64,000 nt of DNA from Deefgea salmonis (GTDB taxonomy: Bacteria; Pseudomonadota; Gammaproteobacteria; Burkholderiales; Chitinibacteraceae): contig NZ_JAJAWG010000012.1 in assembly GCF_020531905.1 (NCBI RefSeq), positions 1-64,000 on the forward strand, given 5' to 3'. Below, piece after piece: positions 1 through 64,000 of this stretch; positions within the stretch are counted from its first letter, which is position 1; each line of letters opens with the position of its first letter. The translations under genes were made by a program, and so were the position numbers. The notes beneath the pieces are model-generated. The model saw only the letters and a program-made list of their open reading frames with translations, had not been told where the DNA came from and did no database searches.

Positions 1-46
1 ATAGTGCGGATTGCCCGTGTGAAAGTAGGTCATTGCCAGACTCCCC
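1..46 (+). rRNA. 5S rRNA, 3' end (partial)
   Basis: The first bases read as the 3' part of a bacterial 5S rRNA (helix IV/V region, ending in GCCAGACTCC), directly followed by a strong terminator. The rest of the rRNA operon lies before the window. The exact 3' end is approximate. Confidence 0.85.
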
Positions 47-53
47 ATACCAG

Positions 54-83
54 AAAGCCCGATTCGAAAGAGTCGGGCTTTTT
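54..83 (+). terminator. rRNA operon terminator
   Basis: A 12-bp stem (AAAGCCCGATTC with GAGTCGGGCTTT, one G-U pair) closes on a GAAA tetraloop and is followed by T residues. It lies immediately after the 5S end. Confidence 0.9.
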
Positions 84-192
84 GCTGTCCGTGAGACTTA
101 TATGCAACGTATATGTCTAACTGAGCATTTTGTTGCGTCGCAATAATTCAAATTGGCTAGAATGAATTGATTATTTCATTTTGAGACACATT

Positions 193-1950
193 ATGAATGT
201 TGCTGTTTCTCCTTTATCTACCCTGGATATTTTACGTGCAGCGGCAATTGCTCAGGCTTTGCTTGATGGTTTTAATCATCATTATGCTTTGTTTCGTGAA
301 GCTAGCTGTATGGCTAAATTTAATTTTGAAGCCGGTGATGTCATCGCACAAAGAAATAGTGTGCGAAATCGGATTACTTTTTATGATGCGCGTGTATTGG
401 AAAGCGTATCACGCTTGAAACAAGAATTTGCTGCAGAAACGTTATCTGATTTGATGTGGTCTGCGGTAAAGCAGCAATATATTGCTTTGTTGCTGAATCA
501 TCAACAGATTGAACTTGCGGAAACATTTTTTAATTCGGTGTGTTGTCGAATTTTGCACCGAACTTATTTTCATAATGATTTTATTTTTTATCGCCCGGCT
601 GTTTCTACTGAGTATATTGAAGAGTCAGAGGCGACCTATCGTAGCTATTATGTGAATGATTTAGGATTAGTGGCTACGTTTAAACAGATACTATTGGATT
701 TTTCTTGGAATTTATCCTTTGTTGATTTGGATCGCGATGTAATGCGGATTTTATCGACATTACGTCATCATTTAGCGAAGAAGCTATCGCCTGAGTTTAA
801 TTCGCATATTGAAGTTTTGGCATCGCCTTTTTATCGAAGCAAAGCCGCCTACATTATTGGTAAGGCAACGCATGGTGAGTTGGAAATTCCATTTGCGATT
901 CCCTTATATCGAAATCAAAATAATCAGCTTTACGTTGATGCCGCTTTATTTGAAATAGTACATATTCGCCAATTATTTTCATTATCTCGGGCTTATTTTT
1001 TGGTCGATATGGAAGTGCCATCGGCCTATGTGCAATTTTTGCATGATTTAATTCCGGGCAAATCGCGTGCAGAGTTGTACACCATGCTGGGATTGGGCAA
1101 GCAAGGTAAAACGATGTTTTATCGTGAATTAATTCATCATTTACGCCATTCTTCTGATCCATTTGTGAGTGCCCCGGGAACAAAAGGCATGGTGATGATT
1201 GTCTTTACCTTACCGTCTTTTCCCTTTGTATTTAAAATTATTAAAGACATATTTGCGCCGCCAAAAGAAGTGGATCGAGCCACTGTGCGGATGAAATATC
1301 TATTGGTTAAGCAGCATGATCGTGTCGGGCGTATGGCTGATTCTTTAGAGTTTTCCGATGTTGCTTTACCACGGTCGCGTTTTGATCCTGCGCTGTTGGC
1401 TGAAATGCAGCAATTAGCGCCATCGATTGTGGAAGAAGATGGCGATTCTATTGTGTTTCGGCATATGTATATTGAGTGCCGAATGAAACCACTTAATTTG
1501 TATATTGAGCACCGTAAAGATCAAGAGGTGGAGGCGGTGATTCGTGATTATGGTAATGCCTTGCGTGAATTGGCCATTGCTAATATTTTCCCTGGGGATA
1601 TGTTATTTAAGAATTTCGGTGTGACTCGTGCAGGGCGGGTGGTGTTTTATGATTATGATGAAATCGAATATATGACCGATTGCGATTTTCGGCGGATTCC
1701 ACCACCACCAACGCCAGAATTTGAAATGAGTGGTGAAACTTGGTTTAGCGGTAATAAAAATGAGGTGTATCCAGAAGAGTTTGGTAGTTTCTTATTGGCT
1801 CGGCCGGATGTGAAGCTGGCATTTAATCAATATCATGCGGATCTATTAACGCCCAAATTTTGGCAAGATACCAAAATGCGAATTAAAAACGGTATTGTGG
1901 AGGATTTTTTTCCATATCCACAAGCATTACGTTTTTCGCAAGATGAATAA
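193..1950 (+). CDS. aceK: Isocitrate dehydrogenase kinase/phosphatase AceK
   Basis: AceK is a cytoplasmic bifunctional enzyme that phosphorylates and dephosphorylates isocitrate dehydrogenase, steering carbon between the TCA cycle and the glyoxylate shunt. The 585-aa product matches the family length (E. coli about 578). It shows the N-terminal regulatory half and the C-terminal atypical kinase fold: a nucleotide-loop region near residue 326 (APGTKGMVM), GDMLFKNFG near 467 and the metal-binding DYDEIEY near 487. I chose the ATG at 193 over an upstream in-frame TTG at 181. The gene stands alone between the rRNA operon and a terminator; no aceA or aceB is next to it. Confidence 0.96.
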   Translation: MNVAVSPLSTLDILRAAAIAQALLDGFNHHYALFREASCMAKFNFEAGDVIAQRNSVRNRITFYDARVLESVSRLKQEFAAETLSDLMWSAVKQQYIALLLNHQQIELAETFFNSVCCRILHRTYFHNDFIFYRPAVSTEYIEESEATYRSYYVNDLGLVATFKQILLDFSWNLSFVDLDRDVMRILSTLRHHLAKKLSPEFNSHIEVLASPFYRSKAAYIIGKATHGELEIPFAIPLYRNQNNQLYVDAALFEIVHIRQLFSLSRAYFLVDMEVPSAYVQFLHDLIPGKSRAELYTMLGLGKQGKTMFYRELIHHLRHSSDPFVSAPGTKGMVMIVFTLPSFPFVFKIIKDIFAPPKEVDRATVRMKYLLVKQHDRVGRMADSLEFSDVALPRSRFDPALLAEMQQLAPSIVEEDGDSIVFRHMYIECRMKPLNLYIEHRKDQEVEAVIRDYGNALRELAIANIFPGDMLFKNFGVTRAGRVVFYDYDEIEYMTDCDFRRIPPPPTPEFEMSGETWFSGNKNEVYPEEFGSFLLARPDVKLAFNQYHADLLTPKFWQDTKMRIKNGIVEDFFPYPQALRFSQDE

Positions 1951-1966
1951 AATGAATTTTGTATTT

Positions 1967-1994
1967 AAGCCTCTTCTTTGAAGAGGCTTTTTTT
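1967..1994 (+). terminator. aceK terminator
   Basis: The stem GCCTCTTC/GAAGAGGC with a TTT loop and a T7 tail lies 17 bases after the aceK stop. Confidence 0.9.
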
Positions 1995-2079
1995 ATTTAA
2001 ATTTTTAGGCTTGATGATATACAGCAAGATTAATTCGGCTGATAATTCGGGCACGATTTGTTTTTGTTCTGAGGTTTAT

Positions 2080-3087
2080 ATGACGAGTGCTGCGGATTTA
2101 TTGCCTTATCAACGCCTTCATTTGAAGTCGTTTACTTATTCTGCTTTGGATGCGGGTCCGAGCTTAATCGTACTTGGGGCGGTGCATGGTAATGAAGATT
2201 GCGGTACTAAAGCCATCGCCCGCGTGATGGCTGAACTCGATTCTGGTGCTTTGCATTTGCAGCGCGGTCGAATTACCTTTGTGCCGATTACCAATCCGCT
2301 GGCATTTGAACAGCAGCAGCGCAATGGCGACCGAAATCTGAATCGTAATTTGCGGATGACTGATCAGCCATTGGATTTTGAGGATCGGATTGCTAATGCG
2401 CTCTGTCCGTTGTTGGCAGATCATGATGTTTTGCTGGATTTGCATTCGACGAATAATCCCGGTGAAGCATTTATCATGCTTGGCCCTGAAAACAATGACG
2501 GTGATTTGCAGCCTTTTGCTTTGGCCAAACAAGAAGAAGCATTGGCGACTCGCTTAGGGCCGCATCGGATTGTGGAAGGTTGGCTGTGTACTTATGCCGA
2601 AGGGGTGAAGCAGCGATTGGCGTATACGCCGCAGTGTGAGCGTTCGCATTTACTCAATACTGATCCGAGTTACGGCGTGGGAACCACCGAATACATGCGT
2701 GCCCATGGCGGTTATTCGCTGACTTTGGAGTGTGGTCAACATGCGGATGCGAGCTCGCCTGAAGTGGCTTATCAGGGGATTCGCAATGCGATTGCCTGCT
2801 TGCAATTAGCCGATGTACCTGCTGCGCCGGTGCAAACGGAAATTGAATTTTTAAAGATTAGCCGTGTGATTGATCGACATCATGCGGGGGATGTTTTTGT
2901 GAAAACTTGGGCAAGCTTTGATCCGGTTCAGGCCGGTGAAGTGATTGGCTTGCGCCATGACGGTCAGCAGGAGCTCGCGCCGTGCGACGGTTTTGTATTG
3001 TTTCCAAACCCGAGTGCGGTGCCTGGTAATGAGTGGTTTTATTTTGCTCAATCAAGTGAGCGTCAACTCAACGCTTTGAATCAATAA
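2080..3087 (+). CDS. Succinylglutamate desuccinylase/aspartoacylase family zinc hydrolase
   Basis: This 335-aa protein belongs to the M14-like AstE/aspartoacylase family, zinc enzymes that deacylate N-acyl amino acids. The zinc ligands are visible as H36-x-x-E39 (GAVHGNEDCG) and H122 (DLHST). A likely catalytic E217 sits in LTLECGQH, and the family's RNLNRN segment follows the first motif. The substrate cannot be told from sequence; no arginine-succinyl (ast) operon is nearby. The reading frame is open further upstream, but the ATG at 2080 follows a GAGGT ribosome site and starts the conserved domain. Confidence 0.88.
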   Translation: MTSAADLLPYQRLHLKSFTYSALDAGPSLIVLGAVHGNEDCGTKAIARVMAELDSGALHLQRGRITFVPITNPLAFEQQQRNGDRNLNRNLRMTDQPLDFEDRIANALCPLLADHDVLLDLHSTNNPGEAFIMLGPENNDGDLQPFALAKQEEALATRLGPHRIVEGWLCTYAEGVKQRLAYTPQCERSHLLNTDPSYGVGTTEYMRAHGGYSLTLECGQHADASSPEVAYQGIRNAIACLQLADVPAAPVQTEIEFLKISRVIDRHHAGDVFVKTWASFDPVQAGEVIGLRHDGQQELAPCDGFVLFPNPSAVPGNEWFYFAQSSERQLNALNQ

Positions 3088-3091
3088 ATTA

Positions 3092-3140
3092 AGGTATAGC
3101 TCGCTAGGTCATGATACATATGGCCTAGCGCTTTATACTA
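3092..3140. repeat. 49-nt palindromic repeat, copy 1
   Basis: Ends are AGGTAT and ATACTA, with an inner stem containing GCTAGG/CCTAGC. It lies between two convergent genes and reaches the last codon of the minus-strand gene at 3138. It may act as a bidirectional terminator. Confidence 0.7.
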
Positions 3141-3518
3141 TGGGTGAATTAACGGGCTAACTGATTTAGGTTTGGCGGCTAAAATGGCTTCATGTACGGC
3201 GTCATCTTGTAAACCATGCCAAAACACATGGGCAGCAACGGCGTGGCTATGATCATTGATTTGTTGCCATGCGCGAACGGCATCACTGGCAAATTCAAAT
3301 AGAATAATTGATTTGTGCGCTTCAATGGCCTGTGCTTCGATATTCATCCCAATATCACTTAAATAATCGAGCAAAGCATTGCGCGACTTCGTGGTGCGTT
3401 CATCGGTGGTATCGTAAGTTAAAAAAATGACGGCTTGTGCCATATCGGTGGTGGCTAAGCGAATAAAATCCACTCGCGATAAAATATTGACTTTGCCTTT
3501 GGTTTGAATCGCTTGCAT
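3138..3518 (-). CDS. Hypothetical protein (126 aa)
   Basis: I do not recognise this family. The protein is soluble-looking, with no signal peptide or membrane segment, and carries a short beta-alpha-rich middle (AVIFLTYDTTDERTT, then HKSIILFEFASDA). The start is well supported by AGGAGCG seven bases upstream. It converges on the deacylase gene and stands alone. Translation runs into the edge of a 49-nt repeat, which supplies the last bases before the stop. Confidence 0.75.
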   Translation of the reverse strand: MQAIQTKGKVNILSRVDFIRLATTDMAQAVIFLTYDTTDERTTKSRNALLDYLSDIGMNIEAQAIEAHKSIILFEFASDAVRAWQQINDHSHAVAAHVFWHGLQDDAVHEAILAAKPKSVSPLIHP

Positions 3519-3685
3519 GATGCGCTCCTGATCAATTTAGCCGGTGTCTGCGGTGTTACAGTGCTGCGGTTGTCGCTGGTTTTGCAATAAAAGCATTCAA
3601 ATGATCCTGAAGCTAATTTGTGGATAACTCAGTAATTAGGTTGTTATTTTCTGCTTTTAACGCCGTCTATTTTTTATTTTTACAA

Positions 3686-3734
3686 GGGTATATCTATACA
3701 AGCTATTATTTAATTGGTTTGTATTAACATACCT
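3686..3734. repeat. 49-nt palindromic repeat, copy 2
   Basis: Ends are GGGTAT and ATACCT; the pairing extends outward through ACAAG/CTTGT to 3682-3737. It lies just downstream of the diguanylate cyclase gene on the minus strand. Confidence 0.75.
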
Positions 3735-3783
3735 TGTCAGTGCTATTTTTTATTCAGCTGTGTGTAAAATTGTGGATAAGCTG

Positions 3784-5022
3784 TTATTTTGTTGTTGGCT
3801 CATTGCTTAGGCTCTGGGCAAGTTGTTTGGATTCTTTGTAAATATGTTTCATGGCATACATTTGTTGATCGGCTTTTTCGATCAGCTCGATGCCTGATAC
3901 ATAGTGTTCTGGCCCGGTTGCAGCGCAACCTATGCTGAGTGAAACGCAGTCTTCTGATTTGTACATTTCTTCAAACAATCGGCGTAAATAAACCGCCTCG
4001 GCTTCAATTTTATTGCAACGACTCATTAAGATACAAAACTCATCTCCGCCATAGCGAAAACAGTAATCATCGCTACGCGAAATCTGCTTAATTGACCTGG
4101 CGACATAACGTAATACTTCATCGCCTTTGGTGTGGCCATGCACATCGTTAATTTGTTTGAAGTCATTGACGTCGATGTAGACCACCGCCACCGACTCCGC
4201 GCGTCGTTCAGCGGCGCGTAGCATGCGGGTCAGGGTTTCATGCAGATCACGCACATTGAGCAGGCCGGTTAATGGGTCGGTGCGGATCAATTCTTCGAGC
4301 TGCTGGGTGCGTTCTCGTACCTTGTCTTCGAGTGATCGAGCGTAGTCTTCGGATTTATTTTTTGAGCTTTCGATTTCAGCCACCAAGCTGCGAATATAGG
4401 TTTCAAACACCAAGGTGATATCAAACATAAACAATTTTTCTAGCGCCAAGCTCAGATTATTGCGCTCATGTTCTTTACCGATTGAGGTGGTATAGATGAG
4501 CTCAAGTAATAATTGTTTGAGGGTATGAATGCCTGAGAGATAGAGCTTAGGTTCAACGCCGATTCGTTTGTGCACCAGACCAATGCGTAAACGATTGTTA
4601 ACGTAATCTAGGTTGTAAATGCCGCTGAATAAATCGAGGATGTATTTTCTTTGGGCATTACGTAAGCGATCTAAAGTATCGAGATCGCCGATGAGTAACG
4701 CAATTTCTGGAATGCTGGTTTGTAAATCATAAAATTGCCTGACAAGGATATCTAGATTGGCAATGACCGTCGTTTTAAAATGCAGCAGTAAGGCGATGTC
4801 TTCGCCGTTGAGTCCGACCAACGTTTTTCGGTGACTGATGTCAAACTCAGTGATCCTCATCTGTTCGAGTAAGGTTTGATCGGTTTGCCGCATAATTGAA
4901 TCCCAAGCAGAGCGGATGAATGCTTGAGTATAGACTTCATCATAAAAAGTGCTTTCAAAACAACATTGTTTTCTTTTTGAAGTTTGAAAGTATTTCCGGA
5001 TGATTAGCCATATTGTTGCCAT
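3784..5022 (-). CDS. Globin-coupled diguanylate cyclase
   Basis: Makes cyclic di-GMP from GTP, probably in response to oxygen or another haem ligand. The N-terminal part is a sensor-globin domain with the proximal histidine in LVHKRIGV (H151), the same arrangement as in E. coli DosC (VHARIGI). A coiled linker (about 215-245) leads to a GGDEF domain with the active-site GGDEF at 325-329. A product-inhibition I-site RSDD (316-319) sits exactly five residues before it. The ATG at 5022 overlaps the upstream permease gene by 19 bases; an ATG at 4893 is an alternative start that still keeps the globin domain. Confidence 0.9.
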   Translation of the reverse strand: MATIWLIIRKYFQTSKRKQCCFESTFYDEVYTQAFIRSAWDSIMRQTDQTLLEQMRITEFDISHRKTLVGLNGEDIALLLHFKTTVIANLDILVRQFYDLQTSIPEIALLIGDLDTLDRLRNAQRKYILDLFSGIYNLDYVNNRLRIGLVHKRIGVEPKLYLSGIHTLKQLLLELIYTTSIGKEHERNNLSLALEKLFMFDITLVFETYIRSLVAEIESSKNKSEDYARSLEDKVRERTQQLEELIRTDPLTGLLNVRDLHETLTRMLRAAERRAESVAVVYIDVNDFKQINDVHGHTKGDEVLRYVARSIKQISRSDDYCFRYGGDEFCILMSRCNKIEAEAVYLRRLFEEMYKSEDCVSLSIGCAATGPEHYVSGIELIEKADQQMYAMKHIYKESKQLAQSLSNEPTTK

Positions 5023-5765
5023 ATTAATTTGGCCAATAAGCTAACAGCCAGCATTAAAAATAAGCGGCGTATCCAAGCATTGCCACCGCGAAATGCCAAA
5101 TAACTACCTACTTGTGCGCCAGCAATATTGGCCATGGCCATGGGGATGGCATAGCTAAATAGCACCAGTTTGGCGGGAATAAAGAACAATAAAGCGGCGA
5201 TATTGGTCGCTAAATTAACGATTTTGGCGCTGGCGCTAGCGCGTAAAAAATCGAAATGGAAAAAGCGCACAAATAAAAACATCAAAAATGAGCCGGTGCC
5301 CGGGCCAAACAAACCATCGTAAAAACCAATCGCTGCGCCCATCACCATTCCGAGGATTAAATCGCGACGGGTTAAAATTCGGCCGGCATCTTCCTCACCA
5401 AAGTTGGGTTTGCGCCAGGTATAAACTAGCATCACTGCCAGTAAAACAATCACCAGCGGCCGAATGATATCGGCGGGTAAGTAATGGGTGATTCGAGCGC
5501 CAGCTAAAGAGCCAATAAAAGCGGTCGCTGCCGCAGGCAGAATCACTTTCCAGGGTATACGTATGCGGCGTACATAGCTAAAGGCGGCTGAAGCAGTACC
5601 CCATACGGCAGTAAATTTATTGCTACCAAGTAAGGCCGCAGGTAGTTCTTTGGGTAGGGCAGTGAGTAAGCTGGGCAATAAAATCAAACCGCCGCCGCCG
5701 ACCGCCGCATCGATTAAGCCAGCAATAAAAGCCATTGGGACAAGTAAGAAAAGTGCGGTTTCCAT
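5004..5765 (-). CDS. TSUP (TauE/SafE) family membrane permease
   Basis: A 253-aa integral membrane protein of the sulfite-exporter TauE/SafE family (UPF0721/YfcA type), whose members move sulfur-containing or small organic anions. The N-terminal repeat holds the family signature GLIDAAVGGGG and the second repeat holds GFYDGLFGPGTG. Several hydrophobic helices are evident. AGGA lies upstream of the ATG. Its end overlaps the start of the globin-coupled cyclase, so the two are probably co-transcribed; a functional link is not known. Confidence 0.9.
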   Translation of the reverse strand: METALFLLVPMAFIAGLIDAAVGGGGLILLPSLLTALPKELPAALLGSNKFTAVWGTASAAFSYVRRIRIPWKVILPAAATAFIGSLAGARITHYLPADIIRPLVIVLLAVMLVYTWRKPNFGEEDAGRILTRRDLILGMVMGAAIGFYDGLFGPGTGSFLMFLFVRFFHFDFLRASASAKIVNLATNIAALLFFIPAKLVLFSYAIPMAMANIAGAQVGSYLAFRGGNAWIRRLFLMLAVSLLAKLIWQQYG

Positions 5766-5903
5766 CGGTGATTCCTGTCATTTATGTCAGCATAATCGCA
5801 GATTTGCTACGCGCTGCCTATCGCAATGATCATGTAGAAAACAATGGTTGCTGTAAATTTTGGCAAAAGGTATAAGTCAGACTCAACCCTTTGGAGATTC
5901 AGC

Positions 5904-6926
5904 ATGGCAAAAACGGCACTGATTATTAGCGGCGGCGCACCGAATGCAACGCTGGTGGCTGGCGCTTTAGAGGCCTTTCATGAGCTTGGCCTGCAATTTG
6001 ATGTGATCTCCACGGCGGGAGCAGGTGCTTTGCTAGGGTTGATGTATTTGGCCCCCAAAAACGCCGACCCAGTTAAAACATTACGTGGCTTACAGGAAAT
6101 GGGGATTGCCGATTTTTTATATCGCGCTTTTCCCGTTAATTTTAAAGTCTTTAATAAACCCGGCAATATGGCCGATGGCTACCGGCAAATGACGGCGCCT
6201 TTGCAAGCCATGTTGGCGCAATGGCAGCCGCAAGATCCTTTGTCGCAAACGCTCAAAGACGCCACCCAGCTGGGCATTGCGAGTGGATGTCCAAGTGATG
6301 TGAATACGCGCTCTTTAGGCTTGTGTGCACACGCGCCTTTTGTGGAAGACGTGATTGATTTTGCACGCTTGCAACAGCCGGGAACGGATATCTGGGTGAA
6401 TGCGTATAACCTGAGTCAGCATGAAATGGCCAATTGGCCACGGCAAAAAATCGGCGTGCAGCAATTGCAGGCGGCGCTATCGTTTCCATTGCTCTATGCG
6501 CCGACCGAGATTGACGGCGATTTTTATATGGAAGGCGCGGCGATTGATTGTTTGAACTTTAAAGATTTGCGTAAAAACTATCCCGAGCTGGAAGAAATCG
6601 TTATTTTTGATCTGCTTGGCGCCGAAAAACTATTGCGTAAACCCAAAGATTTGTACGACGCGTGGGTGATGTCGATCATCACGCCCTTGGTTGAGATTGC
6701 GCGCGATGACGTTAAAATTTTTGAGGCGCTACATGGCGAAGGAATTACTTTGCACAAAGTACCTTTGCTCGAAGCCGTACCGCATGAAGCTTTACCGGAT
6801 GTGTTTGATTGGTCGCGCAGTAATTTAACGCGCTTGTATCAACTGGGCTATCACACCGCTAAAGCTTACGCTCAACAACACTTAACGCATTTGTATGCAG
6901 TTCAAGCACAGTGCGATTTGGTTTGA
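5904..6926 (+). CDS. Patatin-like protein lacking the catalytic dyad
   Basis: The 340-aa product has the patatin phospholipase scaffold: an oxyanion-loop-like SGGAPN at 9-14, the nucleophile-elbow region ISTAGAGALLG at 35-45, and the second-motif region FYMEGAAID at 207-215. In active patatins the elbow reads GTSAG and the second motif DGG/DGA. Here the serine position is Gly39 and the aspartate is Glu210, so lipase activity is doubtful. I chose the ATG at 5904 because GGAG precedes it; the upstream frame extension has no such site. It is not a frameshifted pseudogene, so it may have a binding or structural role. Confidence 0.8.
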   Translation: MAKTALIISGGAPNATLVAGALEAFHELGLQFDVISTAGAGALLGLMYLAPKNADPVKTLRGLQEMGIADFLYRAFPVNFKVFNKPGNMADGYRQMTAPLQAMLAQWQPQDPLSQTLKDATQLGIASGCPSDVNTRSLGLCAHAPFVEDVIDFARLQQPGTDIWVNAYNLSQHEMANWPRQKIGVQQLQAALSFPLLYAPTEIDGDFYMEGAAIDCLNFKDLRKNYPELEEIVIFDLLGAEKLLRKPKDLYDAWVMSIITPLVEIARDDVKIFEALHGEGITLHKVPLLEAVPHEALPDVFDWSRSNLTRLYQLGYHTAKAYAQQHLTHLYAVQAQCDLV

Positions 6927-7076
6927 TGGACGCTGGGCGCGACTTCGTTCGTTTGAATCCGCGCAGGTGCGGCGCACCTTAAACGTTAATCGGGTTTTGT
7001 CGGCGATGTTTAAATGGTGATTTGCGGAGTGATGTTAAACCATCCATATCAAGTCTAAATAGATAAAAATAATCGT

Positions 7077-7125
7077 GGGTATATGAATCTAAGCCTTATT
7101 AATCAAAGCTTGTAATTAAATACCT
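7077..7125. repeat. 49-nt palindromic repeat, copy 3
   Basis: Ends are GGGTAT and ATACCT, inner arms AAGCCTT/AAAGCTT. It lies in the 308-base gap between the patatin-like and TraB genes; I see no gene in that gap. Confidence 0.75.
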
Positions 7126-7234
7126 GTTATTTTATGCAAACACCTACTGGCTGCAGGCCGCACCGCAGTATGCTGCAAAAGCAGATGCAGTGATTGTTTT
7201 CTAAACGGCATATACCGGTACTGAAGGAAATTTG

Positions 7235-8161
7235 ATGGCGATGAGACGTTGGGGTGGCTTGCTCTGCATAGTGCTGTTTAGTTCGCTATTGCATGCTGAA
7301 TGTTTGCCGCCGCCCATTGCGCCGAGCGCGAGTGAGCTGCAAAAACTGCAGGCGGCGGCGAAAGACCAAGGGTTTTTGTGGAAAATCAGCAAAGACGGCC
7401 ATGATTCGTGGTTGTATGGCACGATTCATGTCAATGCTTTGGCTGGGTTTTTTCCGGGGCCCAAGGTTAAACAAGCACTGCAGCGCAGCAGTATTTTGGC
7501 TTTAGAGCTGGATTTAAGCGATGCCAAAACGCAGGTGGAGCTGGCTCAATGGGCGCGAATGGGCGCCGGTCAAGTTCCCGCTCATTTACAGTCGCGGTTG
7601 GACGCCCAGTTGGCGCAAGTTTGTTTACCTGCGAGCATGGCGCAGACGATGCATCCGGCTTTGCTGTTGATGAGCATTGGCGTGCTGGGTTTGCGGCCAT
7701 TGGGTTTAGAGGCTGAATATGGTTCCGAGCCGATGTTGCTGGGTTTGGCGCAGGCTGGGCAGCAAAAAATTCTAGGATTAGAAACCGCGGCGATACAGAT
7801 GCAGGCTTTATTGGGGACAGACTCAGCGGTGAGTGCCGAGGATTATGAGCTGGCCTTGCAGCAATTAGAAAGTCAGGAAGATCAGGCGATTGCATTAAAG
7901 TTGGTCAAACTGTGGGCTGACTCGGATTTGACGACCTTAGCGCAGTATGAACAGTGGTGTTGTAACCATGCTCCAAAGCAAGAAGCCGATATGCTGCGCT
8001 TACTGGATGAGCGCAATCCGGGTTTGGCCAATGGGATTACACAATTACATCGTGAAGGCGCTAGTATTTTTGCTGCTGTAGGTAGCTTGCATATGGTGGG
8101 CAAAAATAGCTTGTTATTTTTATTGGCCAAGCAAGGCTTTAAAATTGAGCGGATTCATTGA
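7235..8161 (+). CDS. TraB/GumN family protein, secreted
   Basis: A 308-aa protein of the TraB/GumN (TIKI-like) family, thought to be metallohydrolases. The N terminus looks like a signal peptide (about 1-22, ending LLHAEC). Two conserved GxxH-type motifs are visible: YGTIHV near residue 60 and AVGSLHMVG near 285. The ATG at 7235 follows AAGGA with good spacing; an in-frame TTG precedes it and another ATG follows. The stop codon region overlaps the convergent methyltransferase gene by seven bases. Substrate unknown. Confidence 0.85.
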   Translation: MAMRRWGGLLCIVLFSSLLHAECLPPPIAPSASELQKLQAAAKDQGFLWKISKDGHDSWLYGTIHVNALAGFFPGPKVKQALQRSSILALELDLSDAKTQVELAQWARMGAGQVPAHLQSRLDAQLAQVCLPASMAQTMHPALLLMSIGVLGLRPLGLEAEYGSEPMLLGLAQAGQQKILGLETAAIQMQALLGTDSAVSAEDYELALQQLESQEDQAIALKLVKLWADSDLTTLAQYEQWCCNHAPKQEADMLRLLDERNPGLANGITQLHREGASIFAAVGSLHMVGKNSLLFLLAKQGFKIERIH

Positions 8162-9105
8162 GCTTTTCTTTGAAATACCCAAACCCCAGCGCCAAGCTCT
8201 GGCGGCAGCACTAATTGGCTTAAATCACGGCGTTCTTGCCAGTCAAATGCCGATTGCGCCTGATATTCGTCCCAATTGCCGGTAATAAAGCGCGAGCGGC
8301 TGCCGATGACAATATAGGTTTGCACTTCGCGCTGACGAAAAATCTGTTTTTCAAAGGTATTCCCCGCCGGTGGCCAGCAGCATACAACCACTTTGCTTGG
8401 AAAGCGTTTAAGCGCAGCACTGGCATCCAGTTGTAATACGTCAGCCGGATAATCGACGACTTGTCGCCAGCTAAAGTCATCACAAGCGGTGATGTCGACG
8501 TGGTGTTGGCGTAAAAATCGGCTTAAAGTGCCGTCGCCAGCGGCGATTTCAAGGCAGGGTTGCTGACCAATCAGTTGGGCTAAACCGGCAATGAGCTCTT
8601 GGCTGTAAAAACAATAAATCCCGCGTTTAGCGACCAGAGGCATTAATAAATGCTTTTGACTAATCAGCGGCCAAGTCCATTTAAAGCGCTGCATCGATAC
8701 CGGTTTGCGAACTAAATCGCGCTCAAATAATAAGCGCTGGGCAATCAAGCCATTCCATAAATTAAACCGAACCTTGCCTTGGCTAACGCCAGTGGCCACT
8801 GAAAAAGCATATTGGCGCAACGCCAGCTCGATTAAGCGTTGCCGTTCTTGTTGGCTGACGAGCTCAGCAAAAGCCCGGCCGTGTCGCTCGCCGGATAAAA
8901 AATGCGCGTGGTAATCGATGCGAGTGCTCGATTGGCGAATGAGGGCTTTGATTTCTGCAGCATCTTGCCGGGCAAAAACGCCTTCCAGTTCCTCGCGAAC
9001 CGCCTGCCATTGCGCGGGACAGGCGGCACAGAGTTGGCTAAAGCTTGGATTTTGCTGCAAAAACAGCAAACGTTGTTCTGGGCTGATTGGCGTTTTAATA
9101 GACAT
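8155..9105 (-). CDS. SAM-dependent methyltransferase-like protein
   Basis: About 316 aa. The C-terminal half has a class I methyltransferase motif I (CLEIAAGDGTLSRFL) and a post-IV-like segment (VVVCCWPPAGNTFE). The N-terminal half is helical and of unknown role. The target is not evident. I prefer the ATG at 9105; the frame is open to 9159, which would overlap the promoter of the divergent DUF924 gene. Neither start has a strong ribosome site. Confidence 0.7.
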   Translation of the reverse strand: MSIKTPISPEQRLLFLQQNPSFSQLCAACPAQWQAVREELEGVFARQDAAEIKALIRQSSTRIDYHAHFLSGERHGRAFAELVSQQERQRLIELALRQYAFSVATGVSQGKVRFNLWNGLIAQRLLFERDLVRKPVSMQRFKWTWPLISQKHLLMPLVAKRGIYCFYSQELIAGLAQLIGQQPCLEIAAGDGTLSRFLRQHHVDITACDDFSWRQVVDYPADVLQLDASAALKRFPSKVVVCCWPPAGNTFEKQIFRQREVQTYIVIGSRSRFITGNWDEYQAQSAFDWQERRDLSQLVLPPELGAGVWVFQRKAQ

Positions 9106-9175
9106 AGTTTGGCGATGATAGCGCCAGCTGTTGTGGCTAAGATGGACATATTGTTGCATTCATAAGGTGAGAGAG

Positions 9176-9718
9176 ATGAATCAAGCGCAAGCGGTGTTGG
9201 ATTTTTGGTTTCATGAGATTGATCCTGCGTTATGGTGGGCGAAAAACGGTGAGTTTGATCGCTTGGTTGAACAGCGGTTTTTGGCTTTGCATACGGCGGC
9301 CAAACGCGGCGAGCTGTTTACTTGGCGTGACAGCGCTGCGGGGCGCTTGGCGGAGGTTATCGTGTTGGATCAGTTCTCGCGCAATATCTATCGCGACCGG
9401 CCCGAAGCGTTTGCTCAAGACCCGCAAGCATTGGCCTTGGCGCAAACGGCAATTGCGGCGGGGGCTGTGGCGCAATTAACGCCGATTCAAACTAGTTTTT
9501 TGTATCTGCCTTGGATGCACAGTGAATCGTTGCTGATTCATCAACAGGCGCTCACTTTATTTACCGCGCTGGGTTTGCCCAATTCATTGGCATTTGAACT
9601 GCAACATCAACAGATTATTCAACGCTTTGGTCGCTATCCGCATCGCAATGCGATTTTGGGTCGAGTCTCCAGTGCCGAGGAATTAGATTTTTTGCAGCAA
9701 GCCGGATCGGCGTTTTAA
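9176..9718 (+). CDS. DUF924 family protein
   Basis: A 180-aa alpha-helical protein matching the DUF924 family: the N-terminal VLDFWF and PALWW segments, the central IVLDQFSRNIYRD, and the TSFLYLPWMHSE region are all typical. The biochemical role is unknown; the fold is TPR-like. The ATG at 9176 is supported by AAGGTGAGAG directly upstream. Confidence 0.9.
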   Translation: MNQAQAVLDFWFHEIDPALWWAKNGEFDRLVEQRFLALHTAAKRGELFTWRDSAAGRLAEVIVLDQFSRNIYRDRPEAFAQDPQALALAQTAIAAGAVAQLTPIQTSFLYLPWMHSESLLIHQQALTLFTALGLPNSLAFELQHQQIIQRFGRYPHRNAILGRVSSAEELDFLQQAGSAF

Positions 9719-10485
9719 CGGGCTAAATCGATGGTCGTTTTTGTCTGGTGTGTTGATAAATGCTTCATTATTTGGAGTGCTCGCCATAAATTTGCTCTGT
9801 TCTTATTCTGCGTTAAATCGCTTTTTTGATCCAACCATGCGCCTTGTTCGTCAGTCGCGCAGCCTTTTCTCTATTAAGGAACAGGGGTGAATTGGATCGC
9901 AGTGACTGGGGGAATGTGTTTGGTAGTGATTAAATTTCAGTGGTGAACGCCTTGGTTTTTACTTAAACAGTGCTGTCGACAGTAGAAAGCGAGAGCAAGA
10001 TGATTGGGTTTGATTTTTTGCTGTGCGCAGCCAAATGATGGTGATTTTTGGCTTGGATCACATACGGTATTTGGCTCTGGTCTAAGTGTTGCTTGCATCT
10101 GCACTGGGGTCGATTCATCGCGGTATTTGGTTTTAGGTTTAGGCGAAAAGCAGCTTAATTCAGGGTGCTTTTTTTTATTGGCATGGAATGAAACGAGCGG
10201 AAAAATCGGGGGTGAGTTGGTCATTGGATTGATTTTTTAAGTCCTGACCGTATCGCAGCTCGTCTACATATCGGGTCTATTTTTAAGAATCCTCTGTATA
10301 AAAGTACACAGATCCAATGCATTTAGCATGGTTTTGCTGGGGTTGGTGTAACTATGTCACTGAAAATAATCAGTTTTCTCCTTAAGATGCGCAGGGTTAT
10401 TTTAGAACAAATGCATAACACCCTGTTTGAATGGTGTCGCGTTCTATTCCGTTGTGATGGATGAATGCGAGCAAAAGGAGAGTGA
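9719..10485. other. Long intergenic region without a convincing gene
   Basis: About 770 bases. Short open frames occur on both strands (for example 10004-10240 and 9937-10224), but they oppose each other, lack ribosome sites and encode low-complexity protein. No repeat of the families found elsewhere in the window is present. Confidence 0.6.
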
Positions 10486-11115
10486 GTGGGGATAGCAGTT
10501 CAACTGACAACAATTTTAGTGGCGTGTAGTTTTATTGCTGGCTGTGCATTGAATGAAGCTGCGCCAAGCCAGCCAATGGCCGCGCAGCAGATTGCCAGTG
10601 AGGGCGCAAATAAACTGCGCGATAAGTCGCAGGCATCAGCAGCATCGGGCGTGAAAGCTTCGGCGGCTTCGGTGGTGTCTGAGGCGAAGGTGTGTAAGGA
10701 TAGTGATTATGTGTTTAGCCAAAAAGACATTGATGCGCTGATTTTGAATGCGTTTAATGAGGCGCGTGGCGAATCGAATGCTGGTATTTTGGCGGTGTTA
10801 GGCGTGACGATGGCGCGAGTGGGTTCGGCGTGTTATCCCGATACCGTGCACGGCGTGGTGTATCAACGCAAACAGTTTTCGTGGACTTGGCAGCGTGGCA
10901 CGCCACGCACCTTGTCGGCCGCCAAAGCGATTGAGCCCAAAACGTATGCCAAGGTCAAAACCTTGGTCGAAAACTATATCGCGCAGGGCGCAAAACCGAA
11001 TGGCTCATTGTTGTATCACGCTAAGAGCGTGAGTCCGAGCTGGTCACGCTCGGCGTCGATTGAGCGAACCAAGGTGATGGGCTCACATATTTTTTATGAT
11101 CATCGACGCTGTTAA
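10486..11115 (+). CDS. SleB-type cell wall hydrolase, lipoprotein
   Basis: A 209-aa predicted lipoprotein with a lipobox ending FIAGC near residue 21. An Ala/Ser-rich linker follows, then a Hydrolase_2 (SleB/CwlJ) domain from about residue 75. The domain shows NEARGES with the probable catalytic glutamate and the conserved QFSWTW segment. It should cleave peptidoglycan from the periplasmic side. The start is a GTG with AAGGAG five bases upstream. The gene ends in a four-base convergent overlap with the CWC protein gene. Confidence 0.87.
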   Translation: MGIAVQLTTILVACSFIAGCALNEAAPSQPMAAQQIASEGANKLRDKSQASAASGVKASAASVVSEAKVCKDSDYVFSQKDIDALILNAFNEARGESNAGILAVLGVTMARVGSACYPDTVHGVVYQRKQFSWTWQRGTPRTLSAAKAIEPKTYAKVKTLVENYIAQGAKPNGSLLYHAKSVSPSWSRSASIERTKVMGSHIFYDHRRC

Positions 11116-11333
11116 GTGGGTGGATCGTTCGCCGGCACTTGAATCATGCCGTGTGTGCGAACGATATCGCTAAGGCATTGCGGACAATAGCAATCACCTT
11201 GGCTGGGTAGTGGTAGACCGTGTGGCTGGTCCATACACCAGCAGCCGCCTTTGCGGCCACCGCTACCGCAGCGAAATTGTTGGCCACATTGCTGGCACTG
11301 TAGGTCTCGAATTTTAAGCTCGGTTGGCGACAT
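11112..11333 (-). CDS. Cysteine-rich CWC family protein
   Basis: A 73-aa protein with eight cysteines in the CWC pattern: CQQCG near 13-17, CGSGG, CWC at 31-33, and CYCPQC near 48-53. It probably binds zinc; its function is unknown. Its ATG overlaps the stop of the upstream TonB-like gene (TAATG), which suggests translational coupling. Confidence 0.85.
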   Translation of the reverse strand: MSPTELKIRDLQCQQCGQQFRCGSGGRKGGCWCMDQPHGLPLPSQGDCYCPQCLSDIVRTHGMIQVPANDPPT

Positions 11334-12127
11334 TATTGTTTCCAGCGCACGTGGCGTTCATCGACAAATTCATAGTAGCGTAGCAACATAATCTGCCGGT
11401 TGGCATCGAGCAATTCGACTGGCACCGGGCCAAACGGCGCGGCAAGTCGGATGATTTGCAAGGCATCTTGATCCAGCTTGAGGTTGCCCGATTCTCGGGT
11501 GAGGCTGAGCGCAGCAATGCTACCGTCGGCATTGAGGATGACGCGAAATTGCATTAAGCCAAATAGGGCGCGGCCATTGTCATCTCGCGGGAAGTTTTGC
11601 TGGCCGATGCGTTCTACTTTCTGCCGAATTTGTCGCTCCCAAAGACCAAAAATCGCTTTGTTTTTGTCTGAGCTTTGGCTGCGAATCGCGCCGTCTTCGG
11701 CTTGCGGCGCTTCGAGGTGCTTAATATCGGCGTAGTGCGTGAGTAATGGTTGGCCTTGTCGGCTGGTGCCGAGTGCAGTATCTAGTCCGGCGATTTCAAC
11801 TTCTTTTTGATTACTCGGCGCTGCGCTGGTTTTGACCATGCTGGCGGCGACGATTTTTTTGGGTGCCGGTTTGGCGCGATACCGCGGTTTTTCGGCGCTC
11901 GCCGCTTTGGTCATTAATGGTGGGCTAGGCTCGGGCGGAGGGGCTTTCGGTGTTTGCCGTTGCTGCAGCGTCATCTCGATGGCACCACCGCTGGCGACCT
12001 TGGCTTTTTGCGGCGCTTGGGCCGGAATCAGCAATACCAGCAGGTGCAATAAAATCGCCAAGATAAGCGCCTGCAGCAGCCAGTGTTGGCGCGTTTGAGC
12101 AGGGGGAGCTAAATCATGATGCGACAT
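11333..12127 (-). CDS. TonB-like energy transducer
   Basis: A 264-aa inner-membrane-anchored protein: one N-terminal transmembrane helix (about 17-36), a Pro/Lys-rich periplasmic linker (about 55-110) and a C-terminal TonB-type domain (QFRVILNADGSI, then LRLAAPFGPVP-like residues). It would link the proton gradient to outer membrane transport or envelope stability. No exbB or exbD is adjacent. No clear ribosome site precedes the ATG. Confidence 0.8.
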   Translation of the reverse strand: MSHHDLAPPAQTRQHWLLQALILAILLHLLVLLIPAQAPQKAKVASGGAIEMTLQQRQTPKAPPPEPSPPLMTKAASAEKPRYRAKPAPKKIVAASMVKTSAAPSNQKEVEIAGLDTALGTSRQGQPLLTHYADIKHLEAPQAEDGAIRSQSSDKNKAIFGLWERQIRQKVERIGQQNFPRDDNGRALFGLMQFRVILNADGSIAALSLTRESGNLKLDQDALQIIRLAAPFGPVPVELLDANRQIMLLRYYEFVDERHVRWKQ

Positions 12128-12212
12128 TCAAAAAAAAGTCCGAGTGGGAAAGCGGCTTCATTCTATCGTGAAGTTTGGATAGGCGGGCGATGTTGAATAA
12201 ATTGTTGAGTGC

Positions 12213-12497
12213 TAGGGTCTGTTGACGTTTGGTTTCCCGCCGCGCTGGATCGATTTTCGCGGCGAATCAAGGCGCAGTAAGCGATGCATAGCATTCTATG
12301 TGAGCTTGCTACAACACAGAGTCGCCGCGAAAAGCGCCCAGCCCTTAGGGTTTGGCGGCAGATTTTTTAAAATAAAGTCAGCCTGATGCTGCGTTACCAA
12401 GCGCTGGCGTAGAATGACTACGCTGCGCGCTTCGTGCCTTGCCTCAGGCCAAAATCCGCGCAAACGCGGTTGGCAAACCAAATGTCAACAGACCCTA
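12213..12497. mobile_element. MITE-like element with terminal inverted repeats
   Basis: A 285-bp non-coding segment bounded by TAGGGTCTGTTGAC and its exact complement. The inverted match continues inward (TTTGGTTT region) with few mismatches. It contains internal palindromes such as GATTTTCGCGGC. No transposase frame is present. Related sequence occurs at 19175-19234 and 60255-60413. Confidence 0.75.
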
Positions 12498-12632
12498 AGG
12501 TACTGATTTTTATCAGAGTGGGAAAAAAAACCAAAATAATTTAAAAAAGGCTTACGGTTTTAAAAAATATAGGGTATTATCCGCCCCCTAACTTGATGAA
12601 TGTGATTCACACAGTCAACAAGGCTAGTCGCT

Positions 12633-12709
12633 AGGGGAGTCGCCAAGTTGGTTAAGGCACTGGATTTTGATTCCAGCATGCGAAGGTTCGAATCCTTCTT
12701 CCCCTGCCA
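12633..12709 (+). tRNA. tRNA-Gln (TTG)
   Basis: Complete cloverleaf: acceptor AGGGGAG/CTTCCCCT region, anticodon loop TTTTGAT with anticodon TTG, T-loop GGTTCGAATCC, and an encoded CCA at 12707-12709. It is followed by a terminator. Confidence 0.96.
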
Positions 12710-12718
12710 AGAATTGTA

Positions 12719-12749
12719 TAAAAAAGAGTCGCGATGCGGCTCTTTTTTA
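12719..12749 (+). terminator. tRNA-Gln terminator
   Basis: Stem AAAAGAGTCGC/GCGGCTCTTTT around a GAT loop, with a T run, immediately after tRNA-Gln. Confidence 0.85.
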
Positions 12750-12764
12750 TTGCCTATTACTTTG

Positions 12765-12813
12765 ACGTATTTGTTGCTAGCGCTTTATTTATAAAGGCTG
12801 GCTGTTAATACCC
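12765..12813. repeat. 49-nt palindromic repeat, copy 4
   Basis: Ends are ACGTAT and ATACCC, inner arms GCGCTTTAT/ATAAAGGC. It lies between the tRNA terminator and the 3' end of the next minus-strand gene. Confidence 0.65.
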
Positions 12814-12842
12814 CATTGCCTCCTCTTTGCTTGTCGCTGGCT

Positions 12843-13349
12843 TTAGTGTGCCAATACGGCCTTGATTTCTCGCTCGCCTAAATCTGCGGCACCGCGATAA
12901 CCTGAACGGCGCAGTGCAACTGCCCATTGCTCGACAATCGGCGCAAAATCTTCCGCACGGCGAACGGTACTTAGTAATTCAGCCAAACGATTTTCCCAAT
13001 TTTGTCCGAGATATTCCTGTGTTACTTGCATAATGACTTGGCGTGCGGCTTCGATTTGGCGCTGTTGCTTGAGGTCTTGCACTAAATCGGGCGTGAGGGT
13101 GCTGGGGGCTGTCAATGCGTGCTGATTGAGGGCTTGTTCCGCAGGGGTTGAGCGGATTAATCCGAGGTGTTGCAGCTTTAAGAGCGTATTGAGTATATCG
13201 ACCTGCGGCATCATGTCGATTAAAGCATGCTGAGATCGGCGACCATCAATCAAGAGCAAGGTTTGGCGCTCTTTTTGACTGATTAAGCCGCTGCGCTGGG
13301 TGATCTCATGTTGACCGATTTGAGTTTTTGAATAAATTATATTTTCCAT
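12843..13349 (-). CDS. Hypothetical protein (168 aa)
   Basis: Function not recognised. The N-terminal 60 residues resemble short winged-helix-like modules seen in betaproteobacterial regulators (GLISQKERQTLLLIDGRR, then TLLKLQHLGLI). The C-terminal half is helical, beginning with KQQRQIEAARQVI. I chose the ATG at 13349, the start of the conserved-looking part; the frame is open to 13394. There is no signal peptide. Confidence 0.7.
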   Translation of the reverse strand: MENIIYSKTQIGQHEITQRSGLISQKERQTLLLIDGRRSQHALIDMMPQVDILNTLLKLQHLGLIRSTPAEQALNQHALTAPSTLTPDLVQDLKQQRQIEAARQVIMQVTQEYLGQNWENRLAELLSTVRRAEDFAPIVEQWAVALRRSGYRGAADLGEREIKAVLAH

Positions 13350-13451
13350 GATGACACCCGGTGGCAATGACATATGGTTTATATATAAGCTCAAACTGAT
13401 GTAGTCAGTAAAAACTAACTACGCGCTGTTGTATAAAATAAACAGCCGGAT

Positions 13452-13976
13452 TTATGAGTGCTGAGTGGGTCGGTGAATGATGTCGCGCAGTGCGTCTTCA
13501 GCTTGTACCAACAGCGGGGCTTGTTGCTTGCGGCGATCTACATCCAATAACAGCGCTTGCTGCTTGCGACGCTCTGGATCATAAAAATGAATTTTTTGTG
13601 CTGCCGCGCCATTTTCAAATTGAATCACCCCGGCGATTTTCCACGTTTGTTCGATGCGCTTGAGGTGATAGCTGGTTTGGTATTCCCATGGAATGCCATC
13701 ATTGCGAATGACGCGCCAACGCAGCTGGGCACTGGCTAAATCATGGTTGATTTGCATGAGGCTGAGCACGGTATAGGTAGCATCGTGAAAGCCTTGTGCT
13801 GCGTACCAAGTAAATAAAGCTTGCGTGGTATCGCGTAGCGTTTCCATCTCTGGCCAGTCGGTGCGTTCTTCGTTGATCAGTGTAAAAAAAGGCATGGCAA
13901 ACAGATTGCACACGCCATCGACATCGAGCTTGGTATAGACCGTTGCAAAGTGTTCAAAAAATTCTTCTAGGTCCAT
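13452..13976 (-). CDS. NTF2/SnoaL-like protein with internal duplication
   Basis: A 174-aa protein whose first 125 residues look like an NTF2/SnoaL-type cone fold (EEFFEHFATVYTKLDVDGV, a nuclear-transport-factor-like start, and YQTSYHLKRIEQTWKIAGV). The tail holds a tandem duplication, RRKQQALLLDVD followed by RRKQQAPLL, clear at DNA level too. The start has a strong GAGGAAAGG site. No catalytic function can be assigned. Confidence 0.72.
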   Translation of the reverse strand: MDLEEFFEHFATVYTKLDVDGVCNLFAMPFFTLINEERTDWPEMETLRDTTQALFTWYAAQGFHDATYTVLSLMQINHDLASAQLRWRVIRNDGIPWEYQTSYHLKRIEQTWKIAGVIQFENGAAAQKIHFYDPERRKQQALLLDVDRRKQQAPLLVQAEDALRDIIHRPTQHS

Positions 13977-14221
13977 GTAATGCCTTTCCTCAAACTAACA
14001 TCAAAATTATTTTGTCATAAATTATAAATGATACGTAATAAGGCATGGGTTTTTACTTATATGTTGATGTATTTTTGCTGCAGAATTTCCTGCTTGGAAA
14101 TGGCAATGTTGCTGATCGATTGAATCGGGTTGTGCTGCTTGAAATTATGCTTTTCATCGCCATCTATTCAAATAATTAGGTATATTCTTTTTTTAAAGCC
14201 AAGTCTTTGTAGGAGTTGTTC

Positions 14222-14500
14222 ATGGTTCAAGCTACTGCCAGCCATTTATTGGTAAAAACTGAAGCCCAGTGCGAAGCACTGAAACAAGAAATTTTAGCCG
14301 GTGCTGATTTTGCTGCCATTGCTAAAGCCAATTCAAGCTGCCCATCATCGGCACAAGGTGGTGCTTTGGGCTCGTTTGGCCCTGGCATGATGGTGCCCGA
14401 GTTTGATAAAGTCGTTTTCAGTGCGCCATTAAATGAAGTGCAAGGTCCAGTGAAAACGCAATTTGGTTATCACTTATTGGTGGTAACGAGCCGCGGCTAA
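14222..14500 (+). CDS. ppiC: PpiC-type (parvulin) peptidyl-prolyl isomerase
   Basis: A 92-aa single-domain parvulin catalysing cis-trans isomerisation at proline bonds. The fold is evident from ASHLLVKTE at the start, GGALGSFGPGMMVPEFDKVVF in the middle and TQFGYHLLVV at the end. The length equals E. coli PpiC. It has no signal peptide, so it is cytoplasmic. TAGGAG lies six bases before the ATG. Confidence 0.93.
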   Translation: MVQATASHLLVKTEAQCEALKQEILAGADFAAIAKANSSCPSSAQGGALGSFGPGMMVPEFDKVVFSAPLNEVQGPVKTQFGYHLLVVTSRG

Positions 14501-14524
14501 GTCTTAGGTCTTACGCGCGAATAA

Positions 14525-14561
14525 AAAAACACCGCCAATATTAAATGGCGGTGTTTTTTTA
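14525..14561. terminator. Bidirectional terminator after ppiC
   Basis: Stem ACACCGCCA/TGGCGGTGT flanked by A and T runs, so it can end transcription of ppiC and of the convergent OmpA gene. Confidence 0.9.
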
Positions 14562-14583
14562 TGCCCAATTGCGCTAGCAATGA

Positions 14584-15231
14584 TTATTGCTGAGCAGGTT
14601 CGGCAACAAAAATTTCAACTCGGCGATTTTGTGCGCGACCCGCAGCGGTATCGTTGCTGGCGACAGGATTGCTCGAGCCCATGCCGTCAATGGTCATGCG
14701 CTGACTCGCAACGCCTTGGCTGGCGAGATAGTTACGCGTTGCTGCCGCACGATTCACTGATAATGGATTATTGATTGCATCGCTACCAGTATTGTCGGTG
14801 TAGCCAACAATACGCACTTGAGTCGATTGGTTTTGATTCAGTGTTTGCGCTAGGCGGTTCAAAATCGGCTGCATGCTCGGTTTAATGGTTGAGCTACCAA
14901 CGGCAAATGAGAAATCAGCCGGGATTTCGAGTTTCAATTCATTGTTGGGGGTTTTGCTGACTTCAATGCCGGTACCTTGCGCTGCTTGTTCCATGGCGAG
15001 GCGTTGTTTTTCCATATTCGATGACCATAGGTAAGCACCTAGAGCGCCAGCTGCCGCACCAATTGCAGCATCGCGGCCAGTGTGGCTGCCTTTAGAGGCT
15101 TTACTAATCCCGGCACCTAGGGCTGCGCCACCGAGGGCACCTAGTACTGAATTTTGGGTTGTTGACATGTTTGAGCAGCCCGTTGCGACCAAGCTGAAAG
15201 CAACTAACGCAGGTAGAAGAGCACGTTTCAT
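14584..15231 (-). CDS. OmpA-family lipoprotein (YiaD-like)
   Basis: A 215-aa outer membrane lipoprotein. The lipobox VATGC ends at Cys19. A glycine-zipper segment follows (about 30-70, GALGGAALGAGI), then a C-terminal OmpA peptidoglycan-binding domain from about 105 (VRIVGYTDNTGSD, SVNRAAATRNYL, NRRVEIFV). It probably tethers the outer membrane to the cell wall. The AAAGGA ribosome site is clear. The layout matches E. coli YiaD. Confidence 0.92.
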   Translation of the reverse strand: MKRALLPALVAFSLVATGCSNMSTTQNSVLGALGGAALGAGISKASKGSHTGRDAAIGAAAGALGAYLWSSNMEKQRLAMEQAAQGTGIEVSKTPNNELKLEIPADFSFAVGSSTIKPSMQPILNRLAQTLNQNQSTQVRIVGYTDNTGSDAINNPLSVNRAAATRNYLASQGVASQRMTIDGMGSSNPVASNDTAAGRAQNRRVEIFVAEPAQQ

Positions 15232-15676
15232 GGTGTATTCCTTTCATAAAAATTGATGAGGGCAATCAAAACACTATCTATGCCATTAAGCTATAGAAAA
15301 ATACCCAAATTCAGGTGATTTTCATCACATTATCCGTTGTCCGTTGAGTTTTCCGTGGCGGATGAATCATCATAAGCAAAAATATCACGCTGTTTTTGTC
15401 TTCAGCTCAATGGTCGATTAAGGGGGCGCAACGTTCTAAAGGAGTGCGGTCTTGAGTGAGGCTGTGGTTTGCTGGTGCTGATGATTTTAGTTTTTTAAGC
15501 GCGGCGATATTGCTTGGCGCTGGTGTGGATGTTGAGTATCGATGGCAATGGATTGAGTGGTGAGGCGAGGCGATGAGTCAGATGAACATCATGATGGTTT
15601 GCTGAGTGTGTCAATTGGATCGATCCAATTTTGCTTGGCGGTGTTTTTTTTATGCTCGAAAATCAGCCGGTACAAA
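15232..15676. other. Intergenic region, nothing recognised
   Basis: About 445 bases that should hold the promoter of the OmpA lipoprotein gene. No gene, RNA or strong hairpin is evident before the 49-nt repeat at its right edge. Confidence 0.5.
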
Positions 15677-15725
15677 GGGTATAACGATGCAGCCTTTTAT
15701 TTAAAAGGGCTACATCGATATACCT
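15677..15725. repeat. 49-nt palindromic repeat, copy 5
   Basis: Ends are GGGTAT and ATACCT. Nearly complete pairing, arms CGATGCAGCC/GGGCTACATCG. It lies two bases after the stop of the TerB/DUF697 gene. Confidence 0.8.
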
Positions 15726-15726
15726 A

Positions 15727-16686
15727 TTACTTTCCTTTCACTAAGGCCATGATTTCTGTGGCATTGAGCGTACTGGCTCGCTGCTGAATTTCTGGCAGGT
15801 ATTGTGTTTGTAGATCTTTTGCAGGAGCCAGTGTTTCGGTAAAGCTTTGCTGGAGTAAAGCGGCGCTCATTTGACGACCACCGGCGTAATAGCGTTTGGC
15901 GACTTGCCCTAAGGCGTAGGTGCTGGCAAAAGAAAAAGCCATGCCGGTTGCGGTGCCACCTAAAGTCTTGCCCCATTTACCGCCGACTTTGCCAAATAAA
16001 CCCCCAATGAGTTTGCGGCCAAATTGTTCAAGGTATTGCGAAGTTAAACCGACGCCAACGGTGGATAAAAATTCGCGAATATGGCCTTGATCTAATTCGT
16101 AACCATAGTGCTGACCAATGTTGTAGACCATCTTGATTTGCAGCGGAATAATCGCGACCGACGCCCATGTTTGCGGCAGTATTTCGAGCGCGCCATTGAG
16201 GATGGCGGATTTTAAAATACGGCGATCGAGTGCGGCTTGATCGACGATGGGCTGGGTGGTGGGGACGGCGTTGACTGGCGGGGTCTTGAATAAGGGCAGG
16301 CTACTTTGTCCGGCAGCGGCTAGGGTATCGGCTTCTTGTTGAAACAGCGTGGTTGTCGGGTTATTGAGCGCAAGTCGTGTTTTAAGATCGGCTAAAAATT
16401 GTTGTTCTGCCGCGCTGGTGCTGCCATCGGCATCACACACGCACACCGCCATTTCATAGGCAAACTGGCGCTCGGCTTCGCTGCTGAGTTGGTGGCACAC
16501 CGAGGCCAAGTCAATCCGTTTGAATAAAACATCTTGATATAAGCGACTTAAATCAAGGCCACTATCTTGGCCTAAAGATTGGGCCAAGCCTCGGATGTGC
16601 TCGCGCTCGCGTTCATCATTATGGCCATCGGCAAAGGCGGCCAGTAGCGCAATGGTCAGAATGGCTTGTTGTTGTTCGGCTTGCAT
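15727..16686 (-). CDS. TerB/DUF697 domain protein
   Basis: A 319-aa protein. The N-terminal ~125 residues form a TerB-like helical domain with the acidic pattern AAFADGHNDEREREHI and AVCVCDADGSTSAAE. The C-terminal part (about 150-290) has hydrophobic, Gly-rich segments typical of DUF697 (QIKMVYNIGQHYGYE, then KLIGGLFGKVGGKW). Family members are thought to act at the membrane; the precise role is unknown. GAAGG precedes the ATG. Confidence 0.83.
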   Translation of the reverse strand: MQAEQQQAILTIALLAAFADGHNDEREREHIRGLAQSLGQDSGLDLSRLYQDVLFKRIDLASVCHQLSSEAERQFAYEMAVCVCDADGSTSAAEQQFLADLKTRLALNNPTTTLFQQEADTLAAAGQSSLPLFKTPPVNAVPTTQPIVDQAALDRRILKSAILNGALEILPQTWASVAIIPLQIKMVYNIGQHYGYELDQGHIREFLSTVGVGLTSQYLEQFGRKLIGGLFGKVGGKWGKTLGGTATGMAFSFASTYALGQVAKRYYAGGRQMSAALLQQSFTETLAPAKDLQTQYLPEIQQRASTLNATEIMALVKGK

Positions 16687-16754
16687 GGTGTGCCTTCATA
16701 GCGTGGTTTTTTACTAGACCCATTCCTTATGGCTTTGTTCCCAATGGTTCATTT

Positions 16755-17459
16755 TTACTGCGGCTCACAGCGTAGATATTGTAGAAGTCGACCACGATAG
16801 GCGCTGCCGTCATGCAGTGCTTGGGTGAGCATGGTTTCGTGCAGGCTAAAGCCTCGGCTGGCCATTTGTTTATGAAATGCGCTGCGATTGCTGCGATTGG
16901 GATCGATGATCAAAACCTCGGCTTTGGTGGCCGCATGTTGATCGATAAATGCCGCTAATACTTCAGGATGACCGCGTTCATACAGTACGTCGCTGCCAAT
17001 AATCAGATCAAATTGGCCTAAATCATGATTGCTACGGCCCCAGTTGCCGGTGCGATATTTTAATTTGGGCAGCGTGTTGAGTTGTAAATTAGCATTTAGA
17101 AATTGCTCGGTTAAGGGGTGGCAATCGCTGGCGGTAATGTCGCCCAGTCGCCGGTGAATGACCAAGCTGGCTAAGGCTAAGCCACAGCCGATTTCCAGCA
17201 CACGGCGATCGGCTAAATCGTAGCTTTGCATTAAATCGGCGAGTTTTTGTGATGAAGGCCAAATTTGCCCAAATAAAGGCCAGCAGGCTTCAGAAATCCC
17301 TGCCGCTTCAGCTTGACCAAGTGGATCATAAAATTGCTGCCGATCGAGTAAGGCACGAATATGAAGGTCGGCCCCGCCAGCGACGGCGACGGGGAGTTGT
17401 TTGACTTGATAGCCAAACGGGACAGCATGGAGCATGACAGCCTTGGGCATGTGCAGCAC
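16755..17459 (-). CDS. METTL-type class I methyltransferase
   Basis: A 234-aa protein of the seven-beta-strand methyltransferase type related to lysine methyltransferases METTL20/21. It has an early GQIWPSSQKLADLM segment, motif I VLEIGCGLALAS (about 90-101), and the acidic IIGSDVLYE. Such bacterial homologues methylate proteins, but the substrate here is unknown. It stands between two unrelated minus-strand genes. Confidence 0.82.
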   Translation of the reverse strand: MLHMPKAVMLHAVPFGYQVKQLPVAVAGGADLHIRALLDRQQFYDPLGQAEAAGISEACWPLFGQIWPSSQKLADLMQSYDLADRRVLEIGCGLALASLVIHRRLGDITASDCHPLTEQFLNANLQLNTLPKLKYRTGNWGRSNHDLGQFDLIIGSDVLYERGHPEVLAAFIDQHAATKAEVLIIDPNRSNRSAFHKQMASRGFSLHETMLTQALHDGSAYRGRLLQYLRCEPQ

Positions 17460-17593
17460 TGAATGCTAGTCGAACCGACGAGGCGCAGAGCGCTGTGTAA
17501 GGCGAGGAGTAAACGGCGGGGCAGAGGTGCAGATGGTGAGTAGTTGTCCATACTAACACCCACTGCGACTTGGCGGCGCGCACTGATGTGGTG

Positions 17594-18343
17594 TTAGCGC
17601 TGTTGGGCAGCACCTAAAATTGCATTCAATTCTCCGCTGGCTTGCATTTTTGCCTGGCCTCGATTAAATCGTTGCAGCAACATCTCGGCATTGGGGGTTT
17701 TTCGACTAATCAATAAATACATGGGTTCTTCATGAATCATTGGTGCGCTGATACTCAATTGTTCAAGCGCTTTGCCACCTAAAGCATGACGAATGAGGTA
17801 CATGCCGACTATTTCTTCGCAAGGAAAACCATCAACGCGCTTGGCGAGTAGTTTGGCGAAATTTTGTGCATCGCTATTGCCAATATCGCTGAGCACTTGC
17901 TGGCTAAGTAATAACTGGCTTAATGCTGCGCCGTAATAGTAGCCATGGGTGATGCCCAGTCGACGACCTTTTAAATCATTGAGCTGTGACCAATTAATAG
18001 GTCGATCACGATTAAAAAACAGCACGACCTTGCTGCGATAAACCGGTTGGCTGTATAAAAAATCTTGTCGCCGCTCGGCGCTGTCAATCCATAACAAGCT
18101 GCCTTGCACATTGCCGCGACGCGCTTCATCGAGCGATCTTTTCCATGGATAAAATCGATATTTAACTTGGATATTTTCTAGCGCAAAAGCGCGGCTAACG
18201 ATTTGGCTGGCGTAGCCATATTGTGGCAACGATGCGCTAAGTAAAGGTGGCCATTCGCCGTTAGCCAGCTCGATCTCTTGGGGTACGGCAAAACAGCGAG
18301 CCGCAAAAAAGAGCACAAGATAAAAAAATAAATTTCTAGGCAT
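17594..18343 (-). CDS. Periplasmic substrate-binding protein (SBP family 3)
   Basis: A 249-aa protein with a signal peptide (about 1-19, ending CFAVP) and a small-ligand binding-protein fold: ELANGEWPPL near the start, VKYRFYPWKRSLDEARRG near 60-78, and DFLYSQPVYRS. It resembles solitary amino-acid-binding-like proteins not linked to ABC transporters. No transporter genes are adjacent. A second protein of this type is at 31023. Confidence 0.83.
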   Translation of the reverse strand: MPRNLFFYLVLFFAARCFAVPQEIELANGEWPPLLSASLPQYGYASQIVSRAFALENIQVKYRFYPWKRSLDEARRGNVQGSLLWIDSAERRQDFLYSQPVYRSKVVLFFNRDRPINWSQLNDLKGRRLGITHGYYYGAALSQLLLSQQVLSDIGNSDAQNFAKLLAKRVDGFPCEEIVGMYLIRHALGGKALEQLSISAPMIHEEPMYLLISRKTPNAEMLLQRFNRGQAKMQASGELNAILGAAQQR

Positions 18344-18592
18344 AGATTAGATAAAGAGCAGCCGGTTTGGAGTTGTGTTGGTAAGCTATTCGACAGGTTT
18401 GAAGTGAAAGTATCATCTGCTTCGCGAAGATTCACGTCAAGCTAGCTGCGTTATGGATTAAAAAAGACGCGTTTGAATGAATGCCAGTCATCGTTTTTAT
18501 GCGTATCGATGGGTTTATTTCCTTTATTTTGATCTGTTCTCTTGGTAAGTTATTGATCTTAAACTTCAAATTAAGAAGAATAAAGGACGTCT

Positions 18593-19186
18593 ATGTCACG
18601 GATTTTAATTATTAATGCAGCAAAAGAATTTGGGCATTCCAAGGGGCGATTGAATCAAACCTTGAGTGATTTCGCACAGAGCACCTTGCAAGCGCAAGGA
18701 CATGAAATTCAAGTGAGTCATATTGATCATGGGTATGAGCTTGAAGCTGAGATTAATAAGCTGCTGTGGGCAGATACCGTCATTTATCAAATGCCTGCAT
18801 GGTGGATGGGCGCGCCGTGGATTTTGAAAAAATACATTGATGAAGTTTTTACCGCAGGGCATGGTCAGCTTTATCACAGTGATGGTCGCTCACGCTCGCA
18901 TCCTGAGCAAAAATATGGATCGGGTGGATTATTGCAAGGCAAAACATACCTACTCTCTGTGACGTGGAATGCGCCAATGAGTGCTTTTACCGAAAAAAAT
19001 GATTTTTTTGCCGGTGCGGGGGTCGATGCGGTGTATTTACCGTTTCATAAGGCAAATGAATTTTTGGGAATGAGCGCATTGCCGACGTTTATTTGTTTTG
19101 ATGTGATGAAGCAGCCGGATATTGCGGGTGATCTTTTGCGCTATCAGCAACATTTGCAGCAGTATTTCGGCACCGTTGACGTTTGA
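18593..19186 (+). CDS. mdaB: NAD(P)H quinone oxidoreductase MdaB
   Basis: A 197-aa flavodoxin-fold quinone reductase. It closely follows E. coli MdaB along its length: ILIINAAKEFGHS at the start, then ADTVIYQMPAWWMGAPW, KKYIDEVFTAGHG, KYGSGGL, and NAPMSAFTEK. It reduces quinones by two electrons, limiting oxidative stress. AAGGA lies five bases before the ATG. The last codons and stop (GTT GAC GTT TGA) lie inside a relic of the TIR element, so the C terminus is supplied by the repeat. Confidence 0.94.
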   Translation: MSRILIINAAKEFGHSKGRLNQTLSDFAQSTLQAQGHEIQVSHIDHGYELEAEINKLLWADTVIYQMPAWWMGAPWILKKYIDEVFTAGHGQLYHSDGRSRSHPEQKYGSGGLLQGKTYLLSVTWNAPMSAFTEKNDFFAGAGVDAVYLPFHKANEFLGMSALPTFICFDVMKQPDIAGDLLRYQQHLQQYFGTVDV

Positions 19187-19234
19187 CCCCCCGCCGCATC
19201 AACGCGGCGAGCAAGCTCAATGTCAACAGACCTT
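19175..19234. repeat. Relic of the MITE-like element
   Basis: Begins GTTGACGTTTG and ends TGTCAACAGACC, matching the two termini of the element at 12213-12497. Only about 60 bp remain, so it is an internally deleted copy. Confidence 0.65.
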
Positions 19235-19332
19235 GGTTTGAATTCATCGTATTGAGCGCGCCGCCGTATCGCTACGGCGGTTTTTTGGCTTTGCCAAAAG
19301 CAAAGCCATGACTGATGACACGATGGTGGAAC

Positions 19333-19635
19333 TTAAAATTTTTCGCCGCGCAGTACACGAACTTCACTAAGCCATTGCACCAAAGCGAAGTGCGCGCCAA
19401 ATTGATGATGCACTGCTTGGGCTAATTGCTCGGCTTGGTAAGTTTCGATAATGAGCTCAATTTGAATATTTTCATTGGCATCAAAATTGCCATGTTTTTC
19501 ACCGTGCTCACCATTGCCGCGTGCGGCAATAATCGTCCAGCCCCGAATTGATTTGGCTTCAAATAGGGCAATTAAATCATTTTCAAGAACCGCTTCGGCA
19601 ACGATGGTCAGTAGTGTTCGGGTATGGAAAGTCAT
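19333..19635 (-). CDS. sbtB: SbtB-like PII protein
   Basis: A 100-aa PII-like protein (LLTIVAEAVLENDLIALF, then WTIIAARGNGEHGEKHG with the nucleotide-loop-like segment, and VRVLRGEKF at the end). It lies eight bases after the SbtA-type permease, the arrangement seen in cyanobacteria, where SbtB binds adenyl nucleotides and controls SbtA. AAGGA before the ATG at 19635 overlaps the sbtA stop region. Assignment rests on both fold and context. Confidence 0.82.
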   Translation of the reverse strand: MTFHTRTLLTIVAEAVLENDLIALFEAKSIRGWTIIAARGNGEHGEKHGNFDANENIQIELIIETYQAEQLAQAVHHQFGAHFALVQWLSEVRVLRGEKF

Positions 19636-19643
19636 CACAGTCC

Positions 19644-20582
19644 TTAAGCGGCGTAGCCAGCAAATTGATGATAGAGCGGTACGCCCACCAGGATATTAAA
19701 CGGGAACGTCACGCCCAGTGCGGCACCCAGCGATAATGCCGGATTAGCTTGGGGTAAAGCCATGCGCATTGCCGCTGGTGCTGCAATATACGATGCCGAT
19801 GCCGCCAAAATCGCCATCAAGGTTAAGCCGCCCAGCGAGAGCCCCATTAACAAGCCAAAACCAATACCGACCCAGCTGAGTAGTAGCGGTAAAATAATCC
19901 CGATGCTGAGGACCAGCAAACCTTGCTGGCGTAAAATCCCCATTTTCCCAGCAACGACTAAGCCCATTTCAAGTAAAAACAGCGTTAATACCGGTTTGAA
20001 CAAATCGATATACAACAAATCAAGCGGCTTAATGCCCTCTGGCCCAGCTAGCGCGCCGATGAGTAAACCGCCCATCAGTAGCACCATGCTTTTGCCAAGA
20101 AAGACTTCGTGTAATAGCTTGCGCCAGCCATGACCCGATTGGGCGGCATTGGGACCGAGCCGAGCGAGCACGACGCCAATCATCAGTGCCGGCATTTCAA
20201 GTAGCACTAAAAATAAAGTGGTTTGTGGCTCAAAGCTAATTTGTTTTTGCGACAGAAAAGCCACCCCAACAGCATAAGTGACGACCGACACCGAGCCATA
20301 ATGCGCCACCATACTGGCGGCATCGACTTGGCTGAGTTTGGTGCGTAGCAGTGGATAAATCAGCAATGGAATTAGCGCCCCCATCGTGATGACCAACGCT
20401 GCTTGTGGCAATAGCGTCAAAATCGGCTGTTTGGCGAGAATTAAGCCGCCTTTAATGCCGATGGCCAGCAACAAAAAAACCGAGAGTGTTTCATATAATG
20501 CGCTGGGTAATTTTAAATCTGATTTTGCCAAGCCAGCAGCTAAGCCAAGCAAGAAAAACAGCACAACGGGATCGATTTGCAT
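19644..20582 (-). CDS. sbtA: SbtA-type sodium-dependent bicarbonate transporter
   Basis: A 312-aa membrane protein of the SbtA family (PF05982 type), about ten hydrophobic helices in two inverted halves. Family-like segments include AIGIKGGLILA near 45 and YGSVSVVTYAVGVAFL near 105. The C-terminal half ends with APAAMRMALPQANPALSLG. It imports bicarbonate, or possibly a related anion, with sodium. It is paired with an SbtB-like PII gene. I chose the ATG at 20582 (MQIDPVV); an in-frame TTG lies upstream. Confidence 0.88.
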   Translation of the reverse strand: MQIDPVVLFFLLGLAAGLAKSDLKLPSALYETLSVFLLLAIGIKGGLILAKQPILTLLPQAALVITMGALIPLLIYPLLRTKLSQVDAASMVAHYGSVSVVTYAVGVAFLSQKQISFEPQTTLFLVLLEMPALMIGVVLARLGPNAAQSGHGWRKLLHEVFLGKSMVLLMGGLLIGALAGPEGIKPLDLLYIDLFKPVLTLFLLEMGLVVAGKMGILRQQGLLVLSIGIILPLLLSWVGIGFGLLMGLSLGGLTLMAILAASASYIAAPAAMRMALPQANPALSLGAALGVTFPFNILVGVPLYHQFAGYAA

Positions 20583-20800
20583 GTAGGAATGTTTCTTATT
20601 TATTGGCAATATTTACGAATTTACTACATTTTAAGAAAATAAAAAACATATAAAAACAAAGGGTATTGTCGCCATTCAATGAGACAAAAATACGTAGTTA
20701 AAATTAGGATATAGGCATGTTTTAGAGGGGCTGAATTTCAATTCATGTGCAAGCCAATTGCTTGCTGTTGATGCGCTTGATCGGTGCAAAATGCAATACA

Positions 20801-20832
20801 AAATGCCGCTCATTATTACAATGAGCGGCATT
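20801..20832 (-). terminator. Terminator of the PEP-CTERM gene
   Basis: Stem ATGCCGCTCATT/AATGAGCGGCAT with a short loop, downstream of the minus-strand gene; a T-rich stretch follows on that strand. Confidence 0.8.
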
Positions 20833-20894
20833 GAATTTGATTGGGCGTTGAGGGCGAAATCGAAGATGACGCGATGAATGTGGGTCCGCTCAAA

Positions 20895-21596
20895 TTAGTG
20901 CGTATGCAGTAATTTTCGGCGGCGGGCCGCGAGTAAGCCAACTAAGCCGATCCCCATCAAAGCATAGGTTTCTGGTTCTGGAACCGGTGCCACGCTGTCC
21001 ACGCGGACATTATCCAGATAAGTGCCGTAGGTATCGGCAGTACCGGTAGCTTTAAAGACTAAATAGCTAGTACCCGTAGTGCCGCCCAGCACGTTTGCAC
21101 TAAAGGTATGCCAAACATTGCTGCTACCCCCAGCGCCGGGGGATAGATTGGCGATCATACTGCCAGGGGCTGCTGCTGCGATAATGTTGGCAGCGGTTGC
21201 GCCAGCGCTGAGGGTGTTAACCCAAAAAGCTTGTAAACCATTGGTGGCGGCACTGGTGTTGAGACGAGCGGCATAATCAAAGCTTAAGTTGTAATTTTGA
21301 CCGTTTGTAGTGCCGATCGATTGCGCCATGGTGCTGTTGGTGTTGGTGGACGTGGAGCCAGTGTTCGTATGGCTATCGAGTTCAACAAACTTCGTGCCGT
21401 CCGAAGCTAGGCCAGCGACACCGTTTTGAACTTCAATCCCTGTGCCAGCAAGGGTTGACCAGGTACCATTGATGCTCTGAAAGACCGACCAACTCCCTGC
21501 TGCAACGGCGGAGTCTTCAAAACTACCATTGGTTACTAAATTGGCCTGCGCTAGAGCAGGGGCAGACAAAAGTAAAGCAATCAGGATGTTACGCAT
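20895..21596 (-). CDS. PEP-CTERM sorted exoprotein
   Basis: A 233-aa secreted protein. It has an N-terminal signal peptide (1-18, ALAQA), a Ser/Thr/Gly/Asn-rich beta domain starting NLVTNGSFED (DUF642/carbohydrate-binding style), and a C-terminal PEP-CTERM signal: VPEPETYALMG, a hydrophobic helix, and RRRK. An exosortase encoded elsewhere should cleave and anchor it. GGAG precedes the ATG. Confidence 0.92.
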   Translation of the reverse strand: MRNILIALLLSAPALAQANLVTNGSFEDSAVAAGSWSVFQSINGTWSTLAGTGIEVQNGVAGLASDGTKFVELDSHTNTGSTSTNTNSTMAQSIGTTNGQNYNLSFDYAARLNTSAATNGLQAFWVNTLSAGATAANIIAAAAPGSMIANLSPGAGGSSNVWHTFSANVLGGTTGTSYLVFKATGTADTYGTYLDNVRVDSVAPVPEPETYALMGIGLVGLLAARRRKLLHTH

Positions 21597-21998
21597 GGGA
21601 AGCTCCAGTGCAGGTCAATGAAGTTGGTAATATTGCCGATTGGTTGTCAGCATTCAAGGCCGATGGTCATTCATGAGTGAGGAGCACTCAAGTCGGTGTT
21701 ATCCCGTGCTGACAGTGCAATTCACCAAGCTTTCTTTGTTGTTTTACTGTGATGAGCGATCGATCGCCGCGCAAGTGTGCTGCTGATTTATTTGTCGATC
21801 CAAATAATGCTTACGGCATGTTTTGGATTTGAAAGACACTGTGTAGAAAATGCACGCAGTGAGGGAAATGCGAGTCGATGTCAGTTTTGAGTAGGCTCAG
21901 GCTTTCTGATTAACGGTCGAGAATTCACGCCGATACCGCGTTTTTTGCGGTCGATTGAGGTTGATACAAAAAAAGAGTCGGATTTGAATTATTGTCAG

Positions 21999-22047
21999 GG
22001 GTATATATAAATAGCGCTTTAAATAAAAGGCGTGTAGCGATATACCC
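21999..22047. repeat. 49-nt palindromic repeat, copy 6
   Basis: Ends are GGGTAT and ATACCC, arms TAGCGCTTT/AAGGCG. It lies 15 bases downstream of the zinc-ribbon protein gene, within a 465-base gap that holds no other feature I can see. Confidence 0.75.
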
Positions 22048-22061
22048 TATATAAGCAATGG

Positions 22062-22835
22062 TTAGCGCCAATGCCAAGCGCAACCCGTGGCGAGTGCGAG
22101 TAAATAAACTGGCCAGCTCAACCCGAGTAAAAATAACAGTAAAAGGGTTAAGACGGCGCCAACACACCATGCAGGTAAATTCTCACTGAACGACGCGTTG
22201 GGCTTGGGCGAGCGGAAAAAATCGTCGATGCTTTGTGTGGTTGCGCTGGGCTGGGGTGAGTCGGCGGCGTAGCGAATCGCATCAACTTGGCCGTTGGCGG
22301 CATCGACTCTGGCTTGGCGTTCGGTTTCAGCCTGTACATATTGCTGGCCGCCCGCTTCCATCCATTCAGCCAAAATACTAAATTCGCCCCCATCGAGCCA
22401 AACACCATGCTCGCGGCATTCATCGACAATCACCGCAATGTGCTGGCTAAAAGCCCGACGATTCATCATTTTATGGCAAGCAGGGCAGGGTTTATAGCGT
22501 ACGACTTCAGGTTTGATGCGCGCAATGATGATTTGTCGAATTCGCCCATGATTGATTTCGCGCACTTGCGCGGCCACATGGTCGAGCACGATCGGCAGCG
22601 CGCCGGGTGAAAAATGCAGCCCTTTACAACTCGGGCAATGGCCGACCGTGGTCTGTTGTACGCCTAATTGTAAGAGTTGCAGATCACCGCAGCGATTAGG
22701 GCAATGTAATTCACTGTGCTCAGCCAGTATTTTGAAATCGCGGATGGCCAGTAAATCAACCGCATTATATAAACCGCAATAGCTGCAAACGAGTTGGTCA
22801 ACGGGCAATGCTGCGCCGCATCCGGTGCAATTCAT
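22062..22835 (-). CDS. Zinc-ribbon membrane protein
   Basis: A 257-aa protein. It has a zinc ribbon at the start (CTGCG...CSYCG, 3-21), a second cysteine group (CPNRCGD and CPSCKGLHFSPG, about 46-75) and a third zf-TFIIB-like motif (CPACHKMMNR...ECREHGVWLDGGE, about 117-150). One or two C-terminal transmembrane helices follow (about 218-255). Function unknown. AGGA precedes the ATG. Confidence 0.83.
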   Translation of the reverse strand: MNCTGCGAALPVDQLVCSYCGLYNAVDLLAIRDFKILAEHSELHCPNRCGDLQLLQLGVQQTTVGHCPSCKGLHFSPGALPIVLDHVAAQVREINHGRIRQIIIARIKPEVVRYKPCPACHKMMNRRAFSQHIAVIVDECREHGVWLDGGEFSILAEWMEAGGQQYVQAETERQARVDAANGQVDAIRYAADSPQPSATTQSIDDFFRSPKPNASFSENLPAWCVGAVLTLLLLFLLGLSWPVYLLALATGCAWHWR

Positions 22836-22964
22836 GGTGTATTCCTATAAAGCGGTGCTTATTTTTGCCGAACTGTCTTAGATAAGTACGCCCGATGGCA
22901 AAGGCGTGACCGCTTGGCGACAGCCAGCCATAATAGGCCATCACTTATTCTAGCGGAGTTTGTT

Positions 22965-24119
22965 ATGCCGATGTCAACACTGCTTAAGCCCAGCATTCAA
23001 CCCTTTTTTCCTCCACAACGCACCCTAATGGGGCCGGGGCCTTCTGATGTTTATCCTTCGGTATTGGCCGCTCAAGCCAAGCCAACGCTAGGGCATTTAG
23101 ATCCAGTGTTTGTTGGCATGATGGATGAAGTGAAGTTGTTGTTGCAGTATGCATTTCAAACACAAAACGACATGACTTTGGCGGTTTCAGCGCCGGGTTC
23201 GGCGGGGATGGAGGCGTGTTTTGTTAACTTGGTCGAGCCGGGTGAAACTGTCATCGTGTGCCGCAACGGCGTATTTGGCGAACGAATGCGACAAAACGTT
23301 GAGCGGGTCGGGGCGATTGCCGTTTTGGTCGATAGCGAATGGGGATTGCCGGTCGATCCCAATGCCGTAGAAGCCGCGCTGCAGGCCAATCCTGATGCCA
23401 AGTTTTTGGCGTTTGTTCACGCCGAAACGTCAACTGGCGCGCGATCAGATGCCAAAGCGCTGTGCGCTTTGGCCAAGCAATATGGCTGCTTGAGTATTGT
23501 GGATGCGGTGACGTCGCTCGGTGGCATTGAATTGCGCGTTGATGAATGGGGAATTGACGCGATCTATTCGGGCAGCCAAAAATGTCTATCCTGCGTGCCG
23601 GGCTTGTCACCGCTGTCGTTTTCACCTGCAGCGGTCGAAAAACTCAAAGCGCGTAAAACGCCAGTACAAAGTTGGTTTCTCGATCAAACCTTAGTGATGG
23701 CCTATTGGGGAAACGGTAGCGGGGCCAAGCGCAGTTACCACCATACCGCACCGGTGAATGCTTTATATGCTTTGCACGAGTCTTTGCGTTTATTGGCCGA
23801 AGAAGGTTTAGAGGCCGCTTGGGCGCGGCACGCGGCCATGCATCTTGAATTGCGCGATGGCTTAGAAAAACTCGGCATTGAATTTGTCGTGCCTACCGAT
23901 GCGCGTTTGCCTCAACTGAATGCGGTCTATATCCCTGCGGGGGTGGATGATGCTGCGGTCCGCAGCCAGTTGCTGCAAGACTATAATTTAGAGATCGGTG
24001 CCGGTCTTGGCGTTTTGGCCGGAAAAGCCTGGCGAATTGGTCTGATGGGCTATGCGGCGCGGCGTGAAAACATTGCTTTATTACTACAAGCATTGGGCAA
24101 TGTTTTAGCCAAAAAATAA
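22965..24119 (+). CDS. Class V aminotransferase (alanine/serine-glyoxylate type)
   Basis: A 384-aa PLP enzyme of the alanine-glyoxylate/serine-glyoxylate aminotransferase group. Visible marks: LMGPGPSDVYPSVL at 21-34, the phosphate-binding SAPGSAGMEA, IVDAVTSLGG with the PLP aspartate, and GSQKCLSCVPG holding the Schiff-base lysine. Likely transaminates glyoxylate with an amino donor. The ATG at 22965 follows GGAG. Exact substrate pair is uncertain. Confidence 0.87.
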   Translation: MPMSTLLKPSIQPFFPPQRTLMGPGPSDVYPSVLAAQAKPTLGHLDPVFVGMMDEVKLLLQYAFQTQNDMTLAVSAPGSAGMEACFVNLVEPGETVIVCRNGVFGERMRQNVERVGAIAVLVDSEWGLPVDPNAVEAALQANPDAKFLAFVHAETSTGARSDAKALCALAKQYGCLSIVDAVTSLGGIELRVDEWGIDAIYSGSQKCLSCVPGLSPLSFSPAAVEKLKARKTPVQSWFLDQTLVMAYWGNGSGAKRSYHHTAPVNALYALHESLRLLAEEGLEAAWARHAAMHLELRDGLEKLGIEFVVPTDARLPQLNAVYIPAGVDDAAVRSQLLQDYNLEIGAGLGVLAGKAWRIGLMGYAARRENIALLLQALGNVLAKK

Positions 24120-24140
24120 ATTCATGATTAGCAATCAACA

Positions 24141-24175
24141 ACGCACTGCAGATGATGATCTGCGGTGCGTTTTTT
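24141..24175 (+). terminator. Aminotransferase terminator
   Basis: Stem CGCACTGCAGAT/ATCTGCGGTGCG with a GATG loop and T6 tail. Confidence 0.9.
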
Positions 24176-24410
24176 ATTTGGCGTTAAGGATGTTGTTTTC
24201 GCTGAAAAAACACGGCGAATTGTTGATTTACTGGCCGTGTTTTGGGTTCGCGGCTCGGTGCTGATTCGTTGTCGTTGGGTAATCGCAGTGCAAAAGCGTT
24301 AAAAATGCGCTTTGCCGCGTAAATCAGCGCATAAAATGCGTGTTGAATTTCCCTATGGCGAGCATGGACGCGTACCATGTCGAGCAATAAAGCGAATTGA
24401 GGTGTAACTG

Positions 24411-24776
24411 ATGAGTACGAAATTATCTAAAGATGAAATGGCGGCGCTGGTTGAAGTCAGCCGTGGTTTGAAAAGTACCCGTTTAAGCCATACGGTATTT
24501 AAAAATGTAAAAGCCCTTACTGGGCAAAAATTAGCCGCCTATGAGCGCAAAACCGGGATTTTAAAAATCACTGATCTGGGTAAACAGACTATTTTTATGA
24601 CGCTGTGTATCGAGAGCCTGCGCCAGCTCAAAATAAATCCAACACTCAAAATCAACGGTGAAGCGTTAGCGTTTTTATTGCGTAAAGGCCATATCGAAAC
24701 GCGTGAAGGCGAAGTCGGTCATTTCATCACCACCAAAGGTGAAGAATCGCTAGTGGATATTGATTCGCAAAAATAA
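24411..24776 (+). CDS. Hypothetical protein (121 aa)
   Basis: Not recognised. A small basic, probably cytoplasmic protein with repeated Lys residues, a central hydrophobic stretch (TIFMTLCIESLRQL) and a charged C terminus. GAGGT lies upstream of the ATG, and the preceding bases have no gene. It is followed by the convergent DUF2061 gene. Confidence 0.65.
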   Translation: MSTKLSKDEMAALVEVSRGLKSTRLSHTVFKNVKALTGQKLAAYERKTGILKITDLGKQTIFMTLCIESLRQLKINPTLKINGEALAFLLRKGHIETREGEVGHFITTKGEESLVDIDSQK

Positions 24777-24876
24777 ATGCCTCGGCCCAAATGCATTTGG
24801 CGATTGAGTTTGTTTTGCTGAAGCAGCCAGAGTCTGCGATACAATTTTTGCATTCGGCTAGCCGATAGCATGATGA

Positions 24877-25113
24877 TTATGCTGCGGCATGGCCCGAGTC
24901 GATTGCTGTTGGCTCGGCAGTCTGTGCTGCAGATTGCCTGCGCCCCAAGCGATAAGCATCCCACGCTTTTTCATGGAAAAAATACGCTACGGTATTGACC
25001 ATCGGTTCAATCAAGGCCAAAAATCCGGCCATCCCCAAGCTGCCGGTGACTAAATACGCCACGCTAAATGCCACGGTAAAGTGTACTAGCGCAAAAGTCA
25101 TTGTCTTAGCCAT
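24877..25113 (-). CDS. DUF2061 membrane protein
   Basis: A 78-aa protein with two transmembrane helices. It matches DUF2061 in full: KTMTFALVHFTVAF, then a GSLGMAGFLALIEP turn and NTVAYFFHEKAWD. Function unknown. AGGA precedes the ATG, and a Fur-box-like site lies about 37 bases upstream, suggesting iron control. Confidence 0.88.
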   Translation of the reverse strand: MAKTMTFALVHFTVAFSVAYLVTGSLGMAGFLALIEPMVNTVAYFFHEKAWDAYRLGRRQSAAQTAEPTAIDSGHAAA

Positions 25114-25149
25114 GATGTCGTCCTATTGAACAGGTGGTTGATTTGCAAA

Positions 25150-25164
25150 TGATAGCTATTCTCA
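25150..25164. promoter_or_regulatory. Possible Fur box
   Basis: TGATAGCTATTCTCA matches the 7-1-7 Fur core (TGATAAT-N-ATTATCA) at 11 of 14 informative positions and sits upstream of the DUF2061 gene. Flanking AAA and TTT extend the symmetry. Confidence 0.55.
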
Positions 25165-25389
25165 TTTGATTGCGCCAGTTGAATGTAAATAAGAGCGTTA
25201 TAGATAAAAACTATTAAAATGGATTAGGGATGGTTTTTTCTAGCATCTAAAAATGCCAAATTGTCTATGAAATTAGACAGCGGCTCAGCGAATTCAATTG
25301 AATGGACAGTGATGCTTTACAATCAAAAAAATGAGCATTCACCTCGACTCTTTGATATCGATAGCGAGTAATCAACGTGGGCCAGCACG

Positions 25390-27030
25390 ATGAATTGGCC
25401 CGCGTTGTTATTATTTAGCTGTGCGCTATTCACCCTCGTTTTAGCGCTGTATACCGCGCGACGTCAGGCGTTCCCCGCTAAATTTTATTACGTGTGTATG
25501 TTGCTCGCTTCGGCTTGGTGGAGTGGTGCTGCGGGGATGGAAAACTGGCAAAGCGCGGCAGTAGATAAAATTCTGTGGGCCAAACTCGCTTGGCTCGGCA
25601 TCGTCACAGTCCCCTGCTATTGGACCTTATTTGTTTGGGCCTATGTTAAAGGCGATGACCGTCGACCGACTTGGCTGGGCCAATTGGCGCTGTGGTTGAT
25701 GCCACTACTCACTTGCCTGATTGCTTTTACTAATGACCAGCATCATTGGCTGTATGTGAGCACAATACCGGTTAGCGATGCGCTAGGTGCGGCGATTCGC
25801 TATCAACATGGGCCATGGTTTTATTTATGCGCCTTGTATTTATATGGCTATATGACCTTGAGCATGCTGGTCATTATTAATGCGCTGGCCCGCGCCAATG
25901 CCTTGTACCGTCAGCATTATCTTGGCTTAGCGGTCGCGATGGCGATTCCATGGTTAGCCAATGCCGCGCATTTAACCGGTTTGGTCACGCTGTTTGATTT
26001 TGATCCAACACCATTTAGTTTTTTAATTATGGGTGGGATTTTTTATTGGCTGATTACCCATCGGCAATGGTTTGATTTATTGCCGATCGCGCATGATGCG
26101 TTGTTTGATGCCATTCCTGATGCGGTTTTGGTGGTGGACGATCAGCAGCAGATCGCCAGACTGAATCACGCCGCGCAAGCGTTACCGAATATGCCAGCCA
26201 ACGCCATTGGCCTGCCACTCAAATTACTGCCGTATTTTGACAATTTATTACCAACGTTATGGGATCGACTGCTGCCGGTTGAGTTTGAACTGCAATTGGG
26301 CGATGCGTATTACGATTTGCGCTCGGTCACTATCTATTATTTGCAGCAACCGATTGGCTTATTGCTGGTGCTGCGTAATATCACCCACCACAAGCACGGG
26401 CAGATTGCTTTGCAGCAAGCACTGCTTTCACTGGAAGCGCAATTGGAATCAAACGCGCAACTGCAACAGCAGCTCCACCAAGCGGCGATTCTTGATCCAT
26501 TAACCCATTTGCACAATCGGCGCTTTCTAGACGAAATCACGCCAAGTTTGCTGTCAACGAATACGCGCAAACAGCAAGCATTAAGCTTGGTGATGATGGA
26601 TTTAGATTTTTTTAAAACCATTAATGATCATTACGGACACGCTGCTGGTGACGAAGTTTTGCGGCATATGGCGCAATTATTGCGCCGATATACGCTGCAA
26701 AGTGATGTGCTGTTTCGTTTAGGTGGCGAAGAGTTTTTAGCTATTTTGCCCGACACCACCGCAATGCAAGCACTGCGGCACACTGAAGTTTGGCGTGAGC
26801 AATTGCTCGCACAACCAGCGCTAGTCAATGGCACGCCAATGCCGGTGACTTTTTCGGCGGGGATTGTCGAGGTCGCCTATGCCAGCAATACCTTTGATAC
26901 CGCCATTGCTTATGCCGATATGGCGCTGTATCGGGCCAAAGACGCCGGCCGCAATCGCAGTGAATTAGCCAGCCCGACCAGCAAGCTGCTGATTCAGTCA
27001 GTGCGCGATACATCTGCCATCATTGACTAA
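25390..27030 (+). CDS. 7TM-PAS-GGDEF diguanylate cyclase
   Basis: A 546-aa membrane signalling protein. Seven hydrophobic helices fill the first ~220 residues (the 7TM module found at the N terminus of some histidine kinases, HisKA_7TM type). A PAS domain follows (about 235-325, IPDAVLVVDDQQQIARLN), then a coiled linker and a GGDEF domain with GGEEF at 445-449. The I-site position reads LQSD rather than RxxD, so product inhibition through that site is unlikely. Should make cyclic di-GMP. No ribosome site is obvious. Confidence 0.88.
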   Translation: MNWPALLLFSCALFTLVLALYTARRQAFPAKFYYVCMLLASAWWSGAAGMENWQSAAVDKILWAKLAWLGIVTVPCYWTLFVWAYVKGDDRRPTWLGQLALWLMPLLTCLIAFTNDQHHWLYVSTIPVSDALGAAIRYQHGPWFYLCALYLYGYMTLSMLVIINALARANALYRQHYLGLAVAMAIPWLANAAHLTGLVTLFDFDPTPFSFLIMGGIFYWLITHRQWFDLLPIAHDALFDAIPDAVLVVDDQQQIARLNHAAQALPNMPANAIGLPLKLLPYFDNLLPTLWDRLLPVEFELQLGDAYYDLRSVTIYYLQQPIGLLLVLRNITHHKHGQIALQQALLSLEAQLESNAQLQQQLHQAAILDPLTHLHNRRFLDEITPSLLSTNTRKQQALSLVMMDLDFFKTINDHYGHAAGDEVLRHMAQLLRRYTLQSDVLFRLGGEEFLAILPDTTAMQALRHTEVWREQLLAQPALVNGTPMPVTFSAGIVEVAYASNTFDTAIAYADMALYRAKDAGRNRSELASPTSKLLIQSVRDTSAIID

Positions 27031-27100
27031 GGCTTGCATTTGTTCGTCAACAAGGTGAAAGTTTAACCTCGCTTGGATCACTCATACCTCGGGATCAAAC

Positions 27101-27667
27101 ATGCTAAAAAATACCATTCATAGCTACGGTAAAGTCGCTCGTTTATTGCATTGGCTCTGTGCCATCGCAGTGATTACCGCTTTGGCGTGTATTGAGCTCA
27201 AGGGGTATTTTCCCAAAGGCGATCCGTGGCGCGGTAATTTGCAAATGGCGCATATTCAAGCAGGCATCATCGTTTTTTGGTTGGTAATCCCACGCTTTAT
27301 TTGGCGCACCGCCAATCGCACGCCGCAGATTACGCCCAGCCCAGCACCCTTGATTATGAAAGTCGCCGATTTAACGCACTGGGTTTTATATGCGCTGATG
27401 TTTTGCATGCCGATTTTGGGCGTGGCCTTTATTCAAGGCTTTGGTAAGCCGGTAGATTTTTTCGGTTGGATTTTGCCAACGCTGTTCACCATGACCCCAG
27501 AAACCGCCAAAGACGTGAAAGACGTGCATGAATTTTTGGGCAATACGCTGCTGTGGTTAGTGATCTTGCACGTCGGCGCGGGGTTGTGGCATCAACGCAT
27601 TATTAAAGACGATACGATGAGCCGAATGATAGGGCCGATTCGTAACGATGATTCATCATTGCTGTAA
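27101..27667 (+). CDS. Cytochrome b561 family protein
   Basis: A 188-aa di-haem membrane cytochrome with four helices. Histidines suited to bind haem appear in RLLHWLCAIA (helix 1), QMAHIQAG (helix 2), LTHWVLYALM (helix 3) and VHEFLGNTLLWLVILHVGA (helix 4). It should pass electrons from quinol, like CybB. No partner gene is next to it. Confidence 0.9.
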   Translation: MLKNTIHSYGKVARLLHWLCAIAVITALACIELKGYFPKGDPWRGNLQMAHIQAGIIVFWLVIPRFIWRTANRTPQITPSPAPLIMKVADLTHWVLYALMFCMPILGVAFIQGFGKPVDFFGWILPTLFTMTPETAKDVKDVHEFLGNTLLWLVILHVGAGLWHQRIIKDDTMSRMIGPIRNDDSSLL

Positions 27668-27897
27668 TGCCGATCTTGCGATGGCTTAGGCCAGTTGAGC
27701 TTAGTTGCTGAGCCACGCTGGTTGGTCTGGGACTTAACAACCCGTCCAAGCGCACCGAGTGAGTCAGAGACAAACAGTTTTATCGTTTGGCTCACGATCG
27801 ATCGAGGGAGCCGCCACTGACTGCGACTGTAAAACAATGTGCCGTAGGCGCTTAAATTAAAATCATCAAACCTAATCTAAATCCCCGCAATTTGAAT

Positions 27898-27946
27898 GGG
27901 TATTGCCATCTAGCCTTTATTTTTTATAAGCTACCTAGCAATACCC
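27898..27946. repeat. 49-nt palindromic repeat, copy 7
   Basis: Ends are GGGTAT and ATACCC, with long arms (TTGCCATCTAGCCTTTAT / ATAAGCTACCTAGCAA). It lies in the 380-base gap between the cytochrome b561 and aroG genes, which otherwise holds only the aroG promoter region. Confidence 0.8.
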
Positions 27947-28048
27947 ATAGTTTGTATGATTTCCCCATTGCCAAAAGCATGACTCGTGCTCGACGGTGCA
28001 ACGCCTTCGTTTATACTCTTTGACTTTCCTCTTTTGATCGACTTCACG

Positions 28049-29119
28049 ATGAACAGCCAAGACCTAGAGAATATCAACGTCACTTCGTTTGACGCGATGC
28101 CCTCACCCGAAGAATTACACGCCCGTTTACCGCTTTCTGAATCCGCCGCCCAAGTGGTGGATGCGGGGCGTGAAGCCTTAAAAAACATTCTGGATCGGCA
28201 AGATGATCGCCTGATTGTGGTGGTTGGCCCGTGCTCGATTCATGATCCAGTGGCCGGTTTAGAATACGCGCGCCGCTTGAAGGCACTGCAAGCCGAAGTC
28301 AAAGACAGCTTATTGCTGGTGATGCGGGTTTATTTTGAAAAACCACGTACCACGACCGGCTGGAAAGGCTATATCAACGATCCATTTATGGATGATTCAT
28401 TCCAAGTCGATTTGGGCATGGAAAAAGCGCGGCGCTTTTTGCTCGACGTGTGCGAGCTGGGTTTGCCAACCGCCACCGAAGCGCTCGACCCAATCTCGCC
28501 GCAATATCTAGGCGATTTAATCGCTTGGACGGCAATTGGCGCGCGCACCACCGAATCGCAAACGCATCGTGAAATGTCATCCGGCCTATCCACGCCAGTG
28601 GGGTTTAAAAACGGCACCGATGGCGATATCAGCATTGCGATTAATGCGATTTTATCGGCGTCGCACCCGCATTCATTCTTGGGTTTGAACGGCCAAGGCC
28701 GAGTATCGATTGTGCGCACGCGTGGTAATCAATACGGGCATGTGGTGCTGCGTGGCGGTGATGGTCGACCAAACTACGACACCGTATCGGTGGCGATGGC
28801 CGAGCAAGCGCTGAAAAAAGCCAAATTACCGTGCAATATCATCGTCGATTGCTCGCATGCCAATAGCTATAAAAAGCCGGAATTACAGCCACTGGTGATG
28901 AATGACGTGATTAATCAAGTCGTCAACGGCAGCCAAGCTTTGGTGGGCGTGATGATTGAGTCGAACTTGGTCGTTGGCAATCAAAAAATCCCCGCTGATT
29001 TATCGCAATTGATTTACGGCTGCTCGGTCACCGATGGCTGTATTGATTGGGCCAGTACCGAAAAAATGTTGCGCGACGCCGCGCAACGCTTGGCCGCCGC
29101 CAAAGCCAATCGCGTTTAA
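28049..29119 (+). CDS. aroG: DAHP synthase, type I
   Basis: A 356-aa class I 3-deoxy-D-arabino-heptulosonate-7-phosphate synthase, joining phosphoenolpyruvate and erythrose 4-phosphate in the first step of aromatic amino acid synthesis. Signatures: VVVGPCSIHDP, MRVYFEKPRTTTGWKG, GARTTESQTHREMSSGLS, KNGTDG, and the metal-site DCSHANS. Which aromatic amino acid inhibits it cannot be read here. The ATG at 28049 begins the family's usual N terminus; the upstream open frame is not conserved-looking. Confidence 0.95.
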   Translation: MNSQDLENINVTSFDAMPSPEELHARLPLSESAAQVVDAGREALKNILDRQDDRLIVVVGPCSIHDPVAGLEYARRLKALQAEVKDSLLLVMRVYFEKPRTTTGWKGYINDPFMDDSFQVDLGMEKARRFLLDVCELGLPTATEALDPISPQYLGDLIAWTAIGARTTESQTHREMSSGLSTPVGFKNGTDGDISIAINAILSASHPHSFLGLNGQGRVSIVRTRGNQYGHVVLRGGDGRPNYDTVSVAMAEQALKKAKLPCNIIVDCSHANSYKKPELQPLVMNDVINQVVNGSQALVGVMIESNLVVGNQKIPADLSQLIYGCSVTDGCIDWASTEKMLRDAAQRLAAAKANRV

Positions 29120-29296
29120 AGCCAACTCGCTGGGGCGTCATCGCCTCAGCGTGCTTGCGCTCATTTGGCCATCATTTGATGGTGATCTAACTTTGGCCGA
29201 TTGTGGTTACGCTGGGTAATTTGTCAGCCGTTTCTAGATTGAATTGCCTGGTTATTGGTCGCACAATGACTCAATCCAAATAGAAGGTGAGCCCCG

Positions 29297-30856
29297 ATGA
29301 GCGACGCGATAGCGACAACTAGCAGTGAAATTTATCTGGACGCCAATGCCACCACGCCGATTTTACCGGCGGCGCAAGCGGCGATGATACGGGTGCTCAG
29401 CGATAATTTTGGTAATCCGGGCAGTCCGCACGGCGCGGGGATTCGGGCGCGAATTGAGCTCGACCGCGCCCGCACTGCCGTGGCGGCGGTGCTGCAATTG
29501 CCTGCGAACAGTTTGATTTTTACTTCTGGCGCGACTGAAGGCATCCAAACTGCGGTGTTATCCGTACTGCATCCGCAGCGTGGCGCGGCTTCGCTGCGGG
29601 TGTTATACGGGGCCACTGAGCATAAAGCCGTTCCCGAAGCGCTGGCGCATTGGGGCGAAATTTTGGGCCTCACGCTGGAATTGCTGCCGATTCCGGTTGA
29701 TCAACACGGTCGACATGATTTGCCTTGGCTGGCTGAAAACGCCAAGGATGCCACCTTGGTGTGTACCATGGCGGCCAATAATGAAACCGGTGCGATTAGC
29801 GATTTAGCTGGCATTGCCCGTGTGCTCGATGCGCTGCCAGTGCGGCCCTTATGGTTGGTTGATGGCGTGCAGGCTTTGGGCAAATTGGCCGTCGATTGGC
29901 TGGGCTTGCGAATTGATTATGCTCCGTTCTCAGGGCATAAACTGCACGCCCCCAAGGGCATTGGCTTGCTGTATGTACGCGCCGGTGCGCCGTTTACGCG
30001 GTTATTGGCCGGTGGCGGGCAAGAAGGCAATGCGCGCTGTGGTACTGAAAACCTACCCGGCATTGCGGCATTGGGGGCCGTATGTGAAGCCATATTGGCG
30101 GGGCAGTGGCAAGCTGACGCGTTGGCGTTGGCGCATCAGCGCCTAAAAACCGCGCTGCTACACGCCTTTCCTTCGCTGGTGATGAATAGTCCTTCCCAGC
30201 ACTGTTTACCCACGACGATTAATTTTTCTTTACTCGGCATTCCCAGCAAATGCGTACTCGATTTATTTGACTCGCTGGGTTTACGGCTGAGCGCGGGCTC
30301 GGCGTGCAACAGCAAAAACGCCAAACCGAGCTTTGTATTAATGGCGATGGGCTTAGGTGAAGCGCGTGCCTCCAGCGCGATTCGTTTATCGATTTCGCCC
30401 AACGTCTGTGCTGCCGATATCGACGCCGCTATCGAGCGAATCGCCCTTGCTGGACAAATTTTGCAAACGCATCTGGACGACATGCTGCAGCTGGAACAAG
30501 TGGCGTTGCCAGACGAAAACCTTGAACTCTCTAGCCGCTATGCCGTTACCGCCGAGCAACTTCCGGCGTGGCAGGCTGTGTATCCAAAGGGGGTATTGGT
30601 CGACATCCGTGAACACTGGGAGCAAATCGCTACAGGCGCTTATCCGGTGGGGATGATGATTGAGCATCATTCATTAAGCCAATTACCGCGCTGGCTTGGT
30701 TGTCTTGCACTCGATCGGCCGCTGTTACTTGCTTGCCGCAGTGGTCGGCGCAGCGGGCAACTACTCAGCCTGATGCGTGCTAAAGGCTACACGCAAATCT
30801 GGCATTTGGCCGATGGTCTGGCGGGATTGCCGATGCCGAGCGCAGTCGAGCAATGA
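29297..30856 (+). CDS. Cysteine desulfurase-rhodanese fusion
   Basis: A 519-aa fusion. Residues 1-385 form a class V PLP cysteine desulfurase (NifS/IscS group): YLDANATTP, SGATEGIQ, K215 in SGHKLHAPKG, and an active-loop Cys337 in GSACNSK. A rhodanese domain (about 415-515) follows, with Cys480 in the loop CRSGRRS. The pair could take sulfur from cysteine as persulfide and relay it within one chain. AAGGTGAG precedes the ATG. It stands alone, without iscU or similar genes. Confidence 0.9.
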   Translation: MSDAIATTSSEIYLDANATTPILPAAQAAMIRVLSDNFGNPGSPHGAGIRARIELDRARTAVAAVLQLPANSLIFTSGATEGIQTAVLSVLHPQRGAASLRVLYGATEHKAVPEALAHWGEILGLTLELLPIPVDQHGRHDLPWLAENAKDATLVCTMAANNETGAISDLAGIARVLDALPVRPLWLVDGVQALGKLAVDWLGLRIDYAPFSGHKLHAPKGIGLLYVRAGAPFTRLLAGGGQEGNARCGTENLPGIAALGAVCEAILAGQWQADALALAHQRLKTALLHAFPSLVMNSPSQHCLPTTINFSLLGIPSKCVLDLFDSLGLRLSAGSACNSKNAKPSFVLMAMGLGEARASSAIRLSISPNVCAADIDAAIERIALAGQILQTHLDDMLQLEQVALPDENLELSSRYAVTAEQLPAWQAVYPKGVLVDIREHWEQIATGAYPVGMMIEHHSLSQLPRWLGCLALDRPLLLACRSGRRSGQLLSLMRAKGYTQIWHLADGLAGLPMPSAVEQ

Positions 30857-31022
30857 TAGGCATCTTGTGATGCGGCGGATGAATTAATTAATTTTAAGGG
30901 CGCTGACGAAATTTCTGCTGCGGCGATCAACGGCTGCTAATCTAAATGTGAACGTTGACGAATCGCGTTCGGTGTCTCGATCATGGATTGAGCGTGCTTA
31001 CGAACGATTTGGCGAGGAGTCC

Positions 31023-31775
31023 ATGATGCGTTTGATTTTAGGAATGTTGTTGGCGAGCTTGAGTTTAAACTGCGCGGCACAAAAACTACGCCTACTGGCC
31101 GCCGAATATCCACCGTACACCTCGCAAGCTCTACCCAAGCAAGGTGCTTTGATCGAAGTCGCCAAAAAAACCCTTGCACCGCACTATCAGTTGGAGATTG
31201 TCTTTGTACCGTGGGCGCGGGCGCTCAATGAAATGAAGGCCCGTCGCGCCGATGGCATTATCGGCGTTTGGCCCAATAGTTATGTGGACACCGGCTTTCG
31301 GGCGTCGAGCCCGATTTTTATCAGCAAACTGGGCTTTTATGTCCCCACCGCGCAGCATGTGGCGTGGTTAAATTTAACTCAATTGCAGGGGCAGGTTGCT
31401 GGTGGGGTCCGCAATTATGGCTATCCAACGGCGCTGTATAAAACCGGCGTGCACATTGATGTTGCCAACGACGATCAAAGTAATTTAAAAAAACTCGCGG
31501 CTGGGCGAATTGCTTTTGCGATTTTAGAAAAAGCCGTTGGCGAATATTTGCTGTCGCAGCCGGATTTAGTCGCTATCGCCCCCAAAGTGAGCTGGCAAGA
31601 GCCGGCTTTTTCTGAGCAAGCACTCAGTATCGCTTTTGCCCCGCAAGACAAAGTGCCATTGGCGGTTTTTGAGCGGGGATTGCGCCAACTTCAGCATTCG
31701 GGCGAACTCAAGCAAATCGCTGCCCGCTATCGTGTTGATCTACCTAGTCGCACTGCAATGCTTGCCGCGCCGTGA
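31023..31775 (+). CDS. Periplasmic substrate-binding protein (SBP family 3)
   Basis: A 250-aa secreted binding protein with a signal peptide (LLASLSLNCAAQ) and a family-3 fold: RLLAAEYPPYTSQ, then VFVPWARALNEMKARRADG and QLQHSGELKQIAARY. It resembles the protein at 17594 in type and, like it, has no transporter genes nearby. GAGGAG lies four bases before the first of two adjacent ATGs (31023 and 31026); either may be used. Confidence 0.83.
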   Translation: MMRLILGMLLASLSLNCAAQKLRLLAAEYPPYTSQALPKQGALIEVAKKTLAPHYQLEIVFVPWARALNEMKARRADGIIGVWPNSYVDTGFRASSPIFISKLGFYVPTAQHVAWLNLTQLQGQVAGGVRNYGYPTALYKTGVHIDVANDDQSNLKKLAAGRIAFAILEKAVGEYLLSQPDLVAIAPKVSWQEPAFSEQALSIAFAPQDKVPLAVFERGLRQLQHSGELKQIAARYRVDLPSRTAMLAAP

Positions 31776-31834
31776 TAAGACTTGTCAGCGCGCTCGCATT
31801 CGCGTTCAATACGCGCTTTTTTGCAGGCTAGGCC

Positions 31835-32011
31835 ATGACTGTCGCATCACCGTGTATTCAGCAATGTAAACTCGACCCCGCAGGCCAATATTGCCTAGGC
31901 TGCCGCCGTAGCTTGGACGAAATCAAAGCTTGGTCGAGCAGCAGCGACGCTGCCAAACATGCCGTTTGGCAACGCCTAGCGCGCGTGCCGCCCAGCGCGA
32001 CATCGAACTGA
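31835..32011 (+). CDS. DUF1289 family protein
   Basis: A 58-aa protein. It has the DUF1289 pattern SPCIQQCKLD, then YCLGCRRSLDEIKAW: four cysteines for a metal site and the trailing E-I-x-x-W. Function unknown; often encoded next to housekeeping genes. It converges on the endonuclease I gene with a 14-base gap. Confidence 0.85.
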   Translation: MTVASPCIQQCKLDPAGQYCLGCRRSLDEIKAWSSSSDAAKHAVWQRLARVPPSATSN

Positions 32012-32025
32012 TCGAACTCAACGAA

Positions 32026-32919
32026 CTAAGTCGGGCAATACTGCGCCAATACTTCCGGGTTACTCACCAAAGGATTGCCGCTGCCTTGTAGCCCGACAAT
32101 GCGCTGATCGCGTTTGATCTCCCACGCATCCACCGGATAGGTTTTGGCCCAAGCGCACATCAGCTGGCGATCTTGCTTACTCAGATTGAGCTGGTACTGC
32201 TGGTGCATATATAAAGTAATCCGCGCAGCACGGCCGCGCACTTCTTCGCGCGGCTGAACTTTCTTGGCTTGAAAATCAACAATCGTTTGGCAACTGCCAT
32301 ACATTGGCTGTGGATTACGCGTCCACGCGCTAAAGGCGTAATTGCTGCGATCGCCATTCACCTCGCCGACTGCCGGCACCAAATTGACCAAATCACCCTC
32401 GGCAATTTGATAGATGGCATCGTTTGCGCTGCAATTTTTGCGGCCACCGTTTTTCCAGCATTGGCGTTGATGACCAATCACCCACGCGGGCACCACATGC
32501 TCCCATTCCAAGCGGCGCGCGCGCTCGGCATTTTTACGCGGCTGATAATTACAACTGGCCCAGTCGATGACTTTGCCGGAGTATTGGCAGCCACAGTAGA
32601 AATCTTCTTCCATGCCGGCAAATACCCTAGGTAATACCTTTTTGGCCTGCGAAAAATCCCGATGCCCGACCGGATTTTGCCGCGTTGCCATGACGACATT
32701 TTCGGCATTGAGCGGCGGAGAATCGCCCGCTGGTGGTGGCGTGGGCGAAGTTAGCGCCGCCAAACCTTGCTCGGCCCAATCGCCAATTTGCTGCACGCCA
32801 GCGCTATTAAAAAATTGCTTAATTTGCTCCGTCGCCTGCGTCACGCAGCCGGATAAAGCCAGCGTCAACACGCCGCTAAGCGCCAACGACATCACGCGGC
32901 GAGAATTTAAAAAGGACAT
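32026..32919 (-). CDS. Endonuclease I family nuclease, lipoprotein
   Basis: A 297-aa secreted nuclease of the EndA/Vvn type. Predicted signal and lipobox LALSGC near residue 23-28. The beta-beta-alpha metal core is visible as EWEHVVPAW, followed by NGDRSNYAF and REEVRGRAARITLYMH. Cysteine pairs fit the disulfides of the family. It degrades DNA/RNA outside the cytoplasm. I chose the ATG at 32919 over an upstream in-frame start since it begins the signal peptide. Confidence 0.9.
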   Translation of the reverse strand: MSFLNSRRVMSLALSGVLTLALSGCVTQATEQIKQFFNSAGVQQIGDWAEQGLAALTSPTPPPAGDSPPLNAENVVMATRQNPVGHRDFSQAKKVLPRVFAGMEEDFYCGCQYSGKVIDWASCNYQPRKNAERARRLEWEHVVPAWVIGHQRQCWKNGGRKNCSANDAIYQIAEGDLVNLVPAVGEVNGDRSNYAFSAWTRNPQPMYGSCQTIVDFQAKKVQPREEVRGRAARITLYMHQQYQLNLSKQDRQLMCAWAKTYPVDAWEIKRDQRIVGLQGSGNPLVSNPEVLAQYCPT

Positions 32920-33192
32920 GGGGAATCGATCAAAGAAGGGAGAAAAACAATTGAAGCAGTGGCAATACCGCATGAATTCAATCAAACCGCCGACAGTATA
33001 AAATCGTCGTCAGAAATCAACTAGGGTATTCGTAAGATTTGGCACGGTAATAAGTACAAAACCAATCGCACCGCGCGCCGCACTTTGGATCAGAGACGGC
33101 AGTTTATACGGATAACAAGTGAATAACATTGCCTAACAATTTCAAAACCATTCACTCGCGATGAATGAGCTTTGCTTTCGGCTGTTTGTTAA

Positions 33193-33387
33193 TTGAATTG
33201 GAGTCTTTGCTTGATCATTATGCTGATTGGTTTATCTCAAGTGCATGCCGAAACACCGCCGATTTGCATGAAGTTCGACAGTCAGATTACTGGGAACATA
33301 CGAAATAAGTCGCAACCGATGCATGCTGCGGTATTAGTGGTTGGATTAAAGATGAAGACCTTGAAGATCAATCAGCAGAATCACTAG
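33193..33387 (+). CDS. Short secreted-protein remnant (uncertain)
   Basis: An open frame of 64 codons beginning at TTG, or ATG at 33220. It gives a convincing signal peptide (LIIMLIGLSQVHAE) and then about 40 unremarkable residues. It could be the broken 5' end of a binding-protein gene or simply chance. It lies in the 610-base gap between the endonuclease and the AT-rich operon. Confidence 0.3.
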   Translation: MNWSLCLIIMLIGLSQVHAETPPICMKFDSQITGNIRNKSQPMHAAVLVVGLKMKTLKINQQNH

Positions 33388-33476
33388 GGTTGTTATGAGC
33401 TTAATTCTCCGCTGCGAAGCCGCAGCTACGAAAGTCATTGATCATATTTCACGACGTCAGTAGTTCAATGACACTG

Positions 33477-33507
33477 AATAGGTTTCCATTCATGGTGAGC
33501 ATGTCAA
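33477..33507 (-). promoter_or_regulatory. Second, weaker MerR-type promoter-like copy
   Basis: Reading the minus strand: TTGACA, 19 bases containing CCAT-GA-ATGG, then CCTATT. It aligns with the promoter at 37177-37207 with a few indels, in the same orientation, on the other side of the operon. The -10 is poor; it may be a decayed duplicate. Confidence 0.4.
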
Positions 33508-33525
33508 GTTATAAATGGAAACCTA
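33479..33525 (-). repeat. 12-bp inverted repeat, possible operon terminator
   Basis: TAGGTTTCCATT and AATGGAAACCTA are perfectly complementary and separated by 23 bases. It begins six bases after the aminotransferase stop codon. It lacks a clear T run, so it may be a terminator or a boundary mark. Confidence 0.5.
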
Positions 33526-33530
33526 ATTCG

Positions 33531-34895
33531 TTATGCTGCAATATTTAATTTGAGAATTGCTTCTCGAAGTCTTGGAATCGTTGCTGCGATTTGTTCTGGC
33601 GCGATAGTACAAATAGCCGCTCGAAACCAATTATCTGCTTCAATTGAAGTTGTACCAAAACTAGTAAATGGAACTATCGCAATTCCTGCCTGATCGATAA
33701 AATACAAACTAATATCTTTTGCAGTTTTTATTTTTTTTCCATTCGGCATCACCTTGTTTTTTAGATCAAAATTAATAGAGATATAAATACCAGCCATTGG
33801 CAGCATAGAGTCAACGGGCAAGCCTTCTTGCTTCATAGTCTGAATTGCCGTATGAAGTACAAGCATAGAATTAAGTATTTTGTTTTTAAATAAATGTAAA
33901 TAATCTAGAAGATATTTATCATTTTTTAATAAAGCTGCCATTGCTAGTTGCTCTGCTTTAGGCGCTATTGCGCCGATATGTTCTATCATTAATTTCATTT
34001 TATTAATGACTAATTTTGGTCCCATCGCCCAACCAACTCTAATGCCTGTCGCGGCAAAAGATTTTGAGCCACCATCAATAACGATCAAATAATCTTTTAT
34101 TTCAGGGCAAAGTGAAGCGGGGTTGTAATGCTCAGCATTCTGCGTCAGCATCCAATATATCTGATCATAAATAAGGTACAATGGCTTCTCAGAATACATT
34201 AAACGCCTTTTGTTTTCATAAATGACTAAATCACATATTTCTTTCAAAACTTGCTTGGAAAACATGGTACCGACGGGATTCTGTGGGGAGCATAGCGACA
34301 ATACGCGAGCTTTTTTTAATGAAAAGCTAAGATCACGGGCCGTTGGTAAAAAGTGATTCGCTAATGATGTCTGTATGGCCATCGATTTGGCACCACACAT
34401 TTTTGCATAGTACATATTATTCCAAGATGGTGCTGGATAAACTACCAATTCACTAGGACTCACTAAGCTTAATAATGCTGCATACAATAAAGGCCGTGCG
34501 CCACCTGATATAATTATTTCGCCAGATGGATCGTAATCGACATTAAAATTTTTACGCGTCAATTTTGCGATTTCTTCGCGTAATGAATATACACCCTCTA
34601 GTGGTGGATAATCATTATGCCTTGCTTCATACGCGTTCTGGATTTCTTGCCGTAGAAATGCAGGAATAGGAAACTGAGTCGTATCAAAATCACCAATAAT
34701 CAAATCACAAATTTCTTTCCCTTTGGCAATTTGCTCTTGCACATAAAATTCAAGCTGAATTATTTCAGAATAATCCAATTCGTTCGCCAAATTAGATAAT
34801 TTATTTTTCTCAGTCGACGCAATTGAAAATTTTGTTTCCGCTGATAAGCTTGAATAAATCGTGTCGGTTTTATTCAATAAAGAATCAATAAACAT
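33531..34895 (-). CDS. PLP-dependent class I/II aminotransferase
   Basis: A 454-aa fold-type I enzyme. Key residues: the SPQNPVGT motif with N206, D244 in LIYDQIY, the Schiff-base K278 in GGSKSFAATGIR, R286, and a likely carboxylate-binding Arg in WFRAAI. About 60 N-terminal residues come before the usual domain start. The substrate amino acid is not evident. Third gene of an AT-rich operon; its AGGA ribosome site overlaps the stop of the cysteine desulfurase gene eight bases upstream, so the two are coupled. Confidence 0.88.
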   Translation of the reverse strand: MFIDSLLNKTDTIYSSLSAETKFSIASTEKNKLSNLANELDYSEIIQLEFYVQEQIAKGKEICDLIIGDFDTTQFPIPAFLRQEIQNAYEARHNDYPPLEGVYSLREEIAKLTRKNFNVDYDPSGEIIISGGARPLLYAALLSLVSPSELVVYPAPSWNNMYYAKMCGAKSMAIQTSLANHFLPTARDLSFSLKKARVLSLCSPQNPVGTMFSKQVLKEICDLVIYENKRRLMYSEKPLYLIYDQIYWMLTQNAEHYNPASLCPEIKDYLIVIDGGSKSFAATGIRVGWAMGPKLVINKMKLMIEHIGAIAPKAEQLAMAALLKNDKYLLDYLHLFKNKILNSMLVLHTAIQTMKQEGLPVDSMLPMAGIYISINFDLKNKVMPNGKKIKTAKDISLYFIDQAGIAIVPFTSFGTTSIEADNWFRAAICTIAPEQIAATIPRLREAILKLNIAA

Positions 34896-34903
34896 TTTAT
34901 ATC

Positions 34904-36109
34904 CTACTCATAACTTAAATGAGGAGCTGTCATACGTAAAACTCTTTTTACTTCTGCTAACGTAAAATCAATTTCTTGATCGGTAGTTTTTTTTCCTAAG
35001 CTAAAACGAATAGTGGCTTGTGCCAAATCATCGGGCAAACCGATCGCTGCCAATACATGGCTAGGAGATAAGCTACTTGAAGAACACGCAGAGCCAGTAC
35101 TCACAGATATACTTTTTTTCAACATGCTGAGAAGTTTTTTTCCATCGGTATTTTTGAATGAAATGTTGCTTACATGGGGTAGCCTAGAATCTGTACATCC
35201 ATTAATTTGTACATTGTTTAATATGGATAATTCTTGCTCTAATTTATTGCGCTGTTGGGCAATACGTTCTAATTCGCCATTTTTTAAGGCTAGACAAGCT
35301 ATTTCAGCTGCTTTACCAAAACCGACAATTCCCGGTACATTCAACGTGCCCCCCCTCATTCCTTGTTCACTACCTCCGCCAGTAATCTGAGGTAATAGAT
35401 CAACCACTCTTTTACCTTGTTGATTCCGTAAATACAGCGCACCTACACCTTTGGGGCCATAAATCTTATGTGCAGAACAAGTCAGAATATCAATTGGGCA
35501 TTGCTGTAAATCAATATGAATTTTACCCAGTGCTTGAGTGGCGTCGGACATAAATAAAATATCATTTTTTTGAGCAATAGCGGCAATTTCATGTATAGGA
35601 TTAATCGTCCCTAATTCATTATTTGCATACATCACAGTAATTAGAATTGTTTCATTGGTAATTAATTCTTTTAGTCGTTCAATATCAAAACTGCCATCTG
35701 GTAATGGATCAATATAAGAAATTCTAGCTCCTTTGCACTCTAAATCTTTTAACGTCATTAAGATGGATGGGTGTTCTATTGATGAAGTGATAATATGCTT
35801 GCCTTTGTTCTTGCAAGCACGAAAGACCCCTCTAATTCCTAAGTTATTACTTTCTGTCGCGCCTGAAGTAAAAACTATCTCTTTCGGCTGCCCACCAATT
35901 GAATGAGCGAGTTGTGCTCTCGCCTGTTCTACCGCTTGGTATGCATTCCATCCATGCAGACCAAACATACTGGCAGCATTGCCAAAAGTAGTACAAAAAT
36001 AAGGTAACATCGCTTCTAAAACAGCTTCATCACAAGGCGTGGTCGCATTGTAATCAAGATAAATAGGTAAATTTAGTTTTTCGGTATTCGAATTACCTAG
36101 CAAAGACAT
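34904..36109 (-). CDS. Cysteine desulfurase (NifS/IscS family)
   Basis: A 401-aa class V PLP enzyme that should remove sulfur from cysteine as a persulfide. It shows YLDYNATTP, TSGATESNN, SSIEHPS, the aspartate in MSDATQALG, K215 in SAHKIYGPKG, and the catalytic Cys342 in STGSACSSSS on a flexible loop. It is not next to iscR/iscU or suf genes, so a dedicated pathway is more likely than general Fe-S assembly. TAGGAG precedes the ATG. Middle gene of the AT-rich operon and a second desulfurase besides the fusion at 29297. Confidence 0.93.
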   Translation of the reverse strand: MSLLGNSNTEKLNLPIYLDYNATTPCDEAVLEAMLPYFCTTFGNAASMFGLHGWNAYQAVEQARAQLAHSIGGQPKEIVFTSGATESNNLGIRGVFRACKNKGKHIITSSIEHPSILMTLKDLECKGARISYIDPLPDGSFDIERLKELITNETILITVMYANNELGTINPIHEIAAIAQKNDILFMSDATQALGKIHIDLQQCPIDILTCSAHKIYGPKGVGALYLRNQQGKRVVDLLPQITGGGSEQGMRGGTLNVPGIVGFGKAAEIACLALKNGELERIAQQRNKLEQELSILNNVQINGCTDSRLPHVSNISFKNTDGKKLLSMLKKSISVSTGSACSSSSLSPSHVLAAIGLPDDLAQATIRFSLGKKTTDQEIDFTLAEVKRVLRMTAPHLSYE

Positions 36110-36164
36110 TTTAACGCTCCTAAATTAATTTATTTTAAATTTATGCACTGAGATAAAATGGTTT

Positions 36165-37025
36165 TTAAAAAATCTCAGATAAATCCATTTCAAAATTGCT
36201 CATGGTTTTCAATACATAATTCTCATGATCAAAATCCGACAAGAAAACATTGCTAATTTTAACTAGACTATGGTTTGTTTGTTCGCGCTGTAAAAATAAT
36301 TTTAACCCCACCTCTGTCCCAGTAATTACTTTGTTGTAATCTTCTGTTTCTGAAAAATCAATAATGTGGAAAGCATTAGTGTGTGGGTTTAGTTTTGATA
36401 TCTTTTGATAAGTATCTTTGTAATGCTGGGCCATAATTAGTGGGCATTTAGCAGTCCAAATATCTTTCATTTTTGATTCGGCCAAAGTTATTTTCTGACC
36501 TTGTTCATTTTTAAAAATAATTTTTTTAAGGCCTGAGGTTTCTTCGATCGACAGTTCTGGATAAAGATGCATCGAATTAGCAATTATTTTTCTTAAGGCT
36601 TGCAAACCGCGATTCTTGCAATTGCGCTCACCTTGAAGTAGCAATTTATCACGCTTCACAATACTGTATTGTGCTAGTACGTTTTCTAATTCATTTGGCA
36701 GTTTTTCAGGTTCAATGGATTCCACATTAGCGAGGGGAATGGAAATGTCACACACTTCGGCTCCGCACTGCAAACCCAAATCATCAATTAATACACCAAG
36801 TACAACCTTTAATTTTTTTTTATGTTGAACAATTGAATTGTTGGCAATCCGTAATACTTTATGCAAAGATTCAATTGAAAATTCTGTGATTGGGTAACGT
36901 GGATCATAATGTCCACCCTCTAAATAAAAAGCCGAGACGATGGGATAATTAATATTGACATCATCATGAATCATTTTTAGTAAAACACGCTCTACATTCC
37001 CGACTAACTTTTCTGTTAATTGCAT
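36165..37025 (-). CDS. Unrecognised protein, first gene of AT-rich operon
   Basis: A 286-aa protein of no family I know. It has no signal peptide or membrane helix and is rich in Lys, Glu, Ile and Asn. Notable points: LEGGHYDPRYP near 35-45, a predicted alpha/beta core (KLKVVLGVLIDDLGLQCGAEVC, 70-96), a CKNRG segment near 135, and KCPLIMAQHYKD near 195. Cysteines at about 91 and 96 could bind a metal. The AGAGGT ribosome site is strong. It leads an operon with a cysteine desulfurase and an aminotransferase, so it may be the pathway-specific enzyme or carrier. Confidence 0.75.
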   Translation of the reverse strand: MQLTEKLVGNVERVLLKMIHDDVNINYPIVSAFYLEGGHYDPRYPITEFSIESLHKVLRIANNSIVQHKKKLKVVLGVLIDDLGLQCGAEVCDISIPLANVESIEPEKLPNELENVLAQYSIVKRDKLLLQGERNCKNRGLQALRKIIANSMHLYPELSIEETSGLKKIIFKNEQGQKITLAESKMKDIWTAKCPLIMAQHYKDTYQKISKLNPHTNAFHIIDFSETEDYNKVITGTEVGLKLFLQREQTNHSLVKISNVFLSDFDHENYVLKTMSNFEMDLSEIF

Positions 37026-37176
37026 TTATCGACCTCTAGATTTTCAATTAAAAATTGATAAGTAATGTTATTTGAGGCTTAAGTCATCACAGTGCGATCA
37101 GCATTTATTTTGATAAAGCTTGACCCGCTGTAATGTGCTTTCTTAATGGTTACGTGAAAGTAACACGAGCATGGAG

Positions 37177-37207
37177 ATACTAGGGTTTACCATTATGGTA
37201 ATGTCAA
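37177..37207 (-). promoter_or_regulatory. MerR-family-type promoter of the AT-rich operon
   Basis: Reading the minus strand: -35 TTGACA (37207-37202), a 19-base spacer, and -10 TAGTAT (37182-37177). The spacer holds the 7-1-7 palindrome TTACCAT-A-ATGGTAA at 37187-37201. Over-long 19-base spacing with a central dyad is the hallmark of promoters untwisted by MerR-family activators (CueR, ZntR, SoxR). Transcription would run into the operon starting at 37025. Confidence 0.75.
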
Positions 37208-37676
37208 GCTTTTGTTCGATGCATCGTTCTCAGTGGCGATATCGCAACAACTGGATCGCCCTTGAAAGAGGGATGGCTTGTTGCTGATCAAATCATGTGC
37301 AGTTGTCAGTTCAGGGATTAAGGCTGTAAGTTTGAGCGACGAATAAAGCGGTGCTGTATTTCGGCGAAGAATCACGCCCCTATTTGGGGAAACGTGGAGC
37401 TCAAATTTTCCTAGCGCACACTCAGTTGTGACGCCACAGCAAATCCAAGCATCCATGGCAACGGGGGCGTGTGTGGTCTTGCGGTGTTCCAAGACGCGTT
37501 CACTCGGCGACGCAAATATAAAAGCGGAGTGGGCTGCTTGGGGTTGCGTCAGTCAATGAATCGCGAGCAGCCTTTTGCGAGGCGGTGTTTCACCGCGCTT
37601 AATGCTTGTCCCTGCTTGGATGAGAGTTAGATGCTGACATTGGCATTGGCATCGGATAGTGCTGCTGCAACCACTC
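37208..37676. other. Region between divergent metal-type promoters
   Basis: About 470 bases between the leftward operon promoter and the rightward copZ promoter. An open frame on the minus strand (37193-37492) has no ribosome site and no recognisable protein. I see no gene here; it may be decayed sequence. Confidence 0.5.
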
Positions 37677-37707
37677 TTGACTTTCCCACTATGACAGCCT
37701 GCATAGT
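37677..37707 (+). promoter_or_regulatory. CueR-type promoter of copZ-copA
   Basis: TTGACT, a spacer of exactly 19 bases, and CATAGT, with the dyad CACTATG/CATAGTG overlapping the spacer and -10. It lies 42 bases before the copZ start. The 19-base gap and the cueR gene downstream support MerR-type activation by copper. Confidence 0.6.
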
Positions 37708-37748
37708 GAATTTACGGTCAATTGATCGGCATAATAAAGGAAGCCCCA

Positions 37749-37946
37749 ATGTATAGCCTTAAAGTTGAAAAATTAACGTGTAGCAGATGCGTCACCAAAA
37801 TTAATAATGCGCTGAAGTCTGTTGACGATAGCGCTGAAATTGTCATTGATCTTGCGCTTAGTCAGCTTCAAATTACCACTAATGCGTCGCTGGAAGCCGT
37901 GAGAGCATCACTTTTAAATATGGGTTATCCAACCACCGTCCTCTAA
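37749..37946 (+). CDS. copZ: Copper chaperone CopZ-like (HMA domain)
   Basis: A 65-aa heavy-metal-associated domain: a beta-alpha-beta-beta-alpha-beta pattern with the metal motif LTCSRCV (CxxC) near residues 10-13. It should carry Cu(I) to CopA, encoded about 100 bases downstream. AAGGA precedes the ATG at 37749. Its CxxC reads CSRC rather than the commoner CASC. Confidence 0.88.
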   Translation: MYSLKVEKLTCSRCVTKINNALKSVDDSAEIVIDLALSQLQITTNASLEAVRASLLNMGYPTTVL

Positions 37947-38044
37947 GTATCACTAGCCGCTAAGCGCTTCAGATCGGCGCGCTTAGCATGCACTCGCCAG
38001 TTAGCGCTTGACCTTGCCGCAATGGGAAGGTTGAAACTACCGCC

Positions 38045-40504
38045 ATGATGACTATGGAAGGAACCGCAACAATGACCCCATCTGCCTTAGTAATGAGTTC
38101 GAATCGATTATTAAAATTTGATATTGATGGTATGAGCTGCGCTAGCTGCGTTTCTCATATTGAGAATGTGCTACGCAATACGCCTGGCGTCGTGAATGCC
38201 AATGTTAATTTGGCCATGGAAAATGCCCAAGTTACTTTGCAAGATGGCCACTCTGAGGCCAGCATACTCGCCGCAGTGAATGCGGCAGGTTATCAGGCAA
38301 GGCAAGTGAATGCCTTAGCAGATACTGAAGTTAAAATGAATATTCAGGGCATGAGCTGCGCCAGTTGTGTTGCCCATATTGAAAGTGTGCTGCTCGCTAG
38401 CCACGGCGTTGTTTCGGCCGCAGTGAATTTAGCCACAGAAACCGCCCAAGTGGTATTAAAAGCCGGGGTCGCTCCCAGCACTTTATTGGATGCCATTGCA
38501 GCAGCAGGCTATAAAGCCAGCCTAGTTCTTGCCAACAGCCCCGCCCCCGCTCGTGAATCAGCGCCAGCGCTATGGCCGATCTGGCTTGGTGCCTTATTAT
38601 CTTTGCCACTGGTTTTACCCATGCTGTTGGAACCCTTCGGTTTTCATCACTGGGCATTGGCAGCGTGGATACAATTTTTACTCGCCACCCCTGTGCAGTT
38701 TGGCTTGGGGGCTCGATTTTATCGCTCGGCATGGCAAGCGGTACGAAATCGCCGTGGCAATATGGACTTATTGGTTGCCCTTGGCACCAGTGCTGCCTAT
38801 GGGCTTTCGGTTTATCACTGGTTATTTGAGTCATCGACTGGGAGTCCGGGCGCTTTGTATTTTGAAGCCTCTTCCGTCATTGTGACCTTGGTGTTATTGG
38901 GTAAATGGTTGGAATCACGCGCCAAACAAGAAACCACCGCCGCCATTCGAGCGCTGCAGGCATTACGTCCAGCCACTGCGCGATTGCGCCAAGCCGATGG
39001 TCAGACGATTGAAGTTGCATTAGAACAGCTGCGCTTAGGGGATCTGGTGCTTATTTTACCTGGCGAGCAAGTGCCAGTTGATGGCGTAGTGCGTGAAGGT
39101 CAAAGCGAGCAAGACGAATCGATGCTCACCGGAGAAAGCATCCTGATCAACAAAGAAATCGGGAGCAAAGTCACCGGCGGAGCCATTAACCATGATGGTG
39201 TCTTGCTGGTAGCAACCACGGCCTTGAGTACGGAAAGTACGCTGTCGAATATTATTCGCATGGTGGAAGATGCTCAGGCGGGTAAGGCGCAAATTCAGCG
39301 TCTTGTCGATCAGGTTAGCGCTGTTTTTGTTCCGGTGGTGCTGGTGCTAGCATTGATGACTTGCTTGGGGTGGTGGTATTGGGGCGGCCAACTAGAAACC
39401 GGCATTGTGTATGCCGTTGCCGTGTTGGTGATTGCATGCCCTTGTGCTTTGGGCTTAGCAACCCCCACCGCGATTATGGTAGGAACGGGGGTGGCGGCCA
39501 AATTTGGCATCTTGATCAAAGATGCAGCCGCTTTAGAGTTGGCGCATAAAGTCGATGTGGTGGTGTTTGATAAAACAGGCACTTTAACGCAAGGCAAGCC
39601 TAGTCTTGTGCAGCTGATTGCACTCGACAACGACCAAACTCGGCTATTGGAGCTTGCCGCGGCATTGCAACGCGGTAGCGAGCACCCATTAGCGCAAGCG
39701 GTTCTTGCCAAAGCTGACGAGCAGCAACGCTTCAAAGCAGAAAACATTCAAGCCTTACCTGGCCGCGGTATTGCTGGAGAGATTCTCGGGACGCAGTATT
39801 TACTGGGTAATCAAAGACTGATGCAAGAGCATCACGTTGATACTGCGGCCATGCAGCAAGCACACCGGCAAGCGCAGGCGAACGGCCAGACCGTATCATG
39901 GTTAGTGGCGCAAAATGAGGCGCAAAGTCCTAAGCTCATCGGCATGCTGGCCTTTAGTGATCAGCTAAAAAGCACCGCCAAAGACGCGATCATTCAACTT
40001 CGCGCTTTGCAGGTAAAAACGGTGATGTTATCGGGAGACAATCGAGCCGCAGCATTACGGGTTGCCGAACAATTGGGCATTGATGAAGTGATTGCCGAGG
40101 TTTTACCACAAGAAAAAGCCCTGCATATCGAAGCGATACGCGCTCGGGGTCACGTTGTGGCGATGGTTGGGGATGGCGTGAACGATGCACCTGCACTCGC
40201 TGCTGCCGATGTTGGTATCGCGATGGGAACGGGAGCCGATGTTGCAATGCACGTCGCCGGTGTGACCTTGATGCGGGGTGATCCACAATTGGTCAGCCAA
40301 ACCATTGAAGTCTCGCGTCTGACCTATAGAAAAATCCGACAAAACTTGTTTTGGGCTTTTATTTTTAACACCATTGGCATTCCTTTGGCCGCATTCGGCC
40401 TGCTCAATCCAATGATTGCCGGCGGGGCAATGGCGTTTTCGAGTGTGAGTGTTGTATCCAATGCTTTGTTATTAAGACGCTGGGGCCCAAGGCGGCAAAA
40501 ATAA
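38045..40504 (+). CDS. copA: Copper-exporting P-type ATPase CopA
   Basis: An 819-aa P1B-type ATPase exporting Cu(I) from the cytoplasm. Two N-terminal HMA domains carry GMSCASC at about 29-35 and 102-108. Then come eight predicted helices, the actuator TGES (362-365), the transport CPC (465-467), the phosphorylated aspartate in DKTGT (509-513), SEHPLA, and the hinge GDGVNDAPAL. The start could also be the ATG at 38072, which has a better placed AAGGA. It forms a copZ-copA-cueR unit. Confidence 0.96.
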   Translation: MMTMEGTATMTPSALVMSSNRLLKFDIDGMSCASCVSHIENVLRNTPGVVNANVNLAMENAQVTLQDGHSEASILAAVNAAGYQARQVNALADTEVKMNIQGMSCASCVAHIESVLLASHGVVSAAVNLATETAQVVLKAGVAPSTLLDAIAAAGYKASLVLANSPAPARESAPALWPIWLGALLSLPLVLPMLLEPFGFHHWALAAWIQFLLATPVQFGLGARFYRSAWQAVRNRRGNMDLLVALGTSAAYGLSVYHWLFESSTGSPGALYFEASSVIVTLVLLGKWLESRAKQETTAAIRALQALRPATARLRQADGQTIEVALEQLRLGDLVLILPGEQVPVDGVVREGQSEQDESMLTGESILINKEIGSKVTGGAINHDGVLLVATTALSTESTLSNIIRMVEDAQAGKAQIQRLVDQVSAVFVPVVLVLALMTCLGWWYWGGQLETGIVYAVAVLVIACPCALGLATPTAIMVGTGVAAKFGILIKDAAALELAHKVDVVVFDKTGTLTQGKPSLVQLIALDNDQTRLLELAAALQRGSEHPLAQAVLAKADEQQRFKAENIQALPGRGIAGEILGTQYLLGNQRLMQEHHVDTAAMQQAHRQAQANGQTVSWLVAQNEAQSPKLIGMLAFSDQLKSTAKDAIIQLRALQVKTVMLSGDNRAAALRVAEQLGIDEVIAEVLPQEKALHIEAIRARGHVVAMVGDGVNDAPALAAADVGIAMGTGADVAMHVAGVTLMRGDPQLVSQTIEVSRLTYRKIRQNLFWAFIFNTIGIPLAAFGLLNPMIAGGAMAFSSVSVVSNALLLRRWGPRRQK

Positions 40505-40612
40505 TATGGTATATCTGTTTTTTACGATTAAATCAGCCGGTCAACGCTGGCTGCAATCCGGGCGAGACAACGACGCAAGCAATTGCTTGCTTAATCTATC
40601 AGAGGGCAATTA

Positions 40613-41047
40613 ATGAATATCGGACAGGCAGCAACGCTCAGTGGTCTGAGTAGCAAAATGATTCGGCACTATGAAAGTATCGGCTTGATAAAACCGAAAG
40701 GACGCAGCGCTGCAGGCTACCGAATTTATAATGAGTTTGATCTCAGCCAACTGCGTTTTATTCATCAAACTCGGCAATTTGGCTTTTCACTAGAACAAAT
40801 TGGCCAATTACTGATGCTTTGGAACAAAGAAGATCGCGCCAGTATTGACGTAAAAAAACTCGCCGAACAACACATTCTGATGCTCAATTCAAAGATCCAA
40901 GCCATGCAGCAAATGCAAAGTACGTTGGCGCAATTTGTTGAAATTTGCCCAGCCAGTGATGATTCCAATTGCCCAATTTTAAATGCATTAGCCGGAGGGC
41001 AGTGGCATGTATCAGAGCCATGCTGCGCGCAGCATGAATTGATTTAA
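40613..41047 (+). CDS. cueR: Copper-responsive MerR regulator CueR
   Basis: A 144-aa MerR-family activator. The N-terminal winged helix reads MNIGQAATLSGLSSKMIRHYE; a dimerisation helix follows. The metal loop has Cys112 and Cys120 (CPASDDSNC), the same positions as in E. coli CueR, which senses Cu(I)/Ag(I)/Au(I). A CC pair near the C terminus is an extra. AGAGGG precedes the ATG. It should control the copZ promoter and may control the divergent AT-rich operon. Confidence 0.92.
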   Translation: MNIGQAATLSGLSSKMIRHYESIGLIKPKGRSAAGYRIYNEFDLSQLRFIHQTRQFGFSLEQIGQLLMLWNKEDRASIDVKKLAEQHILMLNSKIQAMQQMQSTLAQFVEICPASDDSNCPILNALAGGQWHVSEPCCAQHELI

Positions 41048-41199
41048 TCGCGATATGGTCAGTCAGTCGATCGCCTCTGGCCATCGGCGGGCATAGACGG
41101 CGCTAGAAGCTTTTTATGCTTGCAGATTAAGTTGTCATCGATATGTCATTGAACTGACTTAATATCGCAATCCATCATCAATTCTTTTGCGGGTTTGGC

Positions 41200-42543
41200 A
41201 TGTTGAAGTTATCGCTCATTACTTTATTGCTCGCTGGTGCTGCCCATGCGGCGCCGTTGTTTGAAATGCAGCAGGTTGATCATCCGGCGATTGCTTCGAT
41301 TGAGCGCTACACCTTGCAAAGCCCAAGCACTGAAAATATCGTTTATCACGGTGAATTTGCCAGCGCCTTTCCACAAGGATTTAGTTTTGCGCCGGGCTCA
41401 GGCTTGGGATTTAAAAAAATGGATCGCGACGGCACTTTGTATTTTTGGGCCACCGGTGATCGTGGCCCCAATGGTGACGCGCCTAAAGTGCAAGTAGGGG
41501 ATAAAAAGCGCGAAGCCAAATTCTTTTTGGCCCCCGATTACGCGCCGCGCTTTGCTGAAATCAAAGTTCGCCGCCAGCGTTCTGCCGACGTGATCTCGAG
41601 CAAGCCGTTTTTAATTGATGGCCAAGTCGCTAGCGGTCTGCCATTGCCGCAAGGCCGCGTTGGCGCTACTGGCGAAGTGGCACTCAGCGACACGCTGAAA
41701 ACGCTAGACGCTAGCCCACGCGGTATTGATCCCGAAGGCATTGTGGCCGGCAAAAAAGGCCAATTGTGGGTGGTGGATGAATACGGCCCATTTTTGCTGC
41801 AAGTCGATGCCGCCAGCGGCAAAGTGTTAAAGCAACTCGCCCCCGGCGCGGGCCTGCCTGATGTGATCAAACATCGCCAAGCCAATCGCGGCTTTGAAGC
41901 CGTCGCCTTTACACCCAATGGCAAAGTGTATGCCATGCTGCAGTCGACGCTGAATATCGACGGCGAAACCAAATCCAGCGCCCAATTTATCCGCTTGGTT
42001 GAATATGACCCAAGCAGCGGCGCAACACGCACCTTGGCCTATCCTTTAGATGTCGACGCGTATAAAAAAACTGCCGACGCCAAAATTGGCGATTTGGTCG
42101 CCATCGACAACACGCACTTTGCCTTGATTGAGCAAGGTAAAGGCAAAGATAAACAGCTGCGCAATGTGCTGTATGTGATTGATATCGCGGGTGCTGATAC
42201 GCTGGCGCCCATCGCGGGCAAAGAGCCGGAATACGCCAGCAAAGCCGATTTAGCCAATGTCAAAATGATCCGCAAACAACGCGTGCTGGACTTACGCGAA
42301 CTGGGCTGGCAAGCCGAAAAAGCCGAAAGCCTCGCCTTATACAATGGCGGCATCGCCATCATGAACGACAACGACTTTGGCCTAAAAACCGAACTCGCTA
42401 GCGGCAAAGACGTTGATGATGTTGTCATCGACAACGGCCAACTCCCCAACAACGAACGCCTGGTCGTCAAACCGAGCAACGAAGCCACCGATCTGTGGCT
42501 ACTCAACCTGAAACAACCCCTGAGCCACTACTACCCAAAGTAA
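41200..42543 (+). CDS. Phytase-like/esterase-like secreted protein
   Basis: A 447-aa protein with a signal peptide (1-18, ending AHAAP) and a beta-propeller 'esterase-like activity of phytase' domain. Segments: GSGLGFKKMDRDGTLYFWATGDRGPNG near 65-90, then GIDPEGIVAGKKGQLWVVDEYGPFL and GFEAVAFTPNGKVYAMLQS, which recur in this family. Probable secreted or periplasmic hydrolase; phosphate ester substrates are only inferred from the family name. Confidence 0.87.
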   Translation: MLKLSLITLLLAGAAHAAPLFEMQQVDHPAIASIERYTLQSPSTENIVYHGEFASAFPQGFSFAPGSGLGFKKMDRDGTLYFWATGDRGPNGDAPKVQVGDKKREAKFFLAPDYAPRFAEIKVRRQRSADVISSKPFLIDGQVASGLPLPQGRVGATGEVALSDTLKTLDASPRGIDPEGIVAGKKGQLWVVDEYGPFLLQVDAASGKVLKQLAPGAGLPDVIKHRQANRGFEAVAFTPNGKVYAMLQSTLNIDGETKSSAQFIRLVEYDPSSGATRTLAYPLDVDAYKKTADAKIGDLVAIDNTHFALIEQGKGKDKQLRNVLYVIDIAGADTLAPIAGKEPEYASKADLANVKMIRKQRVLDLRELGWQAEKAESLALYNGGIAIMNDNDFGLKTELASGKDVDDVVIDNGQLPNNERLVVKPSNEATDLWLLNLKQPLSHYYPK

Positions 42544-42571
42544 ACATATCGCCGATAACCCTCCAAGCTTG

Positions 42572-42597
42572 GCCCCGCAGATGCGGGGTTTTTTTAT
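42572..42597 (+). terminator. Terminator after the phytase-like gene
   Basis: Stem CCCCGC/GCGGGG with an AGAT loop and a T7 tail, directly joined to a 49-nt repeat. Confidence 0.9.
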
Positions 42598-42646
42598 GGG
42601 TATTGCTAGCTAGGCTTTGATGATGATGGTCTGCGGTTAAATACCT
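42598..42646. repeat. 49-nt palindromic repeat, copy 8
   Basis: Ends are GGGTAT and ATACCT; the inner pairing is partly decayed. It starts at the end of the preceding terminator's T run. Confidence 0.65.
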
Positions 42647-42660
42647 CGATATAAAGGTTT

Positions 42661-42728
42661 AGCCGTAGGGCGGCTTAACCACAGGCGTAACCCGCCAACC
42701 CGCTTACGGTGTTACACCGCATAAGCCG
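42661..42728. repeat. GTAGGGCGG-type intergenic repeat
   Basis: Begins CGTAGGGCGGCTTA and ends TAAGCCG, with internal GCGTAACCCGCC. The same family is seen at 43871-43983 and, in another form, at 47450-47490. Confidence 0.55.
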
Positions 42729-42796
42729 ATTAAGATTTTTTGTAATTATTCGGTCAAAACTGCGTAAAATCGCAGCAAACGAATCCGAGTCTATTC

Positions 42797-43726
42797 ATGC
42801 CTAATTCATTGCACACCAAAATCGCTCAACGTCAGTCTGGTATCTTGCTGTATGGCATTACGCCGCCCAAGGCCAATAACACGCCGGAAAAAATCGCCGA
42901 GATTGCTGCGCTGCAAATTGAACGCATTGCGCCGCTGGGCTTGGATGGCTTGGTGTTGTATGACATTCAAGACGAGGCCGATCGCACGGATGCCACGCGG
43001 CCGTTTCCATTTATGGCGACGCTCGATCCGCGGGTATATAGCCGGGATTACCTTGCGGCGTTAGACATGGCCAAAGTGGTGTACCGCTGCGTGGGTAAGT
43101 ATTCGCCTGAGCAATTTGGCGCTGATTTGCTGGCGATGAACGATGGCGTGTCGGTGTTTGTTGGCGCGGCCTCTCGCCAGCAGCAGGTATCGCTCACCGT
43201 GGCCCAAGCCTACGCGCTGCGCCGCGAGGTGAATCCCCAGCTGCTAGTCGGTGGCGTGGCGATTCCTGAGCGGCATTTGGTCAAAAACGACGAGCATCTG
43301 CGCGTGGCGCATAAGGTGACGGAGGGCTGCTCTTTCTTTGTAACGCAATGCGTGTACAACGTTGAAGCGGCCAAGAATTTTTTGTCGGATTACTACTACG
43401 CTTGCCAACAAACTGGCACGGCGATGGTGCCGATTATTTTCACCATTACGCCATGCGGCTCGGTGAAAACGCTGGAATTTATGCAGTGGCTAGGGATTAG
43501 CATTCCCAAATGGCTAGAGAATGACCTGATTCATTCTGGTGATATTTTGGCTAAATCACTGGATGTATGTAAGGGTATATTCGCCGAGCTGTTGCAATAC
43601 GCTGGCGAGAAGGGCATACCTGTTGGCTGCAATATTGAGAGCGTTGCCATTCGTAAAGACGAAATCGAAGCCTCACTGCAATTGGTGCGTGATGTGCAGC
43701 AGATGTTTGTAGCCAATCAGGCGTAA
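42797..43726 (+). CDS. Methylenetetrahydrofolate reductase-like protein
   Basis: A 309-aa TIM-barrel protein of the MTHFR superfamily. Supporting segments: LDGLVLYDIQDEADR near 49-63, FVGAASRQQQVSLTVAQAY, HLRVAHKVTEGCSFFVTQCVYN (family-like QxxYD region), and IIFTITPCGS. It differs from E. coli MetF at the N terminus, lacking the FEFFPP motif. A role in supplying methyl-folate to the nearby MetH is possible but unproven. Confidence 0.7.
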   Translation: MPNSLHTKIAQRQSGILLYGITPPKANNTPEKIAEIAALQIERIAPLGLDGLVLYDIQDEADRTDATRPFPFMATLDPRVYSRDYLAALDMAKVVYRCVGKYSPEQFGADLLAMNDGVSVFVGAASRQQQVSLTVAQAYALRREVNPQLLVGGVAIPERHLVKNDEHLRVAHKVTEGCSFFVTQCVYNVEAAKNFLSDYYYACQQTGTAMVPIIFTITPCGSVKTLEFMQWLGISIPKWLENDLIHSGDILAKSLDVCKGIFAELLQYAGEKGIPVGCNIESVAIRKDEIEASLQLVRDVQQMFVANQA

Positions 43727-43785
43727 GCGCCCGAGCGATTCTGCTTTGGCTTGATCTATTTTGCCACCGCCTAAAAAATCACCCC

Positions 43786-43812
43786 AAACCTCGCATCCGC
43801 GAGGTTTTTTTA
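43786..43812 (+). terminator. Terminator after MTHFR-like gene
   Basis: Stem AACCTCGC/GCGAGGTT with an ATCC loop and a T run. The CCTCGC-ATCC-GCGAGG core recurs at 47349 and 47504. Confidence 0.88.
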
Positions 43813-43813
43813 T

Positions 43814-43862
43814 GGGTATTGCTGGCTAAGCATTGCTCAGCAACACCTACAGTCAAATACAT
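43814..43862. repeat. 49-nt palindromic repeat, copy 9
   Basis: Ends are GGGTAT and ATACAT, joined to the preceding terminator by TTTTTTAT as in copy 8. Confidence 0.65.
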
Positions 43863-43870
43863 CGCTGCCG

Positions 43871-43983
43871 TAGGGCGGGTTAGCCTTTAGGCGCGCCCCG
43901 CAGCAAGTCCCCTTGGGGGATAAGCCGCCAATCCGATGCGGTAATCACTCATCGCAATCAGCGCGGGTCTCGACCCGCCCTAC
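43871..43983. repeat. GTAGGGCGGGT-bounded repeat
   Basis: A 113-bp segment starting GTAGGGCGGGT and ending ACCCGCCCTAC (perfect 11-bp terminal inverted repeats), with an internal CCCC-TTGG-GGG hairpin. Non-coding; looks like a small non-autonomous element. Confidence 0.6.
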
Positions 43984-43999
43984 ATGCCGGCATCCAATC

Positions 44000-44085
44000 A
44001 AACCCATTTTGGGTTTGATCATACCCAAAATGGGTTTGATTTCTTGACCATACCCAAATTGGGTTTTATCATGCCCAATATGGGT
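44000..44085. promoter_or_regulatory. Four palindromic operators
   Basis: Four copies of (A/G)CCCA-N3-TGGGT at 44002-44014, 44023-44035, 44052-44064 and 44073-44085. Centre spacings are 21, 29 and 21 bases. They cover the region before and across the start codons of the nucleotidyltransferase gene, which suggests autoregulation. Confidence 0.75.
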
Positions 44086-44679
44086 ACTTATACAGATGCG
44101 CTTTTTAGCAAAACTCAGCAGCGGGTGCTGGCGGTGTTGTTTGGCCAGCCGCAACGCTCTTTCTATGCCAACGAAATCATCGCCTTGGCGGGCGGCGGCT
44201 CGGGCGCGGTGCAGCGCGAGCTGGCTAAATTGGCCGATGCGGGGCTGATTAAATCGCAGCGAATTGGCAATCAAAAACATTATCAGGCCAATGCCGATGC
44301 GCCGATTTATGCCGAGCTACGCAGTATTGTGGTCAAAACCTTTGGACTCGCTGACGTTATACGTGTGGCCTTGGTCGATATTTGGCCGCAGATTGAGCTG
44401 GCCTTGGTGTATGGCTCGGTGGCCAAGGGCAATGAACACGCCGCGAGTGATATTGATTTAATGGTCGTGGGCGAGCAGATATCGCATGCGCAATTGCTGG
44501 CAGCATTGCTACCGGCGCAGCAAACTTTGGGTCGCCCTATCAATCCAACGCTCTACACTGCTGCAGAATTCGCCCAGCGCGTGATGGAAGGACGATCGTT
44601 TATTCGCCGCGTGCTGGAGCAGCCGAAAATTTTTGTAAAGGGGAATGAGGATGATATCGCCCGACTTAGCGCCGCTTGA
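44071..44679 (+). CDS. wHTH-nucleotidyltransferase (MNT) protein
   Basis: A 202-aa protein: an N-terminal winged helix (about 10-80, QRVLAVLFGQPQRSFYANEII) and a minimal nucleotidyltransferase domain with GSVAKGNEHAASDIDLMVVG (the GSx10D-x-D motif). Such MNT proteins act as antitoxins to HEPN RNases, in some cases by adenylylating them. Its partner overlaps downstream but is truncated. The start may be 44071 or 44080; the frame is open to 43984, but that stretch is filled by operator palindromes. Confidence 0.85.
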   Translation: MPNMGTYTDALFSKTQQRVLAVLFGQPQRSFYANEIIALAGGGSGAVQRELAKLADAGLIKSQRIGNQKHYQANADAPIYAELRSIVVKTFGLADVIRVALVDIWPQIELALVYGSVAKGNEHAASDIDLMVVGEQISHAQLLAALLPAQQTLGRPINPTLYTAAEFAQRVMEGRSFIRRVLEQPKIFVKGNEDDIARLSAA

Positions 44680-44824
44680 AAATCTGGCGAAGATTGGCAA
44701 ATTAAAGCCCGAGCCATCCGATGCACGCGAATCGGCAGGGTTGATCCGCTCGGCCACGGTTCGGTTGCATGATGCGCGCAATAAATCAAAGGGGTCAGAC
44801 TCGATTGATTCCACGGAAAACTAG
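44645..44824 (+). pseudogene. Truncated HEPN-domain partner
   Basis: A 59-codon frame overlapping the MNT gene end. It starts like HEPN partners of this MNT family (MISPDLAPLENLAKIGKLKP, then DARESAGLIRSATVRLHDARN). After about 48 codons it runs into a REP-like hairpin and stops. The HEPN catalytic region (RxxxxH) is absent, so no RNase activity is expected. Confidence 0.75.
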
Positions 44825-44845
44825 AAATCAATCGATTCTGACCCC
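44791..44845. repeat. REP-like hairpin at the HEPN truncation point
   Basis: GGGGTCAGACTCGATTGATT pairs with AATCAATCGATTCTGACCCC (one mismatch in 20) around a 15-base loop. Repeats starting GGGGTCAGA are commonly found with REP-associated tyrosine transposases; none is present here. Confidence 0.75.
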
Positions 44846-44981
44846 ATTGATTTTTGTAAATTTAGCAAACTTCAATTAATTTGCTGACTGCACACTTGCA
44901 AAAGGTATATGCTTCTAATGCGCAAAGTTGATTACTTTTTATTTTATAGCGGCATCAATCTTTACAATTTTGGAGTCAATC

Positions 44982-46880
44982 GTGGATATCGAAACATCAA
45001 ATGCAATTAGATTATTTTTTCCAAATCCGTCATTGTCTCTTGTATTTTTTGAAGCTATCGCAAATGCATTTGATGCCGATGCTACAGAAATAAAAATTGA
45101 TATAAATCTAACCTCATTTGATGTGTCAGAATCATTAAAAGTGACAATTGAGGATAATGGCAATGGTTTCACGGATGAAAATTTCGATAGATTTAAAAGT
45201 CTTCTAAAACCTAGAGACAAATATCATAAGGGAGTTGGCCGATTAGTATTTTTGAATTACTTTCATCAAGTAGAAGTAATTAGCACACTAGAAAACCAAG
45301 TGCGATCATTTGTTTTTAAAGATAAATTTGATGGCTCGTATCTAAAAAATGAAACAACCAACAAAAACAATAGAACAAAATCAACAAAATTAATTTTTAC
45401 AGGGTTCGCAAACAAACAAATAAAGTCATATGATGATATAAAACCCGATACTCTGAAAAAAAGAATAATAGAACACTTCTTACCAATGCTAAGTGAGTTC
45501 AATAGAATTGGCAAAAAATTTACTATACAAATTAACCTAGAAACGCTAGAAAGCAATGCGACAAAAGACTTCTTCACTAAAGAAACAACAATAAAACCAG
45601 AAGACTTACCTACACTTTCTGTTATTAACATAAGCAACATTGGTATTGATGCTATTTCAACAATAGAGATGCACTATCATATACAGAAAACCAAAGAAAA
45701 AAGCAATCTACTTACAGCGGTTTGTATTGATGGAAGAACAATACCAATTAATCTAATTCAAACTTCAGCGATACCTTTCGGATATTCAGTGGTATTTTTA
45801 TTTGTTTCTGATTTTTTTCATGCAAAATCAGATAGCTCTCGTCAGAAATTATCTGTTCCAGATGGCATAAACGAAAATCGACTTTACAAAATGTTTAGAA
45901 ATGAAATATCCACAGTACTTTCAAAAGAAATACCAGAAATAAACAAAGAAAACTTCAAAGTTAAAAAACAATTTGAAACAAAATTCCCCCATCTATTAGG
46001 ATACTTTGACGAAAATACTGTAGGACTTATTGATAAAGACGAAGCTCTCAACAACGCAAACCAACAACTTTTTTCAACTCAAAAAGAACTACTTCAGTGC
46101 GATAAAATGGATGATGCCACATTCAAAAAATACCTCGACATTTCATCCAGAGCCCTAACCGAATACATCCTTTATCGCGAAGGAATTATTGAGAAAATGA
46201 AAGGGATGACGGAAAGTAATTCAGAATCCGATCTGCACAATTTAATTGTTCCGAGATATCAAGAGTACAGACAAGAAAAGATGGCCAACGAAATTTACCA
46301 AAACAATGCTTGGCTACTTGATGATAAATTTATGACATTTAGAACTGTTCTCAGCGAAGCAGATATGGGGAAAGTAATTAATGCAATTAGCTTAACGGAT
46401 GATAACGTAGAAGAAAATGGAAGACCTGATATTGCAATGATTTTTTCTGCTGACCCTAATGATAAAAATCCCGTAGATGTTGTCATAGTAGAGATAAAAA
46501 AGAAGACCGACAACGAGAAGGAAAATATTTATGCAGTCAATCAGCTGCTAGACAGGGCTCAAAAATTAGTAGATTTTTGCCCTAACATTCAACGAGTTTG
46601 GTATTACGCTTTGATTCAAGTAAATGAAAATCTTTCAAATCGTTTAAGACAAATGAAGTGGGCTCCTTTATTTTCAAAAGGTAAAGTTTTTTATCAAGAA
46701 TTTGAAACATATAGAAAAGACTCAAAAATTGTTCCAACACCAACATTTATTATGTCATTTGATGCATTGGTATCAGATGCTGAATCTAGGAACCATGCAT
46801 TTTTAGAGGTACTAAGAAATACAATTAAAAAACATGTTGCCCTTAATTCGAATGCTATAGTTAGTAAATTAGAAATATAA
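44982..46880 (+). CDS. GHKL ATPase with C-terminal PD-(D/E)XK-like domain
   Basis: A 632-aa AT-rich gene. The N terminus is a GHKL (Hsp90/MutL/MORC-type) ATPase: N-box EAIANAFDADA (24-34), G1 motif EDNGNGF (57-63), and KGVGRL (83-88). A long middle region follows. Near the C terminus D483 (RPDIAM) and E504-I505-K506 (VEIKKK), with a Gln further on, fit a PD-(D/E)XK nuclease. The combination is typical of single-gene phage-defence or MORC-like proteins. The GTG at 44982 has GGAG six bases upstream; the frame continues upstream without one. Confidence 0.82.
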   Translation: MDIETSNAIRLFFPNPSLSLVFFEAIANAFDADATEIKIDINLTSFDVSESLKVTIEDNGNGFTDENFDRFKSLLKPRDKYHKGVGRLVFLNYFHQVEVISTLENQVRSFVFKDKFDGSYLKNETTNKNNRTKSTKLIFTGFANKQIKSYDDIKPDTLKKRIIEHFLPMLSEFNRIGKKFTIQINLETLESNATKDFFTKETTIKPEDLPTLSVINISNIGIDAISTIEMHYHIQKTKEKSNLLTAVCIDGRTIPINLIQTSAIPFGYSVVFLFVSDFFHAKSDSSRQKLSVPDGINENRLYKMFRNEISTVLSKEIPEINKENFKVKKQFETKFPHLLGYFDENTVGLIDKDEALNNANQQLFSTQKELLQCDKMDDATFKKYLDISSRALTEYILYREGIIEKMKGMTESNSESDLHNLIVPRYQEYRQEKMANEIYQNNAWLLDDKFMTFRTVLSEADMGKVINAISLTDDNVEENGRPDIAMIFSADPNDKNPVDVVIVEIKKKTDNEKENIYAVNQLLDRAQKLVDFCPNIQRVWYYALIQVNENLSNRLRQMKWAPLFSKGKVFYQEFETYRKDSKIVPTPTFIMSFDALVSDAESRNHAFLEVLRNTIKKHVALNSNAIVSKLEI

Positions 46881-46968
46881 TTACACTTAGCAAAGCTTTA
46901 TAGATCCCGTTTTGTCGGTCAAGTATTTGGTGCTTAGCTTGAGCGATAAGACGACATTTACGGTATTG

Positions 46969-47017
46969 ATGTATTTGCTTGCAAGCCTTTATTTGCAATG
47001 TTTAGAGAGCAATACAT
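46969..47017. repeat. 49-nt palindromic repeat, copy 10
   Basis: Ends are ATGTAT and ATACAT; 88 bases after the GHKL gene stop. It shares the TTGC...AAGCCTTTAT interior of copies 4 and 7. Confidence 0.65.
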
Positions 47018-47340
47018 CGATTTAAAATCAAACCTCGTTGCGCTGCGGGAGATCCCGTGTAGCAAGCCGAGCGAGGAACAAGCGGGGCGGGGTTTTTGCG
47101 ATCATTGTTTGAGGCCGCAGGCCGAGTTTTGATCGCAACCGCCTCGATTGTCCGCAGCGAGGTGTGGCGCAGCTTGGCAACTTGTTGCCTTAGCGCAGCC
47201 CATGGCCTTAGGCCAGCACGGGCGTAGCCCGCGCAGATACTAGGGCGGATTTCTTTTGCTTACTTTTCTTGGCCGCTCAAGAAAAGTAAGTGCCGCGCGG
47301 CATTAGCGCGACTCACTATGCAAGATCACCATTCATTCAG
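47018..47340. other. Repeat-rich intergenic region
   Basis: GC-rich, with many short dyads. It contains a perfect 13-bp palindrome CTTACTTTTCTTG/CAAGAAAAGTAAG at 47259-47290 (GCCGCT loop). No coding potential is evident. Confidence 0.5.
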
Positions 47341-47348
47341 ATGAAACA

Positions 47349-47376
47349 AAAAAGCCTCGCATCCGCGAGGCTTTTT
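47349..47376. terminator. Terminator-like hairpin
   Basis: AAAAAGCCTCGC/GCGAGGCTTTTT around ATCC; symmetrical, so it can serve both strands. Nearly identical to 47504-47531. Confidence 0.8.
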
Positions 47377-47449
47377 CGTACCATGTACGGCGCAATGGAT
47401 TAGGGTGCTGAAAGCTACGCGAATCGTGCCGTTGCGATGCTTATTTGCG

Positions 47450-47490
47450 GCGTATTCGGCGCAATTCGCTGCGCTCATTGCGCCCTACGG
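47450..47490. repeat. GTAGGGCGCAATGAGCGC-type repeat
   Basis: On the minus strand it begins GTAGGGCGCAATGAGCGC and continues with AGCGAATTGCGCCG: internal dyad GGCGCAAT/ATTGCGCC. A relative of the other GTAGGG elements in the window. Confidence 0.5.
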
Positions 47491-47503
47491 TTTTTGCGAA
47501 TTA

Positions 47504-47531
47504 AAAAAGCCTCGCATCCGCGAGGCTTTTT
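47504..47531. terminator. metH terminator
   Basis: AAAAAGCCTCGC/GCGAGGCTTTTT around ATCC, downstream of metH on the minus strand. Confidence 0.85.
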
Positions 47532-47534
47532 GAT

Positions 47535-47583
47535 GGGTATTGCTGGCTAACTAATATTCAACAAAACCTTAAGCCACATACCC
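47535..47583. repeat. 49-nt palindromic repeat, copy 11
   Basis: Ends are GGGTAT and ATACCC. Its right end overlaps the last codons of metH (Gly-Tyr-Val-Ala-stop). The left end repeats the terminator-GATGGGTATTGCTGGCTAA junction of copy 9. Confidence 0.65.
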
Positions 47584-50500
47584 CAAGTTTGGCGCTAAGT
47601 CGCGCTCGGCTTGCACTAAGCTCACGCCACGGCGTTGGGCGTAGTCTTCGACTTGGTCCAAGGTGATTTTGCCGACGCCAAAGTAGCGCGATTCGGGGTG
47701 GCTAAAGTAAAAACCACTGACCGCTGCGGTTGGCAACATGGCGTAGCCTTCGGTGAGCGTCATGCCGATGTTCGGCGCATTGAGCACTTTGAATAAATCG
47801 ACTTTTGGCGTGTGGTCAGGGCAGGCTGGGTAGCCCGGCGCTGGGCGCACGCCGACGTATTTTTCGTCGATTAAATCGTCGTTGCTGAGCGCTTCATCTT
47901 TGGCGTAACCCCAAAGTTCAGTGCGAACGCGGTAGTGCATGTGTTCGGCAAAGGCTTCGGCAAAACGGTCGGCTAGCGATTTAAGCAAGATGGCGTTGTA
48001 GTCGTCGTTGGCGTCTTCAAAAGCTTTAACCGGCGCATCAATGTCGATGCCGCCGGTGACGGCAAAGGCGCCGATATAGTCGGGCACGCCGCTTTCTTTG
48101 GGGGCGATAAAGTCGGCCAAGCACCAGTTGGGTTTGATTTCACCGGTTTTGGGTTTGGGTAATTGCTGGCGCAGATTGTGCCAAGTCATGATGGGTTTGC
48201 GCTCGGCGGCGGCGGCTTGGTCGACTGAAGTCGACCCTACATCACTTGGATCGTAGAGCTCGATGTCGTCGTGATTGACGCTGTTTGCGGGGAAAAAGCC
48301 AATTACGCCAGCGGCGGCAATCCATTTTTCATCGATGATTTTTTTCAGCATTGTCTTGGCATCGGCGTACAAGCTACGCGCGGCTTCGCCGACGATTTCG
48401 TCTTGCAAAATGGCCGGGTAGCGGCCGTGTAATTCCCAGCTTTGAAAGAATGGCGTCCAGTCGATAAAGGGCTCGATATCAGCCAAGCTATAGTCGGTAT
48501 ATTCACGCACGCCAAGAAAACTAGGCTTTGGCGGGGTATACGTCGACCAATCTGGGCTGAACTTATGCGAGCGCGCCTCAGTCAAGCTAATCAATTTAGT
48601 GCGATCTTTGCTGGCAAAAATCTCCCGCGCCTTGGTGTATTCGGCTTTCACGCCAGCCACAAACGCGGGTTTTAACTCATCGCTGAGTAGATTCGAGCAC
48701 ACGCCCACCGCGCGGCTGGCGTCGGCAACGTAGATGACTTGGTCGTTTTGATAATGCGGCTCGATTTTAACGGCGGTATGCACTTTGGATGTGGTTGCGC
48801 CGCCAATCAGCAGCGGAATGGTAAAGCCTTGGCGCTGCATTTCTTTGGCCACGTGGCTCATTTCTTCCAGACTTGGCGTAATCAGCCCCGATAGACCGAT
48901 GATGTCGGCGTTGATTTCGCGCGCGGTATCAAGGATTTTTTGTGCCGGCACCATCACGCCCAAGTCGGTGACTTGATAGTTATTACAGCGCAGCACTACG
49001 GCGACGATGTTTTTGCCAATGTCGTGCACATCGCCTTTGACGGTGGCCATCACAATCACGCCTTTGGCGGGTGCGTCTTGCAGGCCGAGGGCGATTTTTT
49101 CGGCGTCGATAAACGGCTCTAAATGCGCCACGGCGGCTTTCATCACGCGGGCGGCTTTTACCACTTGCGGCAAGAACATTTTGCCGGCGCCAAACAAATC
49201 ACCGACCACGTTCATGCCGGTCATTAAATGGCCTTCGATGACATGAATCGGCCGTTCCACTGAGACGCGAGCGGCTTCGGTGTCTTCGACGATAAAGGTG
49301 GTAATGCCTTTGACGAGCGAATGGGTAATGCGCGCTTGCAGCGGTAATTCGCGCCAGCTTAAGTCTTCGCCTTTGGCCACATTGGCGTCGCCTTTAAACG
49401 ATTCGGCCAGCGTAATTAAGGCCTCCGTCGCGGCAAGGGCATCGTCGGTCTGCATCAACACCACCGATTCAATCGCATCGCGCAGCGTTTTCGGTACTTC
49501 GTCGTAGGTTTCGAGCGCACCGGCGTTGACGATCCCCATCGTCATGCCTTTGGCAATGGCGTGGTACAGGAATACGGCGTGAATCGCTTCACGTACTTTG
49601 TTATTGCCACGGAACGAGAACGAGACATTCGAGACGCCGCCGCTGATTTTGGCGTGCGGCAGATGGTGCTTAATCCAGCCAGTGGCTTCGATAAAATCAA
49701 GGCCGTAGCGTGCGTGTTCGTCGATGCCGGTGGCAACGGCAAAAATATTCGGGTCAAAAATAATATCGGCGGGGTGAAAGCCAATTTCGTCGACCAAGAT
49801 GCGGTAGGATTTTTCGCAAATCTCGATTTTGCGCGCATAGGTGTCGGCTTGGCCCAGCTCGTCAAACGCCATCACGATCACGGCCGCGCCGTACATTTTG
49901 AGCAATTTGGCTTGCTCAATAAATTTGGCAACGCCTTCTTTCATCGAGATCGAATTGACGATGCATTTGCCCTGCACGCATTTAAGGCCAGCTTCGATGA
50001 CTTCCCATTTGGACGAGTCGATCATGATGGGTACGCGGCTAATATCGGGCTCGGCAGCAATTAGGTTGAGGAAGGTGACCATCGCCTTGTGGGCGTCGAG
50101 CATGCCTTCGTCCATATTAATGTCGATAATCTGCGCGCCGTTGACCACTTGTTGCCGTGCCACGTCGAGCGCGGCGGTGTAGTCGCCAGCCAAAATCAAG
50201 CGCGCAAAGGCTTTTGAACCGGTGACATTGGTGCGCTCACCCACGTTCACAAATAAATCGTGGTCGCCGATATTAAATGGCTCTAAACCAGAAAGCCGGC
50301 ATTTGGCTTCGATGCTGGGTTTTTTACGCGGCGGCAAGTCTTTGACCGCTTGATACATCGCGGCAATATGCTCGGGCGTAGTGCCACAGCAGCCGCCGAT
50401 AATATTGGCAAAGCCCGATTCGGCCCATTCGCGAATGTCGACGGCCATCATGTCCGGATCAAGATCGTAGCCGGTGGGCGCGAGTGGATTGGGCAAGCCT

Positions 50501-51327
50501 GCATTGGCGTGGACGGATACATAGCAGTCCGAAATCCGGCTCATTTCTTCTACATACGGGCGCAGCAAATCGGGGCCGAGCGCGCAATTCAGACCAAACG
50601 AGATCGGGTCGGCGTGGCGCAGCGAATTATAAAAAGCTTCGGTGGTTTGCCCGGTCAGCGTGCGGCCAGATTGGTCGGTAATGGTGCCGGAAATCATAAT
50701 CGGCAATTCTTCGAGCTCGGGGCGATCGGCGAAGTATTTCTTGATGGCAAACACCGCCGCTTTGGCGTTGAGCGTATCAAAAATGGTTTCCACCAATAAA
50801 ATATCCGCGCCACCTTGCACCAAGCCATCGATGGCTTCGAGGTAGGTTTCGACCAACGCATCAAACGTCACATTGCGAAAGCCCGGATCGTTTACATCCG
50901 GAGAGATCGAGCAGGTGCGGCTGGTGGGGCCGAGTACGCCAGCGCAAAAGCGCGGTTTTTCTGGGGTTTTCGCCGTTTGCGCCACGCACAGGTCTTTAAC
51001 CACTTTGGCGGCAGCAAAATTGAGCTCCCAGACTAATGCTTGCATTTCATAATCGGCCATCGCAATCGCGGTGCCGTTAAAGCTATTGGTTTCGATAATA
51101 TCCGCGCCAGCATCAAGGTAGGCTTGGTGAATATCGCTAATGATCTGTGGCTGGGTCAGCACCAGTAAATCGTTATTGCCTTTGACGTCGGTATGCCAAT
51201 CGGCAAAACGCTCGCCACGGTATTGCGCTTCATCGAGCTTATATTGCTGGATCATCGTCCCCATGCCGCCATCCAAAATCAGGATGCGTTGTTCAAGTAA
51301 GCTTTGCAGTTGCGCGAAACGAGTCAT
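47569..51327 (-). CDS. metH: Cobalamin-dependent methionine synthase
   Basis: A 1252-aa enzyme transferring a methyl group from methyl-folate via B12 to homocysteine. Domains in order: homocysteine-binding (to ~330, zinc cysteines in [10 protein letters not shown]), pterin-binding (~350-640), cobalamin cap and B12-binding ([12 protein letters not shown] with the B12-ligand histidine), and AdoMet reactivation ([11 protein letters not shown], ending APNLGY). Compared with E. coli MetH it carries about 12 extra residues ([13 protein letters not shown]) after ELYDPSD, encoded by a GTAGGGTCGAC palindrome. I chose the ATG at 51327 over an in-frame TTG at 51339. Confidence 0.97.
48219..48240 (-). 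repeat. In-frame palindromic insert inside metH
   Basis: On the minus strand GTAGGGTCGACTTCAGTCGA, then CC: a GTCGAC-TTCA-GTCGAC hairpin beginning with the same GTAGGG as the intergenic repeats. It encodes part of a segment not present in E. coli MetH. Confidence 0.6.
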
Positions 51328-51524
51328 GAATGAATCCAAAAAAAATAAGGCGATGAACCTGACACTTTACCATGCAAAAGCGGGCTTGCCTTACCACTAA
51401 CCGCGATTTTCCGCAGCAAAAGGTGACTATTTTGGTAAAAATGCCGCGCTAGAGCGGACTTAATACATTTTTTATCGCGATTGAGCGGCTTAAGCTAAGC
51501 GTATGATTTAGTGGAGTTCTTCCT

Positions 51525-51854
51525 ATGCCGCGTGCCATTGCTATGCCCACCCTGAAAGTACCGAGCGTGTCGCGGGTTCATCCGCTGTCAGCGCGCACGT
51601 CAGCGGCGGATTCTCAGGCTTGGCAGGCAGAAATCGCGGCGGCCAAGCAGCGCTCAGCACCCAATCGGGTCTTGGCGGCGCAGCGGGTGGATTTACAAAG
51701 CAAACCGATTAGCACTTTTCCGCATCTATCCTCGATGCTGATTCAGCAAATGCAGCCAAATCGTGGCGTGTCGCAAGCTCGAATGATGGCTTATCAAGCG
51801 GTTGCTGACGATTCGTCTACTGAAGTGGGTCAGCGTGTTGATTTATTGGCTTAA
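51525..51854 (+). CDS. Hypothetical protein (109 aa)
   Basis: Not recognised. Ser/Ala/Gln-rich, without signal peptide or membrane segment; a short Arg-Val-Asp-Leu motif (QRVDL) appears twice, near residues 53 and 104. GGAG precedes the ATG. It lies divergent from metH with a 197-base gap. Confidence 0.6.
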   Translation: MPRAIAMPTLKVPSVSRVHPLSARTSAADSQAWQAEIAAAKQRSAPNRVLAAQRVDLQSKPISTFPHLSSMLIQQMQPNRGVSQARMMAYQAVADDSSTEVGQRVDLLA

Positions 51855-51951
51855 TTGCTGATTTCACCTGTTATCGGCTAAGGCGCGTGATTGCCGTGTT
51901 CGGCTGGTGATGACGCCGCTATGCTGCAGTATGTTGGTTTTACGGTGGCGC

Positions 51952-52386
51952 ATGATGTCTGAGATGATGGTTTCCCGCACTAACCCTTTAGCTCGCGCAG
52001 CCAATGGCATGAATAATGCCGCTGCGGCGATGCTTGAGTTGCAAAAATCGCCGCGATCCGACTCTTCCAATCGGCCCGATCAGCCCGAGCCGTCGGATTT
52101 AGCGTCGCGCCGCAGCGCAGAAAAACCACCGGTAGATGCGGTGTCGATTTCGGCAGAGGCCAAGAAAAAGCAATCCGAAGACGCTGAACAAATCGCCAGT
52201 CGCCAAACTGCACTGAGCCCTGCACCGCCAGCAGCGGAGGCGAAAGCGGCCGAGCCCGCCGCTGAATCCACGTCAAAAAATACCAACTCTCGCCCAGCCG
52301 CAGTGGCTGCCGCGCAATATGCGCAGCAACAAGCTAGCGCCAATGCCCAAGCCCGTTCTGCGCCCAATCTGAGCGAATCCGCTTAG
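51952..52386 (+). CDS. Hypothetical Ala/Ser-rich protein (144 aa)
   Basis: Not recognised. A low-complexity, likely disordered protein rich in Ala, Ser, Pro and Gln; the part RSAEKPPVDAVSISAEAKKK resembles short motifs of flagellar or secreted accessory proteins only loosely. The start is uncertain among several Met codons (51907-51964). It follows the 109-aa gene on the same strand, so both may be one unit. Confidence 0.5.
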   Translation: MMSEMMVSRTNPLARAANGMNNAAAAMLELQKSPRSDSSNRPDQPEPSDLASRRSAEKPPVDAVSISAEAKKKQSEDAEQIASRQTALSPAPPAAEAKAAEPAAESTSKNTNSRPAAVAAAQYAQQQASANAQARSAPNLSESA

Positions 52387-52641
52387 TCGCGGTATTTATG
52401 CCATCGACCTCTGGATCGTGAGATCGGTGGTCGATTGAGTCTGCTGGCGTTCAATTCCCATATATTTTGTTTTGCCGCAAAGCGATGGCGCTTGCTGGTT
52501 GGCTTGGTAAAAAGCGCATATCAGCAGGCTGAGCATGCGAGTATGATTTTTGCTCAAGCGCGTCGGGCTATTGGCATTTTGTCGCGTGAGGTAGCGGATT
52601 GTTTTTCGGCCAGCGAATGGCTTGTATGGATGGAGAAAGTA

Positions 52642-53412
52642 ATGACGGTAGGTTCTTTAGCAGGAAAAGTCGCACTGGTAATGGGTATTGCCAACGAAGA
52701 TTCAATCGCCTACGGCGTGGCCAAAGCGTTAAAAGCGCGTGGTGCTGAATTGATTTTGACGTACCAAACCGAGAAAACGCTGAAGTATATTCAGCCCATC
52801 ATCGATGAATTGCAGCCCGGCATCGTGCAGTTGTGCGATGTGCAAGATGAGGCGGCGATGGCGGCGGTGTTTGCCGCGATTGCGCAAAAATATACGCGGC
52901 TGGATATCGCAGTGCATTCGATTGCTTTCGCGCAAAAAGACGATTTACATGGCCGCGTCGTCGATAGCTCGGCGGCCGGTTTTGCTTTGGCAATGGACGT
53001 TTCTTGCCATTCGTTTATCCGCATGGCGCACCGTGCTGAGCCTTTAATGGACCAAGGCGGCACGCTATTGGCGATGAGTTATTACGGCGCAGAAAAAGTC
53101 GTCCCCAATTACGGCATGATGGGGCCGGTGAAGGCCGCGCTGGAATGCGCGGTGCGCTATATGGCCACTGAGCTTGGCCCGAAAAAAATCCGCGTGCACG
53201 CGGTGTCTCCCGGCCCAGTTAAAACCCGCGCCGCCAGTGGCATTCGTGAGTTTGATTTGTTGATTAGCAATGGCGCGGGTAATGCGCCACTGCGCGAATT
53301 GCCAGGGATTGATGACGTTGGCGAGGCGTGCGCCTTTTTGTGTGAAGACGGCGCCGCGCGGATGACCGGCAGTACTTTGTATATTGATGGCGGGATGAAT
53401 ATCCTCGCTTGA
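52642..53412 (+). CDS. fabI: Enoyl-ACP reductase FabI
   Basis: A 256-aa short-chain dehydrogenase performing the last reduction of fatty acid elongation with NAD(P)H. Shows the FabI nucleotide motif ALVMGIANEDSIAYG, the YYGAEKVVPNYG segment and the catalytic Tyr157-X6-Lys164. The C terminus holds GSTLYIDGGMNI. The ATG at 52642 follows GGAG; the long open frame upstream (from 52435) is not part of the family. Confidence 0.95.
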   Translation: MTVGSLAGKVALVMGIANEDSIAYGVAKALKARGAELILTYQTEKTLKYIQPIIDELQPGIVQLCDVQDEAAMAAVFAAIAQKYTRLDIAVHSIAFAQKDDLHGRVVDSSAAGFALAMDVSCHSFIRMAHRAEPLMDQGGTLLAMSYYGAEKVVPNYGMMGPVKAALECAVRYMATELGPKKIRVHAVSPGPVKTRAASGIREFDLLISNGAGNAPLRELPGIDDVGEACAFLCEDGAARMTGSTLYIDGGMNILA

Positions 53413-53440
53413 TTAGCGGTAGCGTGTTTTGCAGCCATAA

Positions 53441-53470
53441 AAAAATACCCCAGTTTAAGCTGGGGTATTT
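53441..53470. terminator. fabI terminator
   Basis: Stem AAATACCCCAG/CTGGGGTATTT with a TTTAAG loop and a short T run. Its right arm is shared with the start of a 49-nt repeat. Confidence 0.85.
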
Positions 53471-53511
53471 TTATGCAAGCTATTTAATACAATGGCTAGA
53501 TGGATATACCT
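53463..53511. repeat. 49-nt palindromic repeat, copy 12
   Basis: Ends are GGGTAT and ATACCT; the left end is built from the fabI terminator's right arm, and the inner arms are partly decayed (AAGCTA/TGGCTA region). Confidence 0.6.
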
Positions 53512-53598
53512 AGTCTTGCATTGCTGTTTCGTCTTGTCGTACTCAAGTACGAACTGCGGCTTTAACGCCTTGCGATAAAACTTTTGGACAGATACCGA

Positions 53599-55650
53599 TT
53601 AGGCGAGCATTTGCTCGGCTTGAATTGCCGTCAATGCAATTGTGAATACGATATCGTCGACCAAAGCACCACGCGACAAGTCATTCACTGGTTTACGCAA
53701 GCCTTGCAGCATTGGGCCAACGCTGACTACATCGGCACTACGTTGTACCGCTTTATACGTGGTATTACCGGTGTTTAAATCAGGGAAGACAAATACCGTG
53801 GCTTGACCGGCAACCAGACTACCCGGCGCTTTTTGTTGACCGACTTCAAGTACCGATGCCGCATCGTATTGCAATGGACCGTCAATCATTAATTGTGGAT
53901 GGCGCGCTTTGGCGATTTCAGTCGCGCTGCGTACTTTATCCACATCCACGCCGGTGCCTGATTGACCGGTTGAGTAGCTAATCATCGCTACTTTTGGATC
54001 AATACCAAAGGCTTTGGCTGAGTAAGCACTTTGTGCGGCGATTTCGGCTAATTGCTCGGCGTCTGGGTTTGGATTCACCGCGCAATCGCCATAAACCAAG
54101 ACCTGTTCTGGCATCAGCATAAAGAAAACTGACGACACAATCGACGAACCCGGTGCAGTTTTGATTAATTGCAAGGCCGGACGAATGGTGTTGGCGGTGG
54201 TATGGATTGCACCTGACACCAAGCCATCCACTTCATCAATCGCCAACATCATGGTACCGAGCACCACATTGTCTTCGAGTTGACGCAAAGCTTGGATCTC
54301 GGTGAGGCCTTTGCTCTTACGCAATTCAACCATCGGTGCGACGTATTGCGCGCGGATTTCTTCTGGATCAAGGATTTCCAACGAAGCAGGTAACGTCAAA
54401 CCTTGTGAGGTAGCAATGCCTTCAATCACGGCGCGATTGCCGAGCAATACACAGCGAGCAATGCCTTTTTCTTCACAAGTAATCGCGGCATTAATCGTGC
54501 GTGGCTCTTCGCCTTCTGGCAATACAATGCGTTTATTGGCGTTGCGCGCTTTTTGAATCAATTGGTAGCGGAACGCAGGCGGGCTTAAGTGATGCGCGCT
54601 TTTGGTTTGTACACCCACATGCAAAGCGTCGCTATCGAGTTGTTCGGCGACTGAATTCATCACCAAGCTCATCCGATCTTTGTCGTCCGCTGGCACGGCG
54701 GTTGGCACTTGGCTAATCGCCAGTGCGGTACTAAAGCTATCGCCTTCGGTACGCAATACTGGAATACCGGTGTGGAAGGCCATTTCAGTAAAGGCGCGGA
54801 CGGTTTCGTTGAGCTCGGTATTGTGCGTCAAGATCAAGCCGGCCAATTGCACGCCGTTGCTGGCGGCCAATGCCGTTGCCAAAATCACATCATCACGATC
54901 GCCCGAGCTCACAATCAATGCGCCCGGTTTCAGGCGGCGAATCACTTCAGGTACGGCGCGGGCGGCAACTACGGTTTCGCTGACGCGGCGCTTAGTGAGT
55001 TCACCTTTAACAATGATCTCGGCATTTAAATGCAACGCCACATCAATCGTGCGCGGGGCGAGTAGTTTTGAATCAAATTGCACCACGCCCCAGATTTTGA
55101 GCTCGCCGATTTCGGCTTGTAGCGCGGCGGTATCAAAGTCGGTCGGTGCTTTATTGAGAATCACACCACCGACTTGCACGCCTTCATTGCGAAATTGACG
55201 TTCGGCGATTTTGATTTCTTCGCTAATATTTTTTTCGCTGGCATCGCTGACCAAAATCACCGTGGCTTGCAAGCCCAGCGCCATTTCGGTATTCAATTGG
55301 GTGGTAAAAGGATTGCTTGGGTCTGGGTGCAAGCCTTCAACCACTAACACATCGGCGTCTTTGCCGGCGGCCATGCTCATGGTGATGATTTCTTCGAGTA
55401 AATCATCGGTCTCATCGATTGAAACTTGCTCAATCGCGTAATTGGCTGGCAATGCATCCGGCACGTCGAGCTGGCAGATTTGACGAGCAAAATGCGTTGA
55501 GCGTTCGATATCGCAGGCATTGCGATCTTGGGCAACCGGCTTAACAAAACCGACTTTAAGTCCTTGATTTTGCAGGCAACGGACCACGCCTAAAGTGACT
55601 GAAGTCAGGCCGACATTTAAGCGAGTTGGAGCGATAAAAAATGTTTGCAT
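53599..55650 (-). CDS. pta: Phosphate acetyltransferase
   Basis: A 683-aa long-form Pta converting acetyl-CoA and phosphate to acetyl phosphate. It has an N-terminal P-loop-like domain (APTRLNVGLTSVTLG), a DRTGG domain (about 215-320) and the C-terminal catalytic PTA_PTB domain (~365-680): RIVLPEGEEPRT, GSIVSSVFFML, and SYSTGQSGTG. Length fits E. coli Pta (714). ackA is not adjacent. AGG lies upstream of the ATG. Confidence 0.96.
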   Translation of the reverse strand: MQTFFIAPTRLNVGLTSVTLGVVRCLQNQGLKVGFVKPVAQDRNACDIERSTHFARQICQLDVPDALPANYAIEQVSIDETDDLLEEIITMSMAAGKDADVLVVEGLHPDPSNPFTTQLNTEMALGLQATVILVSDASEKNISEEIKIAERQFRNEGVQVGGVILNKAPTDFDTAALQAEIGELKIWGVVQFDSKLLAPRTIDVALHLNAEIIVKGELTKRRVSETVVAARAVPEVIRRLKPGALIVSSGDRDDVILATALAASNGVQLAGLILTHNTELNETVRAFTEMAFHTGIPVLRTEGDSFSTALAISQVPTAVPADDKDRMSLVMNSVAEQLDSDALHVGVQTKSAHHLSPPAFRYQLIQKARNANKRIVLPEGEEPRTINAAITCEEKGIARCVLLGNRAVIEGIATSQGLTLPASLEILDPEEIRAQYVAPMVELRKSKGLTEIQALRQLEDNVVLGTMMLAIDEVDGLVSGAIHTTANTIRPALQLIKTAPGSSIVSSVFFMLMPEQVLVYGDCAVNPNPDAEQLAEIAAQSAYSAKAFGIDPKVAMISYSTGQSGTGVDVDKVRSATEIAKARHPQLMIDGPLQYDAASVLEVGQQKAPGSLVAGQATVFVFPDLNTGNTTYKAVQRSADVVSVGPMLQGLRKPVNDLSRGALVDDIVFTIALTAIQAEQMLA

Positions 55651-55864
55651 TTGGAAAACCTAAGTCTAGTTCACCCGTAACAAGGGCAGATCGCGTGACT
55701 ATAACGCGGCTAAGGTTTTCTTTATATGACACAACTCTATTTTTAATGAATTTATTCGCGGTACTTTTCCCAACTGACTATGTGCAATGCTTATCTTGTG
55801 CCTCACTTTCTCCAGCGCGGTTAAGCTTGCTAGAATAAGATACAAGATCAATAAGGAGATACGA

Positions 55865-56839
55865 ATGCAAACCGTGCGAATTGAAATCGAGCAGCAAGGT
55901 GGTCCTGAAGTCATGCAATTGCGAACCGCCCAATTGCCGCCGCCCGGTGCGGGTGAAGTACTGCTGAAGCATTTGGCGATTGGTCTTAATTTTATTGATA
56001 CCTACCACCGCAGTGGCTTGTATCCAGTGAGTTTGCCGTCGGGCTTGGGCTTAGAAGCTTGCGGCGTGATCGAGGCATTGGGCCATGGGGTGCATGATTT
56101 AAAAGTCGGTGATCGAGTGGCTTACGCTGGTGGTGCAGTGGGCGCTTATTCAACGTATCGCATGGTTGCGGCCGATAGATTGGTGTTGGTGCCAGATGGC
56201 GTTTCCGATGAAATCGCTGCCGCCACCTTACTGCGCGGCATGACGGCGCAATATTTATTAAAGCGAACTTTCCCAGTTCAAGCAGGGCAAACCATTGTGT
56301 TTCATGCTGCCGCCGGCGGCGTGGGGCAGATTGCTTGCCAATGGGCGCAGGCGTTGGGTGTGCGGGTGATTGGCACGGTGGGCTCGGCCGCTAAAGCCAA
56401 AATGGCGGCCGCTTGGTGTGATCATGTTTTGGATTATAACGACGCCACTTGGCCGCAGCAGGTGCGGGATTTAACCGAAGGGCTCGGGGTGCCGGTGGTG
56501 TATGACGGCGTGGGGGCGGCAACGTTTGAAGGCTCGCTCGATTGTTTGGCATTGCGCGGCATGTTGGTGAGTTTTGGTAATGCATCGGGCGCGGTACCGA
56601 GTTTTAACCCGGGCATCTTGGCGCAAAAAGGTTCGCTATTTCTAACTCGACCGACCTTGGGGCATTACACCGCCAATCGCGGTGAGTTGGTGGAAACAGC
56701 GCAAGATTATTTTACTGCGCTGGCGCAGCACCGCATCGTGCCGGAAATTGGTCAGCGCTATGCTTTGGCCGACGTGCAGCAAGCACACCGCGATTTAGAA
56801 TCGCGTAAAACCACCGGATCGACTGTGTTAATCCCATGA
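55865..56839 (+). CDS. qorA: Quinone oxidoreductase (QOR family)
   Basis: A 324-aa zinc-free medium-chain dehydrogenase reducing quinones with NADPH. Visible: LNFIDTYHRSGLYPV near 39-53, GLEACGVIEALG, AATLLRGMTAQYLL, and the nucleotide-binding AAAGGVGQIACQWA. AAGGAG lies five bases before the ATG at 55865. Its stop overlaps the start of the next gene by four bases (ATGA). Confidence 0.93.
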   Translation: MQTVRIEIEQQGGPEVMQLRTAQLPPPGAGEVLLKHLAIGLNFIDTYHRSGLYPVSLPSGLGLEACGVIEALGHGVHDLKVGDRVAYAGGAVGAYSTYRMVAADRLVLVPDGVSDEIAAATLLRGMTAQYLLKRTFPVQAGQTIVFHAAAGGVGQIACQWAQALGVRVIGTVGSAAKAKMAAAWCDHVLDYNDATWPQQVRDLTEGLGVPVVYDGVGAATFEGSLDCLALRGMLVSFGNASGAVPSFNPGILAQKGSLFLTRPTLGHYTANRGELVETAQDYFTALAQHRIVPEIGQRYALADVQQAHRDLESRKTTGSTVLIP

Positions 56840-57411
56840 AACTGATTTTTCTGCACGGATTTTTATCCAGCCCGCTATCGCAAAAAGCGCAAGATACGGC
56901 GCAGTGGATGCGCGAGCAAGGGCTGAGCGAAAGCTTTATTTGCCCAACCATTCCGATGGAGCCGGTGGCGGCAGCGCAGATGCTGCGCGATTTGCTCACG
57001 CCACTCAATGGTGACTTTTGTTTAGTGGGCAGCTCTTTAGGTGGTTTTTTTGCCACATGGGTGGTTGAAACGTTGGGCGGGCGGGCGGTATTGGTGAACC
57101 CTGCCGTACAGCCTTATCACTTGATTGCTCAATATTTGGGTGAGCAAAAAAACTATCAAACTGGTGAAATTCACCATATTGATCTTGATTTTGCTGATAA
57201 ACTTTGTCAGCTTGAGCGCCGTCCAACTGACTTAAATCGCTATTGGCTGCTCACGCAAACTGCCGATGAAGTGCTCGATTATCGAGACGCAGTGCAATGG
57301 TATGCCGGCTGCCGACAAAATATTATTTCTGGGGGTGACCATAGCTTTGTCGATTACCCTCACTGGTTAGCTCAAATTTGGGCCTTTGCCAATCAAGGCC
57401 CGACTCATTAG
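56836..57411 (+). CDS. yqiA: YqiA-type alpha/beta hydrolase (esterase)
   Basis: A 191-aa small esterase. It has the oxyanion LHGFLSSP at 6-13, the nucleophile elbow VGSSLGGFFA, and the late GGDHSF with the catalytic histidine; length equals E. coli YqiA. Translation is coupled to the quinone reductase by an ATGA overlap. Confidence 0.9.
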   Translation: MKLIFLHGFLSSPLSQKAQDTAQWMREQGLSESFICPTIPMEPVAAAQMLRDLLTPLNGDFCLVGSSLGGFFATWVVETLGGRAVLVNPAVQPYHLIAQYLGEQKNYQTGEIHHIDLDFADKLCQLERRPTDLNRYWLLTQTADEVLDYRDAVQWYAGCRQNIISGGDHSFVDYPHWLAQIWAFANQGPTH

Positions 57412-57427
57412 ATAGAAAAGGAATGGC

Positions 57428-58351
57428 GTGTCTACACCACAAAGTGGCATTCTGCCCCCACCATCCAGTCATGGTTTATTTTTATTATTTCGCCGCCGCT
57501 TAGGTCGTCGCGCCGATGCCGAATTAAAACAATTTTTTGCCAAATTACCGCTTAAATCCGATGAACTGGCTGCGGCTAATCCTGATGCGGCGTTTTATTC
57601 CGCCGTTGGATTTGGCGCTGAAATGTGGCCTGAATTTTATACCGAGAGTAAACCGGCGCAATTGCGTAGTTTCCCGCGGATTGCCGGTGCGATTCATCCG
57701 GCCCCAGTGACTGCGGCCGATGTGGTTTTGCATTTGCGCGCTGAGCGTTACGATGTTTTGCACGAATTTGCCAATATGGTGGTGCAAGGCACTAGCCATT
57801 GCTTGGATGTGATTGATACCACGCATGCGTTTCGCTACCAAGATAAGCGAGATTTAACCGGCTTTATCGATGGCACCGAAAATCCAGAAGATGACGAGCG
57901 CAGCGAAGTGGCTTTGGTCGCGGGCGAAGACGCCGATTGGGCCGGTGGCAGTTATTTGCATGTGCAACGGTATGTGCATCGCTTAGATACCTGGCATAAA
58001 TTACCGGTTAAACAGCAAGAGGCAGTGATTGGTCGCACCAAGGTCGATAGTGTTGAAATGTCGGATGAAGACAAACCGCTGACTGCGCATATTAGCCGAG
58101 TGGTGATTGAGGAAGAGGGCGAAGAATTGGCGATTTTGCGCCATTCTTTACCGTATGGCACGCCGGGCGGCGATCAAGGTTTGTACTTTGCTTCGTATTG
58201 CAAAACACCGACTCATTTTGAAAAAATGCTGGCTAAAATGATCGCGCCGACCTTGGATGGTCGCGTGGATCATTTGCTTAATTTTAGCCGTGCAGTGACC
58301 GGTGCCGCGTTTTTTGTCCCTAGTCGCGAGGCTTTAGCGCATTTGGTTTAA
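57428..58351 (+). CDS. Dyp-type haem peroxidase
   Basis: A 307-aa dye-decolorising peroxidase of the cytoplasmic YfeX-like group. It has the signature GFIDGTENPEDDERS (about 143-157, with the catalytic aspartate), YVHRLDTWHKLP with candidate proximal His, and SLPYGTPGGDQGLYFASYC. There is no Tat signal. It starts with GTG preceded by AAGGA and follows yqiA by 16 bases, so qorA-yqiA-dyp is probably one operon, with a possible redox theme. Confidence 0.93.
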   Translation: MSTPQSGILPPPSSHGLFLLFRRRLGRRADAELKQFFAKLPLKSDELAAANPDAAFYSAVGFGAEMWPEFYTESKPAQLRSFPRIAGAIHPAPVTAADVVLHLRAERYDVLHEFANMVVQGTSHCLDVIDTTHAFRYQDKRDLTGFIDGTENPEDDERSEVALVAGEDADWAGGSYLHVQRYVHRLDTWHKLPVKQQEAVIGRTKVDSVEMSDEDKPLTAHISRVVIEEEGEELAILRHSLPYGTPGGDQGLYFASYCKTPTHFEKMLAKMIAPTLDGRVDHLLNFSRAVTGAAFFVPSREALAHLV

Positions 58352-58374
58352 GGTTTAAGCTGGATCGATGAAAT

Positions 58375-58406
58375 AAAAAAGCCGCGCAGGCCAGCGCGGC
58401 TTTTTT
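58375..58406. terminator. Terminator after the Dyp peroxidase gene
   Basis: Stem AAAAAAGCCGCGC/GCGCGGCTTTTTT with an AGGCCA loop; usable on both strands. Confidence 0.9.
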
Positions 58407-58448
58407 ATTGGCTTGCGTTTGAGTGGTGGTGTTTATTGAAAATACTAC

Positions 58449-58497
58449 GGGTATATTAATATAGGCCATGTTTATAAAGGTCTATAGCAATATACCC
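58449..58497. repeat. 49-nt palindromic repeat, copy 13
   Basis: Ends are GGGTAT and ATACCC with well kept arms (ATTAATATAGGCC/GGTCTATAGCAAT). It lies between two convergent genes, one base before the stop of the sulfatase-like gene. Confidence 0.8.
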
Positions 58498-58498
58498 A

Positions 58499-60172
58499 TC
58501 AATCAAACAAACGCTCTGCGTACAGCGCTTCGGGGAAGACGTTTCGCCACCATAAGCCGGGTTGATAAAATGCGGTGTTGGCGGCGCAGCGCTCGGCGAC
58601 GGCGGCGTAAAACGGATCTTGGCTGGTGCTTAAACGCGCTAATTGAGCCGGCAAACAAAACAAAGGCCGGCCTTGTAATTGCTCGGCCAATTGCTGTGCT
58701 TGTGCTGGTTGGCGGCTGTCTTTGATATACAGCGGCACATCGCCGCGCACTTTATTTTGTTGTTGACTGAGGATACTTTTAAATTCTAAGCGGCCGTTTT
58801 TGCTGGGGCTGAAAAATTGCGGATCAAAAATCCCACGATCTAAAAACTCTTGATTGAGTCCCGGCTTATGGTCGCCAAAGATCACGATGACTACGTCGCG
58901 TTTGCGTTGTTTGGCGCTGGCTTCGAGCTGCTTGGCAAACACTGAAAACGCATCAATGGCCTCGGTTAAGCGCGCTTGATATTGGCTTAAGCCACTATCT
59001 TGCTCCTCAATATACGGGCCGTGCGTCATTACGGTGACTAAAAACATAAATTGCTTTTGCCCTGCTGGCGCGGCTTGATAACGCGCCAATGCGTTGCTGT
59101 AGAGCGTTTGATCTTTGGGCCAACCGGCTTTTTTATCCCACTGCATTTTTTCGACAAACTGCGTTTGGCTAAAGCCCAGTTTGGGATAAACCTGCTTGCG
59201 CTTCCAAAAGGTGCTGAAGTAATTGTGCATGCCGGTGGTGAGGTAGCCAACATCCGCCAATGAGTTGGGGAGGGCGCTCATTTTGTCGGCAAATTGGCCG
59301 GCAAAGTTTTGAAAGTCGATGCCCGGCAACATATACGCCGACAATCCGGTGAGTGCTTCAAATTCGGCCTCGGCCGTCCCGCCGCCATACACCGGGCTAA
59401 TCACGCGCGCTTCGCTAAAGCCCGCTTGGCTTAATTGCGCCATTTGGGTGATTAAACGTGGGTCGCTATAGCAAGATTCACACATCACCACCACGATGTC
59501 GGGACTAGTCGGCGCGTCTTGGGCGGCGAGTTGGCGCGAGTAAAACGTATGCGGGCCGGATTTGGGTTTGTGCGCGGTTTCGATGGTGAGGATTAAGTGC
59601 CCCAAAATACCGTTGTCTTTGGCATTGACCCGGAAATTATAATTTGAATATTTACTGCCCAAGTATTGATGCATCACCGGCTTGGCGTAGGCCGATAGTT
59701 TGCCGGTCCGATCCAATTGCATACTGAGCAAAATACACAGCACAAGCGCCAAGCTCAGACGGGTTTTACTCAGGCGGGGCCGTCGCCATAGTCCATAGCC
59801 AATGGCACTGATGGTAATGAGGGTATAGGCCCAGATCTGCCAGTTCATATAGCCAGTCATGGCCATACCCTGACCGACTTCAAATAAATCAGCACCCAGC
59901 AGTGGCTCGCTGGTGGCGATTTCTTTGATATAGCTAATATTGAGCAACAATCCTTCAAGTGCCAAAGTGGCCGCAACGGCAGCCCAGCGCTGTAAAAAGG
60001 CGGCAAAAAAGAAATACAGCAACACCGAAAAGCCAACGCGCGGCATATTCCATTGTGTATCGACCAAAAACCGGCCACCAATCACGGCGCAGATTGCGAG
60101 TACGGCTGGCACAAAGGGACGGATTTTGCTGAGCAGCGGATGAGAAAGTAGCTTCACGTATTGGGTCGGCAT
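58499..60172 (-). CDS. LTA synthase-like sulfatase-family membrane enzyme
   Basis: A 557-aa protein with four to five N-terminal helices (to ~165) and a periplasmic alkaline-phosphatase-fold domain. Motifs: IVVVMCESCYSDPR (first metal site), SPVYGGGTAEAEFEALTG with the expected nucleophile region, VTVMTHGPY, and IVIFGDHKPGL (metal-binding Asp/His). It probably transfers phosphoglycerol or phosphoethanolamine to a cell-surface glycan or lipid, as OpgB/EptA relatives do. The acceptor is unknown. Confidence 0.85.
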   Translation of the reverse strand: MPTQYVKLLSHPLLSKIRPFVPAVLAICAVIGGRFLVDTQWNMPRVGFSVLLYFFFAAFLQRWAAVAATLALEGLLLNISYIKEIATSEPLLGADLFEVGQGMAMTGYMNWQIWAYTLITISAIGYGLWRRPRLSKTRLSLALVLCILLSMQLDRTGKLSAYAKPVMHQYLGSKYSNYNFRVNAKDNGILGHLILTIETAHKPKSGPHTFYSRQLAAQDAPTSPDIVVVMCESCYSDPRLITQMAQLSQAGFSEARVISPVYGGGTAEAEFEALTGLSAYMLPGIDFQNFAGQFADKMSALPNSLADVGYLTTGMHNYFSTFWKRKQVYPKLGFSQTQFVEKMQWDKKAGWPKDQTLYSNALARYQAAPAGQKQFMFLVTVMTHGPYIEEQDSGLSQYQARLTEAIDAFSVFAKQLEASAKQRKRDVVIVIFGDHKPGLNQEFLDRGIFDPQFFSPSKNGRLEFKSILSQQQNKVRGDVPLYIKDSRQPAQAQQLAEQLQGRPLFCLPAQLARLSTSQDPFYAAVAERCAANTAFYQPGLWWRNVFPEALYAERLFD

Positions 60173-60254
60173 TCAATTCAAAGAAGCCGGATTATAAAGC
60201 TTTGATGACAGTTTGCTGTTTGGTAATAAGTTTGACTGATTAATGGTGCGCAGG

Positions 60255-60413
60255 TTCAAATCGTCGGTGTAACGCTGAGACCGCGTCGATTTTGTGGGCG
60301 CGCTTTTCGCGGCGGCGGTACGGTATAGCAAGCGCACATCACGATGTATCGCTAACTACGCCTTGATCTGCCGCGAAAATCGCACCTGCGTGGCGGGTAA
60401 ACTCAAGGTCACC
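60255..60413. repeat. Diverged copy of the MITE-like element
   Basis: On the minus strand starting at the TAGGGT end. It shares a 38-base block (GATTTTCGCGGC, then ATCAAGGCG) with about five mismatches, and the CGCCGCGAAAAGCGC dyad, with the element at 12213-12497. The far end is decayed. Its first bases form the stop codon of the glycosyltransferase gene. Confidence 0.65.
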
Positions 60414-61397
60414 CTAGGCTAAGCGCTGCATGGTGAGCGGATCAGGCCCTGTGGCTTTCCACGCCCGCCAGGCTTGTTGCAAGCGCGAAACTTTTTGCTC
60501 GAGTAATTTGGCATCAACATAGTGCTGACTTTGGTTGGCGTTTTGTAATGCATGGCCCCAGTGTAAAACGGCATCATCATCGAGCAACCACGCGGGGGCG
60601 CGCTCGTTAATTTGCCATAACCAATATGGAGCAAGTAACGAATGCACCTTGAGTGTCTGAGGGCATGGATCACAACCGAGGTTTTGTAATTGCGTTTGCC
60701 AAATATGGCGCACATAAGGATTGGCATCGTCGCGTAAAATGCCGCTGCTGCGCTGGCTGGGATGTTGGCGATAACGAACCAAAGGAATGCCTAAATTAGC
60801 CAATTCACCGTGCTGGCTTAAGCGAATCGTAAAATCCCAGTCTTGTGCCATGTCCATGTTGGCGGTGTAGCGCACGCCGCTGTCGAGCCAGCGCTGGCGA
60901 TTGAGCACCATGGCGGGTTGCGCCATCGCGCAGTAAAACAATTGATCGACGCAAATCTCAGCATGCGACATTGGAAACAAGCGAATGGCGGTGTTGCCTT
61001 GCTCGTTAAAAACTTGCATATCGCCTGCAACGGCAATCACTTCGGGGTGCTGCTGCAAAAATGCGACCGAGACGGCAAAGCGTAATCGCAGGCTGATATC
61101 GTCGGCATCATGCAGCGCAATCCAGTCGCCTGTGGCGGCCGCCATGCCGGTATTGCGCGCGCACGAGACGCCGCGATTTTCGGCAAAGTCAATCTCTTGG
61201 ATTGTGAATGTCGTCAATGTCGGTAGCGCCGTTCGGAGTGCCGCAAAGTGATCCGAATGCGGTTTTGTCCCGCCATCGTTGATAAAAATAAATTCAAGCG
61301 CAGTAAACATCGACCAATCGGCTTGTCCTAAGCCGGCGAGCATGGCTGCAAAATGGCTTGGCTGTGGATTGAAATAAGGAATAACAACGCTGATTTT
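60414..61397 (-). CDS. Family 2 glycosyltransferase
   Basis: A 327-aa GT-A fold enzyme. It begins MKISVVIPYFNPQP and shows FINDGGTKP, NRGVSCARNTG and the metal-binding LHDADD, all standard for GT2. It may work on a surface polysaccharide, like the neighbouring sulfatase-family enzyme, though the two have separate spacing (about 240 bases). The stop TAG comes from the edge of a repeat. I chose the ATG at 61397 since MKISVVIPYF is the family start. Confidence 0.9.
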   Translation of the reverse strand, partial: KISVVIPYFNPQPSHFAAMLAGLGQADWSMFTALEFIFINDGGTKPHSDHFAALRTALPTLTTFTIQEIDFAENRGVSCARNTGMAAATGDWIALHDADDISLRLRFAVSVAFLQQHPEVIAVAGDMQVFNEQGNTAIRLFPMSHAEICVDQLFYCAMAQPAMVLNRQRWLDSGVRYTANMDMAQDWDFTIRLSQHGELANLGIPLVRYRQHPSQRSSGILRDDANPYVRHIWQTQLQNLGCDPCPQTLKVHSLLAPYWLWQINERAPAWLLDDDAVLHWGHALQNANQSQHYVDAKLLEQKVSRLQQAWRAWKATGPDPLTMQRLA

Positions 61398-61545
61398 CAT
61401 AACGCGACCCAAAATAGTAACGATTAATTATCGCCAACTTTATACACTGCTAGCCATTGCTTGTGTGATGTTGAATGCGTATTTAAATGTAGCCTTACTG
61501 GGAACGCATGGTATCGCTGGGTCTATGCTGTGGCGAGCGGATAGC

Positions 61546-61577
61546 AAAAAGCCCAACTTTTCAGCTGGGCTTTTTAC
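61546..61577 (-). terminator. Terminator of the tRNA-Lys pair
   Basis: Stem AAAAAGCCCA/TGGGCTTTTT; downstream of the tRNAs on the minus strand. Confidence 0.85.
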
Positions 61578-61590
61578 ATGGTATTGAGTG

Positions 61591-61663
61591 TGGGCCGTGC
61601 GGGATTCGAACCTGCGACAAATGGATTAAAAGTCCACTGCTCTACCAACTGAGCTAACGGCCC
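61591..61663 (-). tRNA. tRNA-Lys (TTT), copy 1
   Basis: Minus-strand cloverleaf with acceptor GGGCCGT/ACGGCCC, anticodon loop CTTTTAA (anticodon TTT) and T-loop GGTTCGAATCC. No CCA is encoded after the discriminator base. Confidence 0.95.
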
Positions 61664-61715
61664 AACGAATGGGTCTTGCATAATACACTAAACGATTTAC
61701 TCTCCTGCAAGAGGA

Positions 61716-61791
61716 TGGTGGGTCGTGCGGGATTCGAACCTGCGACAAATGGATTAAAAGTCCACTGCTCTACCAACTGAGCTAACGACCC
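61716..61791 (-). tRNA. tRNA-Lys (TTT), copy 2
   Basis: Body identical to copy 1 except the acceptor, which is GGGTCGT/ACGACCC (a paired change). CCA is encoded at 61718-61716. It lies 52 bases upstream of copy 1 on the minus strand. Confidence 0.95.
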
Positions 61792-61949
61792 TGAGCTGCT
61801 TCGTTCAGAGACAGCGATTATAGATGATTTTAATGTGGCGTCAACCCCTTTGTTTGAAATAAGTTAAAAAACGGGCAGTAATATGCCACTGCCTTGCAAA
61901 ACAGCCATCGCGTACAATGATTTACATCTTTAACTCAAGGGGATGTGCT

Positions 61950-62330
61950 ATGCGTTTATTACATACGATGTTGCGGGTTACTGATTTGGAGCGATCGATT
62001 GCGTTTTATTGTGGTGTATTAAATATGTGTTTATTACGCCAACAAGATTTTCCTGATGGGCGCTTCACGTTGGCTTTTGTTGGCTATGGCGCCGAGGCTG
62101 AGCACTCAGTCATTGAGTTGACCCACAATTGGGATGTTGCTGAGTATCAAATGGGAACGGCATTTGGTCATTTGGCGATTGAAACGGATGATATTGTGAT
62201 GACTTGTGACGCCGTTCGGGCCAAAGGTGGTGTTGTCGTGCGTGAGCCAGGCCCGATGAAACATGGTAGTACCGTGATCGCTTTTGTTGAAGATCCGGAT
62301 GGTTACAAAATTGAATTTATTCAGAAGTAA
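61950..62330 (+). CDS. gloA: Lactoylglutathione lyase (glyoxalase I)
   Basis: A 126-aa VOC-fold metalloenzyme converting the methylglyoxal-glutathione adduct to lactoylglutathione. All four metal ligands sit at the E. coli GloA positions: His5, Glu56, His74 and Glu122. The motif [12 protein letters not shown] and the end [10 protein letters not shown] are typical. AAGGGGA precedes the ATG at 61950. It is probably a nickel-type enzyme, judging from its short length. Confidence 0.96.
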
Positions 62331-62331
62331 G

Positions 62332-62380
62332 GGGTATTGCCCGCGATCGCTCTCTATATATAGATCGCGAAGCAATACAT
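62332..62380. repeat. 49-nt palindromic repeat, copy 14
   Basis: Ends are GGGTAT and ATACAT; the interior contains the strong stem CGCGATC/GATCGCG. It starts two bases after the gloA stop and may end gloA transcription. Confidence 0.75.
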
Positions 62381-62408
62381 TAGGTAATGATTTAACTGAG
62401 TGGTCTCG

Positions 62409-63800
62409 ATGATAAAAAAACTAACATGGCTGTTGGCCTTATTGCCTAGTTTGGCAATGGCGGCAGATTTTGACGGCGCGCAGCTGTCTTTACTATGGGC
62501 AGCGCCGTTTGCGGGTTTATTGCTGTCCATTGCACTTTTTCCGATTTTTGCCCCTGCTTTTTGGCATCATCATTTTGGTAAGATTTCTGCTTTTTGGGCA
62601 GCGGCGTTTTTGCTGCCGTTTATTAGTAGTTTCGGTGTTGCGCCTGCCGCTGGCATCGTGGTGCATGCGATGTTGGCAGAATACATTCCGTTTATTCTGA
62701 TTTTGTTTGCGTTGTATACCGTGTCGGGCGGGATTTTGATGAGCGGCAATTTGCATGGCTCACCCAAACTGAATACCGGCATTTTAGCCTTGGGCGCGGT
62801 GATGGCCTCGCTGATGGGTACAACGGGCGCGGCCATGTTATTGATTCGTCCATTGCTTAAAGCCAACGATAACCGCTCGCACAATGTGCATGTGGTGGTG
62901 TTCTTTATCTTTTTGGTGGCCAATATTGGTGGCGGTTTAACGCCGCTCGGTGATCCACCGTTATTCCTTGGCTTTTTGAAGGGCGTTGATTTCATGTGGA
63001 CGGTCGAGCACATGATGTGGCCGGTGCTGTTTGCTGCGGCGATCTTGCTGGCCATGTTTTACGCCATTGATAGTTATTACTATAAGAAAGAAGGCGTATT
63101 GCCGATTGATCGCACGCCCGATAGTAAGATCGAATTTTTCGGTTTATGGAATTTTGCTTTAATTGGCGCGATTATCGCTTGTGTGGTGATGTCTGGGATT
63201 TGGAAGCCGGGTATTGAATGGAACATTATGGGCACGCATGTTGAATTGCAAAACATCGTGCGCGATGTGCTATTGGTGCTGATTGCGATTATTTCTTTGA
63301 AGTTCACCAAAAAAGAAATCCGCGCGGGGAATGACTTTAACTGGGGTCCGATTTTAGAAGTCGCCAAACTGTTTGCGGCGATCTTTATTGCGATGGCGCC
63401 AGCGATTGCCATTTTGCGCGCAGGGGAAGCGGGGCAAATGGCCAGCTTGGTGAAGATGGTGACTTCGCCGGATGGCATGCCGATTGATTATATGTATTTC
63501 TGGATGACGGGCGTATTGTCGGCATTCTTGGATAATGCACCAACGTATTTGGTGTTCTTTAATCTAGCGAGTGGCGATGCGGCGCATTTGATGGGGCCGA
63601 TGGCTTCAACCTTGCTGGCGATTTCATGTGGTGCGGTGTTTATGGGCGCGCTGAGTTATATCGGTAATGCACCTAACTTTATGGTGAAAGCGGTGGCTGA
63701 AGACCGTGGCGTCAAAATGCCAAGTTTCTTTGGTTATATGGCTTGGTCTTGTGTTTGCTTGTTACCGGTATTTATTTTGATGACGCTGGTGTTCTTTTAA
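62409..63800 (+). CDS. nhaD: NhaD-type sodium:proton antiporter
   Basis: A 463-aa membrane protein of the ion-transporter superfamily (NhaD/UIT group) with 11-13 helices and an N-terminal signal-like stretch (LLALLPSLAMAA). Conserved segments: MGTTGAAMLLIRPLL, NIGGGLTPLGDPPLFLGFL, and SAFLDNAPTYLVFF. It exports Na+ or Li+ in exchange for protons. The ATG at 62409 is preferred over an in-frame GTG at 62400. Confidence 0.9.
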   Translation: MIKKLTWLLALLPSLAMAADFDGAQLSLLWAAPFAGLLLSIALFPIFAPAFWHHHFGKISAFWAAAFLLPFISSFGVAPAAGIVVHAMLAEYIPFILILFALYTVSGGILMSGNLHGSPKLNTGILALGAVMASLMGTTGAAMLLIRPLLKANDNRSHNVHVVVFFIFLVANIGGGLTPLGDPPLFLGFLKGVDFMWTVEHMMWPVLFAAAILLAMFYAIDSYYYKKEGVLPIDRTPDSKIEFFGLWNFALIGAIIACVVMSGIWKPGIEWNIMGTHVELQNIVRDVLLVLIAIISLKFTKKEIRAGNDFNWGPILEVAKLFAAIFIAMAPAIAILRAGEAGQMASLVKMVTSPDGMPIDYMYFWMTGVLSAFLDNAPTYLVFFNLASGDAAHLMGPMASTLLAISCGAVFMGALSYIGNAPNFMVKAVAEDRGVKMPSFFGYMAWSCVCLLPVFILMTLVFF

Positions 63801-63827
63801 ATTTGGATTCACGCGTTAATTGATGTC

Positions 63828-63855
63828 AAAAAGGCCAGCTTTGCTGGCCTTTTTT
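63828..63855 (+). terminator. nhaD terminator
   Basis: Stem GGCCAGC/GCTGGCC with a TTT loop, flanked by A and T runs. Confidence 0.9.
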
Positions 63856-64000
63856 GCGTCTAGCTATCGCGCATGTAGCTTCGGTGTGGCTTGCAACGTA
63901 TTTTGGCTTTGTTTCGTAGCTCATCAATACTGCACAACCAGTGAATATCGAGTACGACAGGGCTTTATGGCGGGTCGGTTTGTCGGTTGGCGATTTGCTC

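Follow-up and report, generated by a model that had tools for sequence, protein, structure and literature searches.

Bacterial copper defence has mostly been described in terms of pumps, chaperones and oxidases, and we know of one case in which an enzyme operon run by CueR builds a sulfur-based copper ligand. The genes PA3515-3519 of Pseudomonas aeruginosa are presumably identical to flcA-E. In the portions of the literature available, PA3515-3519 are described as activated by CueR, and fluopsin C is described as being produced from cysteine by FlcA-E. Here we compare with these systems a minus-strand operon of three genes (P1-P2-P3, 33531-37025) that lies beside copper genes in a stretch of 64,000 nucleotides from Deefgea salmonis, referred to as the window.

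Results

The preliminary description of this DNA had reported three closely packed genes on the minus strand, each with a ribosome site, which are more AT-rich than their flanks and divergent from copZ-copA-cueR on the plus strand (Table 1). All of these features were found again. P1 and P2 are separated by 55 bases (36110-36164) and P2 and P3 by 8 bases (34896-34903), and the ribosome sites as read from the sequence are AGAGGT for P1, AGGAG for P2 and AGGAT for P3. The trio genes have a G+C content of 0.34-0.38 and a third-position G+C (GC3) of 0.27-0.30, compared with 0.52-0.57 and 0.50-0.62 in seven larger neighbours (aroF, a NifS/rhodanese gene, a solute-binding-like gene, endonuclease I, copA, a phytase/esterase-like gene and metF). 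For copZ and cueR the G+C content is 0.41 and 0.44, respectively.

Table 1. Positions of the trio, the adjoining copper genes and the CueR-type promoter elements in the window
Feature	Position	Strand	Remarks
P3	33531-34895	-	454 aa, class I/II (aspartate-type) PLP aminotransferase; Aminotran_1_2 8.9e-36
P2	34904-36109	-	401 aa, IscS/NifS-type cysteine desulfurase; Aminotran_5 2e-80
P1	36165-37025	-	286 aa, no known family
Trio promoter, CueR-type	37177-37207	-	-35 TTGACA, 19-bp spacer, -10 TAGTAT
CueR-type box before copZ	37677-37707	+	19-bp spacer; 16.7 bits
copZ, HMA-domain copper chaperone	37722-37946 (ORF from TTG; ATG at 37749)	+	HMA 1.2e-9
CueR-type box directly before copA	38008-38038	+	31.0 bits, top site of the window
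copA, Cu(I)-exporting P-type ATPase	38045-40504	+	TIGR01511 578 bits, cut-off 397
cueR, Cu(I)-responsive MerR-family activator	40613-41047	+	TIGR02044 147.7 bits, cut-off 147.4

The promoter with a 19-base spacer and a central dyad that had been placed at the head of the operon was recovered, and the dyad in its spacer reads TTACCAT-A-ATGGTAA. Spacer length and dyad are those of a CueR-regulon promoter; in the available part of PMC1526738 the CueR signal is given as ACCTTCCC-(5)-TGGAAGGT. We scored the window with a CueR matrix of 31 positions derived from 10 copA/copZ-side boxes of other genomes, from which the window and the trio promoters had been left out. On this independent matrix the trio box reached 25.75 bits and ranked second, behind the copA box, while none of 20 first-order Markov windows contained a site above 23.2 bits. 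Moreover, a box of the CueR type precedes P1 in every one of the 13 genomes that carry the trio, so that the proposed CueR-type nature of the promoter was substantiated. As far as sequence can tell, copper control of the trio is well supported. On the matrix alone the copZ box cannot be told from chance, since 3/20 random windows reach its score. It is one of two exact whole-genome matches to a pattern derived from the copZ and trio boxes, which is circular for both. The cueR gene that a CueR regulon requires is present in the genome; its product, which lies only narrowly above the NCBIfam cut-off, carries a CPASDDSNC loop close to the C-terminus.

Co-occurrence of the three genes across genomes and next to cueR and copA had been set as a check beforehand, and it was borne out; a lack of the trio elsewhere, which would have spoken against the proposal, was not what we observed. 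The trio with its gene order kept was found in 13 genomes, namely the window's own, nine of Pseudoalteromonas, one of Saccharospirillaceae and two of the family of Serratia oryzae. It adjoins copA in all 13 and cueR in 12 of them, in three different gene arrangements and across distantly related bacteria. Six relatives have copA orthologues that are 70-76% identical, and the trio was not found in the 16-18 kb around copA in any of them. The trio was probably acquired horizontally, because it is AT-rich and missing beside copA in these six relatives. Apart from the genome of the window itself, none of the relatives searched (149/149) had P1, and inheritance of P1 within the genus was therefore rejected. 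Wider samples of the phylum (1/398 genomes, the window's own), of the order of Serratia oryzae (1/345, the reference itself) and of the class of Pseudoalteromonas (1/369, again the reference itself) added no further genome; the trio is thus rare, and its benefit may be niche-specific.

Origins from phages, viral contigs or plasmids were likewise rejected: P1 matched none of 50,697 phage records, was confirmed in 0/30 pattern stretches of viral contigs, and matched one of 72,556 plasmid records, pNC201, a 1.24-Mb replicon of Pseudoalteromonas sp. NC201. The same record was the only one retrieved when a distant P1 served as query. P3 matched 47 plasmid records; among the matches listed the Pseudoalteromonas trio (61%) was the sole one above 60%, and 11 others were 24.6-28.6% identical. 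Ratios of dN/dS were 0.03-0.12 for each of P1, P2 and P3 in two Pseudoalteromonas comparisons per gene (0.05-0.06 for P1), six comparisons in all after the three saturated pairs of L007 and L023 had been dropped. Frames are broken in two trio genomes, within P3 in G578 and at the start of P2 in G802, which could be due to assembly error or decay. P2 of L023 contains two in-frame stops, and its placement in the P2 tree is rough because this stretch was used.

The first protein had been described as unknown. This was upheld, as P1 gave no above-chance match in Pfam, NCBIfam, PHROGs, PADLOC or PDB sequences, and its distant members had no NCBIfam match either. The top profile match to solved chains was ATP synthase subunit g (E 0.38) and the top Pfam match was UPA-FIIND (E 0.009 in one relative, 0.12 in the window's P1); both were judged to be chance, as they are weak and cover only part of the protein. 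An alignment of seven relatives revealed the invariant motifs YLE.GH, DDLG..C....C (C87, C92), ER..KNR, AKCP (C194) and QHY.D, and the three cysteines are unchanged even in relatives of 26-31% identity. Both loci of such distant relatives combine P1 with an EamA-family transporter and with a NifS-type desulfurase from a different branch, which suggests that the product is a small molecule. Neither copA, cueR nor P3 was found within 18 kb of these two loci, and they have no CueR box (top site 8.9 bits). No transporter gene lies within the copper-type trio. An anti-phage role was rejected since P1 and P3 had no PADLOC match.

P2 falls into the NifS-like superfamily by its Aminotran_5 domain, its catalytic-Cys loop (GSACSSS) and its PLP lysine. 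Its best NCBIfam model is the IscS subfamily with 439 bits against a cut-off of 548, and it reached the cut-off of none of the 25 NCBIfam models listed, of 65 matched. P2 also departs from the housekeeping IscS: the C-terminal tail that the genome's own IscS carries is missing, and P2 is additional to the isc operon, which we recognised by eye elsewhere in the genome. P3 carries the PLP-lysine motif SKSFAATGIRVGW, which is conserved in the alignment together with the arginine motifs, the residue roles being presumed; P3 fell short of the cut-off in each of the 25 NCBIfam models listed, of 61 matched.

Discussion

In the reading that we favour, to which we give an even chance, the trio would be an acquired CueR-controlled biosynthetic operon in which a sulfur relay from P2 to P1, together with P3, yields a small Cu(I)-binding compound of the thiol or thione type. 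Judging from the promoters, a rise in cytosolic Cu(I) would let CueR bound in the 19-bp spacer switch on P1-P2-P3 along with copZ and copA. P2 would strip cysteine of its sulfur and carry it as an enzyme-bound persulfide, which is the established chemistry of its family. We infer that the sulfur is passed to P1 and not to IscU because P2 has no IscS tail and was always found beside P1. With its invariant cysteines, P1 may then transfer the sulfur to a small substrate or insert it there, and P3 may transaminate an amino-acid precursor or an intermediate. The product could act as a cytosolic buffer or exit the cell with Cu(I). Such a route would be analogous to that of the CueR-induced, cysteine-derived copper ligand of P. 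aeruginosa, with unrelated enzymes. More tentatively, and somewhat short of an even chance, P1 may be the founder of a new family of enzymes that insert sulfur and are paired with a dedicated desulfurase; the copper branch of this family would make a new Cu(I)-binding metabolite controlled by CueR, and the enterobacterial branch a related sulfur compound that is exported.

Fe-S enzymes are targets of Cu(I), and the operon could instead repair copper damage, with P2 giving sulfur, P1 serving as an alternative scaffold or carrier that rebuilds the destroyed clusters and P3 supplying amino acids. The IscS-type nature of P2 and the three invariant cysteines of P1 would suit this role. We nevertheless consider it unlikely, given that the sequence of P1 does not resemble any known scaffold family, that an isc operon is already in the genome and that neither the aminotransferase nor the transporter of the distant relatives has a clear role in it. 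The preliminary description had offered both a metal ligand and the repair of sulfur centres; the ligand would fit better, since a transporter is paired with the distant P1 subfamily and it is hard to see what P3 would do in repair. Aspartate-type aminotransferases can accept cysteine, and P3 is of this type, so that the copper-linked operon holds two enzymes able in principle to use cysteine. This would be consistent with a sulfide generator, in which P3 as a cysteine aminotransferase (via mercaptopyruvate), P2 as a desulfurase and P1 as a sulfurtransferase convert cysteine to H2S or persulfide, with copper sequestered as its sulfide. However, P1 gave no rhodanese-type match in Pfam or NCBIfam and the transporter pairing of its distant relatives would not be accounted for, and we rate this reading as improbable too.

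It is very unlikely that the product is a toxic exometabolite, a secreted copper-complexed antibiotic for which copper is trigger and cofactor and not a stress. As far as the available text on fluopsin C goes, that compound sets a precedent, and the patchy, acquired distribution and the transporter of the distant relatives would agree with it, but the copper-type operon contains no transporter or self-protection gene except the adjoining copA. Thiolation of tRNA or protein by P1 with P2 sulfur, in the manner of IscS and DndA/SspA partners, which would tune the copper-stressed cell, is similarly unlikely despite the strong scores of P2 with the models of DndA (489 bits) and SspA (491 bits), two families by which nucleic acids are supplied with sulfur, because P1 matched no Dnd, Ssp or tRNA-thiolation family and P3 and the transporter would have no explanation. 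In phosphorothioation systems such a desulfurase is accompanied by DndBCDE or SspBCD; within the operon, P1 and P3 matched nothing in PADLOC.

If the biosynthetic reading is true, a second, unrelated enzyme set has repeatedly settled beside copper pumps, and a copper-handling metabolite would be a recurrent strategy. Three defined genes with a likely inducer would then also offer a way to a new sulfur-transfer enzyme and the compound it makes.

The earlier statement that no system with such a gene set has been described agrees with the literature searched, in which none was found. Methanobactins and bufferins are copper-binding modified peptides, with thioamides in methanobactins, according to the source text available. 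P1-P3 and the P1 relatives gave no MNIO-type match in Pfam, and a precursor peptide was rejected as the leaders of six loci contain no conserved short ORF. Among the family matches of P1-P3 (Pfam, NCBIfam) none corresponded to a fluopsin C pathway enzyme, that is, to the lyase FlcB, the heme-oxygenase-like FlcE and FlcD, FlcC or the N-methyltransferase FlcA. P2 has in common with the IscS, NifS, DndA and SspA desulfurases that it is a PLP enzyme with a catalytic-Cys loop and a PLP lysine, and it differs from them in the missing IscS C-terminal tail and in its operon partner, which is P1 and not IscU, Dnd or Ssp. P3 is similar over nearly its whole length to class I aspartate/prephenate aminotransferases, its nearest solved relatives, and keeps their PLP-lysine and arginine motifs. 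With PA3515-3519 and fluopsin C the trio shares the arrangement of an enzyme operon behind a CueR-type promoter, and there, in the part of the source available, cysteine sulfur ends in a copper ligand.

Results

Genes and proteins of the trio

The three minus-strand genes (P1, P2 and P3) have the spacing, ribosome sites and low G+C reported in the preliminary description, and the sequence also bore out its dyad-containing promoter with a 19-base spacer and the divergent copZ-copA-cueR genes. P1, already regarded there as unassigned, indeed matches no curated family, as nothing above chance level was found in Pfam, NCBIfam, PHROGs, PADLOC or the sequences of solved structures. In an alignment of seven P1 proteins C87, C92 and C194 were among the invariant residues, and C136 was kept only in the copper branch, in which the trio lies beside copA. 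P2 belongs to the IscS/NifS-type cysteine desulfurases (Aminotran_5, 2e-80) and stops short of the C-terminal tail present in the genome's own IscS. In IscS this tail serves IscU. The genome's own IscS lies away from the trio in an apparently complete isc operon, recognised by eye. P3 is a class I aminotransferase with aspartate/prephenate aminotransferases as closest solved chains. All three genes evolve under constraint, since dN/dS was 0.03-0.12 (Pseudoalteromonas locus L003 vs L004 and L005). A second NifS-like desulfurase is encoded 2.7 kb from the trio; it shares about 30% identity with P2 and carries a C-terminal rhodanese-like stretch just under the Pfam cut-off (E 0.0004, 21.1 bits).

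Coordinates of features in the window and in other loci
Feature	Sequence	Position	Strand
P1	window	36165-37025	-
Box before P1	window	37177-37207	-
Box before copA	window	38008-38038	+
Inverted repeat AGGTTTCCATT...AATGGAAACCT	window	33480-33524	
Second NifS-like desulfurase	window	29297-30856	+
650-aa protein, HSP90/gyrase-type ATPase domain	window	44928-46880	+
Frame break in P3	L033 (G578)	5407-6689	
P2 start in different frame	L023 (G802)	7560-7725	
P1/desulfurase/EamA operon and two ABC-transporter genes	L024	5961-9040	

Spread of the trio

P1 loci were collected from a genome-contig scan (six), a plasmid collection (one more) and whole-genome searches (the others). Whole-genome search found P1 in 9 of 108 Pseudoalteromonas genomes, the genus of L003, and in 4 of 246 sampled members of the Serratia oryzae family; two of these four have the trio and the other two a distant P1. 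With every genome counted a single time, the window's own included, the order P1-P2-P3 occurs in 13 genomes; copA adjoins it in 13/13 and cueR in 12/13. Co-occurrence of the three genes with each other and with copper genes, the check put forward in the preliminary description, is supported across these genomes. No cueR was found within the 18 kb examined of the remaining locus, L023. The window's P1 is 52-63% identical to four aligned representatives.

In five Pseudoalteromonas (L002, L026, L027, L032 and L033) the contig that carries the trio is 1.19-1.29 Mb long and resembles a second replicon; that of L002 is pNC201, a plasmid according to its record. The frame breaks in P3 of G578, which is split over two frames, and in P2 of G802 reflect either assembly error or decay.

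Trio-bearing genomes, orientation of the trio and box before P1
Genome (locus/genome)	Trio relative to copper genes	Box before P1
Window's own	divergent from copZ-copA-cueR	TTGACA-TTACCATAATGGTAAACCC-TAGTAT
Pseudoalteromonas, n=9 (L002/G608, L003/G532, L004/G579, L005/G604, L008/G616, L026/G605, L027/G551, L032/G577, L033/G578)	convergent with cueR-copA	TTGACC-TTACCACCGTGGCAATCTT-TACAGT; one-base difference in 2/9 (L005, L027)
Uncultured Saccharospirillaceae (L006)	convergent with cueR-copA	TTGACC-TTGCCACTATGGTAAACCC-TACATT
Serratia oryzae (L007/G533)	upstream of copZ-copA, same direction (copZ identified by eye)	TTGACC-TTCCACTTAGGTGAAGGTT-TACGTT
G802 (L023)	upstream of copZ-copA, same direction (copZ identified by eye)	TTGACC-TTCCACTAGGGGGAAGGTT-TACGTT

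CueR-type promoters

Every box before P1 has a spacer of 19 bp, which the published CueR signal likewise requires (PMC1526738). We scanned with a CueR matrix whose training set, free of trio boxes, was ten boxes from the copA/copZ side: relatives of the window's genome and trio-bearing loci gave five each. The window's trio box scored 25.75 bits and ranked second in the window; the best sites of 20 random windows did not exceed 23.2 bits. The top site, at 31.0 bits (17.4 on the opposite strand), is the box directly before copA; the copZ box reached 16.7 bits, a level attained by 3 of the 20 random windows. Besides the weaker copZ box, copA may be served by a copper-responsive promoter of its own, and its start codon may lie downstream of the listed one. 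In the 11 other copper-type loci scanned (all but L002) a copper-gene site scored highest; the box before P1 came second in nine and third in two, outranked only by copper-gene boxes. A pattern was derived from the window's trio and copZ boxes and is therefore circular for those two. Elsewhere the 3.26-Mb genome contained no perfect copy of it, and allowing a single mismatch added one site.

Arrangement and probable acquisition

Across the 13 genomes we found three ARRANGEMENTS of the trio relative to the copper genes, and copA is 42-49% identical between the arrangement groups. On these grounds the common element is the trio, which seems to have become linked with local copper genes on more than one occasion. 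Six relatives, five congeneric and one from the same family, have a copA with 70-76% identity to the window's copy, and none of the six has the trio in the 16-18 kb examined around copA; P1 was absent from all 149 other relatives searched. GC3 of the trio is 0.27-0.30 vs 0.50-0.62 in seven larger neighbours, which fits recent acquisition.

The inverted repeat directly downstream of P3, with no obvious T-run after it, may be a terminator or an island edge. The gene for the 650-aa protein forms a second AT-rich stretch (G+C 0.30-0.34); it had no PADLOC match and may be acquired.

The distant P1 branch

Two genomes sampled from the Serratia oryzae family (G662/L024 and G654/L025) carry a distant P1 (26-31% identical) followed in a row by genes for a desulfurase of NifS type and a transporter of the EamA family. 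P3, copA and cueR are all absent from the 18 kb examined per locus, as is a CueR box (best sites 6.8 and 8.9 bits). Their desulfurase shares 36-40% identity with P2 and a similar 39-40% with IscS of the window's genome; a small tree did not place it with P2. P1 thus accompanies a desulfurase in both branches, and the two partners were possibly recruited separately. If the transporter exports, it points to a small product.

In L024, hpt on one side and yacC-speE-speD on the other flank the operon and the two ABC-transporter genes (iron-type); the corresponding interval of E. coli contains gcd and cueO, the latter encoding a copper oxidase. Neither gcd nor cueO is present in L024. This placement may be coincidence.

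Discussion

For the trio, gene set, order, linkage, promoter and conserved catalytic motifs are directly established. We propose that copper would induce it through CueR, that sulfur would pass from cysteine via P2 to P1 and be inserted into a substrate, that P3 would provide a transamination step, and that the product would bind copper. As rivals to this copper-ligand mechanism, the trio may instead serve sulfide generation, repair of copper damage, thiolation of macromolecules or antibiotic synthesis.

In a literature search (copper, CueR, cysteine desulfurase, aminotransferase, chalkophore, Pseudoalteromonas, EamA) no title or abstract opening among the papers listed described the trio; with most subscription journals outside the coverage, this is weak evidence for novelty. 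Membership in the fluopsin C pathway of P. aeruginosa was considered as well. PA3515-3519 and flcA-E are presumably the same genes. None of their enzymes was among the family matches of P1-P3; therefore the trio was placed outside this pathway. The closest functional parallel to the trio comes from P. aeruginosa, in which PA3515-3519 is activated by CueR (PMC7922089, PMC12833586) and fluopsin C is cysteine-derived and made by FlcA-E (PMC11363339).
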